51,555 nt of DNA from contig QHWJ01000375.1 of NCBI GenBank assembly GCA_003222535.1, forward strand, positions 1 through 51,555. The letters are read 5' to 3'. This DNA is from Acidobacteriota bacterium. Lineage in GTDB: Bacteria > Acidobacteriota > Vicinamibacteria > Vicinamibacterales > CAVVIG01. Position numbers and translations under genes: made by a program. This document shows positions 1 through 51,555 of the stretch, one piece after another. How positions within the stretch are numbered: position 1 is the stretch's first letter; every line of letters starts with the position of its first letter. The notes below the pieces were generated by a model. It saw only the letters and a list, made by a program, of their open reading frames with translations. It did not search any database and was not told the origin of the DNA.

Positions 1-188
1 GAGAGCGAATCCTTCGTGGCTTGATCGGCGGCGAGCACCGGGTTGAGTGTCTTCGGCTCGCCCGTCAGCGCGATGGTAATCGCGCCGCCGGGGTTCGGCG
101 GCGGCGGCGTCCCGGCGACCAGCGCGCTCCCGAGGAGCGTCACCGCGACAAGCGAGGACTGCACAGTGTGACGGGCCGTTGACGTCAT
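1..188 (-). CDS. Family-5 extracellular solute-binding protein, N-terminal part
   Basis: This is the first 62 codons of a gene that runs off the left edge. The ATG is at 188. A hydrophobic segment at about residues 11-27 looks like an export signal. It is followed by a proline-rich linker and then GGAITIALTGEPKTLNPVL, which matches the conserved beginning of mature peptide/nickel-type (SBP_bac_5) binding proteins of ABC importers. Members are periplasmic or lipid-anchored and deliver oligopeptides or other small solutes to a permease. No lipobox is obvious. The rest of the transporter would lie to the left. The family call rests on about 35 mature residues, so the substrate cannot be given. 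Confidence 0.72.
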   Translation of the reverse strand, partial: MTSTARHTVQSSLVAVTLLGSALVAGTPPPPNPGGAITIALTGEPKTLNPVLAADQATKDSL

Positions 189-411
189 GTTCAGACGGGG
201 ACCACAATCAAGTAGCAAGTTAGCCTGTCACGAACGGAGGCCAGGGGCTGTTCGGTTTGACACAGGCATTCGATGTTTTCAGGTCCGCTGAAAAGCCTCG
301 TGGACGTTCTGCAGGATTTGATCCGGATTGCGTCGTCGCTGTTGTGGGCAGCAGGGATGTGCCCTCCGTTCCAGCTGATCCTGACGCTCTAGGTATCCGC
401 AAACCTGCACG

Positions 412-3270
412 TCATTCGATCACCCGCGCCGGGCGCGCCCCAGGATGGCTGAACGCCTCGCGGACGGTTCGAGCCAGCACGGCGGCAGTGAAGGGTTTGT
501 GCACGAACGGCTGTCCGCGATCGAGCCCGGCCTGGCGCACGACCGCGTCTTCGGTATAACCGGACATGTACAGCACTTTCAGCGTGGGCTCCTGTGCGGC
601 CAGGCTCTGAAACAGATCCGGTCCGCTCGAACCGGGCATGATGACGTCGGTGAGCACCAGGTCGATGCCGCCGCGGTGCAGCGCGAACAACTCCATGGCT
701 TCCGCCGGATCCGATGCCGGGATTACCCGATAGCCCGCGTTCTCGAGGATACGTTGCGCAAGACGGCGCACGCCGCCCTCGTCCTCGACGAGCAGCACGG
801 TCTCGGAGCCCCGCGCGGCGACTGCCGCCACCGGGCCGACGATCTCCGGCGGCAGGCTCGCGTTCGATCGGGGCAGAAAACCCTTGAACGTCGCCCCGTG
901 CCCCGGCTCGCTGTTCCCCCAGATGTACCCGCCGCTCTGTTTGACGATGCCGTAGACGGTCGCCAGGCCGAGCCCCGTGCCCTGGCCGCGTTCCTTGGTT
1001 GTGAAAAACGGCTCGAACAGGTGCCGCCTGGTTTCCGCGTCCATGCCCGCGCCGCTGTCGGTGACCGCCAACATCACGTATCTGCCGGGAGCGGCGGCCT
1101 GGTCGTGGTCCGCTGACGTCTGATCGAGCTGAACCTCCGCCGTTTCCACGAGCAGTCGTCCGCCCTGCGGCATCGCGTCGCGTGCGTTGACGGTCAGGTT
1201 CATCAGGACCTGCTCCAGCTGGCCCTGGTCGGCGAGGACGGGACCGAGGCCCGCGGCCAGGACGGTCGCGAGCTGGATGTGCTCGCCGATCAGCCGGCTG
1301 AGCATGTCGCTCATGTTGGCGACCAGGGCGTTGACGTCGACGAGCGTGGGCTGCAGCATCTGGTGCCGGCTGAACGCGAGCAGTTGCCGGGTCAGGGCCG
1401 CCGATCGCTCCGCCGCCTTGATGATCTCCCCGACGTCCCGCCGCTGGGGATCGGAACAGCCGGGGCCGGCCGCAAGACATTCCGCGTACCCGAGGATGAC
1501 GGTCAGCAGGTTGTTGAAATCGTGGGCCACGCCGCCGGCGAGCCGCCCGACCGCATCCATCTTCTGCGCCTGGCGCAGTTGCGCTTCGAGCGCCTTGCGT
1601 TCCGTGACGTCGATCGCGACGCCGAACAGCCGATCCCCGCGTCCGTCCCACGCTCGGCGGATCTGATGGCGGACGTCCAGCCAGTGGACGCTCCCGTCGG
1701 GCCAGAGAATCCGGAACTCCGTCGAATAATCAGCGCCGGTTGCCATCGCCGACTCGCGCGCCTTTTGGAGCGCTTCGCGGTCGTCGGGGTGGATCAGCTC
1801 GTGGTAGGCCTTCACCGTGCCGTCAAACGAGCCGTCCGCCACGCCGTGCATGGCGGGCATCGACTCCGACCACGTCATGCGTCCGGTGCTGACCTCGATC
1901 TCACCGATGCCGATTCCGGCGGCTGCGTGCGCGAAGCGGGTTCGTTCGTTTGTCGCACGCAGCTCCGCCTCGATGCGTTTGCGATCGGTGATGTCTCTGG
2001 CGATGTTGCAGAACTGCACGTGGCCCTGGTGGGTCTGCGCGAAGGCCAGCTGCGACACCGGGACCAGACGCCCGTCGCGGCTCACGTAGGTCGTTTCGCC
2101 GCTCCACACTCCGTCCCTCAGGACCGCCGGCAGAATCACCTCGTTCAGCTCCCGCAGCGACTCCGCGGTGCGGAAGACCGAGAGATCCGGGACCGATTCC
2201 TGCGGTCCGATCCCCAGCATCGCGCGTCCGGCCTGATTGATGTAACTGAGGTTGAGGACGCCGCCTTCGAGTATGGCGATGCTCACCAGGTCTGTCGTCG
2301 CTTCGACAATCGCCGCGAGCCTCGCCTGGGACGCTTCGATGCGTTCACGCTCGATCGCCGACGCCAGGGCATGCGCGACGTACGAGATGGCTTGCACGGT
2401 CGCATCGGAAAACGGTGCCCAGCCGAACATCGTGATGACGCCGAGGACGCGCTCGCTGACGATAAGTGGGTATCCGACGAAGCCTGCGACACGGCTCGCC
2501 GCGGCCCACGTCTGGTCGAATCGCGGATCGCCGGCGACGCGGCTCGTCACGATGGTCCGTTCGCGCGCAATCTCGCCGACGTCGAAGAACATGGCCGTCA
2601 CCGGACCATCCGAGCCTTCCGCCGAACAGAGGGAGCCTGCACACGCCAGCAGCCGGAAGCCATCCTCCCGTGCATTCGGCGTCCAAATCCGGGCCGCGGC
2701 GGCCCCGAGGTGTGTGACCATCAACTCCGCGCACAACTGGAGCATTCTCGCGAGCGTTCCGGATTGCGCAAAGGCGACGCCGACATCGCGTGAAAAGGCG
2801 GCCAGCCGCTCCCGTTCGCGATCGGCGGCTTTCCCGGCCTCGCGATCGCGGATGTCTCGAACGACGCCCGCAAACTGCGCATTCCGCTCGGACAAATCGA
2901 CCACGAACGCCACGCCGTGATTCAGGTCCGGCGATTCCTCGACGAGCAACGCGGACAGCAACACGGGCACCCGCGTGCCATCCTTGCGCACGTATTCCTT
3001 TTCGAACGGTGTGCAGGCCCCGCGGGCCGCGAGCTCTTCGAGCGCGTCGACGTCGGCCGCCCGCCACTCGCCCGGCGTCATCTCGCTCCAGCGCAAGGCT
3101 CCTGCAACCAGATCCTCCCGCGAATACCCGACGGTCTGGAGGAAGCGATCGTTGGCGTTGGTGATGTTGCCGTCGGCGTCCCAGAAGAGGACGCCGATGA
3201 TGTTCAGATCGGCGAGCCCCGTGTACGCGGTGGCGCTCGGGCGTCCGGTTGAGGAGACAGATGGCTTCAC
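412..3270 (-). CDS. Hybrid sensor histidine kinase (PAS-GAF-PAS-PAS-HisKA-HATPase-REC)
   Basis: This is a 952-residue hybrid kinase with a GTG start at 3270. A PAS domain covers roughly residues 17-130, a GAF domain 155-310, and two more PAS/PAC units 315-435 and 445-560. A HisKA helix follows with the phospho-acceptor in GGVAHDFNNLLTVILGYAE, then a HATPase domain with NARDAMPQGG and DSGAGM and a G-box in GQGTGLGLATVYGIVKQSGG. A C-terminal receiver occupies about 825-940, with its aspartate in LVLTDVIMPG and the lysine in HKPF. There is no membrane segment, so it is a soluble sensor, and the GAF domain could bind a small ligand. Its start lies 3 bp past the stop of the receiver gene 3274-3711, so the two are co-transcribed. 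The phosphate path is probably kinase, own receiver, then other receivers; the input signal is unknown. Confidence 0.93.
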   Translation of the reverse strand: MKPSVSSTGRPSATAYTGLADLNIIGVLFWDADGNITNANDRFLQTVGYSREDLVAGALRWSEMTPGEWRAADVDALEELAARGACTPFEKEYVRKDGTRVPVLLSALLVEESPDLNHGVAFVVDLSERNAQFAGVVRDIRDREAGKAADRERERLAAFSRDVGVAFAQSGTLARMLQLCAELMVTHLGAAAARIWTPNAREDGFRLLACAGSLCSAEGSDGPVTAMFFDVGEIARERTIVTSRVAGDPRFDQTWAAASRVAGFVGYPLIVSERVLGVITMFGWAPFSDATVQAISYVAHALASAIERERIEASQARLAAIVEATTDLVSIAILEGGVLNLSYINQAGRAMLGIGPQESVPDLSVFRTAESLRELNEVILPAVLRDGVWSGETTYVSRDGRLVPVSQLAFAQTHQGHVQFCNIARDITDRKRIEAELRATNERTRFAHAAAGIGIGEIEVSTGRMTWSESMPAMHGVADGSFDGTVKAYHELIHPDDREALQKARESAMATGADYSTEFRILWPDGSVHWLDVRHQIRRAWDGRGDRLFGVAIDVTERKALEAQLRQAQKMDAVGRLAGGVAHDFNNLLTVILGYAECLAAGPGCSDPQRRDVGEIIKAAERSAALTRQLLAFSRHQMLQPTLVDVNALVANMSDMLSRLIGEHIQLATVLAAGLGPVLADQGQLEQVLMNLTVNARDAMPQGGRLLVETAEVQLDQTSADHDQAAAPGRYVMLAVTDSGAGMDAETRRHLFEPFFTTKERGQGTGLGLATVYGIVKQSGGYIWGNSEPGHGATFKGFLPRSNASLPPEIVGPVAAVAARGSETVLLVEDEGGVRRLAQRILENAGYRVIPASDPAEAMELFALHRGGIDLVLTDVIMPGSSGPDLFQSLAAQEPTLKVLYMSGYTEDAVVRQAGLDRGQPFVHKPFTAAVLARTVREAFSHPGARPARVIE

Positions 3271-3273
3271 AGG

Positions 3274-3711
3274 TCAGGTCCCCGAAGGGCCGACCCACTC
3301 TTTGGTCAGCGCCGCGCGAGGCTTGCTGAACTCCGGGTCGGTGACCGCCGTGGCGTGCCATTCGACCGCGACCTTCACGGCGGCCAGGACGTCTTCGCTC
3401 GCGAACGGCTTGGCCAGGTACGCCACCACGCCGGGCTGCATGCTGATTTGCGGTGGGACGGTCCGGTCGGCCGTGACCAGTACGACCGCGGTTGCAGGAA
3501 ACTGCGCGCGAATTCTGCCCGCGAGCCAGAGCCCGGTTTCTCCCGGCATCATCACATCGCACAGGACGACGTCCGGGACCGCGAGCTGCATGTCCTCGAG
3601 CGCCGCTGCCGCCGTCGCCGCCTCCCGCACCTGGTAGCCCGCGGCGCCGATCCACCGCGCCAACAGATTTCGAATCTGGCTCTCGTCGTCGACGACTAAG
3701 ACGATTGGCAT
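3274..3711 (-). CDS. Stand-alone response regulator receiver
   Basis: This 145-residue protein consists of one CheY-like receiver and a short tail. The acidic pocket is D8-D9, the phospho-acceptor is D52 in LCDVMMPGETG, and T80 and K101 (LAKPF) complete the active site. The tail, about residues 120-145, has no recognisable output domain. It is the first gene of a two-gene operon with the hybrid kinase 3 bp downstream, so it is a probable phosphate partner of that kinase. It is transcribed divergently from the receiver gene at 3780, and the 68-bp gap between the two starts must hold both promoters. The partner and output are inferred from position only. Confidence 0.9.
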   Translation of the reverse strand: MPIVLVVDDESQIRNLLARWIGAAGYQVREAATAAAALEDMQLAVPDVVLCDVMMPGETGLWLAGRIRAQFPATAVVLVTADRTVPPQISMQPGVVAYLAKPFASEDVLAAVKVAVEWHATAVTDPEFSKPRAALTKEWVGPSGT

Positions 3712-3779
3712 GGGTCTACCTCAGTGAGACTGTGCTGATTTGCACATTGTGCGATTGGCCGACGTGAGACACTTCCCGC

Positions 3780-4169
3780 ATGCCGTCACGTGAATTGCCG
3801 CTGGTGTTGATCGTGGACGACGAGCCCGCGCTGGTGGAGTTGGGGAAGCGGGCGCTCGAGTCGGCCGGCTACCGGGTGATCTTCGCGCACTCGGGAGCCG
3901 AAGCGCTGACGGCGAGCGGCGGCGAACGCGTGCAGCTGCTCTTGACGGACCTCAACATGCCCGGCATGTCTGGACGCGAGCTCGCAACGGAGTTGCGGAA
4001 GACGCACCGCGGGCTCAAGATCCTGTACCTGACCGCTCACGCGGACGATCTGTTCGGGCTGCTGAATGTGCTCGACGCCGACGAGGCGTTTCTCGAAAAG
4101 CCGGTCACCGCCGCGGCCCTTTGCGACGCCGTCGCCATGCAGTTGTTCGGTACGCATGCTCGCCCCTGA
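3780..4169 (+). CDS. Stand-alone response regulator receiver
   Basis: This 129-residue single-domain receiver has D13-D14 as the acidic pair, D57 in LLTDLNMPGMSG as acceptor, T85 and K107 (LEKPV). There is no DNA-binding or enzymatic output domain, so it should act by protein contact or as a phosphate relay. It is divergent from the receiver-kinase operon at 3711 and convergent with another receiver gene ending at 4179. The sequence and spacing match hybrid-kinase receivers more closely than chemotaxis CheY. A partner cannot be assigned. Confidence 0.9.
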   Translation: MPSRELPLVLIVDDEPALVELGKRALESAGYRVIFAHSGAEALTASGGERVQLLLTDLNMPGMSGRELATELRKTHRGLKILYLTAHADDLFGLLNVLDADEAFLEKPVTAAALCDAVAMQLFGTHARP

Positions 4170-4178
4170 TTGCCCGCG

Positions 4179-4625
4179 TCATCTCATACGCAGCGTAAGC
4201 GGTTGGGACCAGCCCGTCTGTTCAATAGCGCACAATCCGTCGTCGGTTCTGCGCGTCGATCGCGTCTGCGGCGGACCGATCAGATTGATCACGGCGGTCC
4301 GAAGCGCCGCGGCGCCAAACGGTTTCGCGAGGCGCCGTTCCGCATCCCACCAGGACAGGTTGGCCGCGTCCAGCGTCTTAACGTGACCGGTCAGGATGAG
4401 CACCTTCAGATCCGGCTGCGCCTCGCGGAGACGTCCGATCAACTCGTCGCCTTGCATGGACGGCATCAGATAGTCCGTGACGAGCAGGTCCAAACGTCCG
4501 GCGCGGGATGCCGCCGCGAGCGCCTCCTCGCCACAGTAGGCGACCAGGAGCTCGTAATCGGCCAGTACCCTCGCGACGAGCGAGAGGATGCCCGTGTCAT
4601 CGTCGACGATGAGGATGTGTTTCAT
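4179..4625 (-). CDS. Stand-alone response regulator receiver
   Basis: The chosen start is the ATG at 4625 (MKHILIVDDDTGIL), because the receiver fold begins there. An upstream GTG at 4649 would add eight basic residues with no counterpart in the family. The acidic cluster is at the end of the first strand, the acceptor aspartate is in LLVTDYLMPSMQGDEL, and the conserved lysine is in RLAKPFG. About 25 residues of Arg/Thr-rich tail follow the domain, with no known fold. The 3' end lies 9 bp from the convergent receiver gene. Three single-domain receivers next to one hybrid kinase suggest a branched phosphorelay, which is inference. Confidence 0.88.
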   Translation of the reverse strand: MKHILIVDDDTGILSLVARVLADYELLVAYCGEEALAAASRAGRLDLLVTDYLMPSMQGDELIGRLREAQPDLKVLILTGHVKTLDAANLSWWDAERRLAKPFGAAALRTAVINLIGPPQTRSTRRTDDGLCAIEQTGWSQPLTLRMR

Positions 4626-4652
4626 GACAGCGCGGGCGCCTCGTTTCACGAA

Positions 4653-5123
4653 TTACCGCTGCGACCGGATGATCGACGCGTTGCTCGCCGCAACGGCGGC
4701 CATGATGCCATTCGACACGACCATCATGGCGATCGCCTGGCCGCGGTGGTGCCCCCGCCAGAGCCGCTCCGCCACGTAGATGGACATGAAAGCCGTGCCG
4801 CCCTTCACGGCCCAGAGGGCCGCCGGATGGCTCGCCACCGTCCCCAGGACCGCGTTCGCCTCGGATGCGCCGCTTTTCAGGCCACGGCTGGTCGAGTAGC
4901 CGTCATATGCCTGGAGCCCGGCGAGGCTCACATACAACGCAGGCAGCAGGGAGCCACGGTCGGCGGGAATGACGCGGCCCGGCAGCCGAAAGTCGCCGCC
5001 GGCCGGCGCGGTCATTTTCACGAACAGCGTCGGAGGATCCGCGGAATTCTGCGCCGCAGCGCTCCGCGCGGTGGCGCACACAAAGGACAGCGAGATCATG
5101 GCGACGGCAATTGAACGAAACAT
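4653..5123 (-). CDS. Small exported protein with C-terminal hydrophobic helices, unknown function
   Basis: I do not recognise this 156-residue protein. The start at 5123 is set by a GGAGAAG ribosome site eight bases upstream and by the signal peptide that follows it (MFRSIAVAMISLSFVCATARSAAAQ, here split as residues 1-20 and then the cleavage region). The mature part has a short polar stretch, then hydrophobic segments around residues 65-80, 105-120 and 130-148, so it may be anchored in the membrane. A sigma-54 promoter candidate lies about 50 bp upstream, and the divergence of reading ends there: a longer in-frame start at 5276 would read through that promoter. The sigma-54 activator gene is the next gene upstream, which makes this its likely target. 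Confidence 0.7.
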   Translation of the reverse strand: MFRSIAVAMISLSFVCATARSAAAQNSADPPTLFVKMTAPAGGDFRLPGRVIPADRGSLLPALYVSLAGLQAYDGYSTSRGLKSGASEANAVLGTVASHPAALWAVKGGTAFMSIYVAERLWRGHHRGQAIAMMVVSNGIMAAVAASNASIIRSQR

Positions 5124-5175
5124 GGTGGCTTCTCCGAACGATGCTCGCTGAAGCGCGGGCGTCGGCTGTTGAGAT

Positions 5176-5191
5176 AGCCAAAAGTGTGCCA
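5176..5191 (-). promoter_or_regulatory. Sigma-54 (-24/-12) promoter candidate
   Basis: On the minus strand the site reads TGGCACACTTTTGGCT. Against the consensus TGGCACG-N4-TTGCW it keeps the full TGGCAC at -24 and the GC of the -12 element at the required spacing. The mismatches are an A for the G after TGGCAC and a G for the second T of TTGC. Transcription would begin near 5165, leaving a leader of about 42 bases before the ATG at 5123. An NtrC-type activator with an intact GAFTGA loop is encoded immediately upstream. Confidence 0.6.
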
Positions 5192-5298
5192 CCTCGGCGG
5201 ATTCGCCGCATCGCGCACCGCATGCAGACGTTAGGCGGCGGGAGGGGAGACGCGGGAGCTCCGTGCGTCGTGCCACGGGGGCACACCCGTGCGCCCGG

Positions 5299-6687
5299 TC
5301 ACCCGCGCGGGCCGCGCGGGCCGAGGCGCCGGTACACAGAGCGGCGGCTGATGCCCAGCATGCGCGCGGCGGCCGTCTTGTTGCCGCCGGCCTGGCTCAC
5401 CACACGCTCCACGTGGTCCCGCTGTGCGTTCGACAGCAGGTTCGGATCTTCATCGGACACTCCCGCCGTCGGGACGGGGACATCGCGCTGCAGCGTTTGG
5501 GTGGACATCGCCGTCGTTATTTCGCGCTCGCTGAGGATTCTGCCGTCGCTCAGGATGCACGCGCGCTCGATCACGTTTCGCAGCTCGCGAATGTTGCCGG
5601 GCCATGCGGCGCGCTGGAGCACGCGCTCGGCGGCAGGCGTGAAACCGTTCAGCGTCCTGTTCAGCCGGGCCGCACAGGCGCGGAGGAACGCGGCGGACAA
5701 GTACGGGATATCCTCGTGGCGCTCGCGCAGCGGGATGATCCGGATCTCGATGACAGCCAGGCGGTAGAACAAGTCCCCTCGAAAGCGGCCGGTGGCGACT
5801 TCCCATCGAAGATCGCGGTTGGTCGCCGCAACGATTCGTACGTCGACCTTGCGTCTCTCGAGTGATCCGACGCGGTGGACCTCTCCGAGCTCGACGGCGC
5901 GCAGCAGCTTCGCCTGGAGCGTGAGCGGCAGCTCGCCGACTTCGTCGAGAAACAGCGTGCCGCCGTCCGCGTGCTCGAAGAGGCCGACCTTGTGGTCGGC
6001 CGCGCCCGTAAAGGCGCCCCGCACGTGGCCGAACAGCTCGCTCTCGAACAGGGTTTCGACGACGGCCGAGCAGTTCACGGTCACGAGACGGGAGTCCGGG
6101 CCCCCGGCGAGCGCGTGAAGCGCGCGGGCGACGAGCTCCTTGCCCGTCCCGGTTTCGCCGGTGATGAGCACCGTGCGGACGTGCGGCGCCAGCCGGCGTA
6201 TCGTATCGAACAGCTCCTGCATGGCAGGGCCGCGCCCGATCATCCCGTGAAACTCGAACTGGCGCGCGAGCCTGGCATCGGAGTCCAGCAGGCGCTCGCG
6301 GCGCTCCATGCTCGCGGTGACGTCCGTCAACAGCTTGCCCAGCCGGTCGAAGTCGATGGGTTTGCTCAGGTAGTCCAGCGCCCCCAGCTTGACCGCCTCC
6401 ATCGCCGCGTCCACGTGGGGATGCCCGGTCATGAGGATGATGGGGCAGTCCGAGTCGCGGGCGCGGAGGGTTCGCAACATCTCCAGCCCGCCGACCTCGT
6501 CCATCAGTACATCGACGAGGAGCACATCCGGTCGCGTCTCCGTCAGCGACGCGAGCGCATCCTGGCCACCGCTGCGGCGGACGACGTCGAATCCACGCTG
6601 GCTGGCGAATCGATCGACGAGGGCAAGAATCCCCGGCTCGTCATCGACCACCATGAGGCGAGGTCGAGGGCGGCGTGATGAAGTCAC
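5299..6687 (-). CDS. NtrC-family sigma-54-dependent response regulator
   Basis: This 462-residue protein has the full NtrC layout. An N-terminal receiver has D15-D16, acceptor D59 (LLVDVLMDE) and a lysine in LSKPID. A linker leads into a sigma-54 AAA+ domain of about residues 150-380, with Walker A GETGTGKE, the sigma-54 contact loop GAFTGA, Walker [12 protein letters not shown] and the arginine-finger region. A Fis-type helix-turn-helix ends the protein ([22 protein letters not shown], within 430-455). It should hydrolyse ATP to open sigma-54 promoters when phosphorylated. The start is a GTG at 6687 that overlaps the TGA of the preceding kinase-helix frame by four bases (GTGA). The best local target is the gene at 4653-5123. 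Confidence 0.94.
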
Positions 6688-6887
6688 GCTGACCGAAACA
6701 GGGATTTCGAGACCAGGAGCATCGCCGTCTGCGCGGCTTTGTCAATCTCCTGCAGGTCCGCTTTCCGGGGATCGTCGTCGGCCATCCCGGCCAGCAGCAG
6801 CTCGGTGAACCCGAGAATGATCGAGAGTTGATTGCTCAGGTCGTGTCCGAGCCGTTGCGGCGGCTGCGATGTTTCCAGAGGAGTCTC
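6684..6887 (-). pseudogene. Histidine-kinase dimerisation-helix (HisKA) fragment
   Basis: An open frame of 67 residues ends in a TGA that shares four bases with the GTG start of the NtrC-type regulator. It contains LGHDLSNQLSIILGFTELL, which is the H-box helix of a HisKA domain with the HD pair intact, then a second amphipathic helix (DLQEIDKAAQTAMLLVSK). There is no ATPase domain, sensor domain or ATG before the H-box. The only upstream candidate start is a CTG at 6878, and a stop precedes it at 6888. Either this is the remains of the cognate kinase gene, or it is a tiny phosphotransfer protein made from an unusual start. The intact helix pattern and exact overlap keep the second reading open. 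Confidence 0.55.
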
Positions 6888-6974
6888 TCAATCACCAGCT
6901 TACCGCCCGAGGCTGCCGAACGGCTGTGCACAAGTGAACAGCCGCCGTGTCACCGCTCCAGTGACGGCTTGCGG

Positions 6975-7022
6975 CCACGAAAACACGAAAAACACGAGGA
7001 AACACACGAAAAAGAAAACGGT
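6975..7022. repeat. Dispersed A-rich repeat, copy 1 (CCACGAAAACACGAAAAACACGA type)
   Basis: The 48-bp purine-rich stretch, built on CACGAAAA words, recurs at 8775-8835 and 43770-43825. Copies 2 and 3 share the longer start ACAAATGCAACCACGAAAA. All three lie just upstream of a plus-strand gene start, here 26 bp before the ATG at 7048. Confidence 0.7.
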
Positions 7023-7047
7023 TTCCAGACGTCATAAGATTGTCGTC

Positions 7048-7218
7048 ATGAGCAACCCGGACCATCACCATTCGCCCGACGAAGAGCGGCGCATTCGGGA
7101 AGCTGCGCTCGACGAGACCCTCGCCGGGACGTTCCCGGCCAGCGATCCGCCGTCCTCGCTGCCGAACCCGGACGAGCACGACCTCCCGGACATCGAGCCT
7201 GAACCGGGCGATGAATGA
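7048..7218 (+). CDS. Small conserved protein with TFPASDPPS motif
   Basis: This is a 56-residue acidic protein that starts at the ATG at 7048 (MSNPDHHHSPDEERRIREAA). The core ALDETLAGTFPASDPPSSL matches a widespread family of small bacterial proteins whose hallmark is (E/G)TFPASDPP followed by proline-rich sequence. The function of that family is not known to me. There is no signal peptide or membrane segment. The tail is rich in Asp, Glu and Pro and probably disordered. It stands alone between repeat elements and is convergent with the dioxygenase gene at 7480-8253. Confidence 0.7.
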   Translation: MSNPDHHHSPDEERRIREAALDETLAGTFPASDPPSSLPNPDEHDLPDIEPEPGDE

Positions 7219-7323
7219 TTACGACGCGGGGACGGCCTGAAGACCGTCCGGATCGACGCGGGACCGCCGCAAAGTCCTTCCGCTAGAGGATCAAAGCACT
7301 CGCGGTCAACGTCGCGCGAAGGC

Positions 7324-7443
7324 CCAAAGAGCGTGTGAAGGAATCACGCACAACGCAGAAACCGCGGAACCCGCAGAGAAAATGCTGAGGGTTTTTCTGC
7401 GAGTTCTGCGTTCAACGTCGTGTTTCTTCACAGGCTCTTTTAG
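7324..7443. repeat. Composite inverted repeat at a convergent junction
   Basis: The outer arms are AAAGAGCGTGTGAAG at 7326-7340 and CTTCACAGGCTCTTT around 7427-7441, complementary at 14 of 15 positions. Inside is an inverted pair of a second repeat: AACGCAGAAACCGCGGAACC on the left and TTTTTCTGCGAGTTCTGCGTT-like sequence on the right. The inner sequence recurs at 9838-9862 and 15239-15268, and the outer arm recurs at 27867-27883. It fills most of the gap between convergent genes and could fold into a long hairpin in either transcript. Confidence 0.7.
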
Positions 7444-7470
7444 CCGAGCGACACCGGCGTGCCAGGGAGC

Positions 7471-7495
7471 GCGAAGGCTTCAGCCGAGCGACACC
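7471..7495. repeat. Dispersed GAAGGCTTCAGCCGAGC element
   Basis: The core GCGAAGGCTTCAGCCGAGCG is found here and, with small changes, at 14167-14233, 20870-20888, 23299-23317 and 23418-23437. A partial copy (TAGCCGAGCGACACCG) sits at 7441-7456. The element is partly palindromic around GGCTTCAGCC. It overlaps the stop and last codons of the dioxygenase gene, so it contributes the protein's final residues. Confidence 0.65.
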
Positions 7496-8253
7496 GTTCC
7501 GCTTTTCTTCTGTCGGAACGTGACGACGAGCACGTCGCGGTGGCCCGGCCGCGCCGGATCGAGCGGCGCGACTGGTGTCACGCCATGGGCGACGCGGTTG
7601 TCGTCGACGAGAGCGGCATCGAGAGGATCGGTCAGTGTGAAACTGCCAAGCGGACGGCCTGTCCTGAGCCCTGTCGAAGGACCGGCGAGATCGTAAACCG
7701 TGGTTGTACCGCTGACGATGTTGTCGCGATCGATGAGCAGAACCAGCGCGAAATCGACGCCGTCCCGATGGACGCCTTCAGGAGTCGGGCGGCCCGGTGC
7801 CTCCGCGCGTGCCTCGATCCGAAACTGATGCGCCTCGACGTGCCACGCCTCGACTGCCGGCAGGAGGCGGCGACACAATCGGTGGCAGAAACGCAGGATC
7901 GTGAGCATGGCCGGTGAAGTGCCGATCTCCGGCACGATCGGCGCGAACCACCGCTCGAGCCCGCCGAAGAGCGCGTTGTAGGCGGGCGGCTGATAATGCG
8001 GCGCGTGCGCCTGACGCTCGATCGCACCATTGGCGCCGATGGCGTAGACCGCAAACCGCCGACGGCGACAGCGCTCACCTTCGGCGAGATACTGATCGAT
8101 CTCCAGATCATCCCAGCTTGCCGCGAATGTCGGCCAGTCCGACAGCGGACCCGACGCTTCCAACACTTCCCGCATCGTGGACGCGCGCACGAACGCGTAT
8201 CCGGAGTCCGCGAGGAGCCGCTCGAGTGACTCAGCAGTCGTGACGCTCTTCAT
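7480..8253 (-). CDS. 2OG-Fe(II) dioxygenase family protein (BsmA-like)
   Basis: This is a 257-residue cytoplasmic protein. The start at 8253 is supported by GGAGGG six bases upstream; the open frame continues to 8340 but without a better site. It resembles the 2OG-Fe dioxygenase family that includes BsmA. The iron facial triad is probably the H and D of GVHRDGVDFALVL plus the distal histidine in DNRVAHGVTPV, and the 2-oxoglutarate arginine would be in GHRDVLVVTFR. The substrate is unknown; related enzymes hydroxylate free amino acids. An oddity is the segment LAGPSTGLRTGRPLGSF, encoded by a dispersed repeat (7657-7680) between the two metal-binding regions. The last codons come from another repeat. 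Confidence 0.8.
   Translation of the reverse strand: MKSVTTAESLERLLADSGYAFVRASTMREVLEASGPLSDWPTFAASWDDLEIDQYLAEGERCRRRRFAVYAIGANGAIERQAHAPHYQPPAYNALFGGLERWFAPIVPEIGTSPAMLTILRFCHRLCRRLLPAVEAWHVEAHQFRIEARAEAPGRPTPEGVHRDGVDFALVLLIDRDNIVSGTTTVYDLAGPSTGLRTGRPLGSFTLTDPLDAALVDDNRVAHGVTPVAPLDPARPGHRDVLVVTFRQKKSGTVSLG
7657..7680. repeat. Dispersed CTTCGACAGGCTCAGG-type repeat inside a gene
   Basis: The plus strand reads GCCTGTCCTGAGCCCTGTCG then AAGG. The same element is found at 17671-17713 and 45734-45802, both in intergenic DNA. Repeats of this CTTCGACAAGCTCAGGA type are common in several GC-rich bacterial groups. This copy is read in frame inside the dioxygenase gene, contributing residues PSTGLRTGR. 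Confidence 0.65.
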
Positions 8254-8329
8254 CGTCGCCCTCCAGATCCAGGAGCGCGAGCCTCGCGTCCTCCAAATGC
8301 GGAGCGAGGCAAGTCCACGTTGTACCCTT

Positions 8330-8545
8330 TCATGCGGCAAAGCGACCGTACCAATCCCTGATTGGAATGGAGTTCATCTGAGCGCGAAGAGCTCGAAAGC
8401 TGTAGATGGCGGCGATGTGCGTGTGGTTCAGCGCCGCGAGGAGCTTCGCTCCGCGACCAAGCCGCGCGAGCCGGTCCTGATCGGACGCCAGCTCCGCGGG
8501 AAGGATCTTGAGCGCAACCTCGCGGCCGGGCGTCGTGTCGCGGGC
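8330..8545 (-). pseudogene. Ser/Thr protein kinase N-lobe relic
   Basis: The minus strand from 8545 encodes DTTPGREVALKILPAELASD, then QDRLARLGRGAKLLAALNHT and HIAAIYSF. This is the N-lobe of a bacterial Hanks-type kinase: the VALK lysine is present, followed by the alpha-C helix and the NHPHIA strand (NHTHIA here). The helix reads LGRGAKLL where family members have FEREAKLL, so the glutamate that pairs with the lysine is lost. A stop codon sits directly upstream at 8546, there is no start, and the frame leaves the family after about 50 residues and ends at 8330. It cannot be an active kinase. Confidence 0.72.
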
Positions 8546-8548
8546 TCA

Positions 8549-8774
8549 ATCGTCCGTGCTACCGTTCTGCGGTGCGCGGACTATACCCGCCCGTGGCGTT
8601 GGTTCCTCTCCGCGATGCGCGCGCGTGCGTCCTGCTCCCAGGCCACTGGATCCAGCCCTCATGTGCTCGTCGTCGGCAGCATGAGCCCGATCCAGACCTC
8701 GCGCAGAGCGCGGGAGAAACGGTGGAGCAGATCGAGCGTACGGTCCATAGCAGCGAGGTTGGCATCGTGGAAGT
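8549..8774. other. No intact gene; possible decayed coding sequence
   Basis: I see no gene with a start and a ribosome site. On the minus strand about 8770-8655 reads open as an amphipathic helix (AAMDRTLDLLHRFSRALREV) that ends at a stop, followed in the same frame by another helix-like stretch and a second stop. Next to the kinase relic this may be older decayed coding DNA, but I cannot name it. Confidence 0.3.
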
Positions 8775-8835
8775 ACAAATGCAACCACGAAAAGCACGAA
8801 AAACGCCCGGGGAACGCACGAAGAAGAACGGGGAC
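8775..8835. repeat. Dispersed A-rich repeat, copy 2
   Basis: It begins ACAAATGCAACCACGAAAAG and continues with CACGAAAAA, ACGCACGAAGAAGAACG words. It matches the copy at 43770-43825 over most of its length and the shorter copy at 6975. It ends 14 bp before the hydrolase start at 8850. Confidence 0.7.
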
Positions 8836-8849
8836 TACCCACCGCCATT

Positions 8850-9716
8850 ATGATGCCGTGTTCGCGCGTGGCTTCAACGGCAATCGCGTTGATCGGGCTC
8901 CTCGTCGCGTTCGCCGTCCTGGTGCGAGCGGTCGAGGCGCGGTTCGCCTTCTTGCCTCTCATGGGCGAGACGGCGACGCCGCGCGACTTTGGCATGCGCT
9001 ACGAGGACTTGACGATCCCGACTCGGGACGGAGAGCGCCTCCACGCCTGGCTGCTGCCGGCGGACACGCCTCGGGCACGAATCCTCTACTTCCACGGAAA
9101 CGGCGGAAATCTCTCGGTGTGGGCGCCGATTCTGGCGAACCTGACGCCGCACGGTTACTCGGTGCTCGCGTTCGATTACCGTGGCTACGGGCTCAGCACC
9201 GGACGGCCCAGCGAGCGCGGGCTCTACCGTGATGTCGACGCCGTGCTCGACCACGCCTGGCATGACGCCGATTCGCGCACGCCGATCGTGTACTGGGGAC
9301 GTTCGCTCGGTACGGCGATGGCCGCGTATGCGGCGTCGATCCGGCCGCCGGACGCCGTGATCCTGGAGGCGGGCTTTCCCGACGCAAGAGCTCTGGCCCG
9401 ATCCGTTCCGCCGCTGGCGTTTCTCGCGCTGTTTTCCAGCTATCGCTTTCCGACGGCCGAGATCCTGCGCCAGGTTCCCTCACCCACGCTCGTGATGCAC
9501 GGCGACGCGGACACCGTCGTTCCCTTCGCGCTGGGACGAGCGCTGTTCGATCGGCTTGGAGGAGCGAAAGAGTTCGTGACCATTCACGGCGGCGATCACA
9601 ACGATGTCGTACCGCCTGACCCGCGGGCCTACTGGGGTGCCGTCGACGCGTTCATCAGCAGGGCGCAGCGGCGAAGGCGAGATGGACCGCCCGACGGTAT
9701 CGGAATCCAGCTGTAG
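8850..9716 (+). CDS. Alpha/beta hydrolase, membrane-anchored (ABHD12/17-like)
   Basis: This 288-residue protein begins with a hydrophobic segment at residues 11-27, which should anchor it in the cytoplasmic membrane or export it. The hydrolase domain has the oxyanion motif YFHGNGGN, the lid-proximal DYRGYGLS, the nucleophile elbow GRSLGT, the acid in MHGDADTVVP and the histidine in GGDHNDV. This pattern is typical of the BEM46/ABHD17-like serine hydrolases, which act as esterases or thioesterases. The start could be either of the two ATGs at 8850 and 8853. The last 15 residues are Arg-rich and non-conserved. It stands alone; the substrate is unknown. Confidence 0.87.
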   Translation: MMPCSRVASTAIALIGLLVAFAVLVRAVEARFAFLPLMGETATPRDFGMRYEDLTIPTRDGERLHAWLLPADTPRARILYFHGNGGNLSVWAPILANLTPHGYSVLAFDYRGYGLSTGRPSERGLYRDVDAVLDHAWHDADSRTPIVYWGRSLGTAMAAYAASIRPPDAVILEAGFPDARALARSVPPLAFLALFSSYRFPTAEILRQVPSPTLVMHGDADTVVPFALGRALFDRLGGAKEFVTIHGGDHNDVVPPDPRAYWGAVDAFISRAQRRRRDGPPDGIGIQL

Positions 9717-9792
9717 AATGGCAACCACGCAGGGAGTATCGAATGGCACGTTCGCGGTGAGGACCACATCCGCTTGACGGGACGCCGGTAGT

Positions 9793-9862
9793 GTCCGGCT
9801 TCAGCCGGACGTGTCACAACGCTAAAGTCAAAGTTAAACGCAGAACCCGCAAAGCCCGCGGA
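9793..9862. repeat. Two short dispersed repeats upstream of the cupin gene
   Basis: GTCCGGCTTCAGCCGGAC at 9793-9810 is a perfect palindrome related to the GAAGGCTTCAGCC family. AACGCAGAACCCGCAAAGCCC at about 9838-9858, without its last base, matches the CGCAGAAACCGCGGAACCCGC repeat at 7354 and 15239. They fill the 171-bp gap between the hydrolase and the cupin gene. Confidence 0.55.
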
Positions 9863-9887
9863 GATTCAAGCTCACAAGGGGGAGATC

Positions 9888-10283
9888 GTGAAACTCGCAA
9901 CCGTGACCGTCGTAACATTCGCGCTGGCGGCCATCGCCGGTGTCGGCGCGCAGGCCCCTGCCTTCAAGCGCACCGTCCTCCAGCAGGGCGATATCTCGGT
10001 GCCCGGCCGCGAGGCGGTGACCGCGGTCGCCGAATTTCAACCGGGATCGTCGCCCGGCCGGCACAGCCACCCGGGCGAAGAGGTCGGGTACGTCCTGGAA
10101 GGCAGGGTACTCCTCGAGCAAGAGGGCAAGCCCGCCGTCACGCTCAACGCCGGACAGCCGTTTCTCATCCCGGCTGGAACGATACACAACGCCACCAACA
10201 CGGGCGCGACCACGGCTCGGGTGCTTGCCACCTACATCGTCGAAAAGGGAAAGCCGCTGACCACGCTCGCTGCGACGAAATAG
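9888..10283 (+). CDS. Secreted single-domain cupin
   Basis: This 131-residue protein starts at a GTG with AGGGGGAG directly upstream. Residues 1-22 are a Sec signal peptide (KLATVTVVTFALAAIAGVGAQ). The remaining part is one cupin barrel: motif 1 is SPGRHSHPGEEVGYVLEGR, with HxH and a glutamate for the metal, and motif 2 is PFLIPAGTIHNATN with the last histidine. Secreted cupins of this kind are common in Acidobacteria and Proteobacteria and mostly have no assigned reaction. It converges with the NHL propeller gene at 10305, 21 bp away. It is one of three secreted cupins in the window. Confidence 0.88.
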   Translation: MKLATVTVVTFALAAIAGVGAQAPAFKRTVLQQGDISVPGREAVTAVAEFQPGSSPGRHSHPGEEVGYVLEGRVLLEQEGKPAVTLNAGQPFLIPAGTIHNATNTGATTARVLATYIVEKGKPLTTLAATK

Positions 10284-10304
10284 AGAGCGCTGTGGGCCGG
10301 TGGT

Positions 10305-11600
10305 TCATGGTTTCGGCGCCGGCCAGACAACGCCCTGGTCTTTCTTCGTGACCGGCGCCAGCCCTTTGTTCACGAACTTCTGGACGCGCTGTCCGCGGTA
10401 CGTCTCGGTCGTGTAGATGTTGCCCTTCGAGTCGGTGGCGATGCTGTGCACGCCGTAGAACGCGCCCGGCTGCCGTCCGCCCTCGCCGAAGCTCGTGAGC
10501 AGCTCGAGCGAATCACGGAGAATGACGTGCACCTTGTCGTTCTCACCGTCGGCGAGATACAGGTACTTCTGCTGCGGGTCCCTGGAGAATGCGACGTCCC
10601 ACGCAGAGCCGGACCCGAGCGTTTCCTTGTTGAAGAACGCTTCCTTCACGAATGACCCGTCCGGTTTGAACACCTGGATGCGGTCGTTCACGCGATCGCA
10701 GACGTACAGCAGCCGATCGACCGAGAGATCGGCGCAGTGGACCGGATTGCGGAACTGCTGCGCCGGCGGCGCCTTCGGATCGTATCGTCCCAGATCCACG
10801 TCGTCCGGCTTGTGGCCGTACGCGCCCCAGTGCCGCTTGTACTTGCCGGTGTCGGCGTCGAACACGATGACGCGGTGATTGCCGTAGCCGTCGGCGACGT
10901 ACAGCTCGTTGGTCGCCTTGTCGACGAAGGTCTTCGCCGGCAGCCTGAGGTTGGCGATGTCGTTGCTGCCCTTGCTCGATTTGGGCTTCCCGATCTGCAT
11001 CAGGAATTTCCCGTCCTGGGTGAACTTCAGGACCATGTTGTCGCTGAACGACTGGGTCCCGCCGGTCTGGCTCTCGTCCTGCTGCCGGTTCTGTCCAGCC
11101 GCCGGCTGCCCGCGTCCGGCCGCCGGCTGTCCGCGTCCACCCGCCGCAGCCGGCGAGCCGCGCCCGTTGCCGCCGATCCATACGTTGCCGCGGTAGTCGA
11201 CGGTGATGCCGTGATTCGAGTCGGGCCAGTCGTAGCCGTTGCCGGGTCCGCCCCAATGCCCGACCAGATTGCCCGCGGCGTCGAACTCGAGGATGGGCGG
11301 CGCTGGAGCGCAGCACTGCGCCGTCGGAGGGTTGGTCGTGGCGTGCACCTCGCCCGGTTCGAGCGAGCCCGCTCGATGGATGATCCAGACGTGGTCGCGC
11401 GCGTCCACGGAGACGCCGATCGTCTGGCCGAGAATCCATTTGTTCGGGAGAGGCCTCGGCCAGAGCGGATCGACTTCGAACCGCGGCGCCTGGACGGCGG
11501 CCGCCTCCATCGCCGCCGTCTTCTCGAGCCATGCGGATCCGATCCCGAGGGCTGCGACGACTGCGAGAAACGCCGCACCGACACAAAAGTTGCGCTTCAT
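10305..11600 (-). CDS. Secreted NHL-repeat beta-propeller protein
   Basis: The start at 11600 has GTGGAG six bases upstream and opens a signal peptide (MKRNFCVGAAFLAVVAALGI). The 431-residue protein is built of NHL-type blades, seen as repeated motifs such as DYRGNVWIGGNGRG, DKATNELYVADGYGNHRVIV, DRLLYVCDRVNDRIQVF and DSKGNIYTTETYRGQRVQKF. This is the six-bladed fold shared with peptidyl-alpha-hydroxyglycine lyases, but catalytic residues of that enzyme cannot be assigned with confidence. A low-complexity insert of Gly, Arg, Gln, Pro and Ala at about 145-170 breaks a blade loop. The Cys pair in TAQCCAP is unusual. It is divergent from the cupin gene at 11759. Confidence 0.85.
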   Translation of the reverse strand: MKRNFCVGAAFLAVVAALGIGSAWLEKTAAMEAAAVQAPRFEVDPLWPRPLPNKWILGQTIGVSVDARDHVWIIHRAGSLEPGEVHATTNPPTAQCCAPAPPILEFDAAGNLVGHWGGPGNGYDWPDSNHGITVDYRGNVWIGGNGRGSPAAAGGRGQPAAGRGQPAAGQNRQQDESQTGGTQSFSDNMVLKFTQDGKFLMQIGKPKSSKGSNDIANLRLPAKTFVDKATNELYVADGYGNHRVIVFDADTGKYKRHWGAYGHKPDDVDLGRYDPKAPPAQQFRNPVHCADLSVDRLLYVCDRVNDRIQVFKPDGSFVKEAFFNKETLGSGSAWDVAFSRDPQQKYLYLADGENDKVHVILRDSLELLTSFGEGGRQPGAFYGVHSIATDSKGNIYTTETYRGQRVQKFVNKGLAPVTKKDQGVVWPAPKP

Positions 11601-11758
11601 GTGTACTCCACTCAGATCGACGGTCAATTTGATTGAATCGCTCGAACCGCCATGCTAGGTTTTCACCGCGGGCAGCCGGCCGGACAAGCCAGGCTCCAAT
11701 GTGCCGCTTCCGATGATCTCTTCATGAGGCTCAACCCGGTATTGTAGAGGAAACGTCC

Positions 11759-12244
11759 ATGACACGCTCCTGCTCGATCAAATGGGCATGCTTCGTCCTC
11801 GGAACGTGCTTCCTTACGGTTCCGTTGGCCGCCGGGCAGCCGGCGAAGGCGGACCGACACGGGTTTATCGCGGCACAGCCGGAAGACCTGCGGCCGCTCG
11901 AAGGGGCCAGTCAAGTTGTCCTTTTTGGCGATCCAACCAAGCCAGGGATATATGTGGCTCGTTACACGTTCCCTGCCGGCCGCATCGGCCGACCGCACTT
12001 TCACAGCCAGGATCGGCACGTCACGGTCCTCAAGGGGACATGGTGGGTGGCGCTCGGCCCGGAAAGTGACGGCGGCGACGCCAGCAAGATGGTTCCGATG
12101 AAGGCGGGCAGTTACGTCTTCCACCCGGCCAACGGCCATCATTTCGATGGGGCGAGGGACGAAGACGTCACGGTGCAGATCACCGGCATGGGTCCGGTGA
12201 CCTCGACTCCGATCAAGTCCGAGGGCGGTCGGGGGCAGCGTTGA
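11759..12244 (+). CDS. Secreted cupin-fold protein
   Basis: This 161-residue protein has a GAGGAAAC ribosome site before the ATG and a signal peptide of about 26 residues. The cupin core has RPHFHSQDRHVTVLKGTWW (HxH) and a later GSYVFHPANGHHFDGA. It resembles secreted cupins annotated as domain-of-unknown-function proteins in Acidobacteria. Its TGA overlaps the TTG of the VOC gene by four bases (TTGA), so the two are translated together. Operon order is cupin, VOC protein and then the MBL hydrolase 10 bp further on. Confidence 0.83.
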   Translation: MTRSCSIKWACFVLGTCFLTVPLAAGQPAKADRHGFIAAQPEDLRPLEGASQVVLFGDPTKPGIYVARYTFPAGRIGRPHFHSQDRHVTVLKGTWWVALGPESDGGDASKMVPMKAGSYVFHPANGHHFDGARDEDVTVQITGMGPVTSTPIKSEGGRGQR

Positions 12245-12663
12245 ACCCGAGAAAGTCCATGATCATCGGCGCGCACTCCATCATCTACAGCACGAATCCT
12301 GCCGCCGACCGCGCGTTCTTGCGCGACGTGCTCGAACTGAGGAATGTCGACGTCGGCGGCGGTTGGCTGATCTTCGGACTGCCGCCCGCGGAAGTGGCCG
12401 TGCATCCCTCCGATACGAATGGCGTCCACGAATTCTATCTGGTGTGCGATAGCGTCGCGGCGTTCGTCTCGGACATGCGCAATCAGAACGTGCCGTGCGG
12501 TCCGGTGACGGAACAGACGTGGGGCTTGCTGACACACGTGGTGTTGCCGGGCGGCGGGAAACTTGGCGTATACCAACCACGGCATGCACGGCCAGAGGAC
12601 ATGACAGCGGAGCCGGCGCGGGCGAAGTCCGCACCACGGGCAACGAAAAAGCCCACGAGATAG
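12241..12663 (+). CDS. VOC (glyoxalase/dioxygenase-fold) protein
   Basis: This is a protein of about 140 residues with a VOC module. It opens with IIGAHSIIYSTNPAADRAFLRDVLELRN, here residues 8-34, the usual first beta-alpha-beta unit. It then has GGGWLIFGLPPAEVAVHP and GVHEFYLVCDSV, and a last strand with LLTHVVLPGGGKLGVYQPRH. Metal ligands would be His12, Glu and others, not assigned with certainty. A Lys/Arg/Ala-rich tail is probably disordered. The TTG at 12241 is preferred because it overlaps the upstream stop (TTGA); the ATG at 12259 is an alternative that removes six residues. It has no export signal, unlike both neighbours. Confidence 0.8.
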   Translation: MNPRKSMIIGAHSIIYSTNPAADRAFLRDVLELRNVDVGGGWLIFGLPPAEVAVHPSDTNGVHEFYLVCDSVAAFVSDMRNQNVPCGPVTEQTWGLLTHVVLPGGGKLGVYQPRHARPEDMTAEPARAKSAPRATKKPTR

Positions 12664-12673
12664 GAGCTCGAAT

Positions 12674-14146
12674 ATGAAACGCACGACATGGCTCGCGTTG
12701 TTCGCGGCGGCGGCATTGACCGCCTGCTCGCAGGCGACGCCGGAGCAGCAGATTATCAACGACGCCGCGGCCGCGCTGGGCGGTCGCGATCGGATTCTCG
12801 CCGTCAAGACGCTCGTGATCGAAGGCACGGGCACCAACGGCAACCTGGGCCAGGACATGACGCCCGCCGCCACTTCTCAGGCGTTCAACCTGACCGGTTA
12901 CAAACGCGCCGTTGACGTGGCCGCCGGCCGGGCCCGCGTCGAGCAGACGCGGACGCCGAACTTCACATACTTTCAGGGGCAGGCGCCTCAGAAGCAGGTG
13001 CTGGGCATCGACGGCGACGTCGGCTACAACGTGGCCGCCAACGGCAACGCGACGCGCGTGTCGAACGCGGTGGCGAAGGACCGGCGCGCGGAGATCTACC
13101 ATCATCCGCTGACGATCGTTCGCGCGGCGCTGGATCCCGCGGCGAAGCTCACCCAGCCCCGGACCGCCGGCAACCAGAGCGTCGTCGACGTCACGACCGC
13201 GAGCGGCCTCGCGTTCACGCTGGCGATCGACGGCACGACGAAGCTGCCCGCGCGCGTCGTCTCGATGACCGACAACCCCAATCTCGGCGACGTCGCCATC
13301 GAAACCAGCTTCACCGACTACCAGGACGTCAGCGGTCTGAAGCTTCCCGCGCACCTGACGACGAAGACCGACACCGTGACCACGACCGACATCCGAGCGA
13401 CGAAGCAGACCGTCGACGGCGACGCCGGCGACCTGGCGGCGCCGGCGGCCGCCGCGTCGGCCGCGCCGGTTGTAGGGCCTCCGCCCGCAACCGTCACCGT
13501 TGAAGAACTGGCGAAGGGTGTCTGGTTCCTCGGCGGCCAGTCCCACCACAGCGTGCTCGTGGAGTTCGCCGATCATCTGACGCTCATCGAAGCGCCGCAG
13601 AACGACGTGCGCTCGCTCGCCGTGATCGCCAAAGCCCGGGAGCTCAGGCCGGGCAAGCCGCTGACCTACGTCGTCAACACGCATCACCACTTCGATCACT
13701 CCGGCGGGATCCGCGCGGCGGTGTCGGAGGCCCTCACGGTCGTCACGCAGAAGGGGGCCGAGGCGTTCTATCATGACGCGATTGGACGGTCGCACACGAT
13801 CGTGCCGGATGCGCTGGCGAAGAATCCGAAGCCGCTGAAGATCGAAACCGTCGACGAGGAGATGGTTCTCAAAGACGCTGCGATGACGGTCAACCTGTAC
13901 CGCATCGCCGGCAACGAGCACGCCGACACGCTGCTGATGGCCTACTTCCCGCGCGAGCGGCTTCTCGTAGAGGCGGATGTATACAGCCCCGCCGCAGCTG
14001 TGCAGCCGTATGCCGCAAACCTGCTGGAGAACATCAGGAAGCGCAACCTCCAGGTCGCCCGCATCGTGCCGATTCACGGCACGATCGTGCCGTTCAGCGA
14101 GCTCGTCAAGGCGGTGCCGTCGACGGCGTCGACAGCGTCGCAGTGA
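12674..14146 (+). CDS. MBL-fold hydrolase, lipoprotein with large N-terminal domain
   Basis: This is a 490-residue protein. The N-terminus is a lipoprotein signal with lipobox LTAC at about residue 18. Residues 25-255 form a beta-rich domain of the kind found in outer-membrane lipoprotein-like proteins, then an Ala/Pro-rich linker. The metallo-beta-lactamase domain (about 270-480) has the zinc motif THHHFDHSGG, a later GNEHADTL and a C-terminal PIHGTIVPF. It probably sits in the periplasm attached to a membrane and hydrolyses a small ester, lactone or similar bond. The ATG has a GGAGCTC site seven bases upstream. It is the last gene of the cupin-VOC operon. Confidence 0.87.
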   Translation: MKRTTWLALFAAAALTACSQATPEQQIINDAAAALGGRDRILAVKTLVIEGTGTNGNLGQDMTPAATSQAFNLTGYKRAVDVAAGRARVEQTRTPNFTYFQGQAPQKQVLGIDGDVGYNVAANGNATRVSNAVAKDRRAEIYHHPLTIVRAALDPAAKLTQPRTAGNQSVVDVTTASGLAFTLAIDGTTKLPARVVSMTDNPNLGDVAIETSFTDYQDVSGLKLPAHLTTKTDTVTTTDIRATKQTVDGDAGDLAAPAAAASAAPVVGPPPATVTVEELAKGVWFLGGQSHHSVLVEFADHLTLIEAPQNDVRSLAVIAKARELRPGKPLTYVVNTHHHFDHSGGIRAAVSEALTVVTQKGAEAFYHDAIGRSHTIVPDALAKNPKPLKIETVDEEMVLKDAAMTVNLYRIAGNEHADTLLMAYFPRERLLVEADVYSPAAAVQPYAANLLENIRKRNLQVARIVPIHGTIVPFSELVKAVPSTASTASQ

Positions 14147-14166
14147 CCCGCGGTGTCGCGTCGTTC

Positions 14167-14233
14167 GAAGGCTCGGCTAAAGCCTTCACCGACGACCGCC
14201 ACATGTCGCCGAAGCGCGAAGGCTTTAGCCGGG
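14167..14233. repeat. Inverted GAAGGCTTTAGCC elements at a convergent junction
   Basis: GAAGGCTCGGCTAAAGCCTTC at 14167-14187, less one base at the end, forms a 7-bp stem on its own. GCGAAGGCTTTAGCCGGGC lies in the opposite sense at 14215-14233. Together the two copies can pair with each other. They fill most of the 103-bp gap between the convergent MBL and amidohydrolase genes, which suits a two-way terminator. Confidence 0.6.
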
Positions 14234-14249
14234 CGTCCGCCGCCCACGG

Positions 14250-15224
14250 TCAGAATCCGTAAAGTCTCGCAGGATTGTCGACCAGGATCATCCTGCGCTC
14301 GGTGGCGTCCGGAGCCCAAGTCGCCAGCTGGTTGAACACGCGCCCGTCATCGATCGGGAGCAGCGGCGCGACGTCCGTCGGTTTGCGGCCCGTCACTGGC
14401 GAAGAGTCCGGGTGCGGCCAGTCCGTCCCCCACAGGACTTGTTGGGGGTTCGCCGCGATCAGCGCCTTTGCAAGCGGCGCGACGTCGGCGTAGTCCGGGA
14501 GTTGCGTGGAGCTGCGGTAGGCCCCCGAGACCTTGACATAGGCGTGGCCGGTTCGTACGAGGTTCAGGAGCGCGTCGAAACCGGGCTGCCGGACGCCGAG
14601 CGACGCCTCCGCTCCCCCGAAATGGTCGAAGACGATCGGGATCGGGCTCGCCAGCACCTGGTCTTCGAGGCCTTTGATGACGGAGAGCCGTGTGTAGACC
14701 TGCACATGCCAGGTGCGACTCTTGACCCGCTGGATTGCCGCCTGCAGACGCCGACGGCCGGCCGCGGGATCGGTGAGGCCGGCGGCTTCGAGATTGACCC
14801 TGATCCCCCGAATGCCGCCCCGTGCCATCTTGTCGAGCGCGGCGTCAGGTGTCTTGTCATCAATCACGGCGACGCCGCGAGCGTCCGATCCGAGCTGCCT
14901 GATCGCATCGAGCGTGCACGCGTTGTCCGTGCCGTAAACGCTCGGCTGGACGATCACGACCCGGTCCGTATGGAGCGTTCGATGCAGCGCCCGCATCTCC
15001 TCGATTGAGGCCGTCTCCGGCGTGTACGCGCGCGACGGTGTGAACGAGAAGCGGCGCGAGTCTCCAAAGATGTGCGTGTGGCAGTCGCACGCGCCCGCGG
15101 GCACGTCGAAATCAACCGGCGTGGCCGGCTGTGACGCTTTGGCCGATAACGTGGTCGGACGCCGAACGAACGCGGCAACACCGGCCACCGCCGCGCCAAG
15201 CAGAGCGTCGCGTCGCGAGAGCAT
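14250..15224 (-). CDS. Tat-exported amidohydrolase (2-pyrone-4,6-dicarboxylate lactonase-like)
   Basis: This 324-residue protein starts at the ATG at 15224 with GGGAGAA upstream; earlier in-frame starts lie in a repeat. Its N-terminus MLSRRDALLGAAVAGVAAF is a twin-arginine signal. The amidohydrolase-2 (TIM barrel) domain has the metal motif CDCHTHIFG, a conserved FDHFGG and the C-terminal WGTDWPHP with the catalytic aspartate. The best family match is the PDC lactonase/galactarolactone isomerase type, which hydrolyses carboxylated lactones from aromatic or sugar-acid breakdown. Export by Tat is less usual for it. The molybdenum hydroxylase genes are directly upstream on the same strand, separated by a repeat of 61 bp. 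Confidence 0.86.
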   Translation of the reverse strand: MLSRRDALLGAAVAGVAAFVRRPTTLSAKASQPATPVDFDVPAGACDCHTHIFGDSRRFSFTPSRAYTPETASIEEMRALHRTLHTDRVVIVQPSVYGTDNACTLDAIRQLGSDARGVAVIDDKTPDAALDKMARGGIRGIRVNLEAAGLTDPAAGRRRLQAAIQRVKSRTWHVQVYTRLSVIKGLEDQVLASPIPIVFDHFGGAEASLGVRQPGFDALLNLVRTGHAYVKVSGAYRSSTQLPDYADVAPLAKALIAANPQQVLWGTDWPHPDSSPVTGRKPTDVAPLLPIDDGRVFNQLATWAPDATERRMILVDNPARLYGF

Positions 15225-15238
15225 GCGATTCTCCCAAG

Positions 15239-15268
15239 CATTTTTCTCTGCGGGTTCCGCGGTTTCTG
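15239..15268. repeat. Dispersed CTCTGCGGGTTCCGCGGTTTC repeat
   Basis: The strand read here is the reverse complement of the repeat at 7354-7382 (AGAAACCGCGGAACCCGCAG). It lies between the stop of the molybdopterin subunit gene and the start of the amidohydrolase gene. Confidence 0.6.
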
Positions 15269-15285
15269 AGTTGTCCGTGATTTCC

Positions 15286-17643
15286 TCAGAGCAGTGCGCT
15301 GCTTCCAATCCGGGCGTCGAGCGCCGCTTTGACGCGCTCGGGCGTGAAGGGCACCTGGCGGATGCGCGCGCCGGTTGCGTCGAAGATCGCATTGCCGATC
15401 GCCGCCGCGACGATTGTGATCGAAGTCTCGCCGGAACCGGTGGCCTCGACGTCCGTCCGGTTGACCAGCACGCTTTCGACCGCCGGGACCTCGAAGCCGA
15501 GCGGCAGGCTGTGGTACGTTCGCCAGTCGATCGACGTCACCTTCTGATCGTCCCACGTCACTTCTTCGCCGAGCGCGCGGCTCATGCCCTGGAGCGCGCC
15601 GCCTTCGAGCTGGTTCCGCATGCCGTCGGGGTTCGAGATCGGACCGCAGTCCTGCGCGACGACGATCCGCTTCACGCGCACGCGCCCGGTCGCCTGATCG
15701 ACGTCGACCTCGGCGACCATCGCGGCGTACCCGTTGTCGCCTTCGTACAACACGCACGAGATGCCGCGGCCGCCCGCGATGCCGGTTCGGCGAACATCCG
15801 GCCTCGGCGAGGGACGCGCCTCCCAGCGCGCCGCCTTCGCGGCCTCCCGGACGACGTGGCTCAACCGTGCGTCGCTCAGGTGACGCAGGCGGTACTCGAC
15901 CGGATCCACCTTCACACGCGACGCGACTTCATCCATGAAGCACTCGTGCGCGAAGGTGTTCTGCAGGCGCGACGGCGAACGCAGCGGTCCGGTGAAGAAG
16001 TGCGACTTGACGGTGTGCGACAGCACGCGCTCGCTCCTGACCGTGCCGGTGCCGCCGCACTTGCCGCCGACGCAGCCCGTCACGTACGACGGCGCGGTAT
16101 TGCCGCCGTTGTCGAACGCGCCCCCTGGATCCGGCGCCGGTGTCCGCGGCGTGAACGCCGCCGGCTCGAAGCCGGCCAGTTGACCGGTGATCACATTGCC
16201 GGGCCGGTCGTATCCGGGCCGCCCGCCGAGCGTCGGCGACCATCCCTCGTAGTCCCACGCGACGATGGTGCCGTTGGCGTCGATGCCGACGCGCTGATCG
16301 ATGACGAACGCGACGCCATAGTTCTCCCACGCCATCTCGTCCCTGCGCGAGAGCTGCACGCGGACCGGCTTCCCGACCGCCTGCGACAGCAGCGCGGCGT
16401 CGTACGACACGGTGTCCGCGCCGTTGATCCCGTAGCAGCCGGACCCTCGAGTGAAGATCACGCGGACGTTCTCCACCGGCAGACCGAGCAGCAGCGCGGA
16501 CCCGCTCCGCGTCGGGTGCGCGGATTGCGTCGGCGACCAGATCGTCGCCTTGTCGCCCTGCACGTCGGCCACCGCGCACGAGCTGCCGATCGATCCGTGC
16601 ATCTGATACGGATGCAGATAAGTGGCCTTCAGCACCTCCTTCGCTTGCGCGAGCTTCTCGTCGACGTCTTTGGAGCTCACGACGAACGTGTCGCGGGAGG
16701 GCTTCTGTTTCCTCAGGTAGTCGTAGAAGTCGCGATGGCTCGGCAGGCCGACGCCGGGCGTCCACGTGGCCTTCAGTCGATTCGCCGCCTGAATCGCCTG
16801 CCACGGCTTCTCGGCCACGACCCCGACGAAGTTCTTTTTGACGACGACCTTCACCAGGCCTGGCAGGCCCCGCACCGAGCTTTCGTCGACGCTCACCAGC
16901 GTGGCGCCCACCGCGGGCGGCCGCACGACCCGGCCGTGCAACATGCCGGGCACGCGCACGTTGTGCACGAACTCGAATTGTCCGGTCGCCATCGCCGGCA
17001 TGTCCACGCGCCCCACGGGTTTGCCGAGGACGGTCCACTCGCTCGCGGGCTTTCGTTTGGCCGTCGTGCTGAGCGGGATGCTGAACTTCTTCCCACCGAC
17101 CAGCTCGCCGTAGCTCACCCGCTTCGACGCGTCGCCTTTCACCGTGATCACGCCGTCCGCCGCCGCGAGCTGGTTCACCGGAGCGCCGAGGCGTTCCGAA
17201 GCGAGGCGGACGAGCGCTTCGCGCGCCGTCGCGCCGGCCTGTGCCAGGTTCCGCTCGTTGAAATTGGTCGGGGTCGACTGGCTGCCGGACGTCGTGCCCT
17301 GGTCCGGAGCGATCGACGTGTCGCACTGAATCAGCTTCACGCGCGCAATCGGCACCGAAAGCTCTTCAGCCACGAGCTGCAGCTGCGCCGTGGAGATCCC
17401 CTGGCCGAGCTCGCACTTGCCGGTATACGCGGTCACGCTGCCGTCGGTGGCGATCGCGATCCACGAATCGAGCTGCCTCGCGTCGACCTGCGGTCCGCGG
17501 GCGCCGCCTCCGCGCTGCGCGAGCCCGATCCGCTGCGCGGCTCCCGCGGCGCTGAAGCCCACGATCAGGGCGCCGGAGGTCTTCAGAAAATCGCGGCGCG
17601 AAAACCCGGCTCGTGCGAGGGCGGCGCGCGCATCTGGCGTCAT
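15286..17643 (-). CDS. Molybdopterin-binding subunit of a xanthine dehydrogenase-family oxidoreductase, Tat-exported
   Basis: This is a 785-residue large subunit. The start is set at 17643 (MTPDARAALARAG) ahead of the Tat motif FSRRDFLKTSGALIVGFS; a GTG two codons earlier is also possible. The protein follows the isoquinoline oxidoreductase/nicotinate dehydrogenase subunit B pattern: YTGKCELGQGISTAQLQLV near the start, two tandem cofactor-binding domains, GSGCYGINGADTVSYDAALL at the pterin site and GSGETSITIVAAAIGNAIF with the catalytic Glu near the end. It hydroxylates a substrate with water and passes electrons to the 2Fe-2S subunit encoded at 17748. No FAD subunit is present, which fits a c-type cytochrome acceptor in the periplasm. 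The substrate is not known. Confidence 0.92.
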   Translation of the reverse strand: MTPDARAALARAGFSRRDFLKTSGALIVGFSAAGAAQRIGLAQRGGGARGPQVDARQLDSWIAIATDGSVTAYTGKCELGQGISTAQLQLVAEELSVPIARVKLIQCDTSIAPDQGTTSGSQSTPTNFNERNLAQAGATAREALVRLASERLGAPVNQLAAADGVITVKGDASKRVSYGELVGGKKFSIPLSTTAKRKPASEWTVLGKPVGRVDMPAMATGQFEFVHNVRVPGMLHGRVVRPPAVGATLVSVDESSVRGLPGLVKVVVKKNFVGVVAEKPWQAIQAANRLKATWTPGVGLPSHRDFYDYLRKQKPSRDTFVVSSKDVDEKLAQAKEVLKATYLHPYQMHGSIGSSCAVADVQGDKATIWSPTQSAHPTRSGSALLLGLPVENVRVIFTRGSGCYGINGADTVSYDAALLSQAVGKPVRVQLSRRDEMAWENYGVAFVIDQRVGIDANGTIVAWDYEGWSPTLGGRPGYDRPGNVITGQLAGFEPAAFTPRTPAPDPGGAFDNGGNTAPSYVTGCVGGKCGGTGTVRSERVLSHTVKSHFFTGPLRSPSRLQNTFAHECFMDEVASRVKVDPVEYRLRHLSDARLSHVVREAAKAARWEARPSPRPDVRRTGIAGGRGISCVLYEGDNGYAAMVAEVDVDQATGRVRVKRIVVAQDCGPISNPDGMRNQLEGGALQGMSRALGEEVTWDDQKVTSIDWRTYHSLPLGFEVPAVESVLVNRTDVEATGSGETSITIVAAAIGNAIFDATGARIRQVPFTPERVKAALDARIGSSALL

Positions 17644-17670
17644 GGTCACAGTTCGACGCCGGGGCGCGAG

Positions 17671-17713
17671 TCCTTCGACTCGCCGCTCATCCTGAGCCCG
17701 TCGAAGGATGAGC
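17671..17713. repeat. Dispersed CTTCGACGGGCTCAGGA-type repeat, inverted pair
   Basis: TCCTTCGACTCGCCGCTCAT and CCTGAGCCCGTCGAAGGATG lie side by side; CATCCTTCGAC/GTCGAAGGATG-type arms allow a hairpin. The element lies in the 104-bp gap between the iron-sulfur and molybdopterin subunit genes, so it may tune read-through between them. Related copies: 7657 and 45734. Confidence 0.65.
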
Positions 17714-17747
17714 GTCTCGCTCCGGACCGGCCCTTCAGGCGAGCGCA

Positions 17748-18224
17748 TCACGCTTTCTCCTGCGCATACCGTTTGATGGCCCGCAGCATGCGCGTGTGGG
17801 CGAAGCAGCGGCACAGGACGGTGGACATCGCCTGCTGGATCTGTGGATCGGTGGCCCTCGGGTTCTGATCCAGGAAGGCCTTCGCCGTGAGGATGACGCC
17901 GCTCAGGCAGAAACCGCATTGCGCCGCCTGCTCGTCGATGAACGCCTGCTGAATCGGATGCGGGCGCTCGGAGGTTCCCAGTCCCTCCAGCGTCGTGATG
18001 TCCGCGCGGTTCAGCGTGCCGACTGGCGTGACGCAGGAGCGAACCGCGCGGCCTCGCACGATGACGGTGCATGCGCCGCACTGCCCCAGGCCGCAGCCGA
18101 ACTTCGGCCCGCGCAGCTCGAGGTCGTCGCTGAGGACGTACAGCAACGGCGTGTCGGGATCCACGTTCAGAGCGTGTGACCGTCCGTTGACGGTCAGAGA
18201 GATGGTGGCCATGGTGACTGCCAT
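17748..18224 (-). CDS. 2Fe-2S subunit of a xanthine dehydrogenase-family oxidoreductase
   Basis: This is a 158-residue two-cluster ferredoxin-like subunit. The plant-type cluster ligands are in FGCGLGQCGACTV plus a later RSC. The second cluster is in QCGFCLSGVILTAKAFL and LCRCFAHTRMLRAI. The last motif departs from the usual CRCGTYxR form by replacing Gly-Thr with Phe-Ala, while both cysteines stay. It has no signal peptide; with a Tat-bearing partner it is expected to be exported as a folded complex. The start is either the ATG at 18224 or at 18212; neither has a clear ribosome site. It is the first gene of the two-subunit operon. Confidence 0.92.
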   Translation of the reverse strand: MAVTMATISLTVNGRSHALNVDPDTPLLYVLSDDLELRGPKFGCGLGQCGACTVIVRGRAVRSCVTPVGTLNRADITTLEGLGTSERPHPIQQAFIDEQAAQCGFCLSGVILTAKAFLDQNPRATDPQIQQAMSTVLCRCFAHTRMLRAIKRYAQEKA

Positions 18225-18887
18225 AGAATAAACGATTCGGCGGGGCTGGAAGCTATCTCATAAACCGAGGCGGTCCTTGAGGGGCAGATCGCGGAGCTCG
18301 ACGCCCAGCAACAGGCCGCCGTGACCACCGGTGGCTTTCTCGTGTACGTTTTCCGAACGCCGACTCGACGAGCAACGTAATTAAACCGTCCATCGGATCG
18401 GATCAAGCACACGCTGCGCACGGTAGTGTGTAGGGTCGCTCCATACGACCGCCACAGAGAAGGTGTTGCAGCACTCGTGTCTGGAGTGGGACTGAATAGT
18501 CTCCGGGGGCCGCGCGATCCGCGCGAGCCCGGATAGAAGACGAGCGCTGGGTCACGCACCCAGGCTTGACCCGGACCGGCGTGAGGAGAGCCAGCAGCGC
18601 AGCGCTTGGACGCTGCCGCCGTGTCGCGAAGGACGCGCCGCAGACAAGCGTTCTCATTCGACGGCCGCCTACGCCGGCGCCGCGCCGCGGCGGGCGAGGC
18701 GTGCGGTGCAGGCCGCGCGCGTCGAGCGTCTCTGTGTCTCAGTCTCTCCGTGGCTTGTCCAAATCAATACAGCGGGGAATCGGCGCGGGAGCAAGGGATC
18801 AGTCGCGCCGGCAATAACCGGCTGCAGTCTTAGACGAAGGCAAGACGGCCGTCCAACTGACGGATCAGGCACGAAGGACCAACGGCT
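18225..18887. other. Long gap with no confident gene
   Basis: I find no intact gene in these 663 bp. A short plus-strand frame at about 18258-18375 reads VLEGQIAELDAQQQAAVTTG then GFLVYVFRTPT before a stop. It is preceded by a stop and has no start, so it looks like the end of a decayed gene. At 18727-18755 the stretch CTCTGTGTCTCAGTCTCTCC is low-complexity DNA of the kind seen in the other repeats. The remainder is GC-rich with no pattern I can name. Confidence 0.4.
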
Positions 18888-19706
18888 CTAATGCGTCAGA
18901 CCGTAAATGAGGTAGTTCACGCCGAGCTTGTACGCTTCGTTCGTGTCGTCGATGGGCCGGAGGCCCATGCCCGACCATTCCCAGTACTGCGACACGTCGG
19001 TGTTGTAGTTGACAATCATCATCAAACGCTTCGAGGGATCGTTGTCCTCGTAGATCCCGCGGAAGACCGGCTTGCCCGCGTTATAGGCCTGCGGAATGAC
19101 GTCGAGGTTGTTGATCTCGAAGAACGAGTGAAAAATGGGATGGGACGCGCTCATCTCGAAGAACCGCGCCTCCGGGAGCACTCGTTTCATGTTCGCCTCG
19201 AACACCTCCCAGCCCGGGCTCCCGAAATCGCCGTAGGCCTTGAAGTCGTCGACGATGACGAAGCCGCCCTTCTGCATGTAGGTCCTGAGCGCGCCCGCTT
19301 CCCGATCCGTCAGCGTCCACCAGCTCACCTCGATGATGTACGCAACCGGATACTTGAACAGCTCCGGATCGTCGAGCGCCAGCGTATTGATCGTTTCCTC
19401 GTTCGCGCCGAGATAGCTGACCTCGTTCATGATCTTCATCAGGTTCTGCTCGGCGATCGGGTAGCCGTGCGACCAGGACGGCTGCCCGCGCCACCAGTAG
19501 CCGCCGGGCGCGGTCTCGTAGCTGACGCGCACGAACGTAAAGCGGCCATCGTACGGCGCGTTCGGCATGGTCCGAAACCGTCCCCGCGGACCGCCGAATC
19601 CGAAGCCGCCGCCGAACCGGCGCCCCTGCGCGAGCGCGGTGACCGCAATCAGCGCCGCCAGCGCCGCCCCGAGCAACACGCGTGCGGAAGGACCGCGACC
19701 TCGCAT
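18888..19706 (-). CDS. Secreted DUF4159 protein
   Basis: This 272-residue protein starts at the ATG at 19706, which shares its A with the TGA of the hydrolase gene upstream (TGATG). A signal peptide covers about residues 1-26, followed by a Gly/Arg/Phe-rich stretch (GRRFGGGFGFGGPRGRF). The DUF4159 domain begins with YDGRFTFVRVSYE and has DPELFKYPVAYIIEVSWW, LRTYMQKGGFVIVDDF and FHSFFEI blocks. The fold resembles a class I glutamine amidotransferase-like sandwich; function is not known. A second copy of the family is at 40054-40890. Coupling to a secreted hydrolase suggests a shared envelope role. Confidence 0.85.
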   Translation of the reverse strand: MRGRGPSARVLLGAALAALIAVTALAQGRRFGGGFGFGGPRGRFRTMPNAPYDGRFTFVRVSYETAPGGYWWRGQPSWSHGYPIAEQNLMKIMNEVSYLGANEETINTLALDDPELFKYPVAYIIEVSWWTLTDREAGALRTYMQKGGFVIVDDFKAYGDFGSPGWEVFEANMKRVLPEARFFEMSASHPIFHSFFEINNLDVIPQAYNAGKPVFRGIYEDNDPSKRLMMIVNYNTDVSQYWEWSGMGLRPIDDTNEAYKLGVNYLIYGLTH

Positions 19707-20830
19707 CAATATCCCAGCCGCACCGTGCCGTCCTTCGCTCCGTTCACCGACCCTCTGGTGAGCCACTCGAGCGACGCCCGAAACAGCAGCAGACGATTCT
19801 TTTCCCACATCGCGTTGTGCGAGGAGCACGCGAGATCGACGAACAGCTTCTCGGGCGCCGCCAGATCGGCGTACAACTCACGCACCCGGTCGGGCGGCAC
19901 CTGCCTGTCGTGCTGCCCGGCAACCATCAGCGTCGGCGTGTGCGTCTTCCCCACCATCGCCGCGTTCCAGCCCCAGGTCGCCGTCTGCGGCGCACGCCGC
20001 ACGCCCGGTCCCCACGTCGCGCCGACCGGATCGGACGCCAGCATCTCCGACCAGACGGCGTCGCTCACCGCCGGCTCGTACTGCCCGGGGCAGCCGACCT
20101 GCCGATCCCAGTTCGCCGCGAACTCCTCTCGCGATTGCGTGTTCATCGCCGTGCCGTCCGGGGGCATCTTCGCCGGCGCGGCCGAGGCGGCGCGGTTGTA
20201 CGCCGGCGCCAGCAGCACCAGCTTCTGCACGTTCTCGGGATGCTGCGCCGCGTAGCCACCAGCACGAGGCCCGCCGAGCGACCACGCAAGCAGGCTCACC
20301 TTGTCCACATGACGCAGCGCGCGGACGTAGTCGACGACGGCGCCGATGTCGTTCCAGTCCGAGGCGATGGTCGTCATCGCGTGCGGATAGCTCGGCGCGC
20401 ACGCGCCGGGAATCAGGCCCGGGACGAACGCCGCCTGGCGGTCGCGCGCGAGGTTGCAGGGATCGTTCATCGCCCCCGGCCGGACCGATCGGCCATAGCC
20501 CGTGGTGTCCAGCGCGAAGACGTCGAAGCCGGCGCGCGCGAGAAACGCCATCCAACTGTAGTCGGGCTGCGGCACGTCGAACGCGACTTCGGCCGGAGTG
20601 CCGGCGCCGTGCACGAAGATCGCGACGCGGTCGGCATTCGACGCGCGGCGCAGCGCCGTCCCGGCTTGCACGCGCTCCCGTACGTAGATCGACACGTCCT
20701 GGCCGGCGATGGCCGGCACGGTGGACTTCACGCGGACGTAGTGATCGAGAGTCAGCAGACGCTCGCTGTCGTCGGCGAACGAAACGACCCCCAGCCCCAG
20801 AGCCAGCAGTGCAAAAGTCACGTTTCGCAT
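19706..20830 (-). CDS. Secreted alpha/beta hydrolase
   Basis: This is a 374-residue protein starting at the ATG at 20830 (a GTG two codons earlier is possible). A signal peptide of about 20 residues precedes the hydrolase domain. That domain has VAIFVHGAGTPAEVAF as the oxyanion region, DTTGYGRS, nucleophile elbow AWSLGG, acid in GQHDRQVPP and histidine in CSSHNAMWE. Two Cys residues (DPCNL, GACAP) and a third in RQVGCPGQ could form disulfides in the periplasm. The stop overlaps the DUF4159 start. It is divergent from the propeller gene at 20903. It could be a peptidase or esterase; nothing identifies the substrate. Confidence 0.86.
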   Translation of the reverse strand: MRNVTFALLALGLGVVSFADDSERLLTLDHYVRVKSTVPAIAGQDVSIYVRERVQAGTALRRASNADRVAIFVHGAGTPAEVAFDVPQPDYSWMAFLARAGFDVFALDTTGYGRSVRPGAMNDPCNLARDRQAAFVPGLIPGACAPSYPHAMTTIASDWNDIGAVVDYVRALRHVDKVSLLAWSLGGPRAGGYAAQHPENVQKLVLLAPAYNRAASAAPAKMPPDGTAMNTQSREEFAANWDRQVGCPGQYEPAVSDAVWSEMLASDPVGATWGPGVRRAPQTATWGWNAAMVGKTHTPTLMVAGQHDRQVPPDRVRELYADLAAPEKLFVDLACSSHNAMWEKNRLLLFRASLEWLTRGSVNGAKDGTVRLGY

Positions 20831-20869
20831 ACGCACGTATCTTATAATGCGCTCGCGCTACGTTGCTGG

Positions 20870-20888
20870 GCGAAGGCTTCAGCCGAGC
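20870..20888. repeat. GAAGGCTTCAGCCGAGC element in a divergent promoter region
   Basis: The copy GCGAAGGCTTCAGCCGAGCC lies between the hydrolase and propeller starts. A TATAAT hexamer occurs at 20843-20848 on the plus strand, without a clear -35. The repeat therefore lies in the probable leader of the propeller mRNA, just before its AAAGGAG ribosome site. Confidence 0.55.
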
Positions 20889-20902
20889 CAAAAGGAGCAT
20901 TG

Positions 20903-22054
20903 ATGCGATACCCACGTCTCGCAATACTGACGATGTTGGCGCTCACTCCGGTGATGGCCGGTGCGCAGAGCGACCAGCCGACCAACGACGCGCCGAACCC
21001 GTACAACACCGTCAGCAATTACTTCAAGCTGCCGGAAGGGCGCACCTGGGGATCCACGAGCGCAGTCGACATCGACAAGGACGGCAGGTCGATCTGGGTC
21101 GCCGAGCGCTGCGGCACCAACAGCTGCCTCGATCGCGCAACCGGCAAGATGTCCGACCTGCCGACCGTGCTCAAGTTCGACGCGTCCGGCAAGCTCGTGA
21201 AGAGCTTCGGCGCCGGACTGCTGATCTTCCCGCACGGCATCTACGTCGACAAGGACGGCAACCTCTGGGTGACCGACGGTCAGGACGATGCGCCGGTTCC
21301 GGCGCGCGGCGGCGGCGCCGGTCGTGGCGCGGCAGGAGGGGCGGCGGGCGGCGCGGCCGGCGGCGGGCGCGCGGCGGCGCCCTCGGGCCCGATCGGCCCG
21401 CGGCCCGGCGCAACGCACGGCAACCAGGTGTTCAAGTTCAGCCCGGACGGCAAGGTGCTGCTCACGCTCGGCAAGCCGGGCGGCGCCGCGGCGCCCGACT
21501 ATTTCTATCAGCCGAACGACGTCATCGTCGCACCCAACGGGGACATCTTCGTCTCCGAGGGGCACGGCGCCGGAAACAATCGCATCCTGAAGTTCGACAA
21601 GACTGGCAAGTTCATCAAGGAGTGGGGCAAGCTGGGCCCCGGTCCGGGCGAGTTCGATCAGCCGCACGCGCTGGCGTTCGACTCGAGGGGACGGCTGTTC
21701 GTCGGCGATCGCAACAACAACCGCGTCCAGGTGTTCGATCAGGACGGCAAGTTCATCGAGGAGTTCCGTCAGTTCAGCCGGCCGAGCGGGATCTTCATCA
21801 AGAACGACATTCTGTACGTCGCGGACTCCGAATCGGAATCGGTCTCGCAGAATCACAACGGCTGGAAGCGCGGCATCCGCTGGGGCAGCGTCAAGGACGG
21901 CAAGATCGCCGGGTACATCCCCGATCCTGAAACGCGAGGCCGTCCCGATTTCACCGGCACGAGCGCGGCCGAAGGCGTCGCCGTCGATTCGCAAGGCAAC
22001 ATCTACGGCGCAGAAGTGGGACCTAAGGCGGTCAAGAAGTACACGAAGAAGTAA
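20903..22054 (+). CDS. Secreted NHL-type beta-propeller (tandem paralogue 1)
   Basis: This 383-residue protein has AAAGGAG at 20890 and a signal peptide of about 22 residues. Mature sequence opens with NPYNTVSNYFKLPEGRTWGS and then repeated blades: DIDKDGRSIWVAERCG, DKDGNLWVTDGQDD, APNGDIFVSEGHGAGNNRIL, DSRGRLFVGDRNNNRVQVFD, DSQGNIYGAEVGP. A conserved Cys pair (RCGTNSCLD) could form a disulfide. A Gly/Ala-rich insert of about 30 residues (from GGGAGRGAAGGAAGGAAGGG) lies in one loop. The downstream gene is a close paralogue. Proposed role is a periplasmic enzyme or binding scaffold. Confidence 0.88.
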   Translation: MRYPRLAILTMLALTPVMAGAQSDQPTNDAPNPYNTVSNYFKLPEGRTWGSTSAVDIDKDGRSIWVAERCGTNSCLDRATGKMSDLPTVLKFDASGKLVKSFGAGLLIFPHGIYVDKDGNLWVTDGQDDAPVPARGGGAGRGAAGGAAGGAAGGGRAAAPSGPIGPRPGATHGNQVFKFSPDGKVLLTLGKPGGAAAPDYFYQPNDVIVAPNGDIFVSEGHGAGNNRILKFDKTGKFIKEWGKLGPGPGEFDQPHALAFDSRGRLFVGDRNNNRVQVFDQDGKFIEEFRQFSRPSGIFIKNDILYVADSESESVSQNHNGWKRGIRWGSVKDGKIAGYIPDPETRGRPDFTGTSAAEGVAVDSQGNIYGAEVGPKAVKKYTKK

Positions 22055-22143
22055 TTGGTGAGTTGGTGATTTGGTGATTTGGTGATTTGGTGAGTTGCCT
22101 TGGGAACGTCATTCACCAAGTCGCCAATTCACCAACTCGCCAA
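22055..22143. repeat. Word array with inverted arms (GGTGATTT / CACCAACTC)
   Basis: The left part repeats TTGGTGA(T/G)T words five times and the right part has ATTCACCAA and CACCAACTCGCC words. TTGGTGAGTTGGTGA (22055-22069) is complementary to TCACCAACTCGCCAA (22129-22143) at 14 of 15 positions. It begins one base after the TAA of paralogue 1 and stops before the ribosome site of paralogue 2, so a hairpin could end transcription between the two. Confidence 0.7.
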
Positions 22144-22159
22144 CTCTCGAGGAGGGCGT

Positions 22160-23272
22160 ATGCAGAGCCGTCTTGTGCTGTTCGCGGCGCTTGTCATCTC
22201 CAGCCCGATCGTATTTGCGCAGGCGCCCGTGGCGCCGGTCAACGACCGGCCGAATCCGTATCAAACGATCGAGAACTATTTCAAGCTGCCCGAAGGACGG
22301 ACGTGGGGCTCGACCAGCGCGGTCGAGATCGACAAGGATGGCCGCTCGGTCTGGGTCGCCGAGCGATGCGGCGTGAACAGTTGCGCGGATCCGGCGACGG
22401 GCAAGATGTCGCCGCTGGATCCCGTGCTGAAATTCGACTCGTCGGGGAAGCTCGTGAAGAGCTTCGGCGCCGGGATGATCGCCTTCGCGCACGGCATCTA
22501 CGTGGACCGCGACGGCAACATCTGGGTGACGGACGCGAACGACAACCGGCCGCGGCCCGCGCGCGGCGCGGCCCCCGGCACACCGCTGCCGGCGGCGCCG
22601 GCCAGGCTGGTCGGGCACCAGGTGATCAAGTTCAGTCCGGACGGAAAGGTCCTGATGACCCTTGGCAAAGCGGGCATGGCTGGCAATCCGCCCGATGCGT
22701 TGACGGAGCCCAACGATGTCGTGACGGCGCCGAACGGGGACATCTACGTCGCGGAAGGACACTCCGGTCAGAACAACAATGCCCCGCCCGACACGGTCGC
22801 GCGCATTTCGAAGTTCACCAGGGACGGCAAGTTCATCAAGTCGTTCGGAAAGCTCGGCTCCGCACCCGGTGAGTTCCGCACCCCGCACAGCCTGGCGTTC
22901 GATTCGCGCGGGCGCCTGTTCGTCGCCGACCGCGGCAACGTGCGACTGCAGATCTTCGATCAGGACGGCAAATTCATCACCGAGACGAAGGCCTTCAGCC
23001 GCCTGAGCGGGATCTACATCGACAAGAACGACATGTTGTATGGTGCCGACTCGGAGTCGAGCGAGACGTCGCACCCGGGAGGCTGGAAGCGAGGGATGCG
23101 CATCGGCAGCGCGAAAGATCTGACCGTCCAGTACTTCATCCCGGACCCGGAAAAGAACGCGACCGGGACCAGCGCCGCCGAAGGTGTCGCGGTCGACGCG
23201 CAGGGCAACATCTACGGCGCGGAAGTCGGGCCCAAGGCGGTCAAGAAATACGTAAAGCGATCCGGGACGTAG
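22160..23272 (+). CDS. Secreted NHL-type beta-propeller (tandem paralogue 2)
   Basis: This 370-residue protein has GAGGAGGG four bases upstream of the ATG and a 20-residue signal peptide. It matches the preceding gene along its whole length: NPYQTIENYFKLPEGRTWGS, RCGVNSCADPATGKM, KSFGAGMIAFAHGIYVD, DQDGKFITE and GTSAAEGVAVDAQGNIYGAE all have counterparts. The loop insert is shorter and Ala/Pro-rich instead of Gly-rich. The Cys pair is conserved. It is a tandem duplication that has since diverged, with a hairpin array between the copies. Confidence 0.88.
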   Translation: MQSRLVLFAALVISSPIVFAQAPVAPVNDRPNPYQTIENYFKLPEGRTWGSTSAVEIDKDGRSVWVAERCGVNSCADPATGKMSPLDPVLKFDSSGKLVKSFGAGMIAFAHGIYVDRDGNIWVTDANDNRPRPARGAAPGTPLPAAPARLVGHQVIKFSPDGKVLMTLGKAGMAGNPPDALTEPNDVVTAPNGDIYVAEGHSGQNNNAPPDTVARISKFTRDGKFIKSFGKLGSAPGEFRTPHSLAFDSRGRLFVADRGNVRLQIFDQDGKFITETKAFSRLSGIYIDKNDMLYGADSESSETSHPGGWKRGMRIGSAKDLTVQYFIPDPEKNATGTSAAEGVAVDAQGNIYGAEVGPKAVKKYVKRSGT

Positions 23273-23298
23273 CGCGTCAGGCGATCCGGAACGGAGCG

Positions 23299-23437
23299 GG
23301 AAGGCTTCATCCGAGCGACGCGTCCGCGAGACGCAATTTGGAATTGTGAATCTGGAATTTGGAATGCGTGTTCGGGTTCCAGATTCCTCATGCTGACTTT
23401 CGCCTGGCCAGTTGTAGCGCGAAGGCTTCAGCCGGAT
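23299..23437. repeat. Cluster of short repeats between genes
   Basis: GGGAAGGCTTCATCCGAGCG lies at 23298-23317 and GCGCGAAGGCTTCAGCCGG at 23418-23436, two copies of one family in the same direction. Between them, 23334-23387 is a word array (AATTTGGAATTGTGAATCTGG followed, after a GTTCGGG turn, by TTCCAGATTCC), less one base of the longer word, whose ends are complementary. I see no gene in the 189 bp between 23273 and 23461. Confidence 0.6.
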
Positions 23438-23461
23438 CCGATGCGCTACAATAGGTTCGCT

Positions 23462-23710
23462 GTGAACACAACGCCACGGACTCGCAAGACGTTTGCGGTG
23501 CTCTGCATCGCCATCGTTGTGGTCGTGGCGTTCGTGCCGGCCCTTGCATCGAGTCTCGGCAGCGCGATCCTGGTCCCGCTGTGGCTGGTGGTGCCAGCGG
23601 TCGCCGTCACCGTGATTCGTCGCGACGCTCTCCGCTCCGACGAAGAACCGGTATCGCTGCTCGCCGTTCTCGCCTCCCGCGCACCTCCGATCCTCGCCTC
23701 GCTCACGTAA
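23462..23710 (+). CDS. Small two-helix membrane protein
   Basis: This is an 82-residue protein starting at a GTG at 23462. It has two hydrophobic helices, about residues 11-32 (FAVLCIAIVVVVAFVPALA) and 36-52 (AILVPLWLVVPAVAVTV), joined by a tight turn. A Ser/Asp-containing tail follows. I do not recognise a family. There is no ribosome site; a TACAAT hexamer at 23447-23452 places a transcription start within a few bases of the GTG, so the message may be leaderless. Coding potential is modest but codon use is like that of its neighbours. Confidence 0.5.
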   Translation: MNTTPRTRKTFAVLCIAIVVVVAFVPALASSLGSAILVPLWLVVPAVAVTVIRRDALRSDEEPVSLLAVLASRAPPILASLT

Positions 23711-23773
23711 CCCAACCATTCCCGTCTCACCGTGATCCCGGTATGTGGCTCGAGCCGCAATCGGAAGGGTGTC

Positions 23774-23959
23774 ATGTCCCTTGCGAGCAGGCTTCGTGTG
23801 CTTGTCGTGTGTGTCGGCTTGGAAATGGGTGTGCTCAGCGGTGTGCCCATGCGACCGGACGAAATTCAGGATCTGATGCACCAGATGAATCAACCGAAGG
23901 TGGCGCGCCAGCTCCCTAGCGAGGACGACGAGGGTGACAATCCGGGAAGCGAACCATGA
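23774..23959 (+). CDS. Small conserved protein (MRPDEIQDLMHQMNQPKVA type)
   Basis: This 61-residue protein starts at the ATG at 23774 with GGAAGGG upstream. The first half is a short hydrophobic or amphipathic helix. The second half, VPMRPDEIQDLMHQMNQP, then KVARQLPSEDDEGD, matches a short family I associate with acidobacterial genomes, in which the PEEIE..L...N.P..A pattern and an acidic tail are constant. The function is unknown. It may be translated with the small membrane protein upstream. It converges with the TonB-family gene across two hairpins. Confidence 0.6.
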   Translation: MSLASRLRVLVVCVGLEMGVLSGVPMRPDEIQDLMHQMNQPKVARQLPSEDDEGDNPGSEP

Positions 23960-24002
23960 CGTGGATCACGTTCGGCGCACTAATCAGCCGGCGCGATACC
24001 AG

Positions 24003-24040
24003 CTAGGAGCCCGTCTCATTAATGCCTCTCGGGCTCCTAG
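24003..24040. terminator. Hairpin A with CTAGGAGC outer stem
   Basis: Arms CTAGGAGCCCG (24003-24013) and CGGGCTCCTAG (24030-24040) are perfect complements around a 16-base loop containing ATTAATG. The outer eight bases match those of the hairpin at 24104-24140. Between them are two smaller GC hairpins (CCGCGCTTCGCGCGG near 24044 and GCCGGCGGAGCCGGC near 24086). The set lies between convergent genes. Confidence 0.6.
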
Positions 24041-24103
24041 TAGCCGCGCTTCGCGCGGAACGGCCCGCGAATTCGGGCTGTTTTCGCCGGCGGAGCCGGC
24101 CTG

Positions 24104-24140
24104 CTAGGAGCGTGTTCACATTTCTCGGACACGCTCCTAG
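24104..24140. terminator. Hairpin B with conserved-loop motif, copy 1
   Basis: Arms CTAGGAGCGTGT (24104-24115) and ACACGCTCCTAG (24129-24140) pair perfectly. On the minus strand the loop reads CCGAGAAATGTGA. A second copy with the same loop is at 42261-42299. The TAG stop of the TonB-family gene (24137-24139) is inside the right arm, so ribosomes would reach the hairpin as translation ends. Confidence 0.65.
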
Positions 24141-25048
24141 CGCAGCGCAAACGCGATCTCCATCGTCACGCGCACCGGCACCGGCTCGCCTCCGCGCGTG
24201 CCGGGCCGAAACCGCCACTGCCCGGCCGCCTTGATCGCCTCCTGATCGAGCCCGAACGCCGGATCGAACGATCGCGTCACGTGAATGTTGGTGCACACGC
24301 CGCTGGTCTGCACCACACACTCGACGATGATCGAGCCCTGAATCCGGGCGCGCATCGCGTCTGCCGTGTATTGAGGCGTGCCTTTTCGGATTTCGATCGG
24401 CTGGGTTACACCATTGCCCGGCCGAAAGCCGCCGCCATCCGTCCCGCCGTCTCGTCCCGGACCAAGACCAGGTCCTCGGCCCGGACCGTCTCCCGGCCCG
24501 GTTCCGGTTCCTGCGCCGCCGTCGCGCCCCGGCCCTTGTGACAGCGTCGGCGGACCGGGCGGCGCTTCAATTGCGCCAGGCAAGGACTCCGTTGCGGCAG
24601 CCAGGGTGGCGACGGGAATCGCCAATTGCTGCACCGGTTCCTGCTCGTGCGTGGCCGGCTTCGATACGTCGAGTGCGCGCGGCCTCGACGCTCGAACCGT
24701 GATCGTGTCGTTCCCCGGCAGCTCCGCTCGCCGCGGCGGATCCGTCATGCGGTTCCCGCCACCACCGCCTCCTCCCCCCGGACCGGGATCGTTCAGCCAC
24801 ACCATATGCGTGATCGTTCGGTCGGGCAGGACCGTCGCGGACCGAACCGGCCGCGTGGCGGCACGGGTCGCCAGCCACAGCATCGCGACGATCGCGATGT
24901 GCCACGCGAGCGAGGCCAGGAAGGCAGGGCCGAAGCGCCGGCGAATCGACACGCCATTTGGACGACGCCGCAGCGAGAATGGACGGAGCGACGAACGGGA
25001 GAGAGCGGATCGCCGGTTTCGAAAACTGTCCAGGCGGCAAGGGCTCAA
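24137..25048 (-). CDS. TonB-family protein
   Basis: This is a protein of about 303 residues with one membrane helix (FLASLAWHIAIVAMLWLA, about residues 43-60) after an Arg-rich cytoplasmic segment. A long periplasmic linker is rich in Pro and Gly (GPGPGDGPGRGPGLGPGRDG). The C-terminal TonB domain has GTPQYTADAMRARIQGSIIV then ECVVQTSGVCTNIHVTRSFD, DQEAIKAAGQWRFRPGTRGG. The Cys pair in this domain is notable. It should pass energy from an ExbBD-type motor to outer-membrane receptors, perhaps the one at 35850-38756. The start is uncertain: a TTG at 25048 overlaps the stop of a frame upstream (TTGA), and a GTG at 24952 would remove 32 residues. Confidence 0.85.
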   Translation of the reverse strand: MSPCRLDSFRNRRSALSRSSLRPFSLRRRPNGVSIRRRFGPAFLASLAWHIAIVAMLWLATRAATRPVRSATVLPDRTITHMVWLNDPGPGGGGGGGGNRMTDPPRRAELPGNDTITVRASRPRALDVSKPATHEQEPVQQLAIPVATLAAATESLPGAIEAPPGPPTLSQGPGRDGGAGTGTGPGDGPGRGPGLGPGRDGGTDGGGFRPGNGVTQPIEIRKGTPQYTADAMRARIQGSIIVECVVQTSGVCTNIHVTRSFDPAFGLDQEAIKAAGQWRFRPGTRGGEPVPVRVTMEIAFALR

Positions 25049-25263
25049 CGAATCTCGATATCCTCGGACAGCGCGAGCTCCCTCAGTGCCGTCTTCGTCT
25101 CATCTCCTTTGCTCTTGGCCTGATCGCCCTCTGCCGGCGCTTCAAACGAGATCTCTCGTTTGAGTCCCGGTGTATTCACGAAGCGGCTCAGAAGAATGGG
25201 TTTCGATACCGTGTCGCGGGCGCCGCTGAGCGCGGGGGAGGGCCGCGGCGATCGCGGCTTCAA
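25045..25263 (-). CDS. Possible small protein coupled to the TonB-family gene
   Basis: An open frame ends in a TGA at 25045-25047 that overlaps the TTG of the TonB-family gene. The last 70 codons look protein-like: SKPILLSRFVNTPGLKREIS, then FEAPAEGDQAKSKGDETKTA and LRELALSEDIEIR, with a charged C-terminal helix. No good start is visible; the candidates are a TTG at 25263 (72 residues) and a GTG at 25179 (44 residues). I do not recognise it. The frame stays open further, but only as the antisense of the esterase gene. It could be the end of a longer decayed gene. Confidence 0.3.
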   Translation of the reverse strand: MKPRSPRPSPALSGARDTVSKPILLSRFVNTPGLKREISFEAPAEGDQAKSKGDETKTALRELALSEDIEIR

Positions 25264-25338
25264 ACCCGCGTTCGCGAGTATTGTCGAACGCGCTGCCCGA
25301 AGACGTGATTGGCCGCTTCCTGTAGAATACGCGACGTG

Positions 25339-26004
25339 ATGACCCGAAGAGAATTCCTCGCCGCAACCGGCGCCGCCGGGGCGCTGGCGCACAGGATCGG
25401 ACAGCAGCCGCTGAAGCTGGGTGACGATCGGGACGGGCTGCTGTATGTCCCGCGCGGATACAAGGCGGGCGTCGCCATGCCGCTGATTCTGATGCTGCAC
25501 GGCGCCGGAAACACGGCGCTCTCGGTCACATATACGTTCGAGATCGCCGACGATCTCGGTTTCATCGTCCTCGCGCCCGACTCGCGCGATGAGAGCACCT
25601 GGGACATGCTGCTGCACGGATTCGGCGAGGACGTCGAGTTCATCGGCGCGGCGCTCAAAGACACCTACGCGCGGTGCGCGGTCGATCGCAGGCGAATGGC
25701 GATCGCTGGACACTCCGATGGCGCGTCGTATTCGCTGTCCCTGGGTCTGGGGACCGGCGACACGTTCGGCCACATCCTGGCGTTCTCGCCGGGCGTCATG
25801 CAGCCGGCGGAAGTGCACGGCAAGCCGCGGATCTTCATCTCGCACGGCGTGAGCGACCCGATCATGCCGATCGACGTCACCAGCCGCCGGTTCGTGCCGC
25901 GATTGAAGGGACTGGGGTACGACGTGACGTACCGGGAATACGAGGGACGTCACGGCGTACCGCCTGCGATCGCGCGGGAAGGATTTCAGTGGTTCATTTC
26001 TTGA
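25339..26004 (+). CDS. Tat-exported esterase/phospholipase-like alpha/beta hydrolase
   Basis: This 221-residue protein opens with MTRREFLAATGAAGALA, a short twin-arginine signal. The hydrolase domain has LILMLHGAGNTALSV, nucleophile elbow GHSDGAS, acid in HGVSDPIMP and the histidine in EGRHGVPP. Length and motifs match the carboxylesterase/poly-hydroxyalkanoate depolymerase-like group. There is no ribosome site. A TAGAAT hexamer lies at 25323-25328, so a GTG at 25336 or the ATG at 25339 could be used on a leaderless message. The 3' end overlaps the convergent cupin gene by 11 bp. Confidence 0.85.
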   Translation: MTRREFLAATGAAGALAHRIGQQPLKLGDDRDGLLYVPRGYKAGVAMPLILMLHGAGNTALSVTYTFEIADDLGFIVLAPDSRDESTWDMLLHGFGEDVEFIGAALKDTYARCAVDRRRMAIAGHSDGASYSLSLGLGTGDTFGHILAFSPGVMQPAEVHGKPRIFISHGVSDPIMPIDVTSRRFVPRLKGLGYDVTYREYEGRHGVPPAIAREGFQWFIS

Positions 26005-26674
26005 GCGCCGGATTCGTGTACCCCGCTTCGAGGACCCGCGCCGACGGCCGGAAGCTCAGGTAATCCACGTGATCGCCGATGTCGGTCCATCCGTGCGGCA
26101 CGCCCGCGGGGATGATGATGATGTCGCCGGTCTTCACGACCCTCTTCACGACGTCCGCGCCGACGGCTGGCCCGCTGCACGACGGCCCGTTCAGCACCCT
26201 GGTCACTTCGGCCTCCGGCGCCGACTTCCGGCCGTTGACGATCTTCCCGCCGGTGACGAGCGTGCCGCCGCCCGAGATGATCAGATAGCCTTCGGTCTGC
26301 TGGTCGTGCGCGATCATTCCCGGCGTGCTGCCGGAGGGAGGCGCCGTCGACTGTTCGCCGCACGGCGCCGCTGGCGCTGCCGCCGTCCCCGCGCCGGCGC
26401 CTCGACCGGCTCCACCGCCGGCTCCCGCGCCACGAGCGGCCGCGCCGCCGCCACCCGCGGCCGCGCTCGCGCCGCGATGGATGACGCCGATGGCGAAGTT
26501 CTCGGGCCCGATGTCGACGACCTTGATCGTCCGATCGACGCCCGGCAGCGAGTTCACCTTCTTCACCTCTTCGTCGGTGATGTAGGTGGCCGACGTCGGC
26601 TTGCTCTGGGCGAACCCGACGCCCGGCAACAGCGTCGCCACGACCGCCACTGCCTTCAGGACTGTCTTCGTCAT
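25994..26674 (-). CDS. Secreted cupin with Gly/Ala-rich insert
   Basis: This 226-residue protein starts at the ATG at 26674, with AGGGGAG eight bases upstream, and has a signal peptide of about 22 residues. After a short N-terminal part (SATYITDEEVKKVNSLPGVD), a low-complexity insert of about 45 residues (GGGGAAARGAGAGGGAGRG and so on) precedes the cupin. Cupin motifs are MIAHDQQTEGYLIISGGGTL and GDIIIIPAGVPHGWTD. Three Cys residues (PCGEQ, SCSG) may be oxidised in the periplasm. It is probably regulated on its own, with its promoter facing the cyclase-family gene. The reaction is unknown. Confidence 0.84.
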   Translation of the reverse strand: MTKTVLKAVAVVATLLPGVGFAQSKPTSATYITDEEVKKVNSLPGVDRTIKVVDIGPENFAIGVIHRGASAAAGGGGAAARGAGAGGGAGRGAGAGTAAAPAAPCGEQSTAPPSGSTPGMIAHDQQTEGYLIISGGGTLVTGGKIVNGRKSAPEAEVTRVLNGPSCSGPAVGADVVKRVVKTGDIIIIPAGVPHGWTDIGDHVDYLSFRPSARVLEAGYTNPALKK

Positions 26675-26712
26675 GTGCAATCTCCCCTTTCGCCGCATAC
26701 TATACAGCCGGT

Positions 26713-26731
26713 TCAAAACCGTAGGGCGATC
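26713..26731. repeat. Dispersed AAAACCGTAGGGCGA repeat
   Basis: TTCAAAACCGTAGGGCGATC occurs here and its reverse complement GGTCGCCCTACGGTTTCAAG at 43855-43874 with a one-base difference. Both are followed or preceded by GACGC(C/T)GAAAG. The element lies in the divergent promoter region of the cupin and cyclase-family genes. Confidence 0.5.
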
Positions 26732-26839
26732 GTTCTCGTCGACGCCGAAAGCGTCGACCTGCACCTCTTCCTGCGAATGCAGGCTCGCGAAGGGAGCGTC
26801 GGGCCCCGCGCTACACGATTTGAAACGAGGGAGCAGATC

Positions 26840-27844
26840 ATGAGATCACGATTCCTGAGCGTTGCGGCGAGGGCCGCCTGCGGAGTGTTCCTGGCCTTGA
26901 TTCCTGCGTTGATTCCGATGGTGTCCGCCAGCCGGGCCCTGGACGAATCGCGCCCACCGAGAAACGCCGCCGAATTCGACACGATGTTCCAGCAAATCAA
27001 GAACTGGGGGCGCTGGGGCGCGGACGATCAGCTCGGATCCGCCAACCTGGTGACCGCCGCCAAGCGAAAGCAGGCGGTCTCGCTGGTGAAGACCGGAGAA
27101 ACGGTCTCGCTCGCGCACAATCCGCTGACGGAGAAGGCGGACGACAATTCGAACCCCTTCGAGCACACGATGCTCCGCGGCTACAGCATGGATCGCTACG
27201 CCGTCTCGTACCACGGCTACGCCCACAGCCACATCGACGCGCTGTGCCACATCTTGTACAAGGACCAGACCTACAACGGCTACGCGCGCGCCGACGTCAA
27301 CACCGAGAAGGGTTGCACGAAGCTCGGCATCCAGAACCTGAAGAGCGGCATCGTCACGCGCGGGATTCTGATCGACATCCCGCGGCTGCGCAACGTGCCG
27401 TACCTCGAGCCGGGCACGGCGATTTACGTGGAGGACCTCGAGGCGTGGGAGAAGAAGGCCGGCGTGAAGATCGCGTCAGGCGACGCGGTGCTCTTGCGCA
27501 CCGGCCGGTGGGCGCGGCGCGAGAGGCTCGGCCCGTGGAACGTCGGTCAGAGCGCAGCGGGGCTGCACGCGTCGGTCGCGCCGTGGATCAAGGCGCGCGG
27601 AGTGGCGTTTCTGGGCGGTGACGCCGCCCAGGATGTGACCCCGTCGAAGGTGGAAGGCGTCACCCTGCCGATCCACACGCTGATGATCACGGCGCTCGGG
27701 ATCAACCTGCTGGACAACCAGGATCTGGAGGTGCTCGGCGAGACCGCGGCGAGATTGAATCGCTGGGAGTTCATGCTCACGATCGCGCCGGTACCTGTCA
27801 CAGGCGGCACCGGCTTCCCGCTCAACGCGATCGCGATGTTCTGA
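26840..27844 (+). CDS. Secreted cyclase-family (kynurenine formamidase-like) protein
   Basis: This 334-residue protein has GAGGGAG eight bases before the ATG and a signal peptide of about 30 residues. The cyclase domain has WGADDQLGSANLVT near its start, YHGYAHSHIDALCHILY carrying the metal ligands (HxHxD..CH in place of the usual HxGTHxDxPxH), GILIDIPRL, GDAVLLRTGRW and GGDAAQDV. Bacterial members hydrolyse amides or lactones such as N-formylkynurenine. The change of GT to SH in the metal loop suggests a subfamily with a different substrate. It stands alone. Confidence 0.86.
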   Translation: MRSRFLSVAARAACGVFLALIPALIPMVSASRALDESRPPRNAAEFDTMFQQIKNWGRWGADDQLGSANLVTAAKRKQAVSLVKTGETVSLAHNPLTEKADDNSNPFEHTMLRGYSMDRYAVSYHGYAHSHIDALCHILYKDQTYNGYARADVNTEKGCTKLGIQNLKSGIVTRGILIDIPRLRNVPYLEPGTAIYVEDLEAWEKKAGVKIASGDAVLLRTGRWARRERLGPWNVGQSAAGLHASVAPWIKARGVAFLGGDAAQDVTPSKVEGVTLPIHTLMITALGINLLDNQDLEVLGETAARLNRWEFMLTIAPVPVTGGTGFPLNAIAMF

Positions 27845-27865
27845 TTGGCGGCAGATCCCCGCTCG

Positions 27866-27899
27866 GCCAAAGAGCTTGTGAAGATAAAGCCTTCGCGCT
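27866..27899. repeat. Short dispersed repeats at a convergent junction
   Basis: CCAAAGAGCTTGTGAAG (27867-27883) matches the outer arm of the composite repeat at 7324. AAAGCCTTCGCGC (27887-27899) is the GAAGGCTT family in reverse. They occupy most of the 61 bp between the cyclase gene and the convergent gene at 27906. Pairing here is weak compared with other junctions. Confidence 0.5.
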
Positions 27900-27905
27900 C
27901 CGTCG

Positions 27906-28832
27906 CTATTGACTCGACGCGGGCCCGTCAACCGTGACCGTGACGTCGGCCGGCGCACGCAGGAGGCCGTCGTGGCCGTAGGCGCGAAGCGTGTAGATCC
28001 CCGGTTTCGTGAACGTCGCCTTCACTTCCACCTTGCCGTCGACGACCTTCACGTACCCATCGGGTTCGAATGAGACGTGCGCCGGGCCGCGGTACACCAG
28101 CCACAGCACCGACAATGCCCCTTGCACCGGACGCGGACGCGCAGGCAGCGGGACGTTGACCGGCGACGGCGGCGCGCCGCGCAGCGTCGGCTCCTGCTGC
28201 CGCTGCGGCCGCGGCTTCTGGTTCGGCGGCGGGATGCCGTCGTCGGTCACGGATGCGGTGAGGGTGACCGGCACGCCGGTGCGCGGCCGCGCGATCGGAT
28301 CGATCTTCACGATCGGCGGCTGGTCCTTCGCCAGCAGCTCGTTGCTGACCTGCGTGCCGCCGCCGGCACCGCCGCCGTTCGAGACCTCGACCTTCCGGTC
28401 GATCTCCCAGATGTCGAGCAGCGTCGCGCGCGCCACCTCGGTCTTGCCGTTCGCGACGATCGTCCAGACGAGCTCCTTCTTCCTGTCCCAGTCCTTCGGC
28501 ACATTCACCCTGAAGAGGAAGTGGTTCTCGCGCGGGTAGAAATACGTCGGCTGACCCCGATCCGCAGGACCGGGGTCGAAGCCGTTCTGTGCGCCAACAG
28601 GGATGCTCAGCTCCTGAACATGATTCCGGTTCATATAGCCGAAGACCATGTTGAACGTGCCGTCGGGTACGCGCTCCCATCCCTCGAAGACAGGAACGAC
28701 ATCCTGGCCCGAGTTGAACCGGACGTGGAGCTCGGTCGACTGCGACTGGCCGACGAGGGGCGCCACGATCGCGAGCACCAGTGCCGCGATCCGTGCCGCC
28801 CGTACGGCAATCCGCAATCCGCGATCCTTCAT
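27906..28832 (-). CDS. Secreted beta-rich protein of unknown function
   Basis: I do not recognise this 308-residue protein. The ATG at 28832 has GAGG eight bases upstream and is followed by a signal peptide of about 28 residues. The mature part looks like two beta-sandwich halves: an N-terminal one with ELHVRFNSGQDVVPVFEGWE and FNMVFGYMNRNHVQEL, and a C-terminal one with GVPVTLTASVTDDGIPPPNQ and KVEVKATFTKPGIYTLRAYG that resembles Ig or PKD domains. A Gly-rich stretch (NGGGAGGGTQ) separates them. Within 58 bp upstream is the cytochrome/monooxygenase-like gene on the same strand, so they may be co-transcribed. Confidence 0.7.
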   Translation of the reverse strand: MKDRGLRIAVRAARIAALVLAIVAPLVGQSQSTELHVRFNSGQDVVPVFEGWERVPDGTFNMVFGYMNRNHVQELSIPVGAQNGFDPGPADRGQPTYFYPRENHFLFRVNVPKDWDRKKELVWTIVANGKTEVARATLLDIWEIDRKVEVSNGGGAGGGTQVSNELLAKDQPPIVKIDPIARPRTGVPVTLTASVTDDGIPPPNQKPRPQRQQEPTLRGAPPSPVNVPLPARPRPVQGALSVLWLVYRGPAHVSFEPDGYVKVVDGKVEVKATFTKPGIYTLRAYGHDGLLRAPADVTVTVDGPASSQ

Positions 28833-28889
28833 CGCCGGCCTCACCTGGTTCCTGGCATCCAGTACCTAGCCGCTAGCAGCGAGCAACTG

Positions 28890-30230
28890 TCATTGAGGCT
28901 GCGCCGCCGCGGTCGTCATCGTTTTCTTGGCGCCTTTGCGCGCATCGAACTCCGCCTTGTATTCCTCGTCGGTCATGTCGTACCACGTGATCCACGCGAA
29001 GCCCATCTCGTCGATCGTCCGCTGACCGCTGCCCACCCAGTTCCTCGGATCGGGGTTGGCCTTGTTCGGCGAGTTGTCGTGCCACGAAATCACATGGAGG
29101 ATGGTCCCCGCCGGATAGATCGGCGCCACATCGTCGGCGTACACGCTGACGAGGTGCCAATTGAAGCTCCAGTCGGCGCAATTGATCTGCTCGGTCTTGT
29201 TGTCCGGATAAATCAACTCGATGCACTGCCGCTTGCCGCGCGTGTGCATATGCGGCTGGAACGCGGTGATCCTGCCGGGCTTGTTGAAGCGCGTGTAGCC
29301 GTCGCTCCTGACATAGGTCGACCCGCCGGGAATGTCGAGCGGCTCGGTCGGCTGGCCGAGCTGCTTCGAATACACGACATGCTTCGGCACGTACCCCTTC
29401 GGGTAGAGGACGATGCCGAGCTGCGACTGATCGGTGGTTTCCTGTCCGACCGCGTGATAATGGAAATCGAACTTGATCTTCGAGCCCGCCTTCAGCAGAC
29501 GGCCCGTGCCTTCCGGGAACAGGTCCCCGTTCTTGCCGACGGCGAACTCGTTGAGGAAATCGCCGGCATCGGCGCTGTCGTCGCCGTTGGTGTCGCCCGA
29601 GGCATCGGCCTCGACGGCGTACGTGAGCAGGTGGTGCACGACCGCCGGCTTGCCCGGCTTGCTCTCGATCGCCTTGATGTAGCGGTCCTCGGTCAGGCCC
29701 GCGTCAACGTAATAGCTGCCCCACCAGTCCGAGGCTTCCGCGGGCACGACATGCTTGGGCGAGGTAACGATCAGATCGGGCTTTCCGATGTGCCAGCGAT
29801 CCGAATCGTCGAACTCGCGCGGCTTCGGCAGGTCGGCGGCGTTGCCCATCGGCGCGCCGGCGTCCACCCACTTGGCGATCTTCTCGATCTCGTCCTCGCG
29901 CAGCGACGGATCGTTCTTGAAGCTCTGAAGGCCCACGTGCGGGTCGATGCCCCACGGCGGCATCTGGCGCTCCGTCACGCGTTGCTTGATCGATTTGGCC
30001 CAGGGCCGGACTTCCTGGTAGGTGAGGAGCGACATCGGCGCCATCTGGCCCGTCCGATGACAGCTCTGACAGGACCGTTGAAGTATCGGGGCGATGTCTT
30101 TCGCAAAGGTGATCGCGGGCTGAGTCTTCGTCGCCTGGGCCGCCTGACCGTTCACGGTCACATGCGCCATGAAGGCGATGCCGGCGATCACGACTGCGAG
30201 TACGCCGGTCGATCTGAGCAATCTCACCAT
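28890..30230 (-). CDS. Cytochrome c domain fused to a copper ascorbate-dependent monooxygenase-like domain
   Basis: This is a 446-residue exported protein with GAGGAGG upstream of the ATG and a signal peptide of about 28 residues. Residues 40-135 are a class I cytochrome c domain with haem site CQSCH and a distal MPP motif (RQMPPWGID). The remainder resembles the PHM/DBM fold: candidate copper ligands are VVHHLLTYA, KFDFHYHAVG and FQPHMHTRGKR. Proteins with this layout are frequent in Acidobacteria and Planctomycetes and are not biochemically defined, to my knowledge. The haem could feed electrons to a copper site. An Asp-rich loop (SGDTNGDDSADAGDF) could bind calcium. It is divergent from the multihaem cytochrome. 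Confidence 0.82.
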   Translation of the reverse strand: MVRLLRSTGVLAVVIAGIAFMAHVTVNGQAAQATKTQPAITFAKDIAPILQRSCQSCHRTGQMAPMSLLTYQEVRPWAKSIKQRVTERQMPPWGIDPHVGLQSFKNDPSLREDEIEKIAKWVDAGAPMGNAADLPKPREFDDSDRWHIGKPDLIVTSPKHVVPAEASDWWGSYYVDAGLTEDRYIKAIESKPGKPAVVHHLLTYAVEADASGDTNGDDSADAGDFLNEFAVGKNGDLFPEGTGRLLKAGSKIKFDFHYHAVGQETTDQSQLGIVLYPKGYVPKHVVYSKQLGQPTEPLDIPGGSTYVRSDGYTRFNKPGRITAFQPHMHTRGKRQCIELIYPDNKTEQINCADWSFNWHLVSVYADDVAPIYPAGTILHVISWHDNSPNKANPDPRNWVGSGQRTIDEMGFAWITWYDMTDEEYKAEFDARKGAKKTMTTAAAQPQ

Positions 30231-30352
30231 ACTGCCTCCTCAAAAGCGTCCGCCATCGGAGGGCACAAAATTACAGCGCGTCAGTTTATCACAGGGGATG
30301 CGGTATATTCGGCCTTATCTCAGACACTGGCGCTCCTGTCGTTCTCGCGGCA

Positions 30353-32269
30353 TTGGTCGCGTTCGCCGCCGGCCTCGGCGGGCTGGCGCTCGTCGCCCCC
30401 GGCCCGGCCGCCCTGCCGGAACAACGCGTGGCCGGCCGGCCAGTACAAGTGCCGTCAGACGGCTACGCCTCGTCTTCGTCCTGCCGCGCCTGCCACCCGG
30501 GCCAGTACGCGTCGTGGCACGGGTCCTACCACCGAACGATGACGCAGGTCGCGACGCCGGAAACCGTCGCGGCCAGCTTCGACGGCGTCATCGTCGACAA
30601 TGTCCCGGGGTCGCCGATGCTGCTGGAGCAACGCGGCCGGCGATTGTCGGCCGTTTTCGACGACCCCGACGACGAGGTAAAGGGTCTGGCACCGGAGTCG
30701 GACTCAGCTCGACCCCGGCGGATCGATCGACAAGTGGTGATGACCACCGGATCCCACAACCAGCAGATCTACTGGTACGCGACGGGAAACAGCCGCGTGC
30801 TCGGGCAGCTCCCGGCCATCTGGTTGACGGCGGACCGGCGGTGGATCCCACGCCGCGCGGCGGTCATGCATCCGCCCGGGCAGTCGCCCATGTCCGAAAC
30901 AGGCAGTTGGAATGGCGTCTGCGTCGCCTGCCATACGACCAACGGTCAGCCTCAACTCGACACACCGTTCGGGTCGCAGCCGATCCTCACGCAAGTCGCC
31001 GACACACGCGCCGCGGAGTTCGGCATCTCGTGCGAGGCGTGCCATGGGCCGGGCGAGCCGCACCTCCACGCCAACCGCAGCCCGCTGCGCCGGTACGTCC
31101 TCCACCTCATCGGCCGCGGCGATTCCACGGTCGTGCAGCCGATGCGCCTGAATCCGCGTCTGTCGTCGCAGGTCTGCGGGCAGTGCCACTCCTTCTGGGA
31201 GTTCTCCAATCCGCAGAGCGAGCGGCGAGCCAACGCGCACGGGCTGCCCTACCGGCCCGGGGACGAGCTCGCCGAGACGCGCTTCATCGTGCAACCGACG
31301 AAGAATCTCGGCTCGCCGGCCATGCAGGCGTTCCTCGCGGCGGATCCCGGGTTCATCCGCGACATCTTCTGGTCCGATGGCATGGTGCGAGCGACAGGGC
31401 GTGAGTACAACGGCATGATCGACTCGCCGTGCTACCGGAACGCGGCGACGGATGCACGCACGATGTCGTGCTTCTCGTGCCACACGATGCACAAGACGTC
31501 AGACGATGCGCGCATGATCGGCGAGTGGGCCGACGATCAGCTCGCGCCTCGAGCGGTTGGCAACCAGGCGTGCCTGCAGTGTCATGCGCGCACGATCCAA
31601 GACGTCACGGCTCATACCAAACATCGCGCCGACTCCGCCGGCAGCTCCTGCTACAACTGTCACATGCCGTACACGACCTATGGGTTGCTGAAGACGATCC
31701 GCAGTCATCAGATCAGCAGCCCCTCGGTGAGGGCCACGGTCGACACGGGCCGGCCGGACGCGTGCAACCTGTGTCATCTCGACAAGACGCTCGCCTGGAC
31801 AGCGGACTATCTCGAGAAATGGTACGCGACGGCGAAGCCACGACTCGGAGACGAGGAGCAATCCGTCGCGGCGTCGCTGCTGTGGCTCCTGAGCGGCGAC
31901 GCCGGCCAGCGCGCGATCGTCGCCCAGAGCCTGGGTTGGGCGCCCGCACAGCAGGCGTCCGGCACGGGGTGGATCGCGCCCTACCTCGCGCTGTTCCTCG
32001 ACGATCCGTACGACGCGGTGCGCTACATCGCGTCGCGATCGCTGAAGACGCTGCCGGGGTTTCAGGCCTTTGCGTTCGACTACGTGGCGCCGCAGACAAC
32101 GCGCGCGGCCCAGCGGATTCAGGCAATGCAGATCTGGCGCGCCACGCGCGACGGCAGAATCCCCGGCAGAGCGCAGCTGCTCATCAACGCGGATGGCAGC
32201 TTCAACGCCGAGGTTATCAACCGCCTTTCGCGCGAACGCAACAATCGCAGGGTGGTGTATCGCGAGTGA
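30353..32269 (+). CDS. Octahaem c-type cytochrome
   Basis: This is a 638-residue protein with eight CXXCH sites: CRACH, CVACH, CEACH, CGQCH, CFSCH, CLQCH, CYNCH and CNLCH. The spacing and the CHGPGEPH, FSCHTMH and YNCHMPYT contexts resemble multihaem cytochromes of the cytochrome c554/NrfA-like class with a C-terminal HEAT-like helical region (DPYDAVRYIASRSLKTLPGF). The start is weakly defined: a TTG at 30353 begins MVAFAAGLGGLALVAPG, a signal segment, but the hydrophobic frame extends to about 30302 without an ATG. It is expected in the periplasm. Its stop is followed at once by a word array and two further genes in the same direction. Confidence 0.87.
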   Translation: MVAFAAGLGGLALVAPGPAALPEQRVAGRPVQVPSDGYASSSSCRACHPGQYASWHGSYHRTMTQVATPETVAASFDGVIVDNVPGSPMLLEQRGRRLSAVFDDPDDEVKGLAPESDSARPRRIDRQVVMTTGSHNQQIYWYATGNSRVLGQLPAIWLTADRRWIPRRAAVMHPPGQSPMSETGSWNGVCVACHTTNGQPQLDTPFGSQPILTQVADTRAAEFGISCEACHGPGEPHLHANRSPLRRYVLHLIGRGDSTVVQPMRLNPRLSSQVCGQCHSFWEFSNPQSERRANAHGLPYRPGDELAETRFIVQPTKNLGSPAMQAFLAADPGFIRDIFWSDGMVRATGREYNGMIDSPCYRNAATDARTMSCFSCHTMHKTSDDARMIGEWADDQLAPRAVGNQACLQCHARTIQDVTAHTKHRADSAGSSCYNCHMPYTTYGLLKTIRSHQISSPSVRATVDTGRPDACNLCHLDKTLAWTADYLEKWYATAKPRLGDEEQSVAASLLWLLSGDAGQRAIVAQSLGWAPAQQASGTGWIAPYLALFLDDPYDAVRYIASRSLKTLPGFQAFAFDYVAPQTTRAAQRIQAMQIWRATRDGRIPGRAQLLINADGSFNAEVINRLSRERNNRRVVYRE

Positions 32270-32270
32270 T

Positions 32271-32316
32271 GACTGGGGACTTGGGGACTGGGGACTTGGG
32301 GACTGGGGACTGGTGA
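32271..32316. repeat. Word array (GACTGGGGACTTGG)n before a membrane-protein start
   Basis: The unit GACTGGGGACTTGG is repeated three times with the last one shortened. The array runs from the stop of the cytochrome gene to the GTG of the next gene. Its final GGGGACTG lies where a ribosome site is expected, so the repeat may provide the translation signal for the downstream gene. Confidence 0.65.
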
Positions 32317-32741
32317 CTGCGCCTGAGTACTCCCGGCGTCATCTGCGGTTCGGGTGGTGGTCGCTCCTGCTGTTTGCGACGCTGGGGCTCCTGCTCGAGT
32401 CGTTGCAGGGCTTCAAGGTGCGCGCGTATCTCGACGTGTCGAACGAGACGCGGCGGTTGATGTGGACGCTGGCGCACGCGCACGGGACCCTGCTCGCCCT
32501 CGTCCACGTCATCTTTGGATTGACGATGCGCGCGACGCCGCCCACGGTGATGCCTCATCTGCACCTGATCTCTTCATCCCTGATTGCGGCGAGTGTGCTG
32601 CTTCCTGGCGGATTTTTTCTCGGCGGCATCGCGTTCTACAGCGGCGACCCCGGACTCGGCATCCTGCTGGTTCCGATCGGCGGCGTGCTGCTGCTGTTCG
32701 CGGTCTTCTGGATCGCACGCGGCTCGTCTGCACGCCGATGA
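32313..32741 (+). CDS. Four-helix membrane protein, unknown function
   Basis: This 142-residue protein starts at a GTG at 32313 directly after the word array. Four hydrophobic helices are visible: WWSLLLFATLGLLLESLQ, HGTLLALVHVIFGLTM, LISSSLIAASVLLPGGFFL and ILLVPIGGVLLLFAVFWI. The histidine-rich part between helices 1 and 2 (LAHAHGTLLALVH) and the following MPHLHLI could bind haem or metal. I do not recognise a family by name. Its stop overlaps the next ATG (ATGA). Linkage to the octahaem cytochrome suggests a part in electron transfer or haem handling, which is inference. Confidence 0.7.
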   Translation: MTAPEYSRRHLRFGWWSLLLFATLGLLLESLQGFKVRAYLDVSNETRRLMWTLAHAHGTLLALVHVIFGLTMRATPPTVMPHLHLISSSLIAASVLLPGGFFLGGIAFYSGDPGLGILLVPIGGVLLLFAVFWIARGSSARR

Positions 32742-33229
32742 TCCTTGGAGCGCGTTGCGAAATTACTCGTGGCGACGACCGGCCGTCGTTGTCTTTGCAG
32801 CGTGTTCTTGGAATCGTGCTGGTGGCAGCGGCGGCCGCCACCCTGGCCGGCTGCCGATCCGAACCGCCTCGCGCCGCGGCGCCCGTCGTCATCTGGAAGC
32901 CGATTCAGACATGGTCGGGACGAGGGGATGCGCAGACGGAAACCTTCACGAGCGACTCGGGCGGATTCCGCGTGCACTGGGACGCGAAGAATGAAAGAGG
33001 CGGTGAAGGCCGGTTGAGAGTCGTCCTTCGCAGCGGGGACAGCGGACGCGAAATCGTCGAAGCGATCGATAGGCGCGGGACCGGACACGGGACCGAAGAA
33101 GTCGCCGCCGAACGGCCGCGCTGGTACTACCTCACGATCGAGTCGGCCCACGTGGACTGGACGGTCACCGTGGACGAGCGGATCGACGGCCAGACGGTCA
33201 ACAGGTTGCTGAAAAAGCCAGCAACCTGA
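32738..33229 (+). CDS. Probable lipoprotein, unknown function
   Basis: This is a protein of up to 163 residues. The ATG at 32738 overlaps the upstream stop (ATGA), but the signal peptide begins only at about residue 20 (LQRVLGIVLVAAAAATLAGC), so a TTG nearer to it may be used. LAGC is a good lipobox. The mature part is about 120 residues of beta-strand-rich sequence with WSGRGDAQTETFTSDSGGFR and RPRWYYLTIESAHVDWTVTV, similar in style to small beta-sandwich proteins. No family is recognised. It closes the cytochrome operon and converges with the glycoside hydrolase gene. Confidence 0.65.
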   Translation: MILGARCEITRGDDRPSLSLQRVLGIVLVAAAAATLAGCRSEPPRAAAPVVIWKPIQTWSGRGDAQTETFTSDSGGFRVHWDAKNERGGEGRLRVVLRSGDSGREIVEAIDRRGTGHGTEEVAAERPRWYYLTIESAHVDWTVTVDERIDGQTVNRLLKKPAT

Positions 33230-33320
33230 AGTCGGAAGTGAGAAGTCAGAAGTGTGAAGTCCGGAGTCTGCTCAGATTTCGTCGACCTTCTTACTTCTAC
33301 CTTTTCAGTTCTCCCTTCAG
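33229..33320. repeat. Word array (GAAGT / ACTTC) at a convergent junction
   Basis: The left half repeats GAAGT(C/G) words (GAAGTCGGAAGTGAGAAGTC). The right half has CTTCTTACTTCTACC and TTTTCAGTTCTCCCTTCAG. GAAGTGAGAAG (33235-33245) is complementary to CTTCTTACTTC (33287-33297) at 10 of 11 positions. The array starts on the last base of the lipoprotein stop codon. Confidence 0.65.
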
Positions 33321-33439
33321 GCTGCGGTGTTCAGCAGCGTGTTAGCCCGTTATGCGGTCAGTTAAGAGGGATAACCGGGAAGCATAAATCCATGGAGGCC
33401 TCTACGAGCGTCGAGGTCTTGCGCGCGCAGCGCGCCTAT

Positions 33440-33512
33440 AACCAGCCAAGGGCTCTGCCCTTCGTCCACCTCTCGTTTAACGGGATATCAAGGGCAGAGC
33501 CCTTGGCTGGTT
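33440..33512. terminator. Long perfect inverted repeat at the end of the glycoside hydrolase gene
   Basis: The 23-base arms at 33440-33462 and 33490-33512 are exact complements. Each arm contains AAGGGCTCTGCCCTT, itself a palindrome around three central bases. The 27-base loop is AT-richer. The right arm includes two bases of the TAA stop of the minus-strand hydrolase gene. Nothing else is seen in 33321-33439. Confidence 0.75.
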
Positions 33513-34434
33513 AGGGATTCGCCTTGATGAACGTCTGATACAGCAGAAACGCCGGACGGTTGGACCAGTCCTCCCTCGTGATCGCGCCGCCGCAGTCGCG
33601 CGGCGTCGGCACGTCGTGGAGATCGTAGAAGCTCACGCCGGTCCACCAGCTTCGCCGTGCCTGAAACGCGCCCAGTACGCGCTGGTACAAGAGCGCCTGC
33701 CCCGCTTCTCCGAACAAGGAGAAACACGGCTTCATGCCCGTCTCCGTCAGCCAGACGCTCTTGCCGAGCGACGCCGGCCGAACGAGCTGGTCCATCATGA
33801 GCTCCAGGGCCGGGCCGTCCGGATACCAGTGAACGGTCACGATGTCGAAGAGATCGCCGGAGTCGTTCATCACGGCGGCGAACCACCCGTCCTTCACACC
33901 GTGCCAGCTGACGTCGGGGCCGAGGACGAGCGCGTCAGGATTGGCCGCGCGAACCGCGGCGTGCGCCATCACGGCGAGCGAGCGATAGACCCTCGGGTCG
34001 GAGCCCTTGAGGTAGCCGTCCAGGTTCGGCTCGTTCCAGACGCCCCACAAATAGATGTCGTTGCGGTAGCGGGAGACGGTCGCGTAGACGAAGTCGTACC
34101 AGTCCTGGTAGTTCAGGGGCGGATACTGGTACGGGTGACCGCCGTTCGCCCACGCCGGCGTGTAGGCGAGCGAGGCGAAGATTGCGCGATGCGTCCGCCG
34201 CGCCTCGTCGCGCCACGCGTCGGTCGTCTCCCAGTTGTAGCAGCCCTTGCAGGTCGGCTCGATGACGTCCCAGCCGTACGCGAGACGGACGACGCCGGCG
34301 CCGAGCTCGGTCATCTTGTCCGCCATCTGCGCCGTCAGCACGCGCGTGTTCATCCCGAAGTGATAGTTCTGGGCGAACGCGGTGCCGCCCGTGCAGGCGG
34401 GCAGACCGATGAGCAGAAGCATGATGGCGCGCAC
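33511..34434 (-). CDS. Secreted glycoside hydrolase, GH-A clan
   Basis: This is a protein of about 307 residues with a TIM-barrel glycosidase domain. The acid/base glutamate is in LWGVWNEPNLDGYL and the nucleophile in KSVWLTETGMKPCF, the clan GH-A arrangement used by cellulases, mannanases and xylosidases (GH5, GH39 and others). Other blocks are VVRLAYGWDVIEP, SLAYTPAWANGGHPYQYPP and TVHWYPDGP. The signal peptide MLLLIGLPACTGGTAFA supports a start near 34434 (GTG) or 34422 (ATG); longer in-frame starts would be antisense to the next gene's signal sequence. A Cys pair (PTCKGCYNW) may be a disulfide. The head-to-head gene begins only about 8 bp away. Confidence 0.85.
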   Translation of the reverse strand: MRAIMLLLIGLPACTGGTAFAQNYHFGMNTRVLTAQMADKMTELGAGVVRLAYGWDVIEPTCKGCYNWETTDAWRDEARRTHRAIFASLAYTPAWANGGHPYQYPPLNYQDWYDFVYATVSRYRNDIYLWGVWNEPNLDGYLKGSDPRVYRSLAVMAHAAVRAANPDALVLGPDVSWHGVKDGWFAAVMNDSGDLFDIVTVHWYPDGPALELMMDQLVRPASLGKSVWLTETGMKPCFSLFGEAGQALLYQRVLGAFQARRSWWTGVSFYDLHDVPTPRDCGGAITREDWSNRPAFLLYQTFIKANP

Positions 34435-34442
34435 CGCGTGCC

Positions 34443-34994
34443 ATGATATCCGCGATGATTCGGATGTTGGCGATGATGCTGGTGATGGTGACGCTGGCGC
34501 GCCTGGCGGCAGCGCAGGACGCCCGGCCGCTCGAAGTATCGGGCGGGTACTCATTCGTGCACGATCCGAACAACCACATCAGCCTCGCCGCCGGATGGAT
34601 GGCCGGCGCCAGCGTGGCGCTGACCGACTGGCTCGCGGCGGTCGTGGACGCCGGCGGGAGCTACAAGACGATCTCCTCCTTCGGATCGGAGGTGCATGTC
34701 AGCGTCCACACGGTGATGGGCGGTGTCAGAGCGTCGGCCGTCGTCGGAAAGGTGACTGAATTCGGCCAGGTACTCGTCGGGATCGTGAGCGGCAGCGGCA
34801 CGGCGTTCGGCTTCGCCAGCACCAGCCACGCGTTCGGCCTGCAACCGGGAATCGGCTTCGAGATTCCGTTGAACCAGACCTTCGCCGGCCGCGCCGAGCT
34901 CGACGTGCGATTCATCCACAGCCAGCCGAACGGCAACAATGCCGGCTACGAATATCGATTCGTCGCCGGCATCGTTTACCGCTTTCGAAAGTAG
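34443..34994 (+). CDS. Outer-membrane beta-barrel protein
   Basis: This 183-residue protein has a signal peptide ending near residue 24 (ARLAAAQD). The mature part has alternating hydrophobic strands and ends in EYRFVAGIVYRFRK, close to the aromatic-ended last strand of small barrels. Sequence blocks such as VSGGYSFVHDPNNHISLAAG and SVHTVMGGVRASAVV fit an eight-stranded OmpA/OmpW-like barrel. No ligand can be inferred. The start could also be the ATG at 34455 or 34464. The start faces the glycoside hydrolase gene with almost no gap, so each promoter would lie inside the other gene. Confidence 0.72.
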   Translation: MISAMIRMLAMMLVMVTLARLAAAQDARPLEVSGGYSFVHDPNNHISLAAGWMAGASVALTDWLAAVVDAGGSYKTISSFGSEVHVSVHTVMGGVRASAVVGKVTEFGQVLVGIVSGSGTAFGFASTSHAFGLQPGIGFEIPLNQTFAGRAELDVRFIHSQPNGNNAGYEYRFVAGIVYRFRK

Positions 34995-35013
34995 TGCAGC
35001 CAATCCATTTTCT

Positions 35014-35301
35014 TCACCGGTCCGCGTGGTGCACCGCGATCTGCGGCTCGAAGATGCGGCTGTTGCGGCACGATGGACACTTCCCCGGTTTGGTGAGCTT
35101 GTCTTCGTCGAACGTGAAGCCGCACGACCGGCAGCGCGCCGGCACGACGACGATGCGGTGGCCGGCGGCGCGCGCGGAGCGGATCATATGACGCAGGGCG
35201 TCCTCGACGTCGGCGCGCGACAGGCCCATCTCGCGCGTGAGGCGGGAAACCGATCGCGGCTCACGCGACAGTACATCCATCAATTGTTTTCGGAGGGTCA
35301 T
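35014..35301 (-). CDS. HTH regulator with C-terminal zinc ribbon
   Basis: This 95-residue protein has a winged-helix-like N-terminal half (LMDVLSREPRSVSRLTREMG, then LSRADVEDALRHMIR) and a C-terminal ribbon with CRSCGFTF and CPSCRNSR providing four cysteine ligands. This layout matches a family of predicted transcriptional regulators found in archaea and bacteria (helix-turn-helix fused to zinc ribbon). There is no signal peptide. It would act in the cytoplasm on DNA; targets are unknown. It converges with the barrel gene 19 bp away and is divergent from the FKBP gene. Confidence 0.82.
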   Translation of the reverse strand: MTLRKQLMDVLSREPRSVSRLTREMGLSRADVEDALRHMIRSARAAGHRIVVVPARCRSCGFTFDEDKLTKPGKCPSCRNSRIFEPQIAVHHADR

Positions 35302-35428
35302 CCACCACGCTAGTAACGAAGATTCGCGGACCGACCGCTCGTCGTAAACTCGGCGGTTTGAGGCGAACCTTCGTTACCTGCGACGTTGTATGATCGGGGC
35401 GCATGCCGCTGATTCCCGAGGAGACTGA

Positions 35429-35785
35429 GTGGCCATGTATCGTCTGATTCAACTGGCTCTGATCCTGGGCGCGGTCTGCAGCTGCGGCGGCGGCAGCTCG
35501 AGCCCGACGACGCCCGTGACAGTCACGTACACCGGTTGGCTGCACGACTCGAGCAAACCCGACGCGAAGGGCGCACAGTTCGATTCCGGCACATTCCCGC
35601 CGTTCGTGCTCGGCGCCGGCCGCGTGATCCGAGGCTGGGATCAGGGGATCGTCGGGATGCGCGTCGGCGGACAGCGGCGTCTTGTCATCCCGCCCGAGCT
35701 CGCGTACGGCAGCACCAGCCCGGACCCGAAGATCCCCGCGAACGCGACGCTCGTGTTCGATGTCACGCTGAACGCGGTGCAATAA
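35429..35785 (+). CDS. FKBP-type peptidyl-prolyl isomerase, exported
   Basis: This 118-residue protein has GAGGAG five bases before a GTG at 35429; an ATG at 35435 is the alternative. The N-terminal 20 residues are a signal that ends in a Cys-rich SCSCGGG-like stretch (AVCSCGGGS), possibly a lipoprotein anchor. The FKBP core is complete: VTVTYTGWLHDSS, FDSGTFPPFVLGAGRVIRGW, DQGIVGMRVGGQRRLVIPPE, LAYGSTSPDPKIPANATLVF. It catalyses proline isomerisation in folding proteins, here in the periplasm. It converges with the large receptor gene. Confidence 0.92.
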   Translation: MAMYRLIQLALILGAVCSCGGGSSSPTTPVTVTYTGWLHDSSKPDAKGAQFDSGTFPPFVLGAGRVIRGWDQGIVGMRVGGQRRLVIPPELAYGSTSPDPKIPANATLVFDVTLNAVQ

Positions 35786-35795
35786 CCGGCGCAGG

Positions 35796-35830
35796 TCTCA
35801 ACTCTCAAAGCTCAGACTTGAGAGTTGAGA
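35796..35830. terminator. Perfect CTCAACT/GAGTTGA stem between convergent genes
   Basis: Arms TCTCAACTCTCAA (35796-35808) and TTGAGAGTTGAGA (35818-35830) are 13-base perfect complements with a 9-base loop. The element lies between the FKBP stop (35785) and the receptor stop (35850). The words are the same as those in the arrays at 40891, 46992 and 49117. Confidence 0.75.
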
Positions 35831-35849
35831 GTTGATCGTCTTGCCTGGC

Positions 35850-38756
35850 TCAGAAACTCATCTGCATGCCCACGGCGAGCAAGCGTCCCTGCAGAATCGC
35901 CGTCGGGCGGTCGAGTGACGTTCCAAACGTCTCCACGGTGCTGAGAATCGAGCTGGCATTGAGGATGTTGAAGATGTCGAGCTGTCCCTGCAGCCGCACG
36001 CTCCCGACCTGGAACTTCTTCGCGAGGCGCACGTCCACCTGATTCCATCGGGGCAGGTACTTCGTGCCCGGCTTGATCAAGGGCACCGTCACGCTCGTCT
36101 GCACGAGGCTCGGCACGACGGTTCGATCGACGACGTAGTTCACGTTGAGCGACGGGTCGATCACGCGGCTGATCGCCGGATCGTAGGTGGCGTCCTGCCG
36201 CGCGGTGCCGCCCGGCTGGCCTGGGTAGCCCTGCCAGTTGCCGCTGAGAGATATGCCAAATGGACCCGGGTACGATCCCGAGATCTTGAACTGCGTCAGG
36301 TACGGCATGTCCAGCAGCGTCTGATCGCAGAACCGGAGGCTGTTCGGATCGTCGACGTCGCAGTTGGCCGTGAGCTGGCGCCCGATGCTCGTGCCGCCGA
36401 AAATGTTGGCGGCGCCGACGCGGGCGGTGAACCCGACGTCGTACCCGTTGTACCAACGCTTGTTCTTGTCGGAATTCTTGTCGACCTGGCTGACCAGCCC
36501 GAGCTTCGCGCGGTTGAGGTTATAGATGGGAATCGTCTCGGACGGGTTGATCGGGTTCGGGATCTGAACCACGGTGTAATCGTCGAACGTGGTCAGTACG
36601 TTGTCGGTCAGGAACAGGCGGCTGAAGTCTCTCCGCACCCAGTTGAACGACAGCGAAACGCCCCGCACGACCTCGCGCTGGATCCCGAGGCTGTACTCCC
36701 ACTGGTACGGCCGCTTGATGTCCGGGTCGGCGACTCGATTCAGGACGCCGGTCGTGTTGAACGGCGTGACGACGGGTCCGATCTCATTGTTCTGCGCGAT
36801 GTCGTCGCCGTTCAGGTCCGTCCACGTCCGGCGATCGGTCTCTTGCCGCAGCGGGTTGTACACCTGCGCGAACCCGACGGTCGAGAACGCGCGCATGTAC
36901 TTCCCGGCGTGCGCTTTCACCGCCGTCTTGCCGTCGCCCGCGACGTCGTAGACGCCGCCAAGCCGCGGCGCCACGTCCTTCCAGTTGGGCAGGTTCTCGA
37001 TGGGGCCGTATTCGCGCCCCGGGACGAACCGGCCGGCGGGTGACACTTCTTTCGGGATGTATGTGTTGAAGAGCTCGATTCGCAGGCCGGGGTTCAACGT
37101 GAGCCGATCCAGCGTCCAGGAGTCCTGCACGTACAGCCCGAGGTCGTACTTGATGTTCTCCTGCGACCATTGCGGCGTGTTGTACACGATGACGGACACC
37201 GGGGTGCGAACGCCATTCGTCGTGCGATACTCCTGGACCAGGTCCACACCGGTCTGGAGCGATCGCTGATGGCGGTTGCCGCCCTGTCCGAGCTGCGCGC
37301 CGGTCTTGAAGGCGTGCGTGCCCGTCACAAATGACACGGCGCCGGTATACGTATACCGGTCGGGCGCCCTGAAGTAGTACGGGCCATCCGGCGCGCTCCA
37401 GCGCTCGGTGGTCCCGCGGTCCACCCGCGGAATGTCCAACGACCCGACGCTCGGCTGCGCCTCGTTGGTCGAGTAGGTCTCGTCGTTTTCCGAAAAGCCC
37501 GCCTCGACGAGCAGCCTGCTGCTCAGCGTCCCGGTGTACTTCGCCTGGGCCGTGAAATACCGTTTCGGGCTGCGGATGCCGCACGCCTCTTCCGAGTACA
37601 GCGCCGGGCACTCGTGACCGCGGAATTTGACGATGCGATCCATATACGCGGAGAACTTGTGCTTCTGGGCCATCTGCCACGTCAGCCGCGCGACGCCGCT
37701 CTTGATGATGTTGTCGTCGACGGTCGGTTCGAGCGGCCGGCCATTGAGCCCGTTGGCCGGGATGTTGGTCTTGTGCGTCGGGTCCAGGTTGTAGAAGGAA
37801 TCGGTGATGGTCTGATCGACGCCCCAGCGGCGGAACGAGCTGAAGAACCAGAGGCGGTTCTTCTTGATGGGTCCGCCGAACCCGGGGTTGAAGTCCTGGA
37901 TCCTTTCGACCCGGTTCGGCGCCTGCAGTCCTTTCTGCCGAAGCTCGTCGGTGAAGTTGTTGCTCTGCCAGCTGCCCGGCGTGCGGGACATGAACAGCGA
38001 CCCTTTGAACGCGTTGCCGCCTTCTTTCGGAATCATGTTCAGGCGCACGCCCGACGCCTGCACTTCGGCGGTCAACGCACTGATCTGGTAGCTCATCTCC
38101 TGGAACATGCCGTCGTTGAAATAATTCTGGATGGCGCCGTCCCCTTCAATGCCGTTGACGCTCATCCCGTCCACCTGGATGACGTTGTCGCGCCGGTCGG
38201 AGCCGTGCACGGCCATGTAGGTCTGCTGCATGCCGGCCGTGCCGCCCACATCCGGCGCGCTCAACGAGATGCCGTTCAGCGTCGATCCCACGGCCCAGAT
38301 GTTCCGCCCCGTCGGGAGCGCGTCGAGCAGATCACGCGACAGGACCTGCTGCTGCGTCGCGCTTTTCACATCGACGACCGGTGACGCGCCGGTGACGGTG
38401 ACCGTCTCTTCGAGCGAGCCCACCTTCATCTCCGCGGTGACCGTCGCCGTGAAGTCCGCCGGGAGCTCGATGCCTTCGCGCCTGATCGTGTTGAAGCCCG
38501 GCAGCGTGAACGTCACCACGTAGGCGCCGGGCCGGAGATCAATGATGCGGTACAGCCCCGCCTCGTTGGTGGTGACCGTCTTCACCTTCTCGATCAGGAC
38601 CGGACTGCTCGCCTCCACGGTAACTCCAGGCAGTACTGCGCCCGTCGCGTCTTTCACGACGCCCGCGATGGCGCTTTGCGCGTCGGCCCTCTCGGGCAAA
38701 AACGCCAGCAGGGCCAACCCCGCCAGCATGACAACTGCCACTTTCCTACTGACCAT
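35850..38756 (-). CDS. Oar-like TonB-dependent receptor
   Basis: This 968-residue outer-membrane protein starts at the ATG at 38756 with GGAGGCG upstream. A signal peptide of about 26 residues is followed by a carboxypeptidase-regulatory-like domain (SAIAGVVKDATGAVLPGVTV to about residue 110), then a plug (ETVTVTGASPVVDV, DALPTGRNIWAVGSTLNGIS) and a 22-strand type barrel ending in MQMSF. The terminal phenylalanine is the usual BamA signal. No SusD-like lipoprotein gene is adjacent, so it is not a SusCD pair. Such receptors are numerous in Acidobacteria and are thought to import oligosaccharides or peptides, or secrete proteins. A promoter candidate lies at 38926-38954. Confidence 0.93.
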   Translation of the reverse strand: MVSRKVAVVMLAGLALLAFLPERADAQSAIAGVVKDATGAVLPGVTVEASSPVLIEKVKTVTTNEAGLYRIIDLRPGAYVVTFTLPGFNTIRREGIELPADFTATVTAEMKVGSLEETVTVTGASPVVDVKSATQQQVLSRDLLDALPTGRNIWAVGSTLNGISLSAPDVGGTAGMQQTYMAVHGSDRRDNVIQVDGMSVNGIEGDGAIQNYFNDGMFQEMSYQISALTAEVQASGVRLNMIPKEGGNAFKGSLFMSRTPGSWQSNNFTDELRQKGLQAPNRVERIQDFNPGFGGPIKKNRLWFFSSFRRWGVDQTITDSFYNLDPTHKTNIPANGLNGRPLEPTVDDNIIKSGVARLTWQMAQKHKFSAYMDRIVKFRGHECPALYSEEACGIRSPKRYFTAQAKYTGTLSSRLLVEAGFSENDETYSTNEAQPSVGSLDIPRVDRGTTERWSAPDGPYYFRAPDRYTYTGAVSFVTGTHAFKTGAQLGQGGNRHQRSLQTGVDLVQEYRTTNGVRTPVSVIVYNTPQWSQENIKYDLGLYVQDSWTLDRLTLNPGLRIELFNTYIPKEVSPAGRFVPGREYGPIENLPNWKDVAPRLGGVYDVAGDGKTAVKAHAGKYMRAFSTVGFAQVYNPLRQETDRRTWTDLNGDDIAQNNEIGPVVTPFNTTGVLNRVADPDIKRPYQWEYSLGIQREVVRGVSLSFNWVRRDFSRLFLTDNVLTTFDDYTVVQIPNPINPSETIPIYNLNRAKLGLVSQVDKNSDKNKRWYNGYDVGFTARVGAANIFGGTSIGRQLTANCDVDDPNSLRFCDQTLLDMPYLTQFKISGSYPGPFGISLSGNWQGYPGQPGGTARQDATYDPAISRVIDPSLNVNYVVDRTVVPSLVQTSVTVPLIKPGTKYLPRWNQVDVRLAKKFQVGSVRLQGQLDIFNILNASSILSTVETFGTSLDRPTAILQGRLLAVGMQMSF

Positions 38757-38925
38757 ACGTCGCCTCCGTAAAAAGGAACCCGGACGAGCGATCCCGCGCA
38801 AAAAGCGATCGAGACAGGTCTCAGGGCAGCGAACACAAACCGCGATAAAACGACGGCAACTCCCCGCGTGCCTGACGGAGAATGGCGGTTACCAACGCTC
38901 GGGCCAAAGGGGAGAGACTGGGCTG

Positions 38926-38954
38926 AGGCTACGCTCGGCGTTGGTGCAAGTCAA
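38926..38954 (-). promoter_or_regulatory. Sigma-70-like promoter candidate for the receptor gene
   Basis: On the minus strand TTGACT (38949-38954) and TAGCCT (38926-38931) are 17 bp apart. An inverted repeat, ACCAACGC (38891-38898) with GCGTTGGT (38938-38945), places the -10 box in its loop and one arm in the spacer, as an operator might. The leader to the ATG at 38756 would be about 160 bases. No gene is visible in the 281-bp gap. Confidence 0.35.
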
Positions 38955-39037
38955 CACGCCAGCAGGGCCAATCTGTTGGGATCTGAATATCGCGCCGCCC
39001 TTATACGGATTCCTGGATTGGTAATAGAATTCGACTC

Positions 39038-40024
39038 GTGAAGGACGTGCTGGTGGCGATCGCTCTGGGGACGCTGACGACGCTGGCCGCAGGCGCCGCC
39101 GGGTGCGCGCGTTCGGCGCCTCCCAGCCCGTTGATTTCAGCCAGCACGACGATGGTCACCGCCTGGCAGGTTCCGCAGGATCCGCTCACGGATCCGACGC
39201 TCACCGATCCGAGGCTCTCGGAACCGATCAAATGGGGGTATCGCATCTTCGTCGACACACCGCGCGAAGCGCCGCGTTTCACCGGCGGCAAAGTGTCCTG
39301 CTCCAACTGCCATCTGAACGCGGGTCAGCGCGAACGCGCGCTGCCGATCGTCGGCGTCGTGGGAATGTTCCCGGAGTACAACAACCGCGCCGCGAGGTTG
39401 ATCAGCCTCGGGGACCGTGTCGTCGATTGCTTCCTGCGCAGCGAGAACGCGACCGAGCATCTCGCTCCAGCATCAGGCGAAGGGGCCGAGCCTGCTCCGC
39501 CCGCTCGGGACGCCCTGCCCTCGACCGGCTCGAAAGAAGTGCTCGCGGTCACCGCGTACCTCTCGTGGCTGTCGCGCGGCTATGCGGTCGGATCGAACCC
39601 GTCGTGGCGGGGAAGGAACTCGATCGCGTCCGACAAGCTGATTCCCGTCGACAAGCTCGACCCTCAGAGCGGCGAGGCGCTCTACACGGAGCGCTGCACC
39701 TCGTGTCATGGCGCCGACGGCCAGGGCGTGCAGATCGGCGACAAGAAGGCCGGTCCGCTGTGGGGTCCCGACTCGTGGAACGACGGCGCCGGCGCGGCGC
39801 GCGTTTACACGCTGGCGGGGATCGTCCGGTACGCGATGCCGTATCTGAGTCCGGGGAGCCTCACCGACGAGGAGGCGCAGCAGGTCGCCGCGTTCATCAA
39901 CTCCAAGCCGCGGCCGCGCTATCCGTTCAAGGAGCGCGACTATCCTGGCGCGAAAATTCCGGTCGACGCGGTCTATTACTCGGCGGAGCTCAGGCTCCGT
40001 CACTTCAATCCGTCGACCAGGTAG
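39038..40024 (+). CDS. TsdA-like dihaem cytochrome c
   Basis: This 328-residue protein begins with a signal peptide of about 22 residues ending in a possible lipobox (AAGC). Two haem sites are CSNCH and CTSCH. The surrounding blocks follow thiosulfate dehydrogenase TsdA: FTGGKVSCSNCHLNAGQRER, MFPEYNNRAARL, RVVDCFLRSENATEHL and GPLWGPDSWNDGAGAARVYT. The Cys in DCFLRS is at the place of the unusual haem-ligating cysteine of TsdA. The reaction in TsdA is oxidation of thiosulfate to tetrathionate or the reverse. Whether this protein does the same is not shown. A GTG start at 39038 has no ribosome site but a TAGAAT seven bases upstream. The DUF4159 gene follows after 29 bp. Confidence 0.85.
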   Translation: MKDVLVAIALGTLTTLAAGAAGCARSAPPSPLISASTTMVTAWQVPQDPLTDPTLTDPRLSEPIKWGYRIFVDTPREAPRFTGGKVSCSNCHLNAGQRERALPIVGVVGMFPEYNNRAARLISLGDRVVDCFLRSENATEHLAPASGEGAEPAPPARDALPSTGSKEVLAVTAYLSWLSRGYAVGSNPSWRGRNSIASDKLIPVDKLDPQSGEALYTERCTSCHGADGQGVQIGDKKAGPLWGPDSWNDGAGAARVYTLAGIVRYAMPYLSPGSLTDEEAQQVAAFINSKPRPRYPFKERDYPGAKIPVDAVYYSAELRLRHFNPSTR

Positions 40025-40053
40025 TAACGGGAGTACACTGATTACGTCGAGCC

Positions 40054-40890
40054 GTGACCGCACTCATGAGGCGCGCCCAGATCGTCATCGTGCTCCTGGT
40101 CTGCATCACCGTCATCGCGTCGGCGGGCGCCGCGCAGTTTCAAAGACGCGGCGGGCGCTTCGGCTACGGACAGATTCGTCCGAACCCGAGCTACGACGGC
40201 GCCTGGATGTTCTGCCGGATCATGTTCCGCAACGCCTCCAACGGCGACGGCGGCGGCTGGGCCGTCGATTACCCGCAAGCGGACCAGAATCTGTCGTTCC
40301 GCCTCTCGGAGCTGACTCGGACGCCCGTCAGCAACGACGGCGCCGGCAACTTCAACCACGCGGTGCTCCAGCTCACGGACGCCGCGACGCTCTCGCACTG
40401 TCCGTTCATCATGATGACGGAGCCCGGAGGCACGTATTTCGACGAGGCCGAGGCGATCGGCCTGCGAACGTATCTGCAAAAGGGCGGGTTCCTCTGGGCG
40501 GACGACTTCTGGGGCGAGTACGCGTGGGAACACTGGGTGAACGAGATCCGCAAGGCGCTGCCGTCAGGGGAGTATCCGCTGATCGACGTGCCGCTGGATC
40601 ACACGCTGTTCCACCTGCTGTACGACGTGCGGGAGATCCCGCAGATCCCATCCATCGGCTTCTGGTACGGCAGCGGCGGCGGTACCTCCGAACGCGGCCG
40701 CGACAGCGCCGTGCCGCATGTGCGCGCAATCACCGACAGAGACGGTCATTTCTTGGTCGTCATGACCCACAACACCGACTTCGGCGACGCGTTTGAACGT
40801 GAAGGTGAGAGCCGCGAATATTTCGAGCGGTTCGCCGGGCCGGGCTATGCGTTCGGGATCAACACCCTCCTGTACGCGATGACGCATTAG
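40054..40890 (+). CDS. Secreted DUF4159 protein (second copy)
   Basis: This 278-residue protein has a GTG start at 40054; the ATG at 40066 is an alternative that leaves the signal peptide (MRRAQIVIVLLVCITVIASA) intact. DUF4159 blocks are NPSYDGAWMFCRIMFRN, SHCPFIMMTEPGGTYFDEAE, LRTYLQKGGFLWADDFWGEY, DHTLFHLLYDVREIPQIPS and HFLVVMTHNTDFGDAFE. Compared with the copy at 18888 it has an extra Cys (MFCR) and a Gly/Arg-rich start with FQRRGGRFGYGQ. It follows the TsdA-like gene in the same direction. Two copies in one window in different contexts suggest a general envelope role. Confidence 0.85.
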   Translation: MTALMRRAQIVIVLLVCITVIASAGAAQFQRRGGRFGYGQIRPNPSYDGAWMFCRIMFRNASNGDGGGWAVDYPQADQNLSFRLSELTRTPVSNDGAGNFNHAVLQLTDAATLSHCPFIMMTEPGGTYFDEAEAIGLRTYLQKGGFLWADDFWGEYAWEHWVNEIRKALPSGEYPLIDVPLDHTLFHLLYDVREIPQIPSIGFWYGSGGGTSERGRDSAVPHVRAITDRDGHFLVVMTHNTDFGDAFEREGESREYFERFAGPGYAFGINTLLYAMTH

Positions 40891-40891
40891 A

Positions 40892-40978
40892 CAACTCTCA
40901 ACTCTCAACGTTCAACTTTCAACGCTCAACTGACGCTGAACGCTGAGACTTGAAAGTTGAGACTTGAGACTTGTTCAA
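40892..40978. terminator. CTCAACT/GAGTTGA word array between convergent genes
   Basis: The left half is CAACTCTCAACTCTCAACG-type words, the right half GAGACTTGAAAGTTGAGAC words. CAACTTTCAA (40913-40922) and TTGAAAGTTG (40950-40959) form a perfect 10-bp stem that outer words can extend. The array runs from the stop of the DUF4159 gene into the stop region of the sugar dehydrogenase gene, which ends at 40975. Confidence 0.7.
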
Positions 40979-42252
40979 CGGATGATGCGGAGGCCGGTCG
41001 GCGCGGATGGCGCGGCCGGCGGACCAATCACCTTCAGAACCCGGCCGGTTGAGTAACTCACCACGTAAAGCTCGCCATCCCCGTCGATCGCGAACGAGCT
41101 GATGTTCCCGAGCTGCGAGAAGCCGCCGAGCTCGGCGGTGTGCTCGACCAGGTCCGAGGCGCTCGCCTCGCCGCTCTGTGCGTCGACGGCCAGCGCCATC
41201 GACCACACACGGCCCTGAACGAAATCCGCGAAGAAGTACCGGCCCCGGAAGCCGGGCGGGAGCCTGCTGCCGCGATAGACATACCCGCCGGTGATCGATT
41301 GACCCACGGCGTGGTCGTACTCGTGAATCGGCTCGACGAGCGGGAGGTAGGCCGGAGCCAGGGACGTGACGTTGTCGTGGGTGCCCTCACGGTTCCGCCA
41401 CCCGTAGTTCCGCCCTCCGCGGTTCGGCGGCTCGTAGTCCACTTCTTCCCAGCGATTCTGGCCGACGTCGGCGATGACCATCGCGCCGGTGCCGCCGCGT
41501 GACCGATCGTCGAAGGAATAGCGCCAGGGGTTCCGCAGACCGAAGGCCCAGATCTCCGGTCGCGCGGCCACCGGCACGCCGCGCACGAACGGGTTGTCGG
41601 CCGGTACCTGATAACCCGTCGGATGCGCGTCCGGCACACTGACGTCGATCCGCAGCATCTTGCCCAGAAGCTCCAGCGGATTCTGGGCGCGGTGGTCGGG
41701 ATCGTCGCCCGAGCCGCCGTCGCCGAGCCCGATGTAGAGGTACCCGTCAGGCCCGAAGACGAGGTTGCCGCCGTTGTGGTTCGCGAACGGCTGCTCGATG
41801 AAGGCGCGTCCGCCGGCGCCGCCCCACCTGAGATCGAATCGTGACGCCGGATCGGCGACGACCGGATCGCTCGAGCGGCGCAGCCGCGCGACGACCGTGT
41901 CGCCCGACCGGTTGGTGAAGTTGACGAACACGCGCCGGCTGACCGCCGCGTCCGGCGCAAACGCGAGACCCAGCAGTCCCTGTTCACCGCCGGCGACGAT
42001 CGACGACGACAGGTCGATGAAATCCGCGGGGAGGACAGTGCCGCTGCGCACCACTCGGATGCGGCCGCCCTGCTGGACCACGAACTGCACGGCCCGGTCG
42101 GTGGGATCCTGAACGAACGCGACCGGCGCCGCAAAGCCCGACGCCTGCAGCCGCGACCGTAACTGCGCCTGGACGTCGGCGACCAGGCCGCACCCGGCGC
42201 ACAACGCGAGCGCAATCGCAGGTCTCGCAGCGTTCCCACCTCGCGCGCGCAT
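40975..42252 (-). CDS. PQQ-dependent sugar dehydrogenase (soluble glucose dehydrogenase-like)
   Basis: This 425-residue exported protein has a signal peptide of about 29 residues, including a Cys (CAGCG) that could be a lipobox. The six-bladed propeller of the GSDH family is clear: GGEQGLLGLAFAPD, NHNGGNLVFGPDGYLYIGLG, DGGSGDDPDHRAQNP, EIWAFGLRNPWRYSFDD and ADVGQNRWEEVDYEP. These include the catalytic His (NHNGG) and PQQ-contacting residues of the family. It would oxidise aldose sugars in the periplasm. It is divergent from a related propeller gene at 42306, across a conserved-loop hairpin. Confidence 0.9.
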   Translation of the reverse strand: MRARGGNAARPAIALALCAGCGLVADVQAQLRSRLQASGFAAPVAFVQDPTDRAVQFVVQQGGRIRVVRSGTVLPADFIDLSSSIVAGGEQGLLGLAFAPDAAVSRRVFVNFTNRSGDTVVARLRRSSDPVVADPASRFDLRWGGAGGRAFIEQPFANHNGGNLVFGPDGYLYIGLGDGGSGDDPDHRAQNPLELLGKMLRIDVSVPDAHPTGYQVPADNPFVRGVPVAARPEIWAFGLRNPWRYSFDDRSRGGTGAMVIADVGQNRWEEVDYEPPNRGGRNYGWRNREGTHDNVTSLAPAYLPLVEPIHEYDHAVGQSITGGYVYRGSRLPPGFRGRYFFADFVQGRVWSMALAVDAQSGEASASDLVEHTAELGGFSQLGNISSFAIDGDGELYVVSYSTGRVLKVIGPPAAPSAPTGLRIIR

Positions 42253-42260
42253 GCAGGTAT

Positions 42261-42299
42261 CCTACGAGCGTGCCGGAGAAATGTGAACACGCTCGTAGG
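42261..42299. repeat. Hairpin B with conserved-loop motif, copy 2
   Basis: Arms CCTACGAGCGTG (42261-42272) and CACGCTCGTAGG (42288-42299) pair perfectly; the loop is CCGGAGAAATGTGAA. Compared with the copy at 24104 the stem pair G-C at the fifth base is changed to C-G on both arms (TAGG/CCTA to TACG/CGTA), while the GAGAAATGTGAA loop is kept. Here it lies in a divergent promoter region, just upstream of the plus-strand start. Confidence 0.65.
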
Positions 42300-42305
42300 T
42301 GTCTG

Positions 42306-43754
42306 GTGCACGGGTCACGGGTGTGGCTCGCGGTCTGGTGCATCGCGGTCGCCGCCTGCGACAGGCAAACGCCGGCGCCGCCGGTCGTCGAGCCCCCCGG
42401 CGCGGGCGAAACGATCAACGGCACGGAGCGGCTCGGATGGGATCAGCCGGCCGCGGACGCCGTCGAGCTCGCGACGATCGGCTACGCGATCTACGTGGAC
42501 GACGTGCGAACGCAGCTCGCCGGCGTCTCGTGCGCGTCGTCCTCGACCACAACGGCCGCCGCGGGATTTGCCTGCAGCGCCCGGCTCCCGAGCCTCTCCG
42601 CCGGCCCTCACACGCTGCAGCTCGCGTCGTTCGTCACCGACGGTGGGGTGCTCGAAAGCGCACGCTCGGCGGCACTGCGCGTCACCGTCGTCCCCGCGGT
42701 CACAGTTGTACCTGCTTTCAACCCTTCTTTCCCCATGACGATCGCCACGACCGGAGGCGTCCGGATACGAGTCGAGCTCGTCGCCGATGGACTGGAACAC
42801 CCCACGGACCTCGCATTCGCGCCGGACGGCCGGCTGTTCATCGCGGAACGCTCCGGACGCATCCGCATCCTCCGCGACGGCCGGTTGCTCCCGGATGCGG
42901 CGGCCTCGCCCGCGGAGACCGTCGGCGGAGCCGGACAGCTGCTCGCATTGGCTCTGGACCCGCAGTTCGAGCGCACGCGGTTCGTGTTCGCGATCTACGC
43001 AGCGCCCTCGCGCTCCGGTGCGAGCACGTTCTGCCTGACCCGCTTTCGTGAGGCCTCGGACACGCTGGCCGATCGCGTCGTGCTGCTCGACGGCATCAGG
43101 GCTTCGCCTGAGCCGACAGCCTCGCTCCGGTTCGGCGCGGACTCGAAGCTCTACGCCGCGCTGGACGCCGGCGGAGACGTGCAGGGTAGCGGCGATCGCG
43201 CGTCGCCGAACGGAAAGATTCTGCGGTTGAACGCGGATGGGACCACGCCGGCCGATCAGGCGGGCTCCACACCCATCTATTCGGACGGGTCGCGATCGCC
43301 CGCCGGCTTCGATTGGGATCCCCGTGGAGAAGGGTCCAGCACACTCTGGCTCGCCGACCGCGATGCGGCTGGATCGTCGCGACTACGGGCGGTGGGGCCG
43401 GACCCTGGCGTGCGGGCGGGAGAACAGCGCGGCATCGTTCGCGCCACGTACGCGTTGCCGGCATCCACGACGCCCTCGTCGGTCGCGTTCTATCGCGGCG
43501 GTCTCTTCCCCGCGTTCGCCGGCAGCTTGCTGGTCGCGTCCGAGGCTGGGCGCCATCTGCTCCGGATTTCACTAGGGGACCGCTTGCCGATGGAGGCCTC
43601 TGGCGGGGCCAGAATCAATTCCGTGCCCCGTACGACCGAACGGCTGCTGCAGGATCGGGTCGGCGCCCTCCGCGTCGTCGCTGTTGGGCCGGAGGGCGCC
43701 ATCTACTTCGGAACGCCGAACGCGATTGGACGCCTGACGCCGGACGTACAGTAG
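42306..43754 (+). CDS. Lipoprotein sugar-dehydrogenase-type beta-propeller
   Basis: This is a protein of about 482 residues. The signal HGSRVWLAVWCIAVAACD ends in lipobox VAAC. The GTG at 42306 has AGGTG four bases before it; a frame start at 42270 lies inside the hairpin and is less likely. Residues about 30-130 form an extra beta-rich domain (fibronectin-like, GWDQPAADAVELATIGYAIY). The propeller has VADGLEHPTDLAFAPDGRLF, IAERSGRIRIL, GQLLALALDPQFERT, RSPAGFDWDPRGEG and SSVAFYRGGLFPAFAGSLLV. It is related to the PQQ sugar dehydrogenases, but the catalytic NHNGG loop is not evident, so it may be non-catalytic or have a different cofactor. Confidence 0.83.
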   Translation: MHGSRVWLAVWCIAVAACDRQTPAPPVVEPPGAGETINGTERLGWDQPAADAVELATIGYAIYVDDVRTQLAGVSCASSSTTTAAAGFACSARLPSLSAGPHTLQLASFVTDGGVLESARSAALRVTVVPAVTVVPAFNPSFPMTIATTGGVRIRVELVADGLEHPTDLAFAPDGRLFIAERSGRIRILRDGRLLPDAAASPAETVGGAGQLLALALDPQFERTRFVFAIYAAPSRSGASTFCLTRFREASDTLADRVVLLDGIRASPEPTASLRFGADSKLYAALDAGGDVQGSGDRASPNGKILRLNADGTTPADQAGSTPIYSDGSRSPAGFDWDPRGEGSSTLWLADRDAAGSSRLRAVGPDPGVRAGEQRGIVRATYALPASTTPSSVAFYRGGLFPAFAGSLLVASEAGRHLLRISLGDRLPMEASGGARINSVPRTTERLLQDRVGALRVVAVGPEGAIYFGTPNAIGRLTPDVQ

Positions 43755-43775
43755 AAGTATCGTGAACAGACAAAT

Positions 43776-43874
43776 GCAACCACGAAAACACGAAAACGCG
43801 AAGAAACGCACGAAGAAGAAGACGTTCCCGGCGCTGAACGGCGACGCTGAAAGGGTCGCCCTACGGTTTCAAGA
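43776..43874. repeat. Dispersed A-rich repeat copy 3 and CCCTACGGTTTCAAG repeat
   Basis: GCAACCACGAAAACACGAAA at 43776 is the third copy of the A-rich repeat; it continues to 43825. GGTCGCCCTACGGTTTCAAG at 43855-43874 is the reverse of the element at 26713. The 162-bp gap between the propeller and phosphatase genes holds no gene. Confidence 0.65.
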
Positions 43875-43916
43875 CGTGTAGCCCGGGGGTTTGGATCGGC
43901 TGCGACAGGGTTATCG

Positions 43917-44675
43917 ATGCTGACCGTTTGCTCGCGTACGAATCCGGGCGTCCTCCGCCCGAGCAACGAGGACGCGGCGATGTGGGACCCGAGCCTCGCG
44001 CTGCTGGCGGTTGCCGACGGCATGGGCGGGCACAACGCCGGCGAGGTCGCCTCGCGCATGGCGCTCGACGCGATGCGCGCGTTCCTCCGGGAAGACGCCG
44101 CCGACGGTCTCACCTGGCCGTTCGGGTTCAGGCCCGCCTGCTCCGTCGCGGCCAATCGATTGATGACGGCCATCAAGGTCGCCAACCTCGAGGTGTTCAG
44201 CGCATCGGAGCGGCGGGCGGAGCACGCGGGCATGGGCACGACCGTCGTCGCCGCGCTGGCCGAAGGATCGCGTCTCACGTTTGCGAGCGTGGGCGACAGT
44301 CGAATCTATTCGCTGAGAGGAACGACGCTGCGCCAGCTGACGAACGACGACTCGTGGGTCGTGATGCTGATGAAGGAGTCGGGCCTCGACGCCAGCGCGT
44401 TCACCCATCACCCGATGCGCCACGTGCTGACCAGCGTGGTCGGCGCGAGGCCGGGCCTCGAGGTGCCGGTCCACGAGATCGACCTCGTCGACGGCGAGCT
44501 GCTCATGCTGTGCACCGACGGCCTGCACGGCGCGCTGAGCGACGATGCGATCCGATCGGTGCTCCAGGCGGAACCCGACGTGGAGCGCGCCGCGGACACG
44601 CTCGTCGAGACGGCCGTCACGCGCGACGGGAAGGACAACATCACGGTCGTGCTCGCGCGGTATACGACTTCGTGA
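43917..44675 (+). CDS. PP2C-type protein phosphatase
   Basis: This 252-residue protein has all the PPM/PP2C motifs: GVLRPSNEDAAM, LAVADGMGGHNAGEVAS with the metal Asp-Gly, GMGTTVVAALAEG, FASVGDSRIYSL, LMLCTDGLHGALSD and RDGKDNITVVLARY. It removes phosphate from Ser and Thr in the cytoplasm, normally opposing a Hanks-type kinase. The only kinase in the window is the broken relic at 8330, so its partner is elsewhere. The ATG at 43917 has a GACAGGG purine stretch upstream. Its 3' end overlaps the convergent MBL gene by 35 bp. Confidence 0.92.
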   Translation: MLTVCSRTNPGVLRPSNEDAAMWDPSLALLAVADGMGGHNAGEVASRMALDAMRAFLREDAADGLTWPFGFRPACSVAANRLMTAIKVANLEVFSASERRAEHAGMGTTVVAALAEGSRLTFASVGDSRIYSLRGTTLRQLTNDDSWVVMLMKESGLDASAFTHHPMRHVLTSVVGARPGLEVPVHEIDLVDGELLMLCTDGLHGALSDDAIRSVLQAEPDVERAADTLVETAVTRDGKDNITVVLARYTTS

Positions 44676-45720
44676 CGCCCGTCCGGCCATTCGTCACGGT
44701 GAACGATCCATCCCTGTTCGCGCTCGCCTTGATCCAGTGACCTGTGGCTTCGTCGAGGTTCGCGATGCGGTCGTCGGCGAAATTCTCCGCGCCCTGATTC
44801 TCCGATCGATGCAGTTGCCAGACATCGTGCAGGCCCCGCGCGCGCCGCAGGCCCGCAAAGACTTCTGGCGAGCCGCCTTTGGTCGCACCGTTGTTCACGA
44901 TCGCGACGAGCGGGTGCACGGCCGCAAACGTGGCCGGATAGGACACGTCGGGGCCGCCGTGATGCGGCACGAGGTACAGATCCGCTGGGCCGAGAAGGCT
45001 GCTCGGGCACAGCAGGGCGAACAGCGGCGGACCGCTGAGGTCGCCGAGGTCGATGAACCGGAACGTGCCGAACCGCAGCTGGAAGCCGGTCGACCGCGGG
45101 TTTTCATACGGATCCTGCGCCGGCGGCGCTGACGCCTCGCACGCCGGGTTTGGCTGGCCGGCGCCCTGAACCGGTTTCGCGATCGTCGCCGCCGCGGAGC
45201 TCACGAACACGACATCGACCCCTTTCAACGGCAGGCGGTCCCCCGGCTTCGGCTCGAGATGCTTCCCTTTGGCACGCACCGGGATGTATGCGTTCAACAA
45301 CGCGACGTACCCGGGCCACGTCGAATCCTTTTCTGCGTCGCCGGTCGGCAGCAGGCCGCCGTGATCGATGAACGTCCGGATCGGAATCTGACGCGCGAGA
45401 TCCACGACGCCGCCGTCGTGGTCGGTATGGAAATGCGTGATGAGCAGGTAGTCGATCCGCGTGACGCCCGCGTCGCGAGCGGCGGCGAGGATGCGCGTGG
45501 GATCCCGGCCGTCGAACCCGGGGTAGCCGGTATCGACGAGCAGCGAATCCCCCGCCGGCGTGACGAGAAGCGTCGACTGCCCGCCCTCCACATCGATGAA
45601 GTAGATGTCGAGCGTGTCCCGCGCCACCATCAGCGGTCGCGCCGGATCCGGGGCGAGCACGAGCAGCGCGGCGACGAGCACAGTCCATCGATTCTCGGTC
45701 TTTCTCGCGCGCTTCGTCAT
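44641..45720 (-). CDS. Exported MBL-fold hydrolase (ComEC-like beta-lactamase domain)
   Basis: This is a 359-residue protein with AGGAGAA before the ATG at 45720 and a signal peptide of about 28 residues. The metallo-hydrolase domain starts with DIYFIDVEGGQSTLLV and has SLLVDTGYPG, the zinc motif HFHTDHDGG, and VPHHGGPDVSYP. This is the subgroup related to the ComEC C-terminal domain, whose members include nucleases and other phosphodiesterases. A Cys near DPYENPRST and another in LLCPSS may pair. The 3' end is antisense to the phosphatase gene for 35 bp. It is divergent from the glycosyltransferase gene. Confidence 0.88.
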   Translation of the reverse strand: MTKRARKTENRWTVLVAALLVLAPDPARPLMVARDTLDIYFIDVEGGQSTLLVTPAGDSLLVDTGYPGFDGRDPTRILAAARDAGVTRIDYLLITHFHTDHDGGVVDLARQIPIRTFIDHGGLLPTGDAEKDSTWPGYVALLNAYIPVRAKGKHLEPKPGDRLPLKGVDVVFVSSAAATIAKPVQGAGQPNPACEASAPPAQDPYENPRSTGFQLRFGTFRFIDLGDLSGPPLFALLCPSSLLGPADLYLVPHHGGPDVSYPATFAAVHPLVAIVNNGATKGGSPEVFAGLRRARGLHDVWQLHRSENQGAENFADDRIANLDEATGHWIKASANRDGSFTVTNGRTGVTKSYTARARP

Positions 45721-45733
45721 GGCTTCTCCTGAA

Positions 45734-45802
45734 CGCTCGTCCTGAGCTTGTCGAAGGACGAGCCGCCGAGATGGCTCGTGGTTCGACGGGCTCACGCGAG
45801 CG
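45734..45802. repeat. CTTCGACAAGCTCAGGA-type repeat, inverted pair
   Basis: CGCTCGTCCTGAGCTTGTCG then AAGGACGAGC, and later GCTCGTGGTTCGACGGGCTC then ACGCGAGCG, form two units. GCTCGTCC and GGACGAGC arms pair. The pair lies in the 129-bp divergent promoter region between the MBL and glycosyltransferase genes. Confidence 0.65.
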
Positions 45803-45849
45803 CGTATGGGCACATCGCGCCTACAACGCTCGTGAGATGCTGATGCGGC

Positions 45850-46983
45850 ATGCGCATCGGCCTCGTCGTGACCGGCGGCGTCGACCGCTCCGGCCGCGAG
45901 CGCGTGGTGCCGAGCTTGCTCTGGCTGATCGAGCGGCTGGCGCGCCGCCACGACGTGCACGTCTTCGCGCTGCATCATTATCGCGATCCGTGCACGTATC
46001 CGCTGCTGGGGGCGACCGTGCACGACGTCGGCCGCGTGGACGGCCCGATCGGCCTGCGCCGGTTCCGGCTGCGGGCGCGGCTCGCCGCGGCGATCGGCGC
46101 GACGGCGTCGCGCGGTCCGTTCGACGTGCTGCACGCCTACTGCGGGATGCCCGCCGGCGTCGTTTCGACCGAGGTCGGCCGCCGACTCGGCATCCCGGTT
46201 CTGGTCTCCCTCGACGCCGGCGAGCTGGTATCCCTCGACGACATCCGGTACGGCCTGCAGCGCCGCTGGATCGACCGTCGCGCAACGGCCCGCACGATTC
46301 GCGACGCCGCGCGCATCACCGTGGCGACCGGTTTCATGGCGCGGATGGCGCCGCTCACCGGCGCACGCGTCGACATCATTCCGATGGGGATCGAGACAGG
46401 CTGCTTTCCACCCGCGACGCGCGACACGACTGCCGGCGGTCCGCCGTGGCGGTTGCTGCGCGTCGCCAGCCTGAACGCCGTCAAGGATTATCCGATGCTG
46501 CTGCGGGCGCTCGCGCGCATCATCCGGTGCGGCCTCGACGTCCACCTCGATGTCGTCGGCGACGACACGCTGGACGGAGCGGTGCAGGCGCTGGCCCGAG
46601 CGCTCGGCGTCGATGGGCACGTGACCTTTCACGGGTTTCGGCCGACCGATGCGCTGGCGGCGTTTTATGCGCGCGCCCACGTGCACGTGGTGTCCTCCCG
46701 TCACGAGGCTGCAAGCGTCGTGGTCCTCGAGGCGGCGAGCACCGGACTGGCGACGGTCGGCACCGCAGCCGGGTACGTGGCGGACTGGACACCCGACCGC
46801 GCGGTGGCCGTGCCGGTGGGCGATCCGGCGGCGCTCGCCGACGCGATTGTCGCGCTGCTTCATGATCCGTCGCGGCGCCAACGGATCGCGTCCGCCGCGC
46901 GCGCCTGGACCATCGCGCACGACGCCGACTGGACGGCGCGGCAGTTCGAGCGCGTTTACGCCGAGGTCGTCCGGATACGGTGA
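45850..46983 (+). CDS. GT4-family glycosyltransferase
   Basis: This is a 377-residue GT-B enzyme. The N-terminal half starts with MRIGLVVTGGVDRSGRERVV, the donor-independent half of GT4 proteins. The C-terminal half has WRLLRVASLNAVKDYPMLLR, VTFHGFRPTDALAAFYARAH and HEAASVVVLEAASTGLATVG, the EX7E motif that contacts the sugar nucleotide. It adds a sugar to a lipid, protein or glycan at the cytoplasmic face. No other capsule or lipopolysaccharide genes are seen, so the acceptor is unknown. It converges with the radical SAM operon, whose product could be its acceptor; that is inference. Confidence 0.88.
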   Translation: MRIGLVVTGGVDRSGRERVVPSLLWLIERLARRHDVHVFALHHYRDPCTYPLLGATVHDVGRVDGPIGLRRFRLRARLAAAIGATASRGPFDVLHAYCGMPAGVVSTEVGRRLGIPVLVSLDAGELVSLDDIRYGLQRRWIDRRATARTIRDAARITVATGFMARMAPLTGARVDIIPMGIETGCFPPATRDTTAGGPPWRLLRVASLNAVKDYPMLLRALARIIRCGLDVHLDVVGDDTLDGAVQALARALGVDGHVTFHGFRPTDALAAFYARAHVHVVSSRHEAASVVVLEAASTGLATVGTAAGYVADWTPDRAVAVPVGDPAALADAIVALLHDPSRRQRIASAARAWTIAHDADWTARQFERVYAEVVRIR

Positions 46984-46991
46984 AGACCCGC

Positions 46992-47123
46992 CTCAACTCT
47001 CAACTGTCAACTGTCAACTCTGAAGACTCAAAGGCTCAACTCTCAGACTTCAGAGTTGAGAGGTTTCAGAGTTGAGAGTTGGGAGTTGAGACCTGAGACT
47101 TGAGACTTGAGACTTGAGACTTG
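46992..47123. terminator. Large CTCAACT/GAGTTGA word array between convergent genes
   Basis: The left part is CTCAACTCTCAACTGTCAAC words; the right part GAGTTGAGAG, GGGAGTTGAGAC and five GAGACTT words. CTCAACTCTCAACT (46992-47005) is complementary to AGTTGAGAGTTGGG (47070-47083) at 13 of 14 bases. The array begins 8 bp after the glycosyltransferase stop and ends 28 bp before the amidohydrolase stop. Confidence 0.7.
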
Positions 47124-47151
47124 CTCGGCCGCACGTTACGGATGAACGGCG

Positions 47152-48372
47152 TCATCGGGCGGAGACTCCCGGCTCCACGATCGGGCAGCCGGCGATTCGC
47201 CGCACCAGCCCGGAGTCCGCGATCTTCGCCGCCCCGTCTACGCGGAGGGGACGCACCGTCACGCGTCGCGCCCGAAACACCGCGGCGAGATCGGCATCGC
47301 CGACCATCGGTCGGCCGCCCACTGTCACCAGCCGAACGTCATGCCTCATCGTCAGCAGCAGGGCGGCCGCCGGCTCCGGCGCAAACGGAGGGATCACCAG
47401 GAGGTCCGCCGGCGCATTCACGACGATGCGGCCGGATCGTGGCAGCCGGAGCAGCGCCGCGGCGCGGGTCGTCACCATATCGAGGAGCTCGGCATGCGAC
47501 ACCGGCGTCGCCCCGTAGGCGACGCGCAGCTCCTCGAGCAGATCGCGCGAGCCGGTGACGCGCGAGTCGGTGCCGAGCGCGACGTGTGTCCGCGCGTGAC
47601 CGCCGGCATCGAGCAGTTCGCGCACCGAGGCCGTGCGGCCGAAGAGAAACGCATTCGACGCGGGGCACCACACCAGGCCGGCGCCTGCCTCCGCCACCCG
47701 CCGCCACCCGTTGCCGTCGATGCCGACGCCATGGATGATCACCGTATTCGGCTTCAGGCATCCGAGCGCCTCGAGCCGCGGCAGCTCGCCCTGCGCGTCG
47801 GCGTCCACGCCTTCGGCGAGATGCACGAGGAACGGCGCGTCAGGCGGAGTCGAGCGCCAGCGGTGCGCGACATCGCCGCCGGGCTCGCCTCGCGCACCGG
47901 CCGGCTGCCGCTCGAGCCGGAACGAATGCGCCCACCCGTACCGCCGCATGACACGGATCGGCATCGTCCGCCTGAGCTCCGAATAGAACGGATTGTGATG
48001 GGCCACCGTCGTCACGCCGGCCAGCAGGTTTTTCAGCCCGCCGATGAACAGCCGCTCGGTCAGCGACTGGGCACGTCCGTCGCGGATGGCGGGATCGCCG
48101 GAGAGGCGCGGACGGATGTCGTCGATCCACTCGGATGCGTTCTCGTATCGGTCGCGACTCTTGAGACGCCCGTAATGATTCAGCTCGAGGTGATCGTGCG
48201 CGTTGACGAGCCCCGGCAAGACGACGCCGCCCCGCAGATCGACGACCGTGTCGCCGCGCCTGGGGCGCTCGCCGATGGACAGAATCCGCGACGTGAACCG
48301 GACGGACTCCTCGAGCCGGCCTTCGGCGGCGACTCGCGCGTTCACGAACGACACGGCGCTGGCCCAGATCAC
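47152..48372 (-). CDS. Amidohydrolase (chlorohydrolase/deaminase-like)
   Basis: This is a 406-residue protein starting at a GTG at 48372 that overlaps the methyltransferase stop by four bases (GTGA). The composite-domain amidohydrolase pattern is clear: an N-terminal strand part, GGVVLPGLVNAHDHLELNHY carrying the first metal ligands, GVTTVAHHNP, FLVHLAEGVDAD, VIIHGVGID, WCPASNAFLFGR and ALGTDSRVTG with the catalytic Asp. This is the Atz/Trz and deaminase group; here the first motif reads HDHLE, where the family often has HTH. The C-terminal part has the usual ADLLVI strand. It is the last gene of a four-gene operon, so it may act on the product of the upstream enzymes. Confidence 0.87.
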   Translation of the reverse strand: MIWASAVSFVNARVAAEGRLEESVRFTSRILSIGERPRRGDTVVDLRGGVVLPGLVNAHDHLELNHYGRLKSRDRYENASEWIDDIRPRLSGDPAIRDGRAQSLTERLFIGGLKNLLAGVTTVAHHNPFYSELRRTMPIRVMRRYGWAHSFRLERQPAGARGEPGGDVAHRWRSTPPDAPFLVHLAEGVDADAQGELPRLEALGCLKPNTVIIHGVGIDGNGWRRVAEAGAGLVWCPASNAFLFGRTASVRELLDAGGHARTHVALGTDSRVTGSRDLLEELRVAYGATPVSHAELLDMVTTRAAALLRLPRSGRIVVNAPADLLVIPPFAPEPAAALLLTMRHDVRLVTVGGRPMVGDADLAAVFRARRVTVRPLRVDGAAKIADSGLVRRIAGCPIVEPGVSAR

Positions 48373-49151
48373 GGCTCTTTGACGGCGTGAAACACGACGA
48401 CGGCCTGGGGATTGTTCCACCGCCGGCGGAAGGCCCTGATGCCGGGATCGAAGCTTCGCGTGACGCGCGGCTCGCGAATCGCGCGCACGTGCAGACCTGC
48501 CTGCTCGATCGCGTCCAGATGGTCGTCGATCGCATGCGGGTGATAGGAGACTTCGTGGAGCGTGCCGTCGGCGTCCCGAAACGTGCGGCTCCAGCCGCGC
48601 TCTGCCCAGGACGGGTGGAAGTCCGAGTAGACGAGGTGACCACCGACCGCCAGCGCGCGCGCCATCTCGCGCGTGAAGGCGCCGAGGTCCGCCACGTCGC
48701 CGACCATCAGCGAGGCGTTGATCACGTCGAAGGCGCCGCGTCTGAACGGCAGGCGGCAGGCGTCGGCGCAGATGCGCCGGTGCCCGATCCCGCGCGTCAG
48801 CATCGCGAGCGAGAAATCGAGACCGAGCACGACCGACGCGCCGGTTGATTGCAGCAGCGGCACGTAACGGCCCGAGCCCGTACCGACGTCGAGCGCCCGC
48901 CTGGCGCGCAGCTTCGCGAGCATCGGCTCCACCACCTCCTGCTCCACGCGCATCAGCGGGTTGTGCGCGACGGCAGGATACGTGTCGGCCCACAACTCAT
49001 ACGCCACGCGCGGCGGCAGCACCTCTGCGCTGCGATGGGCGGGACGCGAGATGCGGGGGGCGGCGGGCGACGCGCACGGTGCGGCGTGCGACGTGCGATA
49101 TGCGACGTGCGAGGTGAAGGTTGAGAGTTGAGAGTTGATTGTTGTTTTCAT
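48369..49151 (-). CDS. Class I SAM-dependent methyltransferase (UbiE/BioC-like) with repeat-derived N-terminus
   Basis: This 260-residue protein has the family start YELWADTYPAVAHNPLMRVE, the SAM site ALDVGTGSGRYVPLLQSTGA, then VVLGLDFSLAML and ADACRLPF. The ATG at 49151 is one base after the stop of the radical SAM gene. It opens about 40 residues (SQLSTFTSHVAYRTSHAAPC and so on) encoded by a word array at 49038-49146, before any methyltransferase sequence. A GTG at 49022 or 49007 would skip this part. Either the array was inserted in frame or it separates the two genes. The C-terminal part has ending KEP. It is coupled to the amidohydrolase. Confidence 0.88.
   Translation of the reverse strand: MKTTINSQLSTFTSHVAYRTSHAAPCASPAAPRISRPAHRSAEVLPPRVAYELWADTYPAVAHNPLMRVEQEVVEPMLAKLRARRALDVGTGSGRYVPLLQSTGASVVLGLDFSLAMLTRGIGHRRICADACRLPFRRGAFDVINASLMVGDVADLGAFTREMARALAVGGHLVYSDFHPSWAERGWSRTFRDADGTLHEVSYHPHAIDDHLDAIEQAGLHVRAIREPRVTRSFDPGIRAFRRRWNNPQAVVVFHAVKEP
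49038..49146. repeat. Word array at the 5' end of the methyltransferase gene
   Basis: Plus-strand words are GCGACGTGCG, ATATGCGACGTGCGAGGTG and GTTGAGAGTTGAGAGTTGA. The last matches the CTCAACT/GAGTTGA arrays elsewhere. Only one arm is present, so no strong hairpin forms. The array lies in frame within the predicted coding sequence. Confidence 0.65.
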
Positions 49152-49152
49152 C

Positions 49153-50883
49153 TCAGAACCCCGTGGTTTCCGGACGTTGATACGGAATCAGACGATGCAG
49201 CACGCGCAGCTCGTAAGGTGCGTGGTACCACTTCAACGCGTACCGCCACGCGCTGGCCGCTTTCAGCGCGGCGCGGTGCCACCCCGTCAACCGCGCGTCA
49301 GTGACCGTCGGGTAGTACGCGTTGATGACGCGCTCGAAGTTCCGGATGCGGCGGCGGATGTCGGCGCCCGTGCCCTCCATCCACGGAATCCCGTCGCCGC
49401 GGCGCATTGACAGCTGCTCCCAATCCGGCGACGCCCACTCTTCGAGCGTCTCCGGAAACGCGAACCCGCGCCGCCGGGCCTCGGCATACAGGCGACCGTC
49501 GAGCGGCACCGGCGTGTAGGTGTAGAGCACGATCTCGGTCGAGGGATTGATCCGTTTGATCCGCCGGATGAACTCGAAGGTCGTGGCGACGTCCTGTTCC
49601 GGATCGGGCGGGCATCCGAGGACGAACGAAAATTCCGGCACGATGCCGTAATGGCGCATGCGGCGCGCGAGCTCCAGCGTCAGCGCCGCCGACGCCCGTC
49701 CACCTTTGTTCATCCTGGCCAGCACTTCGTCGGTGCCCGATTCCGCGCCGGAGAACACCATCGCGAGCCCGGCGCGCGCCATCTGCTCCCAGGTGGCATC
49801 GCTGTACTGCATCAGCGTGTCGACGCGGCCGAGCGCCCACCACCGCAGCCCGAGCCCGTCGATCCGCCGGGCGAACTCTTCGGTGCGGGCTTCGGAAATG
49901 AAGAAGTCCATGTCGTGCATCTGCACGGCGTCGACGCCGTACGTCTTGACCAGATGCCGCATGACCCGCTCCAGGCGCGCCGGCGATTGCGCCAGCCACC
50001 TCCGGTTCGACATCGCGACGACCGCGCAGAAGCTGCAGGCGAACGGGCAGCCGAACGACGAGTTGTGTGCCACCGTGCGGTGGCCCAGGTAGTTCTTCTG
50101 CACATACCGCCGCATGTCGACGCGGTGATACGGCAAGTCGGGCAGATCGTCGAGCGTCGTCAGCGGCTGCACCGGGTTGTTCACGACCTGGTCGTTTCGC
50201 TCGTCTGAAAGGCTCGCGCTCCAGGACCCACCTGACCTACCCAACCCACCTGACCTACCCAACCCACCCGACCTACCCGACCCATCTGACCTACTCAACC
50301 CATCTGACCTACCCGACTCACCCGACCCATCCGACCTATCCGACCCACCTGCCCTACCCGACCCATCTGACCTACTCAACCCCCCTGACCTACCCGACTC
50401 ACCCGACCTATCCGACCCACCTGCCCTACCCGACCCACCCTTCCAGGAGAGTCCTCCCACGCTGTTCAGCAGCCCGCCGGATCGCAGGACGTCGACGAGC
50501 TGCAGCAGCGCCCGCTCGCCCTGCGAGCGGATGACGAAATCGACGTATGGCGATCGCAGCACAGTGTCGGCGTGCTGCGTCGGGAAGTACCCTCCCCACA
50601 CGATCGACACGTGCGGCAGTGCCTCGCGCACGCGGCGGCAGACGGCCACCGCCTGCGTCAGCTGCGGCCCCGGCATCACGGTGACGGCGAGCAGCGCGAA
50701 GCGCGATCGCGTCAAGGCGGACAGGCGCGCGACGATCTCGGCCGCCGGATCGGGCACGACGTTGCCGTCGACGAGTGCCCAGGCTTCACCCCTGGTCTCG
50801 AGCACCGCCGCCAGCGCCATCAGCGACAGCGGCAGCGGCTGTTTCCCCGGCGTCGTCGACAGCGGGTTGTAGAGGAGGATCAT
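49153..50883 (-). CDS. B12-binding-domain radical SAM enzyme
   Basis: This is a 576-residue protein starting at an ATG at 50883 that overlaps the upstream stop (ATGA). Residues 1-140 are a cobalamin-binding-like domain (LLYNPLSTTPGKQPLPLSLM, VWGGYFPTQHADTVL); no DxHxxG motif is seen, as in many of these enzymes. About residues 145-220 are a Gly/Ser/Arg repeat tract (see 50227). The radical SAM core follows with the 4Fe-4S motif GCPFACSFC and then DAVQMHDMDFF, FSGAESGTDEVLARMNKGG. The C-terminal part is family-specific. Relatives methylate unreactive carbons or rearrange lipids and antibiotics. Two methyltransferases and an amidohydrolase in the same operon point to a small-molecule or lipid modification route. 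Confidence 0.9.
   Translation of the reverse strand: MILLYNPLSTTPGKQPLPLSLMALAAVLETRGEAWALVDGNVVPDPAAEIVARLSALTRSRFALLAVTVMPGPQLTQAVAVCRRVREALPHVSIVWGGYFPTQHADTVLRSPYVDFVIRSQGERALLQLVDVLRSGGLLNSVGGLSWKGGSGRAGGSDRSGESGRSGGLSRSDGSGRAGGSDRSDGSGESGRSDGLSRSDGSGRSGGLGRSGGLGRSGGSWSASLSDERNDQVVNNPVQPLTTLDDLPDLPYHRVDMRRYVQKNYLGHRTVAHNSSFGCPFACSFCAVVAMSNRRWLAQSPARLERVMRHLVKTYGVDAVQMHDMDFFISEARTEEFARRIDGLGLRWWALGRVDTLMQYSDATWEQMARAGLAMVFSGAESGTDEVLARMNKGGRASAALTLELARRMRHYGIVPEFSFVLGCPPDPEQDVATTFEFIRRIKRINPSTEIVLYTYTPVPLDGRLYAEARRRGFAFPETLEEWASPDWEQLSMRRGDGIPWMEGTGADIRRRIRNFERVINAYYPTVTDARLTGWHRAALKAASAWRYALKWYHAPYELRVLHRLIPYQRPETTGF
50227..50440. repeat. In-frame 18-bp minisatellite in the radical SAM gene
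   Basis: The plus strand is made of variants of CACCTGACCTACCCAACC, with some 9-bp half-units: exact units start at 50229 and 50247, and diverged ones follow to 50440. On the coding strand this reads as hexapeptides such as GRSGGL, GRSDGL and GRAGGS, giving about 70 residues. Eighteen is a multiple of three, so changes in copy number keep the frame. The tract joins the cobalamin-binding-like domain to the radical SAM core. Confidence 0.85.
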
Positions 50884-51555
50884 CGCGCCACCCACAAGCC
50901 GAACGCGGCGGGGGCGCGCCGGAGCCGGATTCTCGCGAGGCTCCGCCGCAGGCGCCAGCCGGGCGGGCCGTGCGACGGCAGGAACTGCGGCCGCAGGTCG
51001 AGCTTCTCGGCGATCGCGGCGAGCGTCGCGAACGTGAGATACCCGAGACCCTGCCGCACGGCCTGGTGGAGGCCGCACTCGAGCATGAAGTGCCGCATCT
51101 TGTCGTCGACCATGGCCGCCCCGTCGCGGTCGGCGCGAAACATCGGCGAGTCCATCACGGCGATCACACCTCCTGGCGCCAGCTGACGATACGCAGTCTC
51201 GAGCGTGGCGGCCGTGTCGGTCGCGTAATGCAGCGACCCGTTGAACACCACGAGATCGAATTGGCCCGGCGCGAACGGCAGCGCGTTGAAGTCGGCATGC
51301 ACGACCGCGAACTCGGTCGGGTAGTGGCGCGTCGCGCCGAGGCCGTCGGTCTCGTCGTCGAGGGCGTCGAGGGCGACGGCGTCGTGCCCGAGCGCCGACA
51401 GGCGATGAGACAGCCAGCCGGTGCCGGCGCCGAGATCCAGGACCTGCACCGGGTGCGGCCCTGCGGCCAGCACGTGCTGCAGAAGATGGCGATAACTTTC
51501 GCGGCGAATGCGCCACTCGCCCGCGTGCGGATCGTCGGACGCGACCAACGGCAGC
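50880..51555 (-). CDS. Class I SAM-dependent methyltransferase, C-terminal part
   Basis: The gene enters from the right edge; about 225 residues are seen. The SAM site is VLDLGAGTGWLSHRLSALGH followed by VALDALDDETDGLG, ADFNALPFAPGQFDLVVFNG and LAPGGVIAVMDSP. The frame stays open to the edge without an ATG (a TTG at 51548 is unlikely to be the start), so the N-terminus lies outside. Its TGA overlaps the ATG of the radical SAM gene. The C-terminal part (GPPGWRLRRSLARIRLRRAP) is basic and may bind membrane or nucleic acid. It is the first visible gene of the four-gene operon. Confidence 0.87.
   Translation of the reverse strand, partial: LPLVASDDPHAGEWRIRRESYRHLLQHVLAAGPHPVQVLDLGAGTGWLSHRLSALGHDAVALDALDDETDGLGATRHYPTEFAVVHADFNALPFAPGQFDLVVFNGSLHYATDTAATLETAYRQLAPGGVIAVMDSPMFRADRDGAAMVDDKMRHFMLECGLHQAVRQGLGYLTFATLAAIAEKLDLRPQFLPSHGPPGWRLRRSLARIRLRRAPAAFGLWVAR

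Follow-up and report, generated by a model that had tools for sequence, protein, structure and literature searches.

The four minus-strand genes at the right-hand end of the window raise the question of whether they form a complete biosynthetic pathway and, if they do not, to what larger system they belong. The window (51,555 bp) is an entire contig, C125, of an 8.06-Mb genome in 450 contigs, whose nearest relatives are metagenome-assembled genomes of Acidobacteria of the group 6 (Vicinamibacteria) type. Open-reading-frame coordinates and Pfam searches bear out the arrangement described in the original prediction: genes for a methyltransferase (MT1), a B12-type radical SAM protein (rSAM1), a second methyltransferase (MT2), and an amidohydrolase (AH) follow one another (Table 1), with an ATGA overlap between MT1 and rSAM1 (50880-50883), a single base (49152) between the stop codon of rSAM1 and the ATG of MT2, and a GTGA overlap between MT2 and AH (48369-48372). 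MT1 has no start codon in the window, and its reading frame continues past the contig end. The family 4 glycosyltransferase (GT4) said to face the set does end towards AH, and it belongs to the conserved neighbourhood.

Table 1. Features of the gene cluster in the window (C125) and on contig C375 of the same genome
Feature	Coordinates	Strand	Description
MT1	50880..51555	-	Class I SAM-dependent methyltransferase; 5' end truncated by contig end; Methyltransf_11, 4e-15 (Pfam)
rSAM1	49153..50883	-	N-terminal B12-binding-type domain and radical SAM domain; PF02310, PF04055
MT2	48369..49151	-	Class I SAM-dependent methyltransferase; Methyltransf_11 (Pfam); homologous body from ~49022
AH	47152..48372	-	Amidohydrolase-superfamily zinc enzyme; Amidohydro_1, PF01979, 1e-18
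GT4b	45850..46983	+	Family 4 glycosyltransferase; convergent to the set; kept in the neighbourhood
In-frame GC-rich tandem array within rSAM1	50225..50440	-	18-bp unit, 12.4 copies; longer period of 81
Repeat-derived MT2 leader	49023..49151	-	Heptamer arrays at 49067-49116 and 49120-49138 (TRF); not in orthologues
Heptamer repeats between AH and GT4	46992..47123		Close relatives have a Wzx-type flippase gene here
Wzx-type flippase, PF01943	L131 (C375) 9773-11167		Divergent
Wzy_C protein	L131 (C375) 11230-13203		
GT4 and B12-type radical SAM fusion (rSAM2 part)	L131 (C375) 13187-16162		One 991-residue open frame

The four-gene set is not a chance arrangement, because the order rSAM1-MT2-AH recurs in many loci and five or more further loci of Acidobacteria have the full order MT1-rSAM1-MT2-AH. 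Orthologues of MT1 were found at L027, L028, L031, L043, and L089; its relatives extend about 75 residues further at the N terminus, where they carry a Cys4 (zinc-ribbon-like) pattern. L033 and L034 have no MT1, which is thus a dispensable or accessory member. The junctions are as originally described, but the one-base gap is misleading. Homology of MT2 to its relatives starts only at residue 43-45 or so, the first 42 or so codons being heptamer repeats (identified with TRF), whereas the closest relatives have the conserved MT2 region starting near the rSAM1 stop. An insertion at the start of MT2 is therefore the best explanation of the one-base junction, which is poor evidence of coupling.

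The genes that had been predicted to lie beyond the window do exist, although nothing lies to its right on C125. Using orthologues from locus L033 as queries, we located the upstream half of the cluster on another contig of this genome, C375 (39,063 bases), where it comprises, in order, the divergent flippase, Wzy_C, the GT4-B12-radical-SAM fusion, another B12-type radical SAM protein, a radical SAM/SPASM protein, and a methyltransferase, MTF4, that is cut by the contig end. Past the break, C125 continues with the cut MT1, rSAM1, MT2, AH, and the facing GT4. Since C375 ends within one methyltransferase and C125 within MT1, the two contigs very likely abut, a join drawn from synteny rather than from the assembly. 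The same run of genes is unbroken in L043 and L089, except for the third B12-type radical SAM gene. The four genes are thus no self-contained pathway but the downstream half of a set of about ten. At six loci of relatives (L026, L027, L028, L029, L033, and L043) the flippase gene lies after AH; we had considered that this genome had lost it, the gap between AH and GT4 holding only repeats, and withdrew that idea once the gene was located at the other flank of the cluster. A flippase, a Wzy-type protein, and glycosyltransferases occur together here, as well as in L033 and L043, which is the composition expected of a Wzx/Wzy cluster. A conserved protein of about 320 residues with no Pfam match is encoded near the cluster (L131 8740-9708, minus strand; L034 2155-3153; also L135, L132, L133, and L039), and a GS...DxD pattern in it hints at a nucleotidyltransferase fold.

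Acidobacteria of soil and groundwater (Vicinamibacteria-type) share the set as a conserved unit, with relatives in the Chloroflexi. Of 162 genomes examined in the order, 20 have AH, 21 have rSAM1, and 19 have both (Fisher p = 1.6e-21, a value that ignores shared ancestry); all 17 genomes with rSAM2 also have rSAM1. The carrier genomes cover several families, and most genera are without the set. When one genome per species was scanned at the protein level, 69 relatives of AH came up, mostly from Acidobacteria and Anaerolineae. The widest partnership of AH is with rSAM2 and not with its neighbours in the window, because an orthologue of rSAM2 or rSAM3 lies near AH in 28 of the 39 non-acidobacterial loci that have at least 3.5 kb of downstream sequence. 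These orthologues mostly share 54-63% identity and usually lie 50-350 bp downstream of AH, and many of the loci run on through rSAM3, MTF4, a flippase (Wzx), a PMT-type glycosyltransferase, and a GT4. In Anaerolineae AH is usually followed directly by the orthologue of the fused radical SAM protein (rSAM2), with a flippase and a GT4 further on. In the AH tree, Acidobacteria and Chloroflexota fall into few blocks, and one Anaerolineales sequence (L034) sits beside Acidobacteria with 99/96 support, a placement that is consistent with transfer without proving it.

Several records at the edges of this distribution deserve mention. Two genomes of the order (L139 and L140) lack AH but have rSAM2, rSAM3, MTF4, and a distant rSAM1; glycosyltransferase-like and nucleotidyltransferase-like genes lie beside the former and a GT4 beside the latter, and we regard these loci as a distinct form of the module, related to the one described here. 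Genome G041, a single contig, has relatives of rSAM1, rSAM2, and rSAM3 and gave no match to AH. Cluster genes recorded from a Bifidobacterium breve metagenome-assembled genome (L035) and under Pleurocapsa minor (L094) group in sequence with those of Acidobacteria and Chloroflexi, and look like binning or labelling errors.

rSAM1 has the CxxxCxxC motif of the radical SAM superfamily, Cys198, Cys202, and Cys205 being invariant in the orthologue alignment. The DxHxxG motif of classical base-off/His-on cobalamin binding is absent from that alignment, where DxN is found instead (Asp38 and Asn40 invariant). The structural model (pLDDT 86) is nearest among solved folds to AprD4 (6fd2; Z 26.1), a radical SAM 1,2-diol dehydratase of apramycin biosynthesis, followed by OxsB (25.5), MgmA (24.4), and TsrM (24.3); CysS and TokK share the fold as well. 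rSAM1 resembles AprD4 in length and in its two-domain fold over 411 residues (rmsd 3.4), but the two are 21% identical, and OxsB and further cobalamin enzymes come almost level with AprD4 (Z 24-25.5). With AprD4 and OxsB tied, methylation, dehydration, and rearrangement are all possible for rSAM1. It scores below the NCBIfam cut-offs of the families tested: 100 bits of 481 for BchE, 86 of 577 for HpnJ, 58 (57.7) of 500 for AprD4, and 49 of 650 for HpnR.

The zinc ligands and catalytic Glu of AH (H59, H61, H184, E187, H214, and D269) are invariant in the alignment, and the AF2 model (pLDDT 94) is closest to six MTA/SAH deaminases (4f0s, 4gbd, 4f0r, 4dzh, 4dyk, and TM0936; Z 34.4-36.2), with isocytosine and triazine enzymes ranking behind; the best profile match is also to the MTA/SAH deaminase family. 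The positions for metal binding and catalysis (HxH, HxAE, H, and D) are common to AH and these deaminases, but AH lacks the ribose-recognition loop. In an alignment with L157 and L159, two MTA/SAH-deaminase-like proteins encoded by this genome, AH has neither the RG(L/V)ADDLxLxxWL ribose loop nor GTDGAASNN; in their place are a conserved region, NAHDHLELNHYxRxK...NAxxW...ED, and GSDSRLT. The subfamily signature can be written NAHDHLELNH...HLAEGxD...HGV...DSR. AH also misses the curated MTA/SAH-deaminase cut-offs by a wide distance (PRK15493, 35.9 of 779; PRK07228, 32.1 of 522). Membership among ordinary MTA/SAH deaminases was rejected. Because the ribose loop and GTDGAASNN are replaced by a conserved region of its own, AH is, judged by alignment, a new and distinct subfamily of this fold that has no ribose-recognition loop.

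The fold nevertheless provides the best rival explanation for AH taken alone, namely that it is a dedicated scavenger outside the pathway proper, deaminating the 5'-deoxyadenosine and SAH released by the radical SAM enzymes and methyltransferases of the cluster. Radical SAM enzymes are inhibited by 5'-deoxyadenosine (PMC6079011), AH directly adjoins rSAM2 in two phyla, and both its metal ligands and its nearest structural neighbours would suit such a role. The replacement of the ribose loop and of GTDGAASNN argues against it, as does the presence in this genome of three other loci that score 242-292 against PRK15493, by which the function seems to be covered already; moreover, AH is tied to this cluster and not to radical SAM enzymes in general. 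We consider the scavenger role unlikely.

For the cluster as a whole, the gene content (a flippase, Wzy_C, two GT4s, and a GT4-radical-SAM fusion) leads us to infer an exported glycan altered by radical chemistry. This content speaks for such a product more than for a small scaffold. What the pathway makes is probably an exported envelope glycan or glycolipid-linked oligosaccharide, with radical SAM enzymes modifying its sugars, and the genes in the window are the distal half of the cluster. GT4 enzymes would assemble the lipid-linked glycan; the B12-type radical SAM proteins, one of them fused to a GT4, and the SPASM protein would act on its sugars (C-methylation, dehydration, and rearrangement are examples of what they might do); caps would be added to the glycan by class I methyltransferases; AH may take an amino, amide, or imino group off an intermediate; and the Wzx-type flippase would export the unit, which the Wzy_C-type protein would polymerise or transfer. 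The sequences establish which genes are there and in what order, the fusion, the co-inheritance, and the intactness of the metal or cluster motifs of AH and rSAM1; the glycan substrate, the order of the steps, and every chemical step are put forward on this conditional footing, and the sequence of two methylations and a hydrolysis originally outlined is speculation. Judging from open-frame lengths, a single frame of more than 900 residues covers GT4 and rSAM2 in seven genomes, the two being separate in the rest; the fused form links radical SAM chemistry with glycosyl transfer. The nearest fold of rSAM1 also favours a glycan, AprD4 being a radical SAM enzyme that acts on an aminosugar (PMC5461906), with OxsB tied. 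Counting against it, no enzyme of the cluster has a characterised close relative.

Known Wzx/Wzy surface polysaccharide clusters resemble this one in having a PF01943 flippase, a Wzy_C protein, GT4 glycosyltransferases, and methyltransferases, but differ from it in several respects: here there are three B12-domain radical SAM proteins and one SPASM radical SAM protein, a GT4-radical-SAM fusion, and an amidohydrolase of deaminase fold, and no initiating phosphoglycosyltransferase was recognised among the cluster genes scanned with Pfam. Nucleotide-sugar enzymes were not identified in the cluster either. A search of open-licence papers found no description of it, and it is a real, conserved, and apparently undescribed variant of the surface-polysaccharide clusters. 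That it makes a new class of surface glycan in Acidobacteria and Chloroflexi, with carbon-centre radical chemistry performed on the growing chain by a fusion of a glycosyltransferase with a cobalamin-type radical SAM enzyme, acting together with a new amidohydrolase subfamily, is a bolder proposal that we consider possible but doubtful. The module, conserved in two phyla, links radical SAM enzymes and an uncharacterised amidohydrolase subfamily to envelope export genes and offers a concrete route into the chemistry of the surface glycans of Acidobacteria and Anaerolineae; the fusion allows the idea of radical chemistry on a glycan to be put to a direct test.

The strongest rival explanation of the cluster as a whole is that it tailors the polar head group or acyl chain of a membrane lipid, with the GT4 enzymes making a glycolipid. 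The flippase would fit, and the B12-type radical SAM proteins have HpnJ, HpnR, and BchE among their best curated matches; BchE, HpnJ, and the ladderane lipid enzymes also give scores with the rSAM2 and rSAM3 families, which makes a lipid substrate possible. Yet all these scores fall far short of the curated thresholds (for HpnJ, HpnR, and BchE about 50-150 bits, against cut-offs of 481-650), as rSAM1 against HpnJ illustrates, none of the cluster genes was recognised as encoding an acyl or isoprenoid enzyme, and a Wzy_C-type protein is not expected of a simple lipid pathway. We judge the lipid alternative quite unlikely. A modified peptide (RiPP) or other diffusible natural product is very improbable: the scores with RiPP radical SAM families (ApyD, 84 bits; rSAM_ocin_1, 66) fall far below the cut-offs of 750 and 282, the cluster genes mapped in L033 overlap or lie no more than about 40 bp apart and leave no space for a precursor gene, and the flippase and Wzy_C indicate an envelope polymer.

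None of the window enzymes or cluster radical SAM proteins tested reached an NCBIfam cut-off. The original statement that the gene order could not be matched to a known pathway thus holds for the curated hopanoid, BchE, ladderane, RiPP, and cofactor families. The hopanoid and BchE routes were rejected, all curated cut-offs being missed widely. A genome search for squalene-hopene cyclase returned a weak match to a divergent, terpene-cyclase-like protein of 654 residues with a DGDDT motif on another contig (L161 481-2445), plus weaker partial matches, which leaves a link to hopanoids unsupported, and none is required.

The repeats of the locus fall into two kinds. The in-frame array of rSAM1 (216 bp) encodes a Gly/Ser/Arg linker of about 72 residues between the B12-type and radical SAM domains, an insert missing from all 17 rSAM1 orthologues aligned. 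Its DNA matches dozens of other sites in the same genome, and in a search of 45 genomes a degenerate pattern of the array core occurred 75 times in this genome, 27 times in a relative (G005), at most three times in four more genomes, and nowhere in the remaining 39. The occurrences in G005 include a place beside rSAM2. GC-rich in-frame arrays occupy the inter-domain linkers of rSAM1, the GT4-rSAM2 fusion, and rSAM4 (the latter two at L131), and the flippase of a relative (L026) carries such an array as well. The second kind consists of heptanucleotide tandem repeats (CTCAACT, AGACTTG, GCGACGT, and GTTGAGA) in the spacers at 46992-47123 and 49067-49138, which recall the STRR elements of cyanobacteria. 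A 20-mer of the CTCAACT repeat was found in only two of the 45 genomes searched, nine times in this genome and 46 times in G025.
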